From contig CALVAZ010000044.1 of the NCBI GenBank assembly GCA_944325675.1, forward strand, positions 1 through 34,481: DNA of 34,481 nucleotides. The letters are read 5' to 3'. Below are positions 1 to 34,481 of the stretch, piece by piece. Each line of letters begins with the position of its first letter. Within the stretch, counting starts at the first letter, position 1. Made by a program: the position numbers and the translations under genes. The notes beneath the pieces were generated by a model. The model had not been told where the DNA came from, did no database searches, and was given only the letters and a program-made list of their open reading frames with translations. This stretch comes from Candidatus Gastranaerophilales bacterium (GTDB lineage: Bacteria; Cyanobacteriota; Vampirovibrionia; Gastranaerophilales; Gastranaerophilaceae).

Positions 1-47
1 ATGCACCTGTATTACAAAATGTAACCAAAAATTAAGAAATATTAATT

Positions 48-152
48 ATGGCTGAAAACATGTCAACATCATGGTTTCGGGAGTTAATAAAAGGAGGTGA
101 AAAGCTTAAAAATAAAATAGTTGTCCACCTAAAAAGGTTAGAGTACAATTAA
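48..152 (+). CDS. possible 34-residue small protein
   Basis: A short open frame begins with ATG at 48 and ends with TAA at 150-152. An in-frame stop at 33-35 bounds it upstream. The product would be a basic 34-residue peptide (MAENMSTSWFRELIKGG at its N-terminus) without an obvious membrane segment. There is no ribosome-binding site before the ATG. A perfect anti-Shine-Dalgarno match lies inside the frame at 91-100, and the yggS promoter overlaps its end. It could be a real small gene, a relic, or chance; I do not recognise it. Confidence 0.25.
   Translation: MAENMSTSWFRELIKGGEKLKNKIVVHLKRLEYN
121..149 (+). promoter_or_regulatory. sigma70 promoter for yggS-sepF
   Basis: TTGTCC at 121-126 and TACAAT at 144-149 are separated by exactly 17 nt, close to the housekeeping consensus. 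The predicted start near 156 gives a leader of about 35 nt before yggS. Confidence 0.6.
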
Positions 153-188
153 GATATGCTCTGATTTGCGGGCGGATTTCTTGTAGGG

Positions 189-863
189 GTGAAGATGACA
201 CAAGAGACAATTAAAAGAAATCTTTTGCAAATACAAGAAGAAATTGCACCTTATAGACCAAATATTATTGCAGTTACAAAGTATTTTGACCAAAATGCCA
301 TAATTGATGCTTATAAAGCAGGATTAAGGGATTTTGCAGAATCCAGAGTAATTGAGGCATTTGAGAAGATTAACGGTTTGCCGTTGGAAATAAAAGAAAA
401 TTCCAAGTTCCACTTTATCGGGCATTTACAGACCAATAAAGTTAAAAAAGCGGTAGAGACCTTTGATTATATTCATTCTGTTGACTCGCTGAGACTGGCA
501 GAGAAGATTTCAGAGGAGGCAGGGAAAATCGGTAAAAAACAAAAAGTTTTGATCCAGGTTAACAATGCGGAAGAAGAACAAAAATTCGGACTTTCTAAGA
601 AAGAACTTAACCAAGTTTTTGGGGAAATAATCAAACTTGATAATCTTGAAGTTGTGGGAGTTATGAATATGGCTCCTTTGGGTGCCGAGGACGATGAATT
701 GAAAAAATTATTCTCTGAAATCTTTGAAATCAGGAATAATCTTGAAAAGGAATTTAACTGCAATTTAAAGGAAATTTCTATGGGGATGAGTCAAGATTAT
801 AAAATCGCAGCCCGTGAGGGTTCAACGATGCTGAGAATTGGTAGAAAATTATTTGAAAAATAA
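189..863 (+). CDS. yggS: YggS/PROSC-family pyridoxal-phosphate homeostasis protein
   Basis: This cytosolic PLP-binding protein has an alanine-racemase-like TIM-barrel fold and buffers the cell's vitamin B6 cofactor; it is not thought to have an enzymatic reaction. The 224-residue length is normal. Family signatures are visible: AVTKYF near residue 30 (the PLP lysine region), FHFIGHLQTNK near 75, HSVDS near 95, VGVMNMAP near 157, and MGMSQDYKIAAREGSTMLRIG near the C-terminus, which binds the PLP phosphate. The start is uncertain. GTG at 189 and ATG at 195 are both in frame, and the GGGGTGA stretch could serve neither with ideal spacing. It lies 14 nt upstream of sepF, a linkage also seen in Gram-positive bacteria and cyanobacteria (PipY), so the two are probably co-transcribed from the promoter at 121-149. 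Confidence 0.93.
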   Translation: MKMTQETIKRNLLQIQEEIAPYRPNIIAVTKYFDQNAIIDAYKAGLRDFAESRVIEAFEKINGLPLEIKENSKFHFIGHLQTNKVKKAVETFDYIHSVDSLRLAEKISEEAGKIGKKQKVLIQVNNAEEEQKFGLSKKELNQVFGEIIKLDNLEVVGVMNMAPLGAEDDELKKLFSEIFEIRNNLEKEFNCNLKEISMGMSQDYKIAAREGSTMLRIGRKLFEK

Positions 864-877
864 ACGGAGGAATAACG

Positions 878-1378
878 GTGGCAGTAGTAACAGACAAAAT
901 TAAATCAGTAGTAGATTTCTTGGTAAAAGGTTTTGAACCTAGAGAAACAATTTTTGATGAAATGGCAGAAGAAATGGGCGATGAATATGAAGTTCAAGAT
1001 AATTTGGCAGTTGATCCTAAATATTCATACCAATCAAATATAGATAAGACAAGCGATTTGAAAGTGGTTAATCATCCAAACTTTAGAGGTTATGAAGTTA
1101 TTGTTATGGAACCGCGTTCATTTGATGATGCAGCAAGCATAGTTCAATATTTAAAAGACAGAAAAACAATCGTTTTGAATCTTCATCTTTTAGATAAAGA
1201 ACAATCCCAACGTACAATTGATTTTGTTTGTGGTGCGGCACATGCATTGAACGGCAAACCTCAAAAAGTTGGCGATTTAGTTTTTGTATTCACTCCGAGT
1301 AATGTAACTTTGTCTGTTGAATTGAATGCAAATCAAAATAAATTTAATGATTCTTTGTGGAGAGCTCCTTTACAATAG
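878..1378 (+). CDS. sepF: cell division protein SepF
   Basis: SepF tethers FtsZ filaments to the membrane and helps assemble the division ring. The 166-residue protein has the usual layout. It starts with an N-terminal amphipathic helix (IKSVVDFLVKGF, residues about 8-19) that would bind the membrane. An acidic linker follows, and then the compact DUF552 dimerisation domain from about residue 75, with VMEPRSFDDA, IVLNLHLLD, RTIDFVCGAAHAL and FVFTPSNV. The start codon is GTG at 878, supported by CGGAGG at 865-870 with 7 nt spacing. It follows yggS and sits two genes before ftsZ, its partner, so this is a division cluster. A terminator at 1427-1447 ends the unit. Confidence 0.93.
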   Translation: MAVVTDKIKSVVDFLVKGFEPRETIFDEMAEEMGDEYEVQDNLAVDPKYSYQSNIDKTSDLKVVNHPNFRGYEVIVMEPRSFDDAASIVQYLKDRKTIVLNLHLLDKEQSQRTIDFVCGAAHALNGKPQKVGDLVFVFTPSNVTLSVELNANQNKFNDSLWRAPLQ

Positions 1379-1426
1379 GAGATTAGCAATAGATTCATTG
1401 GGTATGAGAAGAGATAGTTGTATATA

Positions 1427-1450
1427 GGGAACGTAAGTTCCCTTTTTATT
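1427..1450 (+). terminator. Rho-independent terminator after sepF
   Basis: A perfect 6-bp stem GGGAAC/GTTCCC with a GTAA loop (1427-1442) is followed by TTTTT and an AT-rich tail. Confidence 0.85.
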
Positions 1451-1456
1451 TACAGG

Positions 1457-1484
1457 TTGTAGAATTATTATTTTGTGATATAAG
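1457..1484 (+). promoter_or_regulatory. promoter for nadK, probably giving a leaderless mRNA
   Basis: TTGTAG (1457-1462), a 16-nt spacer, and TATAAG (1479-1484) preceded by TGA (extended -10). The -10 box ends 6 nt before the nadK ATG, so transcription would begin at or next to the start codon. Confidence 0.5.
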
Positions 1485-1490
1485 TTTTTT

Positions 1491-2288
1491 ATGAAGAGTT
1501 TTGCGATTGCATATAATGAAAAAATAGAGTCTTCTGCAGATGTTATGATGGAGTTGAAAGAGGTATTAATCCAAAATAATATTTGTGCAGATGCATTCGA
1601 TATTGATAATTTAAAAAGCGGATACGATTTTGTTTTTGTAATAGGCGGCGATGGTACAATTTTAAAGGCGGCAAGATTTTATGCCAAAAGTTCAACCCCG
1701 ATTTTTGGTGTAAACTTGGGGCGTTTAGGGTATTTGTCACAATCTTCAAAAAGTGATATCAAAAGTTCAGTTGAAAAAATTCTTAAAGGTGAATATCGTA
1801 CAGAAACAAGAATTATGCTGCAAAGCGGTGACAAGGTCGCCCTTAATGATTTTGTAGTAAAAGGAACAACTACGGGCAGAACTTCAAGATTTTCTCTAAA
1901 AATTAACGGTAAACTTGTTTGTGATTATTTGGCTGACGGAATTATTGTTACTACCCCGACAGGTTCAACAGCATATGGGTTATCTGCAGGCGGACCTGTT
2001 ATTTCTCCGAAGTTAAATGCATTTGTAATAGTTCCTATTTGCCCTCATACCCTCACTGCAAGGCCTATTGTAATTCCTGACGATGAAATTATTACGATTT
2101 GTTCAGATAAGGACTTGACAAACTATGTTGTGTCTACCGATGGTCAGGAATTTTATGAGTTTGCTAAAGAAATTGAAATTAAAAAATCTGAATATCCAGC
2201 CTATTTGGCGCTTTTGGACGATACGGAATTTTATTCAATTTTGAGAAATAAACTTCATTGGGGAATTTCTCCGGCTCAAATTAAATAA
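1491..2288 (+). CDS. nadK: NAD kinase (ATP-dependent NAD+ to NADP+)
   Basis: This enzyme phosphorylates NAD+ at the 2'-hydroxyl of the adenosine ribose and is the only route to NADP. The 265-residue length suits the compact bacterial form. The diagnostic motifs are present: FVIGGDGTILKAAR (GGDG, about residues 50-63), GVNLGRLGYL near 75, DGIIVTTPTGSTAYGLSAGGP (residues about 150-170, NAD-binding and catalytic region), and a C-terminal STDGQ. The ATG at 1491 has no ribosome-binding site but sits 6 nt from a -10 box, which suggests leaderless translation. It lies between sepF and ftsZ, separated from both by a terminator or intergenic spacer, so it is probably its own transcription unit. Confidence 0.95.
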   Translation: MKSFAIAYNEKIESSADVMMELKEVLIQNNICADAFDIDNLKSGYDFVFVIGGDGTILKAARFYAKSSTPIFGVNLGRLGYLSQSSKSDIKSSVEKILKGEYRTETRIMLQSGDKVALNDFVVKGTTTGRTSRFSLKINGKLVCDYLADGIIVTTPTGSTAYGLSAGGPVISPKLNAFVIVPICPHTLTARPIVIPDDEIITICSDKDLTNYVVSTDGQEFYEFAKEIEIKKSEYPAYLALLDDTEFYSILRNKLHWGISPAQIK

Positions 2289-2378
2289 ATTTTAAAAAAT
2301 ATATTAACTTTTGTTCATAATTGGCATGGAAATTATTGTACTTTTTTTCTATTTAAAATAGTATGTTATTATATTATT

Positions 2379-2404
2379 GTCGAACCCGCTTAGTCGACGT
2401 GGGT
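2379..2404 (+). promoter_or_regulatory. paired inverted repeats upstream of ftsZ
   Basis: GTCGA (2379-2383) can pair with TCGAC (2394-2398). The intervening ACCCGC (2384-2389) can instead pair with GTGGGT (2399-2404). The two stems interleave with no linker, so they should exclude each other. A weak TATATT (2370-2375) lies just upstream. It could be an operator or a leader structure; function unknown. Confidence 0.35.
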
Positions 2405-2453
2405 AAGAAAAGCTGAAAAATAAGTAATAATCAATATATAAGAGGTAAAAATA

Positions 2454-3611
2454 GTGGAAAATTTCGTATCAGATATCTTTGCTAGAAAAGATGAAACAAC
2501 CAGCACTCCAGTTAACAGGTCTCCAATTAATCCTACTAATATTAAAGTAGTCGGCGTGGGCGGTGGCGGCGGAAACGCAGTTAACCGAATGATTAAAGCC
2601 GGATTGTCAGGTGTTGAGTTCTGGTTGATGAATACAGATTTACAAGTTTTGGAATATGGCCAAACAAAAAATAAAATTCAATTGGGTGCATCTTCTACAA
2701 ATGGCTTAGGCGCCGGTGGTGATCCTTCAATCGGTGAAAAAGCTGCAGAAGAAGCTCAACAAGAAATAACAAATGCTTTAGAAGGCGCTGATATGGTGTT
2801 TATTACTGCAGGTATGGGCGGTGGAACAGGTACAGGTGCAGCTCCTGTCGTTGCAAAAATTGCTAAGGAATTAGGTATTTTAACAATTGCTGTTGTTACA
2901 AAACCTTTCTCTTGGGAAGGTAAGAAAAGACAAAATCAAGCTGTTCAAGGTTTGGAAAAGCTCAGAGAAGCAGTTGATGCGGTTATTGTAATACCTAATG
3001 ATAAATTATTGCAAGTTGTTGATAGACAAGTTTCATTAACAGAATCCTTTATTATCGTTGATGAGGTTCTTTTAAGAGGTGTTCAAGGTATTTCTGATAT
3101 TATTACAGTACCCGGTCTTATCAACGTTGACTTCGCTGATGTTAAAAATGTTATGCAAGCATCAGGTTCAGCTCTTATGGGTATTGGGCGCGGTCAAGGT
3201 GAAGGCAGAGCTATTAAAGCTGCTGAAATCGCTATCAATTCTCAATTGCTTGAAACTTCAATCAACGGTGCTTCCGGTGTAATTGTTAACATTACCGGCG
3301 GTCCTGATATGACACTTCACGAAATTACTGATGCTGCAAATATTATTCATGATGCTGTTCTTGATGATGCAACTGTTATTATCGGTACTGCAGTTAATGA
3401 AAATATTCAAGGCGAAATTCAAGTTACTGTTATTGCAACAGGATTTGAGTTAAAAAATCAATCTGTTGAAGCAAAAACAGAAACAAGACAATTAAATGCA
3501 GCTGACTTCTTTGCAAGCACAGGCTCATTTAATCAACCAAGAAGAACTTCTATACCGGAAGTTTCACCAAGTTTTACAAATATTGAAATTCCGGATTTCT
3601 TGAAGAAGTGA
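2454..3611 (+). CDS. ftsZ: cell division GTPase FtsZ
   Basis: FtsZ is the tubulin-like GTPase that polymerises into the cytokinetic ring at midcell. The 385-residue protein shows a variable N-terminal tail, [16 protein letters not shown] near residue 32, the tubulin signature [13 protein letters not shown] near 122-134, the T7-loop region [10 protein letters not shown] near 225, and a C-terminal domain with [13 protein letters not shown]. After a linker it ends in IEIPDFLKK, the conserved peptide that binds SepF and other anchors. The start is GTG at 2454, supported by AGAGGT with about 7 nt spacing; an ATG-type start is not available nearby. sepF upstream is the expected membrane anchor. A strong terminator follows. 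Confidence 0.98.
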
Positions 3612-3644
3612 TGATTTAAATAAACTGAAGTATGAAAAAGTGGG

Positions 3645-3672
3645 GGGACGAAGAAATTCGTCCCTTTTTATA
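3645..3672 (+). terminator. Rho-independent terminator after ftsZ
   Basis: An 8-bp perfect stem GGGACGAA/TTCGTCCC with a GAAA tetraloop (3645-3664) is followed by TTTTTAT. Confidence 0.93.
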
Positions 3673-3826
3673 TATAAAGGAAAAAGCGTGCCTTAAATTT
3701 TTTAAAGGCTGTAATATAGGTTTATTTATATAGTTTTAATTTCCGGATATTTATTTTTAAGGGTAATGATTTTTAAAAATTATACCTGAAGTATGAATTA
3801 GGCATAATATTTGATTTATGGATAAC

Positions 3827-3860
3827 AAAAAAGACCGCCTTAACAAGACGGTCTTTTTTT
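3827..3860 (-). terminator. bidirectional terminator downstream of fba
   Basis: AAAAAAGACCG (3827-3837) pairs with CGGTCTTTTTT (3849-3859), giving a T-run on both strands. It lies 21 nt beyond the fba stop codon and would also stop any readthrough from the ftsZ side. The 3673-3826 stretch before it contains nothing else I can identify. Confidence 0.9.
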
Positions 3861-3880
3861 ATTATTTTGATTTGCAAACA

Positions 3881-4840
3881 TTAATCTTTTGCATGACCGG
3901 CTGTACCTAAAACGTCACGCATTTTGTGCATAACCATTTCTTTGACAGCTGTTCTGCCAGGTCCCATGTATTCACGTGGGTCGAATTTTTCAGGATGTTC
4001 TATAAAGAATTCTCTGATAGTTGAAGTCATTGCAAGTCTTAAGTCTGTATCAATGTTAATTTTAGCAACACCGTGTTTAGAAGCATATGCTAACATATCT
4101 TCAGGAACACCTTGTGCATCAGGCAAGTTACCGCCAAATTTATTGCATTTTTCAACGAATTCTTTAGGAACTGATGAAGAACCGTGAAGAACTAGCGGGT
4201 AGTCATAACCAACAGCTTCATTAACGGCTTTTTTAATTTCAGCTAATCTTTCAAAATCAAGTTTAGCTTCACCTTTAAATTTGTAAGCACCGTGTGAAGT
4301 ACCGATAGCAACAGCTAGAGAATCACAACCGGTTTCTTTAACAAATCTCGCAGCTTCTTCAGGATCTGTGTATGTTGAATCTTTTGCGTGAACTTTAACG
4401 TCATCTTCAACACCTGCAAGTTTACCCAATTCAGCTTCAACTGAAACTCCGCGTGGATGAGCATAATCAACAACTTGTTTTGTTAATTTGATATTTTCTT
4501 CCAATGGGAATCTTGATCCGTCAATCATAACTGATGAGAATCCACCGTCAATACAAGCTTTACAAATTTCAAAATCAGCACCGTGATCTAAGTGCAAAGC
4601 AATAGGAACTGTTGTTGTTGCCAAAGCAGCTTCAACAAGTTTCAATAAGTATGTTTGGTTAGCATATTTTCTTGCACCTGCAGAAACCTGTAAGATAATA
4701 GGTGATTGAGTTTCTTCTGCAGCTTCTGCAATACCTTGAAGAATTTCCATGTTGTTAACGTTGTAAGCACCAATAGCGTATCCGCCGGCTAATGCTTTTT
4801 TGAACATTTCGCCTGTTCCAACTAATTTTCTTTCACTCAT
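3881..4840 (-). CDS. fba: class II fructose-1,6-bisphosphate aldolase
   Basis: This zinc-dependent enzyme cleaves fructose-1,6-bisphosphate to dihydroxyacetone phosphate and glyceraldehyde-3-phosphate in glycolysis, and runs in reverse in gluconeogenesis. The 319-residue protein shows the class II hallmarks: YNVNNMEILQGI near 25, HLDHGADFE near 83 (catalytic Asp and a zinc-binding His), VEAELGKLAG near 133 (zinc-binding region), AIGTSHGAYKFKG near 178 and LHGSSSVP near 209 (the other zinc histidines), and the NIDTDLRLA phosphate site. The ATG at 4840 is backed by AAGGAG with 7-nt spacing. It is monocistronic, with a terminator at 3827-3860. Its upstream region has a repeated 9-mer. Confidence 0.97.
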   Translation of the reverse strand: MSERKLVGTGEMFKKALAGGYAIGAYNVNNMEILQGIAEAAEETQSPIILQVSAGARKYANQTYLLKLVEAALATTTVPIALHLDHGADFEICKACIDGGFSSVMIDGSRFPLEENIKLTKQVVDYAHPRGVSVEAELGKLAGVEDDVKVHAKDSTYTDPEEAARFVKETGCDSLAVAIGTSHGAYKFKGEAKLDFERLAEIKKAVNEAVGYDYPLVLHGSSSVPKEFVEKCNKFGGNLPDAQGVPEDMLAYASKHGVAKINIDTDLRLAMTSTIREFFIEHPEKFDPREYMGPGRTAVKEMVMHKMRDVLGTAGHAKD

Positions 4841-4877
4841 TTGAGTTCTCCTTCTTTCTGTAAAAATTTACACACAT

Positions 4878-4914
4878 CAAGTGTATTACAAACATTTCCT
4901 GATTACAAGTGTAT
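4878..4914. repeat. direct repeat upstream of fba
   Basis: CAAGTGTAT occurs at 4878-4886 and again at 4906-4914, 28 nt apart start to start, in the fba/5092 divergent intergenic region. Possible regulator half-sites; chance is not excluded in such AT-rich DNA. Confidence 0.3.
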
Positions 4915-4962
4915 ATAAAGTTGTGGATATACATTAAGATATATTAAAAATATTGAGAACTC

Positions 4963-4991
4963 TTTACAAAGCTGAAAAATACTGCTATAAT
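4963..4991 (+). promoter_or_regulatory. sigma70 promoter for the 5092 gene
   Basis: TTTACA (4963-4968), exactly 17 nt, then TATAAT (4986-4991) preceded by TGC, an extended -10. The predicted leader is about 94 nt. Confidence 0.8.
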
Positions 4992-5091
4992 GGCTCTATA
5001 AGGTTAGTGAATTAAGAAAATAAAATAATAGTGGTAGCAAAAAACGTTTTTAGGCTCTTTATATGGGTAATTACTAAAAACAGGAGTTGAT

Positions 5092-6207
5092 ATGGCAATA
5101 CAATCGATATCAAGTGTTACAAATAAGGGTTATTCCAATATAAGTTTTGGGAAACGCTCAGAAAAAGCTGAAAAAAATCACAATATTACAAGTCCTGTGA
5201 AGGCAATTCCTTTAGCGGTATTAATCGCGATGAGTCCTTTAACGACCACAAAAGCCGCTGATATTATGCGAGATGAGAATAATGTTAATAAAGTTGAGCT
5301 TGCGGAAGCTCAGCAGAGTAGAGGCAGAGTTTTAATATACGGTGATGTTTTCAAAACTCAAAACGGTTCTAATGTCACGGTGATGGCGTTTAATACAAAG
5401 GGTGGTAAGGATAGCTATGATCAAATAGTATTAAAAGTAGGTGATTATACCTTTGAGGCAAAAGATCTCGTTGAAAGAGAAGTATATCTATATTCTGGTA
5501 ATGGTGGTAAAGAGGGACCTTTAATATTTAAAGAAGTGATCGGAGAAGTTGAACATAATGGCAAAAAAGAACGCTTCAGTTTCTTGGATCCTAATGTTGT
5601 AGGCTTTGTGGAAGCGATAGTGTCACAAAATACAAATCAAAGCAATATCAGAGGTGTTCGTAAAGCTCAGAATAATCTTGTTATTGCGGATGAAAAAGGG
5701 AATTTGCTTTTTGTTTCCAATGATTATTTGAACAAAGAATTTTTGCCGACTATGAAAAAAGCATTTGAAACAGCTTCTTCCGGTGATGAAATAATTAATC
5801 GTAAGTTAAAAGAGCAAATGAATGCTCAAGAACTTGGAAGTATGGATGTTGAAGGATTATTTGGGAACTATACACTTAAATTTTATGATGTAGATGGTAA
5901 TAGAGATAATTACGAACATATTTATGTCCAAAAAAGTGGGGAAAAAGAATTTATAGTTACTGGTATCAATAGTATTGACAGCAGACTTCACGGTGTTGAC
6001 GAAGTTATGTCTATGGGTCAAATTCATGCTATTTTATTACAACCAAATCTTATTGCGGCTGCTGCTCACGAAGTCCCCTATATTATGACCGATGATGCAC
6101 TTGCAAAGGCAATTGTTGCTGCAATGTCTTCACCCGAATACAATAAAGATAAGTCATCTATATCAGTTACTGAATATGTGTCCAATTTGGCACTAGGTGA
6201 TGATTAA
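5092..6207 (+). CDS. unrecognised protein with N-terminal ISFG motif and hydrophobic segment
   Basis: I do not recognise this 371-residue protein. The N-terminus is Ser/Asn-rich and carries NISFGKR at residues 17-23, a motif shared with two other unknown proteins in the window. A hydrophobic stretch follows at about 42-58 (AIPLAVLIAMSPL) and ends in TKAAD. That resembles a signal peptide or membrane anchor, although the preceding 40 residues are longer than a usual n-region. The rest is a soluble, mixed-charge sequence with many beta-like stretches (VLIYGDVF, VTVMAFNT, YDQIVLKVGDYTFEA). The segments at about 75-130 and 255-300 look loosely alike (…DSYDQIVLKVG…, …DNYEHIYVQKSG…), suggesting a duplicated domain. 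CAGGAG sits 6 nt before the ATG. It has its own strong promoter and terminator. Confidence 0.85.
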   Translation: MAIQSISSVTNKGYSNISFGKRSEKAEKNHNITSPVKAIPLAVLIAMSPLTTTKAADIMRDENNVNKVELAEAQQSRGRVLIYGDVFKTQNGSNVTVMAFNTKGGKDSYDQIVLKVGDYTFEAKDLVEREVYLYSGNGGKEGPLIFKEVIGEVEHNGKKERFSFLDPNVVGFVEAIVSQNTNQSNIRGVRKAQNNLVIADEKGNLLFVSNDYLNKEFLPTMKKAFETASSGDEIINRKLKEQMNAQELGSMDVEGLFGNYTLKFYDVDGNRDNYEHIYVQKSGEKEFIVTGINSIDSRLHGVDEVMSMGQIHAILLQPNLIAAAAHEVPYIMTDDALAKAIVAAMSSPEYNKDKSSISVTEYVSNLALGDD

Positions 6208-6240
6208 TGTGTTTAGTTTGTAAACAAATGTAACAACATG

Positions 6241-6278
6241 AAAACATGCTGAAATAGAGCATTTTGGCATGTTTTTAT
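6241..6278 (+). terminator. Rho-independent terminator after the 5092 gene
   Basis: AAAACATGC (6241-6249) pairs with GCATGTTTT (6267-6275), a 9-bp perfect stem, followed by a T/A tail. The 17-nt loop can form further pairs. Confidence 0.75.
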
Positions 6279-6308
6279 ATAAATAAGTGTTAAAATAGAG
6301 AGAAAATA

Positions 6309-8798
6309 ATGACTTTAGGTGACAGTACAATTAAACATAATATAAATGTGTCTCAATCACAGACATCACAAAGTGGTGTAGATTCATCAAGGGCTGTCAC
6401 AACAGGTTCAAAATTTGTTGTACCTGTCACTATTGATGAAGAGTTGCTAAAGTTAGTAGGATTAACACCTGAGGAATATTTACAGCTTACAGATAAACAA
6501 AAAGCAGAAGTAAATGACCAACTTAATCAAATCAAGAATTCTTCGGATACGACTAATTTTGGCATAAAAGGATTATATGTAGAATCAAACTCAAATATAG
6601 TGGATGGTAAATTGCCGTCTATTGAAAATCCCATTGAAACAAAGGAAGAAATAAAGGAACAAAATGAACTAATAAAGTCTGAAATTACAAAAAATCGCGA
6701 AATAACTGAATCCGACTGGAAAAAAATGTCTTCAGAAGAAAGACGTGCTTATATTAAAACAATGTTGGACGATGTTTTAAAGGATGTCCCAGAAGAAAAG
6801 TACGGCGAATTAATCAGAGAGTTTGCAGACAAGAGAATAAAGGAAAGTCGTGGTTTTACAGACGAACGCTGGGAAAAGATGTCTGCCGATCGTAAGGAGC
6901 GCCTCAGAGATCGTTTCTTTTCAGATTTTAATTTGGCGGTTGAAAACGGTTTCACAAAAGAAGATTTTGAGACTTTGTCCTATGAAGATAGGCTTCATTT
7001 GGAAATAGAACTAAGAGATAAACAAATAAATACATTGACCGAAGATTTAGAGAATATGGCAATAAACTACGCGGCAGGTAGTACAGAATCTCCGGAAAAA
7101 TTGCGTCAGCGTAATGAAGAGTTAATAACTAAATTAAAAGCTCAACAAGAAAAAACAATCCAAAGTGATAATTTGCTTGAAGCTATTAAGTCTATGGGTG
7201 CTAATCGTAATAATAATAACCCACGAGCTGGAGAATCTCAATTAAGTGATTTAGTTCAGCTAAAAAAAGATTCAAGTGATTTTAATAGCAAAAATGCAGA
7301 TTCAGTAAGTTTGCCAAGAGCATCCCATCTTGATAGAGGACAGAGAAGGGCTGCTTTTATGGAAGAGTTCAAAACTCTCTATGGCCATAATGTTGACTTT
7401 AATAATGTTGAAGATAGAAATAAATTCAACAAAATGATGACGGATAAATCTAAAGAATTACCTGTCGAGAAACAAGCTCAGGCAAAGTTTAATTATTTTA
7501 CAGATACAATTTTAGAATTATCTTCTCAAACACAATCAACTGATATAAATGTAAAAAAACGTGCAGAAGAACAATTAAATACCTTATTAGAAACGGCTTC
7601 AGAACTTGGTATTACAACAGAAGTAATTAATCAAATTGCAGCAGGCCAATTCCCACAAGAGGGAATTGGGGATTTAAATGATAGATTGGGTGATTTAGCA
7701 GCTGTAATTAATAAAATTAATGCTCCAAATCCGCGACAAAAAACATTTGTGAAAGATATATCTACTATCCAATCGCATGTAATTGCTAATGGTGTAAAAC
7801 CAAGTGAAGCATTTGATAATTTGTATATAAATGAGCAATATTCAGATGTAGTTGGTGAGGGAATTCGAGAAAATGAAGGTTCAAAAGCCGTTATCGGATA
7901 TTTAACTAGTATGACCCCGCGTTTGCATAAAGACAAACAACTTTCTGAGTATAATAAAAATATGGCATATACTTATACCCTAAAAAGAGATGCTGATATA
8001 ATAGATTCTCAAATACAATTATATGATACAATTGGTGATTTGGCTGTTGAAAATCAAAGCCACGCATATGAGACAATTATGTCATCAAACTTTGATGAAG
8101 TTCAAGAATATGCAGCGAACAATATCTATAAATTGGATGAAAGTGTAAGAGATTGGGCTGCGGATTATACAAGATCTTTGGGTAAAGAAAACCTTAATAA
8201 TGCAATCAGAATGGAGGCACCTCCAGCTACTGATTCACATAAGAGCGGTGCGTCAAATGCTAATTCTGATTTCGGATACAATGAATCAGTCAATAATTCT
8301 ACAAACTTTGTGACAAATACGATTAGTAATAATGCAAACATTTCGAATGAGATAAGTAAAAATATAGAAAATTTATCCTCCAATACAAAAAATGTTTATA
8401 ATGAAATAAATTTAAAAGAGGGGAATCTTTCCAGAGACGAAGCAATAAAATATTTCAAAAGCTTATCAAGGAAAGAACAGAGTGATCTTTTAAATGCATT
8501 ACCTGCACAATTGTTCAACAAACTTCCTGTAACAATATGCGAGAATTTCCCTGAATACGTTTCAACTTTCGTTGAAAAAGGTCGTGGTATTGAAATAATT
8601 ACAACTTGCAGCTCAGTTATAGCCAATTCTGCAATTAAAAGTATGAAAGTCGGAAGTTCTAAAACCAAAAAAGAATTAAATGAATTTATTGCCCAACACC
8701 CTGAAATGTTTAACAAAATCTCTCAAGAGGCTGCACAAAAGGCCCTCGGTGGTTCGGATGATAATAAAATAGAAAAACCATTGAAGTTCAAAGCTTGA
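6309..8798 (+). CDS. large unrecognised helical protein with short TPEE/SxEER-type repeats
   Basis: The 829-residue product has no signal peptide or membrane helix and is strongly charged, rich in Asn, Glu, Lys and Ser. At least four copies of a roughly 21-residue helix-turn-helix-like unit can be seen. They start at residues 52 (LTPEEYLQLTDKQKAEVNDQ), 132 (ITESDWKKMSSEERRAYIK), 183 (FTDERWEKMSADRKERLRD) and 215 (FTKEDFETLSYEDRLHLE). A fifth, weaker copy begins near 707 (LSRDEAIKYFKSLSRKEQ). Residues 235-285 are likely coiled coil. Residues 290-350 and 645-700 look disordered and Asn/Ser-rich. No catalytic motif is apparent, so a structural or scaffold role is conceivable. The ATG has only a weak GAGAG ahead of it. 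ispH starts 24 nt after its stop. Confidence 0.85.
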   Translation: MTLGDSTIKHNINVSQSQTSQSGVDSSRAVTTGSKFVVPVTIDEELLKLVGLTPEEYLQLTDKQKAEVNDQLNQIKNSSDTTNFGIKGLYVESNSNIVDGKLPSIENPIETKEEIKEQNELIKSEITKNREITESDWKKMSSEERRAYIKTMLDDVLKDVPEEKYGELIREFADKRIKESRGFTDERWEKMSADRKERLRDRFFSDFNLAVENGFTKEDFETLSYEDRLHLEIELRDKQINTLTEDLENMAINYAAGSTESPEKLRQRNEELITKLKAQQEKTIQSDNLLEAIKSMGANRNNNNPRAGESQLSDLVQLKKDSSDFNSKNADSVSLPRASHLDRGQRRAAFMEEFKTLYGHNVDFNNVEDRNKFNKMMTDKSKELPVEKQAQAKFNYFTDTILELSSQTQSTDINVKKRAEEQLNTLLETASELGITTEVINQIAAGQFPQEGIGDLNDRLGDLAAVINKINAPNPRQKTFVKDISTIQSHVIANGVKPSEAFDNLYINEQYSDVVGEGIRENEGSKAVIGYLTSMTPRLHKDKQLSEYNKNMAYTYTLKRDADIIDSQIQLYDTIGDLAVENQSHAYETIMSSNFDEVQEYAANNIYKLDESVRDWAADYTRSLGKENLNNAIRMEAPPATDSHKSGASNANSDFGYNESVNNSTNFVTNTISNNANISNEISKNIENLSSNTKNVYNEINLKEGNLSRDEAIKYFKSLSRKEQSDLLNALPAQLFNKLPVTICENFPEYVSTFVEKGRGIEIITTCSSVIANSAIKSMKVGSSKTKKELNEFIAQHPEMFNKISQEAAQKALGGSDDNKIEKPLKFKA

Positions 8799-8822
8799 TT
8801 TTAAATGATTTTTGTTATTTAA

Positions 8823-9743
8823 TTGTCTTACAGCGGTTCGCCGCGAGTTCAAAAGAAAGAAGACAATTTCAAATTGCCGAAAGAAATAGTTTTAGCAAAG
8901 CATGCGGGATTTTGTTACGGTGTCAAAAGAGCCGTTGAGACCACTAAGAAGTTAAAAGCCGAAAACCCTGATAAAAAAGTTTTTGTATTGGGAGAATTGA
9001 TTCATAATACTCAAGTTATCCATGAGCTTGAGGCTTTGGGAATAAAAACTCTTACCGAAATTCCTGAAAAAGGTGAAGGAATTTGTGTTATAAGAAGTCA
9101 TGGTGAAAGCCCTCAGGTTATTGAAAAAATTAAACAGGCAGGCTTTGAACCTGTTGATTTGACCTGCCCCGATGTCAAAAAAGTTCAGCATAAGGCAATT
9201 GAGTTGGCAAAAGAAGGTTACTTTGTTGTTATCGTAGGCAAATCCGAGCACCCTGAAGTTATTGCAATTAAAGCTAATGCAGAGCTTTATACGGATAAAG
9301 TGGTTGTTGCAAGTTCTGTTGAAAAATTAAAGCCAATCGAGGCTGAATTGAAATCTCACAGAAAAATAGGGGTTGTAGTTCAAACGACTCAAAGAATTAC
9401 GACTTTGACGCCGATTGTTGAATATTTAACAACTATTGCAAAAGAATTACACGTTGCAAATACGATTTGTGCAAGCACTTCAATGCGGCAAACTGAAGCC
9501 CGTGAATTGGCGCAAAATAGTGATTTGATGATAGTTGTAGGTTCTAAAAAAAGTGCTAATACCACTCACTTGGCAGAAATTCTTAAAGATATTACAAAAA
9601 CAATTCACATTGAAAATGACGAAGAACTTGAAAAATATATTAATTTAATCGAAAATTCCGAAAAAATATCAATTACCGCAGGAGCGTCAACTCCTGAGGT
9701 TGTAATAGAAAAAGTCATTAATAAAATTAGAAAAGGAGAATAA
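8823..9743 (+). CDS. ispH: 4-hydroxy-3-methylbut-2-enyl diphosphate reductase
   Basis: IspH is the [4Fe-4S] enzyme for the last step of the MEP isoprenoid pathway. It reduces HMBPP to IPP and DMAPP. The 306-residue protein has the three cluster cysteines in context: HAGFCYGV (Cys31), DLTCPDV near 115, and TICASTSMRQTE near 218. It also has the family motifs IRSHGE, GKSEHPEV, VVQTT and AGASTPE. The likely start is TTG at 8823. It has no ribosome-binding site and adds about 20 residues relative to the shortest homologues; a second in-frame TTG at 8874 is possible. rpsA begins 5 nt after its stop. The two are fused or adjacent in Clostridia, so this pairing recalls that arrangement. Confidence 0.95.
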   Translation: MSYSGSPRVQKKEDNFKLPKEIVLAKHAGFCYGVKRAVETTKKLKAENPDKKVFVLGELIHNTQVIHELEALGIKTLTEIPEKGEGICVIRSHGESPQVIEKIKQAGFEPVDLTCPDVKKVQHKAIELAKEGYFVVIVGKSEHPEVIAIKANAELYTDKVVVASSVEKLKPIEAELKSHRKIGVVVQTTQRITTLTPIVEYLTTIAKELHVANTICASTSMRQTEARELAQNSDLMIVVGSKKSANTTHLAEILKDITKTIHIENDEELEKYINLIENSEKISITAGASTPEVVIEKVINKIRKGE

Positions 9744-9748
9744 TAAAA

Positions 9749-10822
9749 ATGACAACAACATTAGAAAAAACATCTATGGATGAATTTGAAAGACTTTTGG
9801 AAGAAAGTTTTTCAAAAACTTATTCAGTAGCTGATATCGTTGAAGGTTCAGTTGCAAAAAAAGAACAAGACGGCTATTTGGTAAGTGTTCGCGGTGCGAA
9901 AACAGAAGCATTTTTGCCAAGCAAAGAAATCCCTTCAGGTGAAGGCGCTGAAACTTTAGAAATTGGCGATGTTAAAGAATTTTATGTATTAAAGGAAGAA
10001 AATGACGAGGAAGGTATGCTTCTTTCTCTTAAACGTATTGCTTTTGCTCAGGCTTGGGCTCAATTGAATGATGCAAAAATTCAAGGTGATACTATTTTGG
10101 CAAAAGTTGTTTCAGTAGTTAAAGGCGGCGTTTTGGTTGATGTTGCTGATTTAAAAGGCTTCATCCCGTCATCACAATTAAGAACAGGAACACCTTTCGA
10201 TGGATTGGTTGATCAAAAAATCGAAGTTAAAGTTTTGGAAGCTGATCCTAAGAAAAATAAATTGATTCTTTCACAACGTCAAGCAGTTGCTGAACAACGT
10301 GATCAGGTTGTCGATAATATTTTATCAACATTGGAAGAAGGTCAAGTTGTTAAAGGCGAAGTTGTTAGAATTGCAGATTTCGGTGCGTTTGTTGACATTA
10401 ACGGTATTGACGGTTTGTTGCCTATTTCTGAGATTTCTTGGTCAAGAATTAAACATCCTTCTGATGTTATTTCTTTGGGTGAAACTATTGAAGTTAAAAT
10501 TATTAAAATTGATAGTGAATTGAAAAGAATTTCTCTATCTTTGAAGAGAATGGGTGAAGACCCATGGCAGCAAATTGAAGGTCAATTTGAGGAAGGTCAG
10601 GTAATTACAGGTACTGTTAATAAAGTTACCGGTTTTGGTGCGTTCATTAATATTTTCCCGGGCGTTGAAGCTCTATTACCTGTTTCTGAAATGGCTGAAG
10701 AAAATGTTAATCCGTTTAATCAATTCAAAGTTGGCGACAGTGTAGAAGTTCTTATCAAGAAATTCACTCCGCAAGAACACAGAATTGCGTTAAGCATTAA
10801 AGACATCAACAAAGATGCATAA
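9749..10822 (+). CDS. rpsA: 30S ribosomal protein S1 (four S1 domains)
   Basis: S1 binds mRNA at the 30S platform and helps recruit messages with weak ribosome-binding sites. The 357-residue protein has four OB-fold S1 domains at about residues 26-94, 113-177, 198-267 and 282-351. The last two carry the best RNA-binding signature (FGAFVDINGIDGLLPISE, FGAFINIFPGVEALLPVSE). It is shorter than the six-domain E. coli protein, as in cyanobacteria and Firmicutes. AAGGAG lies about 10 nt before the ATG. It is the distal gene of ispH-rpsA, with a strong terminator 5 nt after the stop. Confidence 0.93.
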   Translation: MTTTLEKTSMDEFERLLEESFSKTYSVADIVEGSVAKKEQDGYLVSVRGAKTEAFLPSKEIPSGEGAETLEIGDVKEFYVLKEENDEEGMLLSLKRIAFAQAWAQLNDAKIQGDTILAKVVSVVKGGVLVDVADLKGFIPSSQLRTGTPFDGLVDQKIEVKVLEADPKKNKLILSQRQAVAEQRDQVVDNILSTLEEGQVVKGEVVRIADFGAFVDINGIDGLLPISEISWSRIKHPSDVISLGETIEVKIIKIDSELKRISLSLKRMGEDPWQQIEGQFEEGQVITGTVNKVTGFGAFINIFPGVEALLPVSEMAEENVNPFNQFKVGDSVEVLIKKFTPQEHRIALSIKDINKDA

Positions 10823-10826
10823 GTTG

Positions 10827-10855
10827 AAAAAGCTCCCGAAAGGGAGCTTTTTTTA
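10827..10855 (+). terminator. Rho-independent terminator after rpsA
   Basis: AAAGCTCCC (10829-10837), a GAAA loop, GGGAGCTTT (10842-10850), then a T-run. It starts 5 nt after the rpsA stop. Confidence 0.95.
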
Positions 10856-10915
10856 TGATTTCGAAATAAATTCGGAATGACAAAAAATCGTTTTCGCCCT
10901 CTTGAATCTGTTTCT

Positions 10916-11137
10916 CTATTTCTGTTCGTATATTAAATCGTTTACTGTTACGCCGAATACTTCCGATATTTTTACTAATGTCGAAATTTTTGGTTCTGAT
11001 AATTCGTTTTCTATAGAACTTATTTGTTGGTTGCTCATTTGAATTTTTTCGGCAAGTTGTTCTTGACTTATTCGATACTTTGTTCTTAAAAGTCTTATAT
11101 TATCTGCAATGTTTTTTAATAAAGTTCCTTGATCCAT
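10916..11137 (-). CDS. small XRE-family HTH transcriptional regulator
   Basis: A 73-residue DNA-binding protein made almost entirely of one Cro/C1-type helix-turn-helix (IRLLRTKYRISQEQLAEKIQ, then NQQISSIENELSEPKISTLVKISEVFGVTVNDLI). The reading frame stays open 34 codons further upstream. That extension is Tyr/Asn-rich low-complexity sequence encoded by the promoter region, so I take ATG at 11137 as the start. No ribosome-binding site precedes it. A TATAAT on the minus strand (11150-11145) ends 7 nt before this ATG, which points to a leaderless message. It diverges from the 11240 gene across an AT-rich region with imperfect palindromes and probably autoregulates there. Confidence 0.85.
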   Translation of the reverse strand: MDQGTLLKNIADNIRLLRTKYRISQEQLAEKIQMSNQQISSIENELSEPKISTLVKISEVFGVTVNDLIYEQK

Positions 11138-11144
11138 TTTTTTT

Positions 11145-11220
11145 ATTATAAACCTATTGCATTTTAAATATAATCTGCTATAATTGTAATTATTATAACT
11201 ATATTTATAAAAATTATAAT
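11145..11220. promoter_or_regulatory. divergent promoter/operator region between the XRE gene and the 11240 gene
   Basis: On the minus strand TATAAT (11150-11145) serves the XRE gene. On the plus strand TTGTAA (11184-11189) with TATAAA (11206-11211, 16-nt spacer), or TATAAT (11215-11220), could serve the 11240 gene. The stretch 11178-11223 is dense in imperfect inverted repeats of the TATAATT.TAATTATA kind, suitable for a dimeric regulator. Confidence 0.4.
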
Positions 11221-11239
11221 TATACAAGAATACAGACAA

Positions 11240-11461
11240 ATGAATAAAGAAATAATTGACAAACTTTTTGAAATAAGCAATATACTAACAGAAATTGAGC
11301 ATTTGTTAGAAATTGCCACAAAATATTGTGAATTGAGCGAGGAAGATTATTCGAAAATAACAATGATGTTTCTTATTATGCAAGACAAAGTACGCCAATT
11401 ACAGGAATTGGATGATAGTATGTTTGGCTTATGCAAAGACGAAAATTATTCTCCAAAATAG
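11240..11461 (+). CDS. small unrecognised helical protein
   Basis: A 73-residue acidic protein predicted to be all-helical ([20 protein letters not shown], then [20 protein letters not shown]). It has heptad-like hydrophobic spacing and no membrane segment. No Shine-Dalgarno sequence precedes the ATG. It diverges from the XRE regulator, an arrangement typical of a regulator with its target or of a toxin-antitoxin-like pair, but nothing identifies a toxin. Its last 16 nt overlap the 3' end of the convergent sigma-factor gene, which supports neither gene ending there by chance nor its being essential. Confidence 0.6.
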
Positions 11462-12450
11462 TTTTTCAATCCTACGGTGAGCTTTTTATTCTTGCAAAGT
11501 TTTTTAAGTTTAGCTATGGCGCGATTTTCAATTTGTCGGATACGTTCTCTTGATACTCCGTATTGTGAACCTATTTCATCAAGAGTCTTTTTTACCCCGT
11601 TATTATCCAAGCCATATCGTAAAATTAATACATCACGTTCTTTTTGGCTAAGTTGATTTAAAATTCTTCTTATATCTTCTAATAAATTTTCCTGTGACAC
11701 GCGGCTATCCGGTGTTATAGTGCTTTCATCAACTATAAAATCAGATAATTTTGTTGCATCTTCATCAGAGCTTGCAGGGGTATCCATGCTTATAGTTGAT
11801 TGTGCAGCTTTAACAATTGATGTTAGTTTTGTGACAGGGACGCCTAATCTATAAGCGATTTCTTGTTTTGTTGGAGAATGACCGAGTTCTGTCGTTAGAT
11901 CCAAGGTCGCGCGTCGAATTTTCCCCAATGATTCTATCATGTGGATTGGTAATCTTATTATTCTTGCTTTATCTGCGATTGCACGAGTGATTGATTGTTG
12001 TATCCACCAGGTTGCATAGGTTGAAAATTTGTAGCCCTTGGTGTAATCAAATCGTCCTGCAGCTTTCATAAGCCCCATATTACCCTCCTGAATTAAATCA
12101 AGAAAAGATAATCCGCGACCTATATATTTTTTTGCAATACTTACAACCAGTCTTAGGTTTGCGTTTACCAGTAAATCTTTTGAAAAATCATCGTGTTCAT
12201 CTTTAATTTTTTTTGCTAAATCAAGCTCTTGTTCCGATGATAAAAGCGGAATTTTACCTATTTGCTGTAAATAAATTCTCACGCTATCATCTGCATTAAC
12301 TGATGACAAACTTTCTTGCACCCGAGGATCTTCTACTGATTCAAGTACGTTTTCTTCGTCGTCATCTTCGGTTTGAATTTTACTGAAATCTATATTTTCA
12401 TCGGAAATGTCATCTGTCATTATTCCGAATTTTTCAAATTCTTTTTTCAT
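11446..12450 (-). CDS. sigma70-family RNA polymerase sigma factor (RpoD/SigA-like)
   Basis: The protein directs core RNA polymerase to -35/-10 promoters. The 334 residues include an acidic N-terminal tail and region 1.2 ([16 protein letters not shown], about 56-71). Region 2 follows ([48 protein letters not shown]), with the -10-recognition helix. Region 3 comes next, then region 4.2 ([20 protein letters not shown], with the -35 helix-turn-helix) near the C-terminus. The full region 1.1 and non-conserved insert of E. coli RpoD are missing. That fits either the primary factor of a compact lineage or a group 2 factor; the sequence alone does not decide. TGGAGT precedes the ATG by about 9 nt. 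It lies 79 nt downstream of rlmB. Confidence 0.92.
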
Positions 12451-12529
12451 GTCATTTACTCCATGATTTTATATTACAATAACTTTTCAACGTTAGCTTA
12501 TTTGTAATATTATTTAACTTTATTGCAGG

Positions 12530-13279
12530 TTATTTTTTGCTCTCTTCTGTAATGCGTTGACGTACTACTTCGAAAATTATTGCACTTAGTGCGTTTGAAA
12601 CATTAAGTGAATTAAAATCATTCATCATAGGAATTTTTACTACAAAATCAGATAGTTTAAGCAGTGATTTCGAAACTCCTGCGTGTTCAGCACCCATAAT
12701 TATTGCCGAATTCATATTACAATAATCTACGTTGTAATAATTATCTTTTGCAGACGCGTCTGTTGCAATTATCCACCAGTCGCTATTTTTTAATTTCTGG
12801 ACAGCACTGACAAGACTATTGACTTTTATGATCGGAATATGATTTATAGCACCGGCACTGGTTTTTTCTACAACGGAATTTACCAGAACATTCCTGCGTG
12901 ATGGAACAACAATAGCACTTACTCCTGCGCAAACACAAGTTCTTATGATTGCACCTAAATTGTGAGGATCCTCAACTCCATCCAACAGGACAATTGCTTC
13001 ATTTTCGTGTTTTTCCCCTAAAAAGTCATCAAGTTCTGTATATTTTATTGGCGAAACAAAAGCAATTATTCCCTGATGATTATATTCGGCGTAATTTTGG
13101 AATTTTTCTTTTGCCACAAATTGGTAGATGACTCCGTTTTGTTGCGCAAGTTCTTTAATTTTATTTATTTTAGAATCACCATGAATATTTTTTGAGATAA
13201 TAATTTTATTTATTTCTCGTTCGCCTGCTATGAGTGCTTCTAATACCGAATTTTTTCCAAAAATAATATCGCTGTTCAT
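12530..13279 (-). CDS. rlmB: TrmH/SpoU-family RNA 2'-O-methyltransferase (RlmB-like)
   Basis: SPOUT enzymes of this group methylate the 2'-hydroxyl of a guanosine in 23S rRNA using S-adenosylmethionine. The 249-residue protein has an N-terminal RNA-binding L30e-like domain (IIFGKNSVLEALIAG onward). The knotted methyltransferase domain follows: LLDGVEDPHNLGAIIRT (motif 1), IIMGAEHAGVS (motif 2) and SLNVSNALSAIIFEVVRQR (motif 3). The usual IPM.G before SLNVS is IPMMNDF here, a small deviation. The start ATG overlaps the nadA stop by one base (TAATG), so translation is probably coupled. The exact target nucleotide is inferred from family only. Confidence 0.9.
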   Translation of the reverse strand: MNSDIIFGKNSVLEALIAGEREINKIIISKNIHGDSKINKIKELAQQNGVIYQFVAKEKFQNYAEYNHQGIIAFVSPIKYTELDDFLGEKHENEAIVLLDGVEDPHNLGAIIRTCVCAGVSAIVVPSRRNVLVNSVVEKTSAGAINHIPIIKVNSLVSAVQKLKNSDWWIIATDASAKDNYYNVDYCNMNSAIIMGAEHAGVSKSLLKLSDFVVKIPMMNDFNSLNVSNALSAIIFEVVRQRITEESKK

Positions 13280-14187
13280 TATTTTGAAACCTCAAGCATT
13301 CTGTTAATACAACCAAGTGCTTTTGTGGCCAAGTCTTTATCTACATTGATTTCGTGTTCTTCTTTTATTAGAGAGTTATATATGTCCTCGAGGGTATGCC
13401 ATTTCATATTTTGACATACAATATTATCCTTTATCATGATGAATTCTTTTTCTGGGAAGTCCCTTTTTAGTCTGTCATAGACGCCTTTTTCTGTGGCGAT
13501 TATAAATTGTTTTGCATCGTTTTCTTTAGCGTACTTCATTATCCCTGTGGTGCTGCCCACATAATCGGAAATTTCGGTCACTGACTTATGGCATTCAGGA
13601 TGAGTTAAAATTTTTGCATTTGGATATGCCTGTCTTGCTTTTTTAATATCTTCTGCTTTTATTCTCAAATGTGTTGGGCAATATCCGGGGTATGTTATTA
13701 CTTCTACTCCATCAAGTTTTGATTCTACCCATTTACCTAAGTAAGTATCGGGTAGGAATAATACTTTGTCTGTTTTTAAACTTTCTACTATTTTTATTGC
13801 GTTTGAACTTGTGCAGCATATATCACATTCTGATTTAACCTCAGCTGTTGAATTTATATAGCAAACTGTTGGAATATCCGGATATTTTGATTTGAATTCT
13901 CTTAACTGTTGCAAATTTACCATGTCTGCCATTTGGCAACCGGATTTTATGTTGGGCAGTAGAACCTTTTTATCAGGAGATAATATTTTGGCAGTCTGTG
14001 CCATGAAATAAACTCCTGCAAAAACTATTATATCAGCATTTGTTTTTGCGGCCATTTGGCTTAAGTATAATGAATCACCGACATAATCCGCCACATCATC
14101 TATTTCGGCATTTTGGTAACAATGTGCAAGGATTACAGCATTTTTTTCTTTCTTAAGTTTTGTTATATTTTCAATCAGTTGATTCAT
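13279..14187 (-). CDS. nadA: quinolinate synthase A
   Basis: NadA condenses iminoaspartate with dihydroxyacetone phosphate to quinolinate in de novo NAD synthesis, using a [4Fe-4S] cluster. The 302 residues are the usual length. The three cluster ligands occur at Cys84 (SGCQMAD), Cys170 (PGYCPTH) and Cys258 (VCQNMK), a spacing almost identical to characterised enzymes. AHCYQNAEIDDVADYVGDS near 21 and LPDTYLG near 145 are also typical. Neither nadB nor nadC is nearby, but nadK (1491) provides the next step toward NADP. GGAGGA lies about 10 nt before the ATG. It leads the nadA-rlmB pair and diverges from the pilus genes. Confidence 0.97.
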   Translation of the reverse strand: MNQLIENITKLKKEKNAVILAHCYQNAEIDDVADYVGDSLYLSQMAAKTNADIIVFAGVYFMAQTAKILSPDKKVLLPNIKSGCQMADMVNLQQLREFKSKYPDIPTVCYINSTAEVKSECDICCTSSNAIKIVESLKTDKVLFLPDTYLGKWVESKLDGVEVITYPGYCPTHLRIKAEDIKKARQAYPNAKILTHPECHKSVTEISDYVGSTTGIMKYAKENDAKQFIIATEKGVYDRLKRDFPEKEFIMIKDNIVCQNMKWHTLEDIYNSLIKEEHEINVDKDLATKALGCINRMLEVSK

Positions 14188-14228
14188 TAAAGCCTATATC
14201 CTCCGTATAGTGTAAATTTATGTTAAAT

Positions 14229-14258
14229 TTGAGATGTTTATAAAATATATTGTATAAT
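14229..14258 (+). promoter_or_regulatory. sigma70 promoter for the pilMN-pilO pair
   Basis: TTGAGA (14229-14234), an 18-nt spacer and a perfect TATAAT (14253-14258). The predicted leader to the ATG at 14294 is about 30 nt. Confidence 0.65.
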
Positions 14259-14293
14259 AAAAATAAGAATTAAGTGCAAAATTAACGGAAATT

Positions 14294-16042
14294 ATGATAG
14301 AAAAATTTTTAAATGATTTGTTATCTCAATTGGGAGCCGGTAGCAAAGAGGTAGTTTATTTATCTGTTACACCTGGTGTTGGACTGGAATTAATTCAGGT
14401 AGACCCTGTTATAAAATCGGTCAAAGTGTACGGGCATAAACCACTTGAATATAGTGATTCAATGCGCGAGATTGCAAATTATGATGATTTTAAAACTGTT
14501 TTACAGGAACTTTTTACGGATTTAAATATTAGCCCTAAATGTAATATCGTCTTAAATCTGCCAATGGTACATTTTGGTAAGGTTGAATTGCCTCTGCTTT
14601 TAAATGATGAAGGGGTTACGGAAGCTGTAATCTCAGAGGTGGAACAGGCATATATTTTTAAGCGTTGTGAGCCGGTTATAAGTTGGTTTGAAGGTTCCTC
14701 AAGTACTGCTTCGGATACTCGTACAATTTTTTACTCGGCTGTGCAAAAGCCTGCTGTTGATAAGATAAAAGAAATCCTGACTGAGCTTGGTGCTACATTA
14801 AGTGGAGTGGAAATATCACTGGTGTCAGCTCTGAGAGCTTTATCTTTTGCTGGTTTGACAGATGTACAGATGCAAGATGGCACACCTTGGAATCTCATGA
14901 TAGTTAATGCCTCAGGTTATAATTTGGTTTCTTTATCCGGTAAAAATATTATTGACTACTATGAAGAACCTTTGGCTTTAAAAACTTATGAATTGGATGA
15001 AATTTATGATGTTATCAATACATCTGCCCAAATTGCTTTGATGAATTTCCCTTCAAATTATCTATATGTTGTTTCGGAAACAGATTTGGTCAGTGCTGAA
15101 CATTTAGTTTCAAAAATGCAATTTGAGGGTAAGGTTGACTTTTTAGAAAATAACAGTTTTAGAAAAAGAGAGATATTGCCTGTCAGCTTGAATATTTTAC
15201 CTGACCAAGTTATGAAAATTTCTCTTGAATCAGTTGGTATAGCTGTTTCTAAAAGTTATAATTATCCTATTAAGTTGGATTTCTCAGGTAATCAATCTTC
15301 TGAAATGAGTTCAAGTGGTGAAGAAACCTTTTCTTTCCATTTTAACGATAAAGAAATTGTTCTTACTGAAACAGTAATGAAGAAAATTTCATTTGTAATA
15401 GCGGGGGTTCTCATTATACCGGCACTTGTTGCAATGCTTATGTTACCGGTTGTGCAAAAGAAAAATCAGGCTAAATTAGATGAAATCAATTCTAAAATTA
15501 AAACTGTTGACACTGAAATACAAAAATTAACTGAACAAGCCTCTGCCTCAGGTAATTTTGTTGTTAAGACGGAAATAGAGAATGTTATAAAGTACAATAG
15601 GACAAAACTTATTGCATATTCAGCTTTAGGTGAGTCTGTTCCGAGTGATTTATGGATTACATATTTCATGGCTAAAGAAGCCGGAAAAATTGATATCAAA
15701 GGGGTGTCAGAAAGTGTTGAAGATATATATATTTTCTTCAAGAATGTAAAGGATTACCTGTTTGATAATCAGCTTAGAATCTATAAATTGGAAATGCCTT
15801 CAGCATCCATTGATGATGTTGTTGATGCTGACACTCCAACATCATATTTGTTTGAAATAACGAATATGTCTGAAAGCGAAGTTACTTCATCTTCCAAAAA
15901 AACTAATAATACGAACACCAATGCAGATGACAAAGATGGTAAAGCTAATAGTGCTGCTAAATCAAGTAATGATAGTAAGGCTATCGCCCCTTCGACCAGA
16001 AAGGTGAATGACCTAACTCCTGTTGATATTGGTGAAAATTAG
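14294..16042 (+). CDS. PilM/PilN-like fusion protein of a type IV pilus inner-membrane platform
   Basis: This 582-residue protein joins two parts usually made as separate proteins in type IV pili. Residues 1 to about 330 resemble the cytoplasmic actin-like PilM/GspL domain (VVYLSVTPGVGLELIQV, IVLNLPMVHFGKVELPLL, WNLMIVNASGYNLVSLSG). The classic glycine-rich nucleotide-binding motifs are degenerate. A membrane helix at about 366-387 (SFVIAGVLIIPALVAMLMLP) is followed by a coiled coil (391-415). A periplasmic PilN-like domain comes next (SVPSDLWITYFMAKEAGKIDIKG), and then a disordered Ser/Asn/Lys-rich tail. GspL of type II secretion has the same layout. The start has only a weak ACGGAA. pilO follows 20 nt later. 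Assignment rests on domain layout and the neighbour, not on a search. Confidence 0.7.
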   Translation: MIEKFLNDLLSQLGAGSKEVVYLSVTPGVGLELIQVDPVIKSVKVYGHKPLEYSDSMREIANYDDFKTVLQELFTDLNISPKCNIVLNLPMVHFGKVELPLLLNDEGVTEAVISEVEQAYIFKRCEPVISWFEGSSSTASDTRTIFYSAVQKPAVDKIKEILTELGATLSGVEISLVSALRALSFAGLTDVQMQDGTPWNLMIVNASGYNLVSLSGKNIIDYYEEPLALKTYELDEIYDVINTSAQIALMNFPSNYLYVVSETDLVSAEHLVSKMQFEGKVDFLENNSFRKREILPVSLNILPDQVMKISLESVGIAVSKSYNYPIKLDFSGNQSSEMSSSGEETFSFHFNDKEIVLTETVMKKISFVIAGVLIIPALVAMLMLPVVQKKNQAKLDEINSKIKTVDTEIQKLTEQASASGNFVVKTEIENVIKYNRTKLIAYSALGESVPSDLWITYFMAKEAGKIDIKGVSESVEDIYIFFKNVKDYLFDNQLRIYKLEMPSASIDDVVDADTPTSYLFEITNMSESEVTSSSKKTNNTNTNADDKDGKANSAAKSSNDSKAIAPSTRKVNDLTPVDIGEN

Positions 16043-16062
16043 TGTAAAGTAAGGATAAATAA

Positions 16063-16647
16063 ATGCAAGAAATTGAAGTTTATTTTAGAAAGTTTAAATC
16101 TATTATCTTAATACTGCTTTTAACATTGATAGTTTTTGGCTTCATAGTGAGCCGTATCGTTCCTGTGGTTATGTCTATATATAAAATTTCAACGGATTAT
16201 TCTACAGCTGTTGAGTCACTTGCGGATAAGGAAAGAACGTTAAAAAATCTTAAAGAGAAAACAGCAAAAGCTGAAGAAGAAAGTAAAAATACTGTCAAAC
16301 CTTTCTTCAAACCTATTGAGCAGGGCATGGATACCGAGTCTGTTATAGCTGGTGAATTTGCTGAAATCTTGACGTTAATCAGAGAAAATTCTATTAAAAC
16401 AAGGTCTATAAAATATGAATATGATCCAAAGGATGATAATTTTGTAAAAAATGTTCCAGATAAATATAATGTTGCAAAACTTGATATTGAAATGGTTGCA
16501 ACGTATAAGGATTTTGAAAGATTTTTAAAAGAATTATATAAGCATGAGCATTTTTTGGATGTATCTTCATTTGAAATTGTTCCGTATCAAAAAGACAAAA
16601 AGATTTTAATTATTAAGTTCCAATTAAAATTATATGCTCAAAAGTAA
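16063..16647 (+). CDS. PilO-like pilus assembly protein
   Basis: The 194-residue protein has a short cytoplasmic N-terminus and one membrane helix at about 15-33 (IILILLLTLIVFGFIVSRIV). A coiled-coil stalk (40-75) and a small periplasmic domain with ferredoxin-like sequence follow (NVAKLDIEMVATYKDFERFLKELYKHEHFLDVSSFEIVPY). This is the PilO/GspM plan. PilO pairs with PilN in the periplasm to align the pilus motor with the outer-membrane pore. AAGGA precedes the ATG. No pilP or pilQ follows. Instead its stop abuts, with no spacer, the stop of a convergent radical SAM gene, leaving no room for a terminator. Confidence 0.7.
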   Translation: MQEIEVYFRKFKSIILILLLTLIVFGFIVSRIVPVVMSIYKISTDYSTAVESLADKERTLKNLKEKTAKAEEESKNTVKPFFKPIEQGMDTESVIAGEFAEILTLIRENSIKTRSIKYEYDPKDDNFVKNVPDKYNVAKLDIEMVATYKDFERFLKELYKHEHFLDVSSFEIVPYQKDKKILIIKFQLKLYAQK

Positions 16648-17505
16648 TTATTCTTTAAAGAGGTTATAATTTATTCCAAACATGCTTTCTTGATTTAATA
16701 TACAAGTTTGACAGTAGTCTGTTTCAAGCATATTCCGTCTGGAAAAGTCTTTAAAATCGCTTCCGCATCTTCCCCTATGGTCATTTGCCAAAAATGGGCA
16801 GGTGTATACCCCTTTTGCGGTTAAGATTCTTCCGTATTCGCAATCAAGAGTTGACCAAGACGGATTCTTTGGAGGTTCATTTGGATTATTTTTATTGTGC
16901 CACTTGTTTATTTTGAAGTTATTATCCTTAGCATCAAAACCTATTTTAAGACAAATTTTTTTGAATTCCTCTATTAGTGTTTCATTTCCCTCATTATAAT
17001 AGTCGGTTATGCACAAAATCGGGTTAAAATCATATTTCACAAGACTTTTTATTGCGTGTAATACTTGTCTATATGTTCCTCGGCCTCGTATATCATCACT
17101 TTTAACTTCGTTATAGTGGTCTATACTTAGTTTGAATATGATTTCAAAATTACTTTCTCCCTCAACTCTTTTTAAAAATCTTGCTTTTTTCTCATTTATA
17201 AAAGAGCCATTGGTGAATATACAAACATTGCATCTTTTTAGGCATAAACGCAGAATGTTGTTAAAATCTGGGTGTGTCATCGGTTCTGCACCAGTGAGAT
17301 AAATACATTCAAGATTCTCGCTGTTTGTATCATTGAGAGCTGTTTTTATCAAATCTATGGAAATAAAATCTTTAACGTTTTTTGTGAGCGGAAAGTCGAT
17401 GTAACAGTGTTTACATCTTTGATTACAGTTCTTTGCGGTAAGTTCTATGAAAAGATTATTTAATTCCTTCAGTTTGCAAATCGGAGCGGTGTATAGTGTG
17501 TTCAT
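16648..17505 (-). CDS. radical SAM protein with C-terminal cysteine-rich (SPASM-like) region
   Basis: The protein should bind a [4Fe-4S] cluster through CNQRCKHC (Cys27, Cys31, Cys34), the CX3CX2C motif that reductively cleaves S-adenosylmethionine. YLTGAEPMTHPDF (GxEP, SAM binding) follows, and a C-terminal cysteine set may hold an auxiliary cluster (DCEYGR, YTCPF, GRCGSD, YCQTC). The frame opens at 17526, but AGGGGA sits 6 nt before the ATG at 17505, so I choose that start (285 residues). SPASM-type relatives modify peptides or make cofactors; the substrate cannot be told here. No small precursor peptide is evident next to it. It is the last gene of a minus-strand group with comFC. Confidence 0.85.
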   Translation of the reverse strand: MNTLYTAPICKLKELNNLFIELTAKNCNQRCKHCYIDFPLTKNVKDFISIDLIKTALNDTNSENLECIYLTGAEPMTHPDFNNILRLCLKRCNVCIFTNGSFINEKKARFLKRVEGESNFEIIFKLSIDHYNEVKSDDIRGRGTYRQVLHAIKSLVKYDFNPILCITDYYNEGNETLIEEFKKICLKIGFDAKDNNFKINKWHNKNNPNEPPKNPSWSTLDCEYGRILTAKGVYTCPFLANDHRGRCGSDFKDFSRRNMLETDYCQTCILNQESMFGINYNLFKE

Positions 17506-17574
17506 TGTAAATCCCCTTATATTCAAAAATATTTTATGATTAGGAAATTTAAATAAAATCCGCCAATTTGGTAA

Positions 17575-17907
17575 TTAGTTTGTATCATCTGTATAATTTG
17601 TAAAGTGATTTGAGTTTTTATCGGCAAGCCATTTACTCATAATATAATTTTCATAACTTGTTGCAAAATTGTTTAGGGCATTCACAAGAGTTCTTCCGCT
17701 TTCGGATTTGCCCACAATTAAAAAATCACCTGTATTATTTTCTGCAAGGATAATTTCGTGGTGTATGATTTTTTCTACATGACTTTTGGGCATTTTGTGC
17801 ATTATATGTCTTATCCAATTGCACAGAAGCTTAGTTGCAGTAGTTTTATTTTGAACTATATCTTCGTTATGTTTTTTTAAATATGTTGAAAAAGCTTTTA
17901 ATATCAT
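17575..17907 (-). CDS. small unrecognised protein downstream of comFC
   Basis: The 110-residue protein is soluble, His- and Asn-rich, without recognisable motifs. The middle (EKIIHHEIILAENNTGDFLIVGKSESGRTLVNALNNF) looks like an alpha/beta segment. Its ATG follows the comFC stop after only two bases and has no ribosome-binding site of its own, so it is probably translated by coupling with comFC. A role linked to ComFC is guesswork. Confidence 0.65.
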   Translation of the reverse strand: MILKAFSTYLKKHNEDIVQNKTTATKLLCNWIRHIMHKMPKSHVEKIIHHEIILAENNTGDFLIVGKSESGRTLVNALNNFATSYENYIMSKWLADKNSNHFTNYTDDTN

Positions 17908-17909
17908 AG

Positions 17910-18554
17910 TTAAAATGGTGTTGTTGTAGCAAAACAGATTATATCATAAAACCCGTTATTTTTTAATTCGCGTATTATTTCTTCAAAAGTTGAACCGGTT
18001 GTACATATGTCATCAATTATGAGTATTTTTTTATTTTCAATGTGTTCGGAAGCATTAACTTTAAAAGCCTTATGCAGATTTTGTTCACGTTGTTTTTTAG
18101 AAAGTTTGTATTGTGGTTTAGTATCTTTAACACGTTTCAAAAGGTTGAAATTAGTGGTGTATCCTGTAAGATAGGCAAATTGCTCGGCAACAAGCTCCAT
18201 GTGGTTGTATTTACGTTTTTTCAGTCTTTTTTTATGAAGCGGTACCGGTACAACTTGAAAATCTCCGGTTTGTTTTAGTTTTTGCCAATATTCGTACATA
18301 AATTTTGCCTGAAAATAGGCTAAGTCTTTTTGTTTATGGTATTTAAGCCCTCTTATCAGTTTTTGTAATTCTTTAGAATAGCTTCCGGCACAAAAAACAT
18401 TTACACCGTCTATAATTCTATTTGCGTTAACAGGTAAATGTTCCATTTTTTCGTAACATTTTGAGCACATGCGGACAGATTCTTTTGAATTTTTACAAAA
18501 ATAGCATCTCTTTTTGTATATCCAATCTAAAAGGTTTGACAAAAATTCTTTCAT
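17910..18554 (-). CDS. comFC: ComF-family amidophosphoribosyltransferase-like protein
   Basis: ComFC proteins are needed for natural transformation in several bacteria, where they assist internalised single-stranded DNA. The 214 residues show an N-terminal zinc ribbon with Cys17, Cys20, Cys30 and Cys33 (CYFC, CSKC). The phosphoribosyltransferase domain has VPVPLHKKRLKKRKYNHMEL near 102 and the PRPP loop ILIIDDICTTGST near 183. It starts 12 nt after the histidine kinase gene and overlaps nothing. With the pilus genes on the opposite strand just beyond, it suggests a DNA-uptake function, although the nuclease and channel genes are not in this window. Confidence 0.92.
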   Translation of the reverse strand: MKEFLSNLLDWIYKKRCYFCKNSKESVRMCSKCYEKMEHLPVNANRIIDGVNVFCAGSYSKELQKLIRGLKYHKQKDLAYFQAKFMYEYWQKLKQTGDFQVVPVPLHKKRLKKRKYNHMELVAEQFAYLTGYTTNFNLLKRVKDTKPQYKLSKKQREQNLHKAFKVNASEHIENKKILIIDDICTTGSTFEEIIRELKNNGFYDIICFATTTPF

Positions 18555-18566
18555 AATTAAAGCTTT

Positions 18567-19838
18567 CTATACCGGCAATTTAACCATAAATTCAGTTCTG
18601 ACGTTTTCTTCGCTTGTGACTGTTATCTCGCCGCCATGGGATTGCGCAATTTGTTGTGAAAGATATAAGCCCAGACCGGTACCTATTTTTCGGAATTTTT
18701 TCGCCGCTGAATAGTATTTGTTAAATATCATTTTTATTTCATCTTGTGATATCCCTTGTCCGTAGTCTATAATTGATATAGTTACAAATCCTTTCAATTC
18801 ACCTGTTTCTATATCAATACGTTCCTTTGTATTACTATGAGAAATTGCGTTTGAAATCAAATTTTTAATTACTCGGTTTAATTGTATCGGATCTGCATTA
18901 ACGGTTAAATTCCTTTCCGGTAAAAAATTAATTGTTATACCTGATTTGTTTGCGATAGGCTGCATTTCAGATATAATTGCTTCGATAAAAGGATTTAATA
19001 CTATTGTTTCTTTCAATAGCTTTATTCCATGTTCCTTTATTTTGTACGTTTCAAGGAGAATTTGTACAAGATCAATTAACTCCTTATTAGAGGTCTGCAT
19101 ATTTAAAAGTGCTACTTTTTGTTTTTCTGTTATGTCGCCGAATTTCCCTTCTAATAGAAATTCGACTATATTTGCTTCTGCTACTATCGGCACTTTTAAA
19201 TCATGTGTTAAAGTCGCAACAAAGTCCTCTTTTAATGTTTCAATTTCTCTTTCATTTGTTACATCTTTTATTAATAAGACAAATCTTTGTTTTTTATCGT
19301 CGGTTTTTAGTTTTTGTGTACTTATAATAAAGTTATTTGTAGGAGTGTGTTTTATAAAAACATCGTTGCCTGAAAGACTTTCGATGTCAGTTTCTTCCGC
19401 AAGTTGGATAAAGTCAAAAATGTTCTTTCCGACTAAATTTTTACCTTTAACTCCAAACCAGGTCGAAACTTTTGGGGTTGCACGAAGTATTTCACATTGA
19501 TCGTTAACTATTAAGATACCGTCAGAGAGGGAATTTATAACAGATTCGAGAAGTCTGTTTTGTCTCATTAATTCTGCCTGATATTCAATAATCATTTTTT
19601 CACGATCATTAAGCGTTTCAACCATTCTGTTGATGCTATCTGTAACATTTTGATAGGTTGGGTGTTCAAGTTTTTCAATTTTTGTGGTCAGGTTACCATA
19701 GCGTACGGAATTAACTGTGTTGGTTACAGTCCCTAGGTAATCGTTAATTTTTGACCATCGTTTGTTTGTTTTTCTTGTTATAAAAAATAACAATACGAAA
19801 ACTAAAATTAAGCCGCTGTTAATAATGTATGAAATCAT
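18567..19838 (-). CDS. membrane-anchored PAS sensor histidine kinase
   Basis: A 423-residue two-component sensor. One membrane helix at about 7-22 (NSGLILVFVLLFFITR) is followed by a HAMP-like linker and coiled coil (40-98). A PAS domain follows (LLESVINSLSDGILIVNDQCEILRATPKVSTWFG, about 97-195). The HisKA H-box TLTHDLKVP has the phospho-accepting His212. The ATPase domain has the N-box NLISNAISHS near 327, DYGQG near 358 and GTGLGL near 386. There is virtually no periplasmic loop, so it probably senses an internal signal. No response regulator is adjacent. AGGTG lies 9 nt before the ATG. The promoter is the palindromic -10 element at 19859-19872. Confidence 0.92.
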   Translation of the reverse strand: MISYIINSGLILVFVLLFFITRKTNKRWSKINDYLGTVTNTVNSVRYGNLTTKIEKLEHPTYQNVTDSINRMVETLNDREKMIIEYQAELMRQNRLLESVINSLSDGILIVNDQCEILRATPKVSTWFGVKGKNLVGKNIFDFIQLAEETDIESLSGNDVFIKHTPTNNFIISTQKLKTDDKKQRFVLLIKDVTNEREIETLKEDFVATLTHDLKVPIVAEANIVEFLLEGKFGDITEKQKVALLNMQTSNKELIDLVQILLETYKIKEHGIKLLKETIVLNPFIEAIISEMQPIANKSGITINFLPERNLTVNADPIQLNRVIKNLISNAISHSNTKERIDIETGELKGFVTISIIDYGQGISQDEIKMIFNKYYSAAKKFRKIGTGLGLYLSQQIAQSHGGEITVTSEENVRTEFMVKLPV

Positions 19839-19893
19839 TTGTTTTACACCTATCTTATGGTATAATTATACCAGATATAGGGAGATTTGTCAT
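19839..19893. promoter_or_regulatory. bidirectional promoter built on a palindromic extended -10 box
   Basis: GGTATAATTATACC (19859-19872) is a perfect 14-bp palindrome, so TATAAT reads on both strands, each preceded by TGG. On the plus strand TTGTTT (19839-19844) gives a 16-nt spacer. On the minus strand ATGACA (19893-19888) gives exactly 17 nt. It drives the histidine kinase leftward and the KdsC-like gene rightward. Confidence 0.75.
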
Positions 19894-20370
19894 TTGATTA
19901 AGTTACCTGAAAGTATAAAGTGGGTTATAACAGATTTTGACGGTATTATGACGGATAATTGCGCGTATATTTCCGATGATGGAGTAATTTCCAGAAAGCT
20001 GAATTTTAAGGATATTATGGGAATTTCCATATTAAAAAAGAACGGATTTAGTATTGCTATAATTTCAGGTGAAAAAAATTCTGCGATAGAAACGGTTGCA
20101 AAAAGATTTAAAATAGAAGAAGTTCACCAAAATATAAGGATTAAGATTGATGTTTTAAAATCTATTGTTGAAAGGTATAAATTATCCTTAGATGACTTTG
20201 TTTATATAGGCGATGATGTAAATGATTTGGCATGTATGGAATACTCAAAATACAAAATAACAGTTCCGCATGCCGTTAAAAAGGTAAAAGATGTCGCCGG
20301 TATTCAGGTAACTGATTCGGATGGCGGTTTGGGTGCATTTAGAGAGGTAGTCGATTGTTTGGTTGGTTAA
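19894..20370 (+). CDS. KdsC-like HAD-superfamily phosphatase
   Basis: The family dephosphorylates sugar-acid phosphates such as KDO-8-phosphate. The 158 residues contain the HAD motifs: TDFDGIMTD near residue 13 (nucleophile Asp in DxDG), ISGEKN near 54, a Lys region, and YIGDDVNDLACM near 106. C-terminal GGLGAFREVVD matches the KdsC tail. The frame is open further upstream, but the extension lies over the promoter and kinase gene. AGGGAG 9 nt ahead of TTG at 19894 marks the likely start. It could instead act on a sialic-acid-like phosphate. The downstream TPR gene overlaps it by 16 nt. Confidence 0.85.
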   Translation: MIKLPESIKWVITDFDGIMTDNCAYISDDGVISRKLNFKDIMGISILKKNGFSIAIISGEKNSAIETVAKRFKIEEVHQNIRIKIDVLKSIVERYKLSLDDFVYIGDDVNDLACMEYSKYKITVPHAVKKVKDVAGIQVTDSDGGLGAFREVVDCLVG

Positions 20371-21842
20371 AATGTATTTCTGACAAGATAAAAGATTTGA
20401 ATGTGTCTGTTAACAGCTATAAAGATGAGACGGACAATCAAACAATACCCTCTCTTGCTTCTGTTAACAGGGCAAAAAAGCTTTTAGAAAAATCAAGGTA
20501 TGCAGAGGCTAAAAAGGTTTTGCTTGAGGCATTGGAATTGACCCAAAAAGATGCACTTGTCTACAAATATTTAGGTATGGTTGATGAAAGATTAGGTGAT
20601 ATAAAATCTGCTGTTATATCCTATAAAGAAGCTGCAAAAATAAATCCTCAAGACAAGAATGTGTGGCATAAATTGGGTCTTGCGCAGATATCTTTAAGGG
20701 ATTATGAGGATGCGGAAGTATCTCTTGAAAAGGCGGATAAGGTGTCCCCTATGAATACGGATATCCAAACAGCTTGGGGCATGTCACTTTTAAAGCAGAA
20801 AAAATATCCGCAAGCACATGAAAAATTTATCAAAGCTATTCAGATTAACCGATACAATTTTGCTGCAATGCTTTTGGCTGCGATTGTTGAGATAAGGCTT
20901 GAAAAGTATGATGATGCTGAAAAAAAATTGAGTTTTTTGATGGATACCAACCCCAATGAAAGTTGTGCTTATGAATTTGCTAACTTGTTTTTTCTTAAAG
21001 AAAACTATGAAGCTGCTATTCGTTACGCAAAGCAATCAATAGATTTTAACCCTAATATGCTCCCGGCATACCTTTTGTTAGGTAAAATTTATTCCTTGCA
21101 ATATGATTATGAAAACTCAACTAAATATTTTGCTATGGCAAAGGACAAAGAATTAGTCAATTCTCTTTTGTATTTGGAATGGGGTAATGCTCTGATAAGA
21201 CTTTCAAGGTTTGAAGAAGCAAAGGAGATGTACCAAAAAGTGCTTCTTGAGGACTTGGAAAATACTGATGCACAAGCGGGTATGGCACTTTGCGCTGCGG
21301 AAACAAAAGATTTTGAAAAAGCATATAATCTTATAGGATTTGTGGAAGAAAAAGATACTGAAAATATTTTATTAATTGAAGCAAAGGGAGTTTCTGCGCT
21401 TGCGTACGGAAAGGTTGACGAGGCTGTTAATTACTTTAAAGAGGCTTTAAAAAAGGATTCTAAAGATGTTTACAATTATTATAGACTTGCAAAATGCTAT
21501 CAAATTCTAGGCAACGATGAAATGGTTGCAGATTCCTATGATAAGATGCTTAAGTTTAATCCCTTATGTGTTGAAGCATATTTTGAATACGCTAAATATT
21601 TAATATCTAAAAAAGATTATAAGGATGCGCAAAGAAAGCTTATTAAAGCAGAAAAACTTGATGGCTCAAACCAAGAAATATTAAATTTGTTGTTTTATAC
21701 AAGTTACATACTTGTCAAAGAAAACGTTTGTGAATATAATGTTAAGGAGGCAATTTCTATTGCTGACAGAATAACCCGATTTGAATACCCCGAACTTAGG
21801 GCGGAGTTAGAAGTACTTTTAAAGAATATAAAAGAGAATTAA
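20355..21842 (+). CDS. TPR-repeat protein
   Basis: The 495-residue protein is built almost wholly of tetratricopeptide repeats from about residue 34 onward, about a dozen 34-residue helical hairpins (for example ALVYKYLGMVDERLGDIKSA, NVWHKLGLAQISLRDYEDAE, NYYRLAKCYQILGNDEM). It has no signal peptide or membrane segment, so it is probably a cytoplasmic protein-binding scaffold. Its partner is unknown. The start is TTG at 20355 with AGAGGT 5-7 nt ahead, inside the kdsC-like gene, so translation is probably coupled. The stop TAA overlaps the aspartokinase ATG by one base. Confidence 0.9.
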   Translation: MFGWLKCISDKIKDLNVSVNSYKDETDNQTIPSLASVNRAKKLLEKSRYAEAKKVLLEALELTQKDALVYKYLGMVDERLGDIKSAVISYKEAAKINPQDKNVWHKLGLAQISLRDYEDAEVSLEKADKVSPMNTDIQTAWGMSLLKQKKYPQAHEKFIKAIQINRYNFAAMLLAAIVEIRLEKYDDAEKKLSFLMDTNPNESCAYEFANLFFLKENYEAAIRYAKQSIDFNPNMLPAYLLLGKIYSLQYDYENSTKYFAMAKDKELVNSLLYLEWGNALIRLSRFEEAKEMYQKVLLEDLENTDAQAGMALCAAETKDFEKAYNLIGFVEEKDTENILLIEAKGVSALAYGKVDEAVNYFKEALKKDSKDVYNYYRLAKCYQILGNDEMVADSYDKMLKFNPLCVEAYFEYAKYLISKKDYKDAQRKLIKAEKLDGSNQEILNLLFYTSYILVKENVCEYNVKEAISIADRITRFEYPELRAELEVLLKNIKEN

Positions 21843-23107
21843 TGAGAAAGATTATAGTTCAAAAATTCGGCGGCACTTCAGTTGCAGATACCGATAAAAT
21901 AAAAAATGTAGCGAAAGTTGTTATAAGAGAAAAACAAAACGGTAATGATGTAGTGGTTGTTGTATCTGCTATGGGGCATACTACTGATCATTTGGTAAAA
22001 ATGGCAAAGATGCTCTCTCCAAATCCTTCAAGCAGGGAGATGGACATGCTTTTATCAACCGGTGAGTGTGTTTCCATTGCATTATTGACCATGGCAATTC
22101 AGGCTGAAGGTTACGATGCTATCAGTTTTAATGCAATGCAAGTTGGCATTATGACGGAAAATATTCACTCAAAGGCAAGAATTGTGGATATAAAGACGGA
22201 AAAATTGAGAAAAAATTTGGAAGCAGGAAAAATAATCGTTGTTGCCGGATTTCAAGGTGTAACAGAAGATGGTGAAATAACTACTCTGGGGCGCGGTGGC
22301 TCTGATACTTCAGCTGTTGCACTTGCTGCTGCTTTGGGTGCTGAAAGATGTGATATTTATACAGATGTAGAGGGAGTTTATACAACTGATCCCAGAATTG
22401 TTCCTAATGCATCAAAATTAGCCGAAGTTTCTTATGAAGAAATGCTTGAGTTGGCGCATGCCGGAGCAAATGTTCTTCACCCCCGCAGTGTTGAGACGGC
22501 AAAGCAATTTTCTGTACCGTTACGTGTCAGAAGTAGTTTTAAGCTTGAAGATATGGGTACTTTAATTTTAGGAGTCGATAAAATGGAATTATACAGACCG
22601 GTTGCGGGTGTCGCCGCAGATTTAAGTCAGGCAAGAATTGTAGTTTGTGATGTTCCGGACAAACCCGGTATTGCAGCTGGTTTATTTACTGCCTTGGCCG
22701 AGGAAAATATATCTGTTGATATGATTATTCAGTCTTATGCAAGAAAAGTTTCAAATACAAACGATATAGCATTTACAGTTGATTCCAATGATTTGCCAAA
22801 AACTCTTGCTACATTGGATAAACTAAAAGATACTTTAGGTGCTAGTGATGTTAAAGTCGATGCTGAAATCGCAAAGGTTTCAATAGTAGGTGCCGGCATG
22901 ATTGATCGACCGGGTATTGCCTCAACTATGTTTGAAACATTGGCGAAGCTTGGTGTAAATATCAGAATGATTTCTACAAGTGAAATCAAAATAAGTTGTC
23001 TCGTAGATAAGACTGATGCACAAAAATCATTAAAAGCCCTTCATACAGTGTTTAATTTGGAAAGTGATGTTGTGGCTGATGTTAAGGGTGATTTGCCTGA
23101 CGTTTAG
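21842..23107 (+). CDS. lysC: aspartate kinase
   Basis: Aspartokinase phosphorylates aspartate in the first step toward lysine, threonine and methionine. The 421 residues include an N-terminal kinase domain (VQKFGGTSVAD at 7-17, STGECVSIALL near 71, GRGGSDTSAVALAAALGA near 155, YTDVEGVYTTDPRI near 181). Two C-terminal ACT domains (VPDKPGIAAGLFTALAEENI, VGAGMIDRPGIASTMFETLAKLGVNI) bind the feedback amino acid. It begins by TAATG overlap with the TPR gene. I see no leader peptide or lysine riboswitch, as there is no leader. Its operon partners have no evident connection to lysine synthesis. Confidence 0.97.
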   Translation: MRKIIVQKFGGTSVADTDKIKNVAKVVIREKQNGNDVVVVVSAMGHTTDHLVKMAKMLSPNPSSREMDMLLSTGECVSIALLTMAIQAEGYDAISFNAMQVGIMTENIHSKARIVDIKTEKLRKNLEAGKIIVVAGFQGVTEDGEITTLGRGGSDTSAVALAAALGAERCDIYTDVEGVYTTDPRIVPNASKLAEVSYEEMLELAHAGANVLHPRSVETAKQFSVPLRVRSSFKLEDMGTLILGVDKMELYRPVAGVAADLSQARIVVCDVPDKPGIAAGLFTALAEENISVDMIIQSYARKVSNTNDIAFTVDSNDLPKTLATLDKLKDTLGASDVKVDAEIAKVSIVGAGMIDRPGIASTMFETLAKLGVNIRMISTSEIKISCLVDKTDAQKSLKALHTVFNLESDVVADVKGDLPDV

Positions 23108-23137
23108 TTGGTTATTATACTAATTTTAAACTAAAAA

Positions 23138-23160
23138 AAGGGGAGCGTATGCTCCCTTTG
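23138..23160 (+). terminator. probable terminator after lysC
   Basis: GGGAGC (23141-23146), a GTAT loop, GCTCCC (23151-23156), then only TTT; flanking AAAG and CTTT extend pairing. The short T-run makes it weaker than others in the window. Confidence 0.6.
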
Positions 23161-23417
23161 GAATTAAGAATAGCTGGAAGTATGAAAAAGATTTAATTAT
23201 ATTAAATTAGATTAAAGGCATGCTTTCAATTACCTTGTAGGGTCTATTTAGTAGTCTGGTTGGTGTATTTTTGTTTAATATTTTAATATTTGGGATAATA
23301 TCCGAGTGGTAGTGGTATTAGTTGTAAACCCTTGAATAAGTGTACTTTTGCCACTTTATGGCAAAATGCTTTTAAAATCTGCTATTGCGGTAACTTAATA
23401 TAACTTTACAATAGGGG
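23161..23417. other. gene-free region with one perfect hairpin
   Basis: About 260 nt without a convincing open frame between the lysC terminator and the next promoter. It contains the palindrome GGATAATATCC (23293-23303) and a perfect 8-bp hairpin TTTTGCCA/TGGCAAAA (23346-23366, CTTTA loop) followed by TGCTTTT. A small RNA is possible but I cannot assign a family. Confidence 0.4.
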
Positions 23418-23446
23418 TTGACAAAAAATATTTTATAGTATATAGT
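23418..23446 (+). promoter_or_regulatory. near-consensus sigma70 promoter for the 23513 gene
   Basis: TTGACA (23418-23423), exactly 17 nt, then TATAGT (23441-23446). It matches 11 of 12 consensus bases with ideal spacing. Confidence 0.85.
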
Positions 23447-23461
23447 GAAATTGTTAAGATG

Positions 23462-23480
23462 AAGTGTTAAAAAAACACTT
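23462..23480 (+). promoter_or_regulatory. 5' leader hairpin of the 23513 gene
   Basis: AAGTGTT (23462-23468) pairs with AACACTT (23474-23480) around an AAAAA loop, a few bases after the predicted transcription start. Such a hairpin can protect an mRNA 5' end; it lies upstream of the ribosome-binding site. Confidence 0.5.
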
Positions 23481-23512
23481 AATAAATAAGACCTCGGAGG
23501 GAGGTAAGAAAA

Positions 23513-23797
23513 ATGAGAGTAACACCTATACAAAATATAACGACAAAACATATAACATTCGGAGAAAGAAGATCATATGACGGTAATCCAAGAATTGCTT
23601 TGTTATCTTTACAAAATTCCGATATATTAAACTTTGAAAAGAATTTGAAATTGACTCAAGAGGCCGATGCTGTTCAATCTAATCCATTGAAAGCTTTAGG
23701 TCGTAAATTTACCAAGGCTTATAATATACTTTTTTCCCAAGAAGGTGAAACTAATAAAGCAGAAACTTCATACATACACTTGCCTTATATGGCTTAA
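23513..23797 (+). CDS. small unrecognised protein with N-terminal ITFG motif
   Basis: The 94-residue basic protein is not recognised. Its N-terminus reads MRVTPIQNITTKHITFGERRSYDG, with HITFGERR at about 13-20, matching the motif of the 5092 and 33615 products. The remainder is soluble, with two probable helices (LLSLQNSDILNFEKNLKLTQ and ALGRKFTKAYNILFS), and ends in YIHLPYMA. Expression signals are unusually good for this window: a near-consensus promoter, a leader hairpin, and a doubled GGAGGGAGGT about 7 nt before the ATG. A strong terminator follows. It is probably abundant; function unknown. Confidence 0.85.
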   Translation: MRVTPIQNITTKHITFGERRSYDGNPRIALLSLQNSDILNFEKNLKLTQEADAVQSNPLKALGRKFTKAYNILFSQEGETNKAETSYIHLPYMA

Positions 23798-23837
23798 GTG
23801 ATGCATAGAATCCTTAACTACTTACCCCAATTAACTA

Positions 23838-23872
23838 TAGCAATTTACCCCAAATTGCTAAGTTTTTTTTTA
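23838..23872 (+). terminator. Rho-independent terminator after the 23513 gene
   Basis: TAGCAATTT (23838-23846) pairs with AAATTGCTA (23852-23860) around ACCCC, followed by AG and a long T-run. Confidence 0.93.
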
Positions 23873-23883
23873 TAAAACCGGTT

Positions 23884-23915
23884 TATCCTTTCTGTAAAAT
23901 GAAAGGATATTTTTT
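23884..23915 (+). promoter_or_regulatory. hairpin that contains the rhodanese ribosome-binding site
   Basis: TATCCTTT (23884-23891) pairs with AAAGGATA (23902-23909), 8 bp with a 10-nt loop, then TTTTTT runs straight into the ATG at 23916. AAGGAT in the right arm is the only Shine-Dalgarno sequence. The shape is also that of an intrinsic terminator. Confidence 0.65.
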
Positions 23916-24305
23916 ATGGATGAAAAAATTAAAGAATTAAGATTTGACTCAAAATCAGCTTACGAGTTTTTCGCTATGAAATTAGCTTATATTATAGGCC
24001 CAAATCAACTAAAAAGCTTTATGGATGAGGGTAATGTGGTGGTTGTTGATGTCCGTAATCGCGAAAAATTTAATGAAGGTCATATTCCGATGGCTTTATC
24101 TATTCCAAAAGACGAATTGGACAAAAATACAGACAAATTGACAAAAGATAAACTTACAGTTGTTTACGGCTGTTGTGAATATTGTTCAGCCGCGGCATTA
24201 GCATGTTTAACACTTTCTCAATATGAGTATCCGTGTGTCATGATGAGTGGCGGTTACAACGCTTGGACTGAATATTACAGATACGCGGTTGTGAGCGAAA
24301 ATTAA
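23916..24305 (+). CDS. rhodanese-like domain protein
   Basis: Rhodanese domains carry sulfur as a cysteine persulfide. The 129 residues have an N-terminal helical extension and the domain core: NVVVVDVRNREKFNEGHIPMALSIP (about 40-64), the loop VVYGCCEYCSAAALA (82-96), then VMMSGGYNAWTEYY. The active-site loop is unusual. It has three cysteines (86, 87, 90) where one is normal, and the spacing to the following Ser is shorter than the usual six-residue loop, so which Cys is catalytic is unclear. The ribosome-binding site is inside a hairpin (23884-23909). It is convergent with the next gene, 17 nt apart. Confidence 0.85.
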   Translation: MDEKIKELRFDSKSAYEFFAMKLAYIIGPNQLKSFMDEGNVVVVDVRNREKFNEGHIPMALSIPKDELDKNTDKLTKDKLTVVYGCCEYCSAAALACLTLSQYEYPCVMMSGGYNAWTEYYRYAVVSEN

Positions 24306-24322
24306 GCGATTAGGTTTTGGCT

Positions 24323-25027
24323 CTAGATATTTGCACCGCCATCTGTCATTTTTTTATGAGCATTTTGTGCACCCTTTGTTTTTTGAATGTAAGATAGTGC
24401 AAAATCTGTAGCCTCTTGGTCCCTTACAACAGCTTCAGTCAAGGCAAGAGTTTCCTCTATTGATAACTTATTCAGTGTTTTGTCATTGACATTTTTAAGA
24501 TATTTTTTAAAGTTTTCTTGTGTTTTGTAATCAAAACCGGGCAGATTCATTCTTAAGGAATACCATTTATAAAATTGATGCAGCATGTAGTATTGGTCAA
24601 TATTCCCTGAATTAAAAATAAGGACCGGCTTTGTAGAAAATGCAATTCTGTTGCCGGTGAAAAGGTTTAAGTAAAGTGCTTTCAATCCGTTGAGTTCACA
24701 GATAAGTCCTTCTTCTTCTCCTATTGCTCTTAGAATTTTGTCGGCATTTTTTAGCTTATATACTTTAGTTCCGGCTGCATTTATATATTCAATAAGTTTT
24801 TCGGGATTATTTTGGCAGTTTTTTACAATGTCTTCAACATTTTTGCGTACTAATTCTTTGTTTTTTTCGGTTTCCAAAGTTAAGGTCATATGCTCTGTTG
24901 AGGAAATTATTGTTTTTGAGGTCTTATTTTTATATGACCTTTTCAGGCTGCCTTTAAGTTTGTAGGCAATGGTCTGCTCTTTTATTGACAGAAGATAATA
25001 TAAAATTTTTCTTATAAAATTTCTCAT
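24323..25027 (-). CDS. unrecognised soluble protein
   Basis: I do not recognise this 234-residue protein. It opens with a basic, mildly hydrophobic helix (MRNFIRKILYYLLSIKEQ), then a Lys/Ser/Thr-rich segment. A predominantly helical body follows (ELVRKNVEDIVKNCQNNPEKL, HQFYKWYSLRMNLPGF, TLNKLSIEETLALTEAVV), ending in KKMTDGGANI. An upstream in-frame ATG at 25045 lies within the -10 box, so ATG at 25027 is the better start. TATAAT on the minus strand ends 6 nt before it, suggesting a leaderless message. No ribosome-binding site is present. Confidence 0.75.
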   Translation of the reverse strand: MRNFIRKILYYLLSIKEQTIAYKLKGSLKRSYKNKTSKTIISSTEHMTLTLETEKNKELVRKNVEDIVKNCQNNPEKLIEYINAAGTKVYKLKNADKILRAIGEEEGLICELNGLKALYLNLFTGNRIAFSTKPVLIFNSGNIDQYYMLHQFYKWYSLRMNLPGFDYKTQENFKKYLKNVNDKTLNKLSIEETLALTEAVVRDQEATDFALSYIQKTKGAQNAHKKMTDGGANI

Positions 25028-25128
25028 AGTATAATTATACCGCATTTTCTTTAAGTTAGTTTCATCTGTATAGCTGAAAAAGTTTTTGGCTTTTTATAAA
25101 GAAAAAATAAAGATTGTAAAAATTACAC

Positions 25129-25157
25129 TTGCTTTTTGTGCGTGATTGTTTTATAAT
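25129..25157 (+). promoter_or_regulatory. distal sigma70 promoter of adhE (P1)
   Basis: TTGCTT (25129-25134), 17 nt, then TATAAT (25152-25157). The predicted start near 25164 falls inside the inverted repeat at 25162-25179. Confidence 0.6.
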
Positions 25158-25161
25158 GTAA

Positions 25162-25179
25162 TTGTGAAATAAATCACGA
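25162..25179 (+). promoter_or_regulatory. Rex/CRP-type operator upstream of adhE
   Basis: TTGTGAAATAAATCACGA has half-sites TTGTGA and TCACGA separated by 6 nt. It resembles the Rex consensus TTGTGAAnnnnTTCACAA and also the CRP/FNR layout TGTGA-N6-TCACA. It covers the P1 start and precedes the P2 -10 by about 20 nt. Confidence 0.65.
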
Positions 25180-25196
25180 TAAAGCTAATAATTTTA

Positions 25197-25205
25197 TGGT
25201 ATAAT
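25197..25205 (+). promoter_or_regulatory. proximal extended -10 promoter of adhE (P2)
   Basis: TGG immediately before TATAAT (25200-25205) forms an extended -10 box; no good -35 is present. The surrounding TTATGGTATAATTATTACC is nearly the same as the divergent promoter at 19855-19872. Confidence 0.6.
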
Positions 25206-25251
25206 TATTACCCCGAAAGGTAAAGTATAAAATAAAAAGGAGATATATATT

Positions 25252-27921
25252 ATGACCACAAAGAGCAAGAAGAATGTTGAAAAACTTGAGAAGGCTTTGA
25301 GTAAGTCAAATCTTGTTGACAACGCTGAACAATTGGAATTGCTTATCGAAAGAGTTAAAAAAGCTCAAAAGATTTATGCAACTTATACCCAAGAACAGGT
25401 AGATGCGATATTTAAAGCAGCTGCTACGGCTGCGGATAAAGCTCGTATTCCTTTGGCAAGAATGGCTGTTGAAGAAACAGGAATGGGTGTTTTAGAAGAT
25501 AAAATTATTAAAAACCATTATGCTTCTGAATACATTTACAACAAACATAAAAATGCCAAGACTTGCGGTATTATAAAGGAAGACAAAGCAAACGGTATTA
25601 AGGTTGTAGCTGAACCCTTAGGTGTAATTGCAGGTATAATTCCTACAACGAACCCTACTTCAACTGCTATTTTTAAATCATTGATAGCATTGAAAACAAG
25701 AAATGCGATAATATTTTCACCACACCCTAGAGCTACAAAATGTACGATAGCAGCTGCAAAATTAGTTCTTGAAGCTGCCGTTAAAGCCGGTGCTCCTGCA
25801 GATATTATCGGTTGGATTGATCAACCTGCAATTGAATTGACAAACCAATTAATAACACACGATTCAATTTCTTGCATTTTGGCCACAGGCGGTCCTGGAA
25901 TGGTTAAGGCTGCTTATTCATCAGGCAACCCTGCATTAGGTGTAGGCCCTGGTAATGCTGCTGCTGTTATTGATGAAACTGCTGATATTAAGATGGCTGT
26001 TTCTTCAATTATGATGTCAAAAACATTTGATAACGGTATGATTTGTGCTTCTGAACAATCAGTTATTGTTGTTGATGAAATTTATGAAGAAGTTAAGAAA
26101 GAATTCATATACAGAGGTGCACATTTATTGAGCAAATCTGATGAAAAGAAAATGATTGATCTTCCGTTCATTGATCCGAAACGCGGTACCGCGCATCCTG
26201 CTATTGTAGGTCAGCCTGCACATAAAATAGCTGAATTGGCAGGTTTTAAAGTCCCTGCAACTGCAAAAATTCTTTTAGCAGAAAGACCTTCAGTTGATTG
26301 GGAAGATCCGTTCTCAAGAGAAAAATTATCACCGATTCTTACAATGTACAGAGCGAAAGATTTTGATGAAGCTACTGAAATGACTTATGAATTGGTTTCA
26401 AAAGGCGGTGCAGGTCACTCAGCAGACCTTTATACAGATACTCGTAGTCAAGAAAGAGTTGATAAGTTTGCTGAAAGAATGCCGGCTTGCCGTGTTTTGA
26501 TTAACTCACCATCAGCTCAAGGCGGTATTGGTGACTTGTATAACTTTAAACTTGAACCGTCACTTTCTTTAGGTTGCGGTTCTTGGGGTAAAAACGCTAT
26601 ATCAGGCAACATTGGCGTTGAAAATTTATTGAACTATAAAACAGTTGCTGAAAGGAGAGAAAATATGTTATGGTTTAAAGTTCCTCCGAAAGTTTACTTT
26701 AAAAGAGGTGCAGTAGACCTTGCTCTCCGTGAACTTCAGGGTAAAAAACGTGCGTTTATTGTTACTGACAGATTCTTGTTTAACTCAGGTGCTGTTGACA
26801 GTATAGTTAATGTTTTGGATGAAATCGGTATTGATCACCAAATATTCTTTGATGTTAAACCTGATCCTACATTATCTACGATTAATCAGGCAATGGAGAT
26901 TATCAGACCTTATGAACCTGATGTAATTATTTCATTGGGCGGCGGTTCTCCTATGGATGCGGCTAAGATTATGTGGTTGATGTACGAACAGCCTGATACC
27001 GTATTTGAAGATATTTCTATGAGATTTATGGATATCAGAAAGAGAATTTGTCGTATCCCTGAATTGGGCAAAAAAGCTACTATGGTTGCTATTCCAACAA
27101 CATCAGGTACAGGTTCTGAAGTAACTCCGTTTGCAATTATTACGGATGATGAAACACACGTAAAATACGCAATCGCAGATTACGCATTGACACCTAATAT
27201 GGCAATTATTGATCCTAATTTTGTAGACGGTATGCCAAAAGGTTTAACCGCTGCTTCCGGTATTGATGCTTTGGTTCACTCAATTGAAGCTTATGTATCA
27301 GCAATGGCAACAAACTTTACTAATTCAAATGCCTTGGAAGCTACAAAACTTATCTTTAGATATTTGGAACGTGCTTATAATGAAGGTGCAAACGACCCTA
27401 TAGCAAGAGAAAAAATGCACTATGCGGCAACAATTGCAGGTATGGCATTTGCAAACTCATTCTTAGGTTTGTGCCACTCTATGGCTCACAAATTGGGTGC
27501 AATGTTCAATATCCCTCACGGTGTTGCTAACGCATTGTTAATCAATCAAGTAATTAAATACAACGCAACTGATTGTCCTAGAAAACAATGTATTTTCCCT
27601 CAATATAAGTTCCCTAACGCTAAGGCTAAATATGGCCAAATAGCTGATGAGCTTGGTTTGGGCGGTAAAAATGACGATGAAAAAGTTGAATTGTTGTTAT
27701 CTGAAATTACACGCCTGAAAAATGCAATCAACTTACCAAAATCAATTAAAGATTTTGGTGTAACCAAAAAAGATTTCTACGATAAACTTGATGAAATGGT
27801 TGAATTGGCATTTGATGACCAATGTACAGGTGCAAACCCTGCATATCCGTTGATGGAAGATATTAAGAAAATCTACATTGATGCTTATGAAGGTATTGTA
27901 AGAGATTACTATCAAGCTTAA
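25252..27921 (+). CDS. adhE: bifunctional acetaldehyde-CoA/alcohol dehydrogenase
   Basis: AdhE converts acetyl-CoA to ethanol in two NADH-dependent steps and regenerates NAD+ in fermentation. It usually forms spirosomes. The 889-residue protein has an N-terminal aldehyde dehydrogenase domain (1 to about 450, catalytic Cys265 in NGMICASEQ) and a C-terminal iron alcohol dehydrogenase domain (from about 460, GGGSPMDAAK for NADH). Metal ligands are Asp672, His676, His742 and His756, with the same spacing as in E. coli AdhE. The start has AAGGAG 9 nt ahead. Two promoters and a Rex/CRP-like operator suggest control by the NADH/NAD+ ratio. It ends in a strong terminator. Confidence 0.98.
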   Translation: MTTKSKKNVEKLEKALSKSNLVDNAEQLELLIERVKKAQKIYATYTQEQVDAIFKAAATAADKARIPLARMAVEETGMGVLEDKIIKNHYASEYIYNKHKNAKTCGIIKEDKANGIKVVAEPLGVIAGIIPTTNPTSTAIFKSLIALKTRNAIIFSPHPRATKCTIAAAKLVLEAAVKAGAPADIIGWIDQPAIELTNQLITHDSISCILATGGPGMVKAAYSSGNPALGVGPGNAAAVIDETADIKMAVSSIMMSKTFDNGMICASEQSVIVVDEIYEEVKKEFIYRGAHLLSKSDEKKMIDLPFIDPKRGTAHPAIVGQPAHKIAELAGFKVPATAKILLAERPSVDWEDPFSREKLSPILTMYRAKDFDEATEMTYELVSKGGAGHSADLYTDTRSQERVDKFAERMPACRVLINSPSAQGGIGDLYNFKLEPSLSLGCGSWGKNAISGNIGVENLLNYKTVAERRENMLWFKVPPKVYFKRGAVDLALRELQGKKRAFIVTDRFLFNSGAVDSIVNVLDEIGIDHQIFFDVKPDPTLSTINQAMEIIRPYEPDVIISLGGGSPMDAAKIMWLMYEQPDTVFEDISMRFMDIRKRICRIPELGKKATMVAIPTTSGTGSEVTPFAIITDDETHVKYAIADYALTPNMAIIDPNFVDGMPKGLTAASGIDALVHSIEAYVSAMATNFTNSNALEATKLIFRYLERAYNEGANDPIAREKMHYAATIAGMAFANSFLGLCHSMAHKLGAMFNIPHGVANALLINQVIKYNATDCPRKQCIFPQYKFPNAKAKYGQIADELGLGGKNDDEKVELLLSEITRLKNAINLPKSIKDFGVTKKDFYDKLDEMVELAFDDQCTGANPAYPLMEDIKKIYIDAYEGIVRDYYQA

Positions 27922-27945
27922 TTGTGAATCTTTATATTGTATTAA

Positions 27946-27981
27946 AAAGGACCGGTATTTTATTATACCGGTCCTTTAAAT
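27946..27981 (+). terminator. Rho-independent terminator after adhE
   Basis: A 13-bp stem, AAAGGACCGGTAT (27946-27958) with ATACCGGTCCTTT (27965-27977), around a short T/A loop. Confidence 0.93.
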
Positions 27982-27988
27982 TTTAACC

Positions 27989-28017
27989 TTGACAATCGGT
28001 TATGTCTTTTTTATTAT
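27989..28017 (+). promoter_or_regulatory. sigma70 promoter of the tRNA-Cys gene
   Basis: TTGACA (27989-27994), exactly 17 nt, then TATTAT (28012-28017). The predicted start lies about 8 nt before the tRNA. Confidence 0.8.
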
Positions 28018-28031
28018 AGAGAAACGAGGAC

Positions 28032-28102
28032 GGCGACATGGCCAAGTGGTAAGGCAGAAGCCTGCAAAGCTTTTACCCCCGGTTCGAATCCGGGTGTCGC
28101 CT
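28032..28102 (+). tRNA. tRNA-Cys (anticodon GCA)
   Basis: A 71-nt cloverleaf. The acceptor GGCGACA/TGTCGCC closes perfectly, and the anticodon loop CTGCAAA reads GCA. The T-arm has GGTTCGAATCC. The short D-loop is typical of tRNA-Cys. CCA is not encoded; a T-run follows at once. Confidence 0.95.
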
Positions 28103-28123
28103 TTTTTAATAAATGTTAAGTTT

Positions 28124-28152
28124 AAAATTGCTGTAAGGCAATTTTTTTTTCG
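28124..28152 (+). terminator. terminator downstream of tRNA-Cys
   Basis: AAAATTGC (28124-28131) pairs with GCAATTTT (28138-28145) around TGTAAG, followed by a T-run that extends to the next gene. Confidence 0.75.
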
Positions 28153-28170
28153 TTTTTACTTTATCGAGAT

Positions 28171-28824
28171 ATGATTAAATGGAGTAATATCAAAACGTCA
28201 GATGGTTTTAACCTTAAATTCCCGCAAACCATGCAGTTGAAGGATGGTTTGGTTGCGAAATTTGATGAATTTTCTCAAATTATTTCTATCAGAAATAGCG
28301 AAAAAGAACTTGGTTACGACATGCTTATAAAGTCTAAGGATAGAATTAAGTGTGTTGATATGGAAGTCAAACCTGAATTTAAAAGGCGTGGTATTGGAGG
28401 GCTTTTACATGCAATTTCCGTTATGATGTTGAAAGAAAATAAGGCTAAAAATATTTATTTAGACGCTTTGCCGGAAGCCATTAGGTTTCATTTTAACAAG
28501 GGTTTTAGAACAGATGCCACAAATAAAGAAAATGCATATATTTACTTGAATAGTATATTGAAGTCTAATACACCGTTTGAAGATTTGAAAATAAGCGCTA
28601 AAAAATTGATGTTCAAATTAACCTCCGGAAATAAAGAGGCGATTAAGGAAGTTGACAGGTTGTATGATACTTATTTAAGCAGGGTTATACAGAATAATAT
28701 ATCCATTGATGATGCAAAGTTACCGGCTACCTTGTGCATGGATTTGAAAAATAAAGACTTGAAAAATCATAGAGATTTTTACAACGGTATTTTAGAAAAT
28801 TTTGGCATAGATTACCAGATATAA
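28171..28824 (+). CDS. GNAT-family N-acetyltransferase-like protein
   Basis: A 217-residue protein whose first 130 residues form a GNAT acyl-CoA-dependent acetyltransferase fold. IKCVDMEVKPEFKRRGIGGLLHAISVMML (about 58-86) carries the R-x-x-G-x-G acetyl-CoA pyrophosphate loop. AKNIYLDALPEAIRFHFNKGF resembles the later motif that ends in 'Y.k.GF'. The C-terminal 90 residues are helical and not recognised. There is no ribosome-binding site before the ATG, and the gene directly follows the tRNA terminator. Its substrate cannot be inferred. Its stop lies 3 nt before the 3' end of the oppositely oriented tRNA-Ala. Confidence 0.8.
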   Translation: MIKWSNIKTSDGFNLKFPQTMQLKDGLVAKFDEFSQIISIRNSEKELGYDMLIKSKDRIKCVDMEVKPEFKRRGIGGLLHAISVMMLKENKAKNIYLDALPEAIRFHFNKGFRTDATNKENAYIYLNSILKSNTPFEDLKISAKKLMFKLTSGNKEAIKEVDRLYDTYLSRVIQNNISIDDAKLPATLCMDLKNKDLKNHRDFYNGILENFGIDYQI

Positions 28825-28827
28825 AAA

Positions 28828-28900
28828 TGGAGCGTAGGGGATTCGAACCCCTGACCCCGACACTGCCAGTGTCGTGCGCTACCAACTGCGCTAACGCCCC
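28828..28900 (-). tRNA. tRNA-Ala (anticodon GGC)
   Basis: A 73-nt cloverleaf. The acceptor stem carries the G3:U70 pair that identifies alanine tRNAs. The anticodon loop CTGGCAG reads GGC, with normal U33. The T-loop is TTCGAAT. CCA is not encoded. It lies 6 nt downstream of tRNA-Val. Confidence 0.95.
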
Positions 28901-28906
28901 AAAAAA

Positions 28907-28982
28907 TGGTGGGCGATACAAGGCTCGAACTTGTGACCCCTTGAATGTCGTTCAAGTGCGCTACCAACTGCGCCAATCGCCC
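28907..28982 (-). tRNA. tRNA-Val (anticodon GAC) with C33
   Basis: A 76-nt cloverleaf with encoded CCA (28909-28907). All stems pair: acceptor GGGCGAT/ATCGCCC, D stem GCGC/GCGC, anticodon stem CTTGA/TCAAG. The anticodon loop reads ACGACAT, giving GAC with A37 but C where the nearly universal U33 belongs. A73 and A35 match valine identity. It forms a pair with tRNA-Ala. Confidence 0.88.
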
Positions 28983-29227
28983 AAAATATTTAATTGTAAG
29001 TGTAGAGAGTGCGCTACCCCTCTCACAAACGATAATCAATCGTTTGTTCGGCAGAGTGCCAATCGCCCAAAATATTCAATTGTAATGTAGAGAGTGCGCT
29101 ACCCCTCTCACAAACGATACTTTGCTTGGTTGCTCGCGATAAACGGCTTTCACACTTCGCTTTCGCTTGATGTTTCAGCCTCTGCCCGCAATCCGCAATC
29201 GTTTGTTCGGCAGAGTGCCAATCGCCC
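28983..29227 (-). repeat. two tandem units of duplicated tRNA-Val 5' end with palindromic inserts
   Basis: Read on the minus strand, each unit starts with GGGCGATTGGC, the first 11 nt of the tRNA-Val. An insert bearing AACAAACGAT/ATCGTTTGTG arms follows, then GGTAGCGCAC from the D-arm, then the AT-rich leader that also precedes the real tRNA. The proximal unit (29068-28983, 86 nt) has a short palindrome. The distal unit (29227-29069, 159 nt) has a further 73 nt between the arms. Neither has an anticodon arm, so they are not functional tRNAs. Confidence 0.8.
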
Positions 29228-29250
29228 AAAAATTTGAGGATAACCTTATT

Positions 29251-30486
29251 CTATATAGAACTTATGTACAAGTCAATATCTTCGTCAGATATAATTTCGG
29301 TAGCGGCTATAAGAACCTTGTCTTTATCAAGTTTGATTCCGCCAAGTATATTGTTTTCTTTTAGTTTACTTAAAAATTTATCTGCGTCGGGAACTTCTAT
29401 TACAAATTCATTAAAGAAGTTATTATTTAAAGTTTTTATGCCCTTTTGCTGCAATTTTTCAGAAAGTTTATGAGCTTGTTTTGTTGAAAGATACCCTGCT
29501 TGTTTAAATCCTTTTTCACCCATCACGCTTAAATAAACCGTTGCGCAAAGTCCAATAAGTGCCTGATTAGAACAAATATTACTTGTTGCTTTTTCACGTT
29601 TAATGTGTTGTTCTCTGGTTTGAATTGTCAGCGTGAAGGCTTGATTGCCTTCAGCATCAACGGTTCTTCCTGCAAGACGTCCCGGAAGTTGACGCATATA
29701 TTTTTCTCTGCATGCCATAAATCCCGCTGTTGGACCGCCGAAACTTGCCGGAATTCCCAATGTCTGAACATCTCCCACCATTATGTCGCACTCTATTGGT
29801 TCTAAAATAGATAAAGTTGAAACATCAGTACAGATTACTAAAAGGGTGTCAACAGACTTAATATCAACTATTTCACCGTAGAAATTCGGTGTTTGGATTA
29901 GTACACAAGAGTATTCGTTTGTGTTTGTAGGTACTTCATCAAACCATTCAACCTTTATTGAATTTGCATCAGTGTAAGTTTTGATTACATTTTTGTATTC
30001 AGGGTTCAAGTCATTTGAAACAAGAACTTGATTAATTTTCTTAATTCTGACGGCCATCAAAATTGCTTCAGCACAAGCTGTTGCGGCATCATAAACCGTA
30101 GCGTTTGCTACATCCATTTTGGTCAAACGGCACATCATTGTCTGAAATTCATACATAACCTGCAATGTACCTTGCGAAATTTCCGGTTGATAAGGTGTAT
30201 AGGCAGTGTTGAATTCAAATCGTTGTGCTATTTGAGAAATACATGCAGGGATAAATTTGTTGTAATATCCGCCGCCCATAAAACTTATAAAATCAGTTTT
30301 ATTTTTCTTTGCAAGTGATTTTATTTTCTTTTGAACCTCCATTTCGCTAACGGCGTCAGGAAGGTCAAGCGATTGCATACGAGCCTTCATAGGTATTTGC
30401 TTAAATAAATCACCAATACCATTCACACCTATTTCGGTGCACATGTCTTTTATAACATCATCATTGTGTACTAAAAAATTTTTCAT
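29251..30486 (-). CDS. gcvPA: glycine decarboxylase P-protein subunit 1
   Basis: The P-protein of the glycine cleavage system decarboxylates glycine and hands the aminomethyl group to the lipoyl arm of GcvH. In the two-subunit form, GcvPA pairs with GcvPB, which holds the PLP lysine. The 411 residues show GcvPA motifs: FMGGGYYNKFIPACISQI near 69, FNTAYTPYQPEISQGTLQVMYEFQTMMCRLT near 92, ANATVYDAATACAEA near 128, and TREQHIKREKATSNICSNQAL near 292. It is somewhat shorter than the usual 440-450. The start overlaps the gcvH stop (TAATG). No gcvPB follows; the next thing downstream is the tRNA-Val repeat. Confidence 0.95.
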   Translation of the reverse strand: MKNFLVHNDDVIKDMCTEIGVNGIGDLFKQIPMKARMQSLDLPDAVSEMEVQKKIKSLAKKNKTDFISFMGGGYYNKFIPACISQIAQRFEFNTAYTPYQPEISQGTLQVMYEFQTMMCRLTKMDVANATVYDAATACAEAILMAVRIKKINQVLVSNDLNPEYKNVIKTYTDANSIKVEWFDEVPTNTNEYSCVLIQTPNFYGEIVDIKSVDTLLVICTDVSTLSILEPIECDIMVGDVQTLGIPASFGGPTAGFMACREKYMRQLPGRLAGRTVDAEGNQAFTLTIQTREQHIKREKATSNICSNQALIGLCATVYLSVMGEKGFKQAGYLSTKQAHKLSEKLQQKGIKTLNNNFFNEFVIEVPDADKFLSKLKENNILGGIKLDKDKVLIAATEIISDEDIDLYISSI

Positions 30487-30866
30487 TATTCTAATTCTTC
30501 TTTATAATCTTCATATTCTAATAAGTCAGCCAATTCAGACTCATCACCGGTTTTTTCGATTTTTACAAGCCAGCCTTTTTCGTAGCAATCTTCGTTCAAT
30601 GTTTCCGGTGCATCTGCTATCGTATCATTAACTTCAATAATTTTGCCACTTACAGGCATATAAATCTCGGATGCTGCTTTAACTGATTCAATAGTTGCAA
30701 ATGTTTCACCTTTCGCATATTCGCTTCCTACTTCAGGCAATTCAACAAATACTATGTCTCCAAGCTGTTCAACTGCGTAATCAGTTAAGCCTATTACGTA
30801 ATGTCCATCTTCTTCTAACAGATATTCATGAGATTTTGAACATAAAATTTTTTCTGTAATACTCAT
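30486..30866 (-). CDS. gcvH: glycine cleavage system H protein
   Basis: GcvH carries the aminomethyl group of glycine on a lipoyl lysine between the P, T and L proteins. The 126-residue protein has the H-protein fold. Lys63 in TIESVKAASEIY is the lipoylation site, and the N-terminal SHEYLLEEDGHYVIGLTDYAVEQLGDIVFVELP is typical. AAGGAG lies 6 nt before the ATG, two bases after the gcvT stop, and its own stop overlaps gcvPA by one base, so the three genes are one operon. Confidence 0.97.
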   Translation of the reverse strand: MSITEKILCSKSHEYLLEEDGHYVIGLTDYAVEQLGDIVFVELPEVGSEYAKGETFATIESVKAASEIYMPVSGKIIEVNDTIADAPETLNEDCYEKGWLVKIEKTGDESELADLLEYEDYKEELE

Positions 30867-30868
30867 TT

Positions 30869-31975
30869 TTATCTCCTTACTACCTTATTCCTTTTTTGTA
30901 CAAATGGTCTTTTTACAACTTCTGCATCGTGAAGTTTTTCTCTTATCATAACCTGAACAATTGTTCCTGCGCAAATTTCTTTAATATTTTTTACATAAGC
31001 CATTGCAATGTTACAATTCAAAATAGGTGATACTCCACCGCTTGTTACAGTACCGACTTTTTCATTGTTATAATAAACCTCATATTCGTGTCTTGCTATT
31101 GATTTATCAAGCATCTTCAGTCCGATAAGTTTTTTGGGTGCACCATTTTCGATTTGCTCGGTTATGTATTTTTTACCGTTGTAATCTTCAACTTTATCTT
31201 TAGGAATTGACCAAGATAAACCTGCCTCGATTGGAGTTGTATCTTCATCTAAATCATTTCCGTATAGCGGAAGTGCAGCCTCCAGCCTCAAAGTGTCACG
31301 TGCGCCCAAACCGATAGGCATTATGCCGAACTCTTTTCCTTCTTCCAACAATTTATCCCATAAATGTTCAACATATTCGTTTATTACCAATAACTCAAAT
31401 CCGTCTTCTCCTGTGTATCCGGTTCTTGAAATATACATTGGTATATTGAGAAGCTTTCCTTCGACTATTGTAAAAGAATCCTGATCATCTGTATACCCCA
31501 ATTTATGCATCAAATCAATTGCTTTTGGACCTTGAACTGCAAGCAAAGACAAATTGTGTGATTGGTTATCAATACTTACATTGTAGCCCCTTTGATTTAT
31601 AGACATCCAATTTATATCTTCGTCAACTCTGGAAGCGTTACATATAACCAAATAAGTGTTTGTTTTAAGTTTATATATGATTAAGTCATCTATAAGGCCG
31701 CCTTTAAGATTTGGCAGTTGGCAATATACAGCTTTCCCGTCGGTTAATTTGGATATATTTTGCGGGACAATTTTGTTTAAAAATTCTTCAGCATCATCTC
31801 CTACTACAAAAACTTCGCCCATATGCGATACGTCAAACAAACCAATGTTATTACGCACATTTTTATGCTCTTCAATGATAGATGTGTATTGAACAGGCAT
31901 GTACCAACCTGCAAAATCAACCATCTTGGCACCAAGTGCAACATGCTTTTCCGCTAAATAAGTTTTTTTAACCAT
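30869..31975 (-). CDS. gcvT: aminomethyltransferase (glycine cleavage T protein)
   Basis: GcvT moves the one-carbon unit from aminomethyl-GcvH to tetrahydrofolate, releasing ammonia. The 368 residues show the family motifs: MVDFAGWYMPVQY near 17, GLFDVSHMGE near 47, the folate-binding stretch SRTGYTGEDGFEL near 185, and GLGARDTLRLEAALPLYGND near 220. The frame opens 7 codons earlier at a TTG, but GAGGGGAG 9 nt before ATG 31975 marks the likely start. It leads the operon, whose promoter and an SD-masking inverted repeat lie in the 56 nt before dnaJ's stop. Confidence 0.97.
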   Translation of the reverse strand: MVKKTYLAEKHVALGAKMVDFAGWYMPVQYTSIIEEHKNVRNNIGLFDVSHMGEVFVVGDDAEEFLNKIVPQNISKLTDGKAVYCQLPNLKGGLIDDLIIYKLKTNTYLVICNASRVDEDINWMSINQRGYNVSIDNQSHNLSLLAVQGPKAIDLMHKLGYTDDQDSFTIVEGKLLNIPMYISRTGYTGEDGFELLVINEYVEHLWDKLLEEGKEFGIMPIGLGARDTLRLEAALPLYGNDLDEDTTPIEAGLSWSIPKDKVEDYNGKKYITEQIENGAPKKLIGLKMLDKSIARHEYEVYYNNEKVGTVTSGGVSPILNCNIAMAYVKNIKEICAGTIVQVMIREKLHDAEVVKRPFVQKRNKVVRR

Positions 31976-31980
31976 AACAA

Positions 31981-32027
31981 AATTCTCCCCTCTCAATTAT
32001 TTTCTGATTTTTGGGGAGAATTGTCAA
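31981..32027 (-). promoter_or_regulatory. gcvT promoter and SD-sequestering inverted repeat
   Basis: On the minus strand TTGACA (32027-32022) and GAAAAT (32004-31999) are 17 nt apart. AATTCTCCCC and GGGGAGAATT (31981-31990 and 32013-32022 on the plus strand) form a perfect 10-bp inverted repeat. The arm nearest gcvT holds its Shine-Dalgarno sequence. Confidence 0.6.
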
Positions 32028-32031
32028 GAGT

Positions 32032-33072
32032 TTATTGTAATTCTTGAAGCTTTTTATATAATTCTATTTGTTTATCGGTTAGAGTTTTTGGAATTACAAT
32101 TTTTATTCTGGCATTAAGATTTCCATAACCTCCGCCTTTTTTAGGCAAGCCGAGTCCTTTTAATCTCAACATTTGCCCTGTGGAAGTTTTAGGCGGGATT
32201 TTTATACCTATTTTGCCGTGAAGGGTTTCGATATCTTTTTTAACACCTAAAACAGCTTCAGGAGGTGTGATTTCTATATCTTTTGTTAAGTCGTTACCTT
32301 CAATTTCATAGTTGCTGTCTTTCATGTGTATAACAAGGTAAAGGTCGCCCTTCTGGCCGTAGTCGTCTGTTTTACCTTCGCCTTTTATACGAACTTTTTG
32401 ACCTTCTTTTATGTCGGCCGGTAATTTCACTTTTATAGATTTTTGTTCCGATTTTATACCTGTTCCGCCACAGGCCGCACAAAATCCTCCGCCAGGTGGG
32501 CATTGATGACATTTTTCCATTTGATTAAATCTTACTGTTATCGGCTTTTGTTCAAACAAATCTTTTGCTGTTACATTCAAATTCATTGTCGTATCAAGAT
32601 TTTCACTTTTTGTTTGGCGCCTTTGACGTGTACTTTGTTGTTGAGCTGCACCCCCAAAGTCAAAGCCACCAAAATCCATTCGACTGCTTCTTGATGCCTG
32701 TCCTGCACCCATCATATCTCCGAATAGTGAGCTGAAAAAGTCAGAAAATCCGCCCAAATCCTGACCGCCAAAGTTGAATGTTTGATAACTGCCTTGTCCG
32801 CCTCCGAAATTAAACTGTTCAAATCCCGGTGGCGGAGTGTATTCAGCCCCGCCTTGCCAATTCGAACCTAAGCTATCGTATCTTTGGCGTTTTTGTTTAT
32901 CGCCTAAAACTTCATAAGCTTCATTTATATCTTTAAATTTTGCTTCTGCTTCTTTTGTTTTATTAACATCCGGGTGATACTTACGTGCAAGTTTTCTGTA
33001 GGCTGATTTTATTTCAGATTCTGTTGCTCCGCGTTTTACTCCCAATATTTCATAATAATCTTTGTATTGCAT
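32032..33072 (-). CDS. DnaJ/CbpA-type Hsp40 co-chaperone with reduced zinc finger
   Basis: Hsp40 proteins deliver substrates to DnaK and stimulate its ATPase. The 346 residues have a J-domain (1-67, HPD at 33-35), a Gly/Phe-rich region (about 71-142), and two C-terminal beta domains ([49 protein letters not shown]). Between them is a single CxxC-x6-CxxC cluster (Cys188, 191, 198, 201). Classical DnaJ has four CxxCxGxG repeats, and CbpA has none. TAGGAG lies 6 nt before the ATG. No dnaK or grpE is nearby. Calling it dnaJ or cbpA is a matter of degree. Confidence 0.92.
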
Positions 33073-33140
33073 ATTTGTCTCCTATTATTATGATAATATA
33101 AAATCCTATTATTACGTTAATAATTAACTTTTTTTTAATA

Positions 33141-33171
33141 AAAAAAGTACTTCTTTTGGAAGTACTTTTTT
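33141..33171 (-). terminator. bidirectional terminator after the ribosomal operon segment
   Basis: GTACTTC (33147-33153) pairs with GAAGTAC (33159-33165), flanked by A-run and T-run on both sides, so it works in either direction. It lies 24 nt beyond the rplR stop. Confidence 0.9.
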
Positions 33172-33194
33172 AAAACAAAATTGCCGAATTTTAA

Positions 33195-33563
33195 TTAGAA
33201 CATTAAACCGGCTTCACGAGCTGCGTCAGCCAATGCTGCAACACGACCGTGATATAAAAATCCGCCACGGTCAAATACAACACATTCAACGCCTTTTGCT
33301 TTAGCTTTTTTTGCTATTGCTTCACCAACAACCTTTGCTGCATCAATGTTGCCACCGTGAGCAAGTTTTTCTTTAAGGTCTTTATCTACTGATGATGCAG
33401 AGCAAATTGTTACATGATTTTCATCATCAATTAATTGAGCATAAATGTGTTTTGTGCTTCTATATACAGCCAATCTTGGGAATTCAGATGTTCCTGAAAT
33501 TTTTGTTCTGATTGATCTGTGTCTTTTTTGTACTTGTGGTTTTCTTGTTTTTTGTTTAATCAT
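33195..33563 (-). CDS. rplR: 50S ribosomal protein L18
   Basis: L18 binds 5S rRNA in the central protuberance. The 122 residues start with a basic tail ([22 protein letters not shown]) and show [64 protein letters not shown], the standard L18 core and C-terminus. AAAGGA precedes the ATG. In the usual spc operon rpsE, rpmD and rplO follow; here a terminator comes 24 nt after the stop, so the operon ends at rplR, which is uncommon. Confidence 0.98.
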
Positions 33564-33614
33564 TTTTATTTCCTTTCTAACCCAAACCTTCTTAAAACAA
33601 CCAATTCTAAGGGT

Positions 33615-33941
33615 TTATGCGGGCTTATTTGTTATTAGTTCTGTTTTTGTTTTGTTTATGTATTGTTGCAGGATATTAGGATCTATATGTTCCAACAGCT
33701 TACCTATTATGTAGGGGTTGTCACTAGGTGTTATTATTCTGATACCTTTGTCGGCAAGTTTTTCATTTGATTTTTGTACCGAAAATTTATCCTTTATTTC
33801 CACATTGAAAAAATCTGAACCAAGTTTTGGATAATTTTTTGCAGTATAATCTTTTATAACTTTATACTTTTTATTTATTTCGGAATCGGTTGTTCCATAT
33901 GGAAATCTTATATCGTATATACCAGAAAAACTAACACGCAT
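33615..33941 (-). CDS. unrecognised small protein inserted between rplF and rplR
   Basis: I do not recognise this 108-residue protein. It starts MRVSFSGIYDIRFPYGTTDS, with VSFSG at residues 3-7 resembling the ISFG/ITFG motif of two other unknowns in the window. The remainder is basic and mixed alpha/beta (VIKDYTAKNYPKLGSDFF, DKGIRIITPSDNPYIIGKLLEHI, LQQYINKTKTELITNKPA). It begins 9 nt after the rplF stop with AGGAT about 7 nt ahead, and ends 51 nt before rplR. It is thus co-oriented and likely co-transcribed with ribosomal proteins. This position is normally empty in bacteria. Confidence 0.85.
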   Translation of the reverse strand: MRVSFSGIYDIRFPYGTTDSEINKKYKVIKDYTAKNYPKLGSDFFNVEIKDKFSVQKSNEKLADKGIRIITPSDNPYIIGKLLEHIDPNILQQYINKTKTELITNKPA

Positions 33942-33950
33942 ATTTTAATC

Positions 33951-34481
33951 CTATTTCTTACCTGCTTTACCGGCTTTACGTCTAATATATTCACCTTCGT
34001 ATCTGATACCTTTTCCTTTGTATACTTCAGGTGGACGTTTTCCTCTGATTTCTGCAGCTACATCACCAACTGTTTGTTTATTTGAACCTTTAACAGTGAT
34101 TTTTGTGTTTGCTTCAACAGAGATTGTAATTCCTTTTGGAGGAACAATGTCAACAGGGTGAGAGTAACCTAATTGCATATTCAAAGTAGTACCTTGCATT
34201 TGTGCACGGTAACCAACACCTTGAATTTCCAGTTTCTTTTCAAAACCTTCTTTAACGCCGTGAACAGCATTTGCAACCAAAGTTCTGAATAAACCGAACA
34301 AAGCATCAGTTTCTCTTGATTCACCAACTTTTGACAAGATAATATGGTTATCTTCAATTTTTACTGCAATTTCAGGACGAACTTCTACTGTTTCTTCGCC
34401 CAAAGGTCCTTTTGCAGTAACTGTTTGACCTTCTATTTTAACCTCAACTCCTTGTGGAATTTCGATTGGTTTTTTACCTAT
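33951..34481 (-). CDS. rplF: 50S ribosomal protein L6 (5' end cut by the window)
   Basis: L6 sits near the factor-binding centre of the 50S subunit. The visible 176 residues begin IGKKPIEIPQGVEVKIEGQ, so only about three residues (usually MSR) lie outside the window. An internal in-frame start near 34403 is not the real one, since homology continues past it. GVGYRAQMQGTTLNMQLGYSHPV and the C-terminal IRGKRPPEVYKGKGIRYEGE are the L6 signatures. The reading frame is intact to the window edge. It belongs to the spc operon; rplR should follow directly, but an unknown gene intervenes. Confidence 0.97.
   Translation of the reverse strand: MGKKPIEIPQGVEVKIEGQTVTAKGPLGEETVEVRPEIAVKIEDNHIILSKVGESRETDALFGLFRTLVANAVHGVKEGFEKKLEIQGVGYRAQMQGTTLNMQLGYSHPVDIVPPKGITISVEANTKITVKGSNKQTVGDVAAEIRGKRPPEVYKGKGIRYEGEYIRRKAGKAGKK

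What the first reader, a model, noticed from the sequence alone, without database searches (positions are those of the whole stretch)
5092..5170. A short N-terminal [IV][ST]F[GS] motif shared by three unrelated unknown proteins
NISFGKR (residues 17-23 of the 5092 product), HITFGER (13-19 of the 23513 product) and RVSFSGI (2-8 of the 33615 product) sit near the N-termini of proteins that otherwise look unrelated. Each follows a Ser/Thr/Asn-rich or very short lead. This may be a sorting, assembly or processing tag of a system particular to this lineage.
Basis: partly seen in the sequence, partly recalled or inferred. Interest (0 to 1): 0.7.

Follow-up and report, generated by a model that had tools for sequence, protein, structure and literature searches.

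The report
Shared N-terminal tag in Gastranaerophilales proteins
Gut bacteria of the uncultured order Gastranaerophilales attach the same short, apparently unstructured tag to the front of many unrelated proteins, including spare copies of ordinary enzymes, which suggests an undescribed system that recognises these proteins inside the cell.

Summary
The lineage is Candidatus Gastranaerophilales. Orthologues keep the motif while leader length and flanks drift: Phe is one of only three invariant columns in the 23513 family (26 sequences), nearly invariant in the 5092 family, and Phe and Gly are invariant in the 33615 family. A matrix trained on these three families finds an N-terminal excess in another taxonomic family of the order (17 versus 4.3 expected, p=2e-6), but no clear excess in four samples from outside the order. 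In 61 hand-curated carriers the bodies fall into 48 clusters. Some are N-terminally extended paralogues of enzymes (PRPP synthetase, 4-alpha-glucanotransferase, RelA/SpoT). Some carry a Sec or lipoprotein signal after the tag; others look soluble. Best reading: a short linear docking or sorting tag read in the cytoplasm, before or independently of export, by an unidentified partner. A flagellin-less type III export apparatus, found throughout the order, is one candidate reader. No description of such a tag was found in the papers searched.

The parts
5092..6207 (+). Tagged protein, family A (371 aa): leader, tag, charged linker, signal-peptide-like segment, unknown body
   Evidence: ORF; orthologues in 13 other genomes of the genus over most or all of the length, and N-terminal-module matches in further genera
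5137..5157 (+). Tag core NISFGKR, residues 16-22 of the 5092 product
   Evidence: Phe19 nearly invariant in 20 relatives; synonymous codons vary
5200..5256 (+). Signal-peptide-like segment KAIPLAVLIAMSPLTTTKA, residues 37-55
   Evidence: A38, P40, A46, S48, P49 invariant in 20 relatives; leader module found in 88 of 192 genomes
23513..23797 (+). Tagged protein, family B (94 aa), no signal peptide
   Evidence: Relatives in 26 of 59 genomes searched, 11 genera; alignment of 26
23549..23569 (+). Tag core HITFGER, residues 13-19 of the 23513 product
   Evidence: Phe16 one of three invariant columns, Gly17 in at least 90%
33615..33941 (-). Tagged protein, family C (108 aa), between rplF and rplR
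   Evidence: ORF; relatives in the same place in the ribosomal operon
33918..33938 (-). Tag core RVSFSGI, residues 2-8 of the 33615 product
   Evidence: Met1, Phe5 and Gly7 invariant in six relatives; residues 1-5 have model confidence below 50

Best explanation
The motif is the core of an N-terminal short linear tag used across Gastranaerophilales. Shown: a short polar leader (M-x-[IV]-x-[P/S/A]-[IV/L]-[N/S] plus a variable N/S/T/Q-rich stretch) followed by hydrophobic/P - [S/T/N] - Phe - (x) - Gly, often then Lys/Arg, precedes many unrelated bodies and is kept by selection on the protein. Inferred: the tag is intrinsically disordered and is bound in the cytoplasm, probably on the nascent or newly made chain, by a lineage-specific partner. 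Phe would be the anchor residue and the small residue after it would set the local shape. On exported carriers the tag lies in the n-region of a Sec or lipoprotein signal, so it would have to be read before translocation; on soluble carriers it stays as a flexible tail ahead of the domain. The partner would gather tagged proteins at one place or machine (sorting, assembly or handover). The partner and the destination are not identified.
For: Motif kept in orthologues with drifting leader length and flanks; synonymous codon variation at every motif position, so selection is on the protein. Leader and tag co-occur: 16 of 41 leader-positive versus 76 of 1537 leader-negative proteins, p=1.5e-10, with no association for F-to-Y, L or I controls. 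A matrix trained on the three window families finds 17 versus 4.3 expected N-terminal matches in another family of the order (p=2e-6) and no clear excess in four samples from outside it. 48 body clusters among 61 curated carriers. Tag present as an N-terminal extension on PRPP synthetase, GH77, RelA/SpoT, NTP transferase, AAA and M41 domains, with a canonical untagged PRPP synthetase in the same genome. Tag before lipobox or A-x-A signals in some carriers and on proteins without any in others. Motif in a low-confidence, probably disordered segment of the family C model.
Against: No partner was found. The carrier list was curated by eye, and the regex that generated candidates is loose. Model confidence is low for family B. 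Gene calls are from my own simple caller on sampled stretches. Slight excesses in some control patterns mean part of the raw excess is compositional.
Confidence: 0.55

Rival explanations
1. The leader is a type III export signal: tagged proteins are substrates of a flagellum-derived, flagellin-less type III apparatus found in every Gastranaerophilales genome searched, and SF(x)G is part of the signal.
For: FHIPEP (FlhA/SctV family) in 146 of 146 genomes of the order; flagellin absent from the window's genus and many others (34 of 98 genomes have it); FlhA-like, FliH, FliF and FliE genes side by side in a flagellin-less genome; the leader half of the tag is shared by flagellin, a flagellin-like FlgL candidate and other genes of a flagellar cluster in G046; tagged enzyme paralogues beside an untagged copy would fit exported versions.
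Against: Those flagellar proteins lack SF(x)G; some carriers have lipobox or Sec-like signals; outgroup genomes G206, G211 and G219 have the apparatus but no clear tag excess; genome G073 lacks a strong FHIPEP match yet has a leader-module hit, although a gap in assembly could explain that. The leader resemblance was noticed after the fact.
Confidence: 0.18
2. The tag is a protease recognition or degradation signal: it is cut or recognised to control the lifetime or maturation of its carriers.
For: Exposed, probably disordered motif with frequent basic residues after it; would work for soluble and exported carriers alike.
Against: No candidate protease is linked to the tag; residues after Gly vary widely between families, which fits docking better than a cleavage site.
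Confidence: 0.07
3. It is only an extended n-region of Sec signal peptides, slowing or guiding export as the ESPR of autotransporters is thought to do.
For: Family A and several other families have a signal-peptide-like or lipoprotein signal 15-40 residues after the tag; 23 of 61 curated carriers have a hydrophobic segment after residue 15, against 264 of 1578 proteins overall.
Against: 38 of 61 carriers have none, including enzymes that need cytoplasmic substrates such as PRPP synthetase.
Confidence: 0.07
4. Coincidence: short common residues near N-termini, with the excess made by composition and shared ancestry of a few families.
For: The strict motif is only about three times enriched and some control patterns show slight excess.
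Against: Orthologue conservation, leader co-occurrence and out-of-sample enrichment.
Confidence: 0.05

Closest known systems
Extended signal peptide region (ESPR) of autotransporters and YSIRK signal motif of Gram-positive surface proteins
   Same: A conserved short motif in a long n-region ahead of a hydrophobic signal, shared by otherwise unrelated proteins (from general knowledge)
   Different: Here most curated carriers have no signal after the motif, and sequence models do not match
Type III (flagellar/injectisome) N-terminal export signals
   Same: N-terminal, polar, S/T/N/I-rich, variable, apparently disordered, on unrelated proteins
   Different: Has a fixed Phe and a following Gly, which the flagellar substrates of the same lineage lack; some carriers have Sec or lipoprotein signals
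Encapsulation peptides of bacterial microcompartments and encapsulins
   Same: A short terminal extension on enzymes that have untagged relatives
   Different: Those are amphipathic helices or C-terminal motifs (general knowledge); no shell gene was sought here
Sortase, exosortase and other dedicated C-terminal sorting signals (LPXTG, PEP-CTERM)
   Same: A lineage-wide tag on many unrelated proteins read by one dedicated machine
   Different: N-terminal, and not tied to exported proteins; no processing enzyme known

Membership tests
ESPR / YSIRK extended signal peptides | Match to the family model | tested here: not met
   Pfam and NCBIfam scans of the 5092 product list no such model up to E=1
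ESPR / YSIRK extended signal peptides | Motif always followed by a Sec signal peptide | tested here: not met
   38 of 61 curated carriers have no hydrophobic segment after it
Type III export substrates | An export apparatus in the same genome | tested here: met
   FHIPEP in 146 of 146 genomes of the order, including this one
Type III export substrates | Shared signal with known substrates of that apparatus | tested here: inconclusive
   Leader half resembles flagellar proteins of G046; SF(x)G is absent from them
Type III export substrates | Actual export | not testable with these tools
   Needs an experiment
Lineage-specific docking motif (short linear motif) | Conserved short motif with variable spacing on unrelated proteins | tested here: met
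Lineage-specific docking motif (short linear motif) | Located in a disordered segment | tested here: inconclusive
   Residues 1-5 of the family C model below 50 pLDDT; family B model too poor to judge
Lineage-specific docking motif (short linear motif) | A binding partner | not tested
   No candidate partner was tested; no complex prediction was available

The most novel reading that the evidence does not exclude
Gastranaerophilales have a dedicated N-terminal tag-and-receptor system that gathers dozens of unrelated proteins, including tagged duplicates of core enzymes, at one cellular site or machine, unlike any described bacterial sorting system.
Probability: 0.3. Interest if true: 0.85.

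Novelty: new variant of a known kind. Interest (0 to 1): 0.62.

Why it matters
Much of the coding capacity of these gut bacteria has no assigned function. It also gives annotators a usable N-terminal mark for the order and a clear single-residue (Phe) mutation to test.

Tried and rejected
DNA-level element: rejected, because synonymous codons vary at every motif position. Phage origin: PHROGs gave nothing except one weak match of unknown function. Known fold for family C: no PDB match at E below 0.001; the family B profile gave no convincing PDB sequence match. Sec-only reading: rejected as a general account because of carriers without any signal. Unbiased three-residue words were dominated by ordinary signal peptides and prepilin leaders. 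The first search of named genomes with the full family B alignment failed for lack of a conserved stretch and was repeated with closer sequences. The 250-protein loose regex list was too noisy and was replaced by hand curation. Literature searches found no report of such a tag.

Full report
WHAT WAS CLAIMED AND WHAT IS THERE. All three peptides are there; NISFGKR is at residues 16-22, one less than stated. The genes have plausible ribosome-binding sites. The window is contig C44 of a 1.47 Mb, 120-contig genome, 86% complete. Relatives of the 23513 gene in named records are Candidatus Gastranaerophilales, so the lineage is this gut order of non-photosynthetic relatives of Cyanobacteria.

IS IT MORE THAN CHANCE? 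The strict pattern is about three times enriched in the first 30 residues over internal blocks of the same proteins (11 versus 3.7 in 1578 genes of five genomes; p=0.0016); the wider [STNP]F(x)G gives 74 versus 44.4, while replacing F by Y, L or I or reversing the pattern gives no excess. The gene calls come from my own simple caller, and the genus samples partly overlap in gene content. Stronger tests follow. First, orthologues: in the 23513 family Phe16 is one of three invariant columns among 26 sequences from 11 genera, with varying Met-to-Phe spacing. In the 5092 family Phe19 is nearly invariant in 20 sequences whose overall identity to the window protein falls to about 22%. In the 33615 family Met1, Phe5 and Gly7 are invariant in six sequences. 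Codons at the motif vary synonymously. Second, a polar leader pattern (M-x-[IV]-[NSTQ]-x-[IV]-[NSGTQ]) predicts the tag: 16 of 41 versus 76 of 1537, p=1.5e-10, with no association for F-to-Y, L or I versions; weaker associations with SF(x)N, SF(x)K and SF(x)S probably reflect N/S/K-rich leaders. Third, a matrix trained only on orthologues of the three window proteins was applied to G046, a genome of another taxonomic family of the order: 17 N-terminal matches at 8 bits or more versus 4.3 expected (p=2e-6); samples of four genomes outside the order (G206, G211, G219, G058) show no clear excess, though they are small and hold two tag-like N-termini.

THE TAG. Carriers read like MAIxPISxVxxxNNxINFEGKKK, MNINRVNQAPSFGNFF, MTVSPVNFAGN, MAGISFGSLK or ...LSKDTVSFGLSKK. 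The common core is hydrophobic or Pro - [S/T/N] - Phe - optional residue - Gly (sometimes Ala). I curated 61 carriers by eye; their bodies form 48 clusters at BLAST E of 1e-3. The family A leader module alone is found in 88 of 192 genomes and 17 genera of the order, on open frames from about 100 to 839 residues.

WHAT IT SITS ON. Most carriers have no known domain. Exceptions matter: N-terminal extensions with the tag precede 4-alpha-glucanotransferase (GH77), AAA plus peptidase M41, nucleotidyltransferase and RelA/SpoT domains, and PRPP synthetase and AAA domains. G046 and G041 each have a canonical untagged PRPP synthetase and a second copy with a 40-odd-residue extension ending in DTVSFG-[IL]-SKK; the tagged copy of G046 keeps the DLHSPQIQGFF and DDMIDTAG stretches and is 45% identical to the canonical copy, so it looks like a working enzyme with a tag. 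Other carriers have, after the tag, a signal-peptide-like segment (KAVPLAVLIAMSPLTTTNA) or a lipobox (LTAC in L128:12472-13659, VTSC in L225:977-2071). 23 of 61 have a hydrophobic segment and 38 do not, by a simple hydropathy cut-off.

STRUCTURE. The model of the 33615 product (pTM 0.73, six sequences) is ordered except residues 1-5, which hold most of the motif; it has no convincing PDB match. The 23513 model is poor (pTM 0.24) with no secondary structure before residue 26. Conserved but apparently unstructured residues at a terminus are what a docking motif looks like; this is inference.

MECHANISM. Because the same tag heads soluble enzymes and proteins with Sec or lipoprotein signals, it is best explained as something read in the cytoplasm, before or regardless of export. 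I propose a docking or sorting tag with Phe as anchor, read by an unidentified partner. An alternative reader is a type III apparatus: FHIPEP is in 146 of 146 genomes of the order, flagellin is missing from the window's genus and many others (34 of 98 genomes have it), and a FlhA-like gene lies beside FliH, FliF and FliE genes in a flagellin-less genome. Earlier papers describe incomplete flagellar gene sets in these bacteria as losses of a functional flagellum (PMC4040986; PMC3787301). Some flagellar proteins share the leader half of the tag, but they lack SF(x)G and some carriers have Sec signals, so I rank this second.

COMPARISON. It works somewhat like ESPR or YSIRK extensions but is not one: no model match and not tied to Sec. 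It resembles encapsulation peptides in tagging spare enzymes but differs in sequence; no shell protein was sought. Literature searches in the held library found no description of such a tag; subscription papers are mostly not covered.

VERDICT. Its function is inferred, not shown.

Noticed in passing
Order-wide; L145:4385-10262 (G010), L154 and L155 (G021): A FlhA-like gate of about 700 aa, distinct from the flagellar FlhA class, occurs in essentially every Gastranaerophilales genome, including those without flagellin, beside FliH, FliF and FliE genes and several conserved unknown genes. It may be a non-flagellar type III apparatus rather than a decaying flagellum.
   Followed up: partly
33615-33941: The family C gene sits between rplF and rplR of the ribosomal operon in all seven genomes that hold it with certainty.
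   Followed up: partly
6309-8798: The 829-aa neighbour of the 5092 gene has a polar leader and a TNFG at residues 82-85, kept in the G012 relative (KTNFG); too far from the N-terminus to be counted as a carrier.
   Followed up: no
L241:1360-2391 and L242:958-1989: Second PRPP synthetase with a tagged N-terminal extension in two genomes (G041, G046) that also hold the canonical enzyme.
   Followed up: partly
L131:11855-13720 and L134:6810-8753: Two related tagged proteins in G046; the first matches 4-alpha-glucanotransferase, the second clusters with it.
   Followed up: no
28827-28982: Two adjacent tRNA genes (Ala, Val) on the minus strand overlap a probably spurious 87-aa plus-strand ORF.
   Followed up: no
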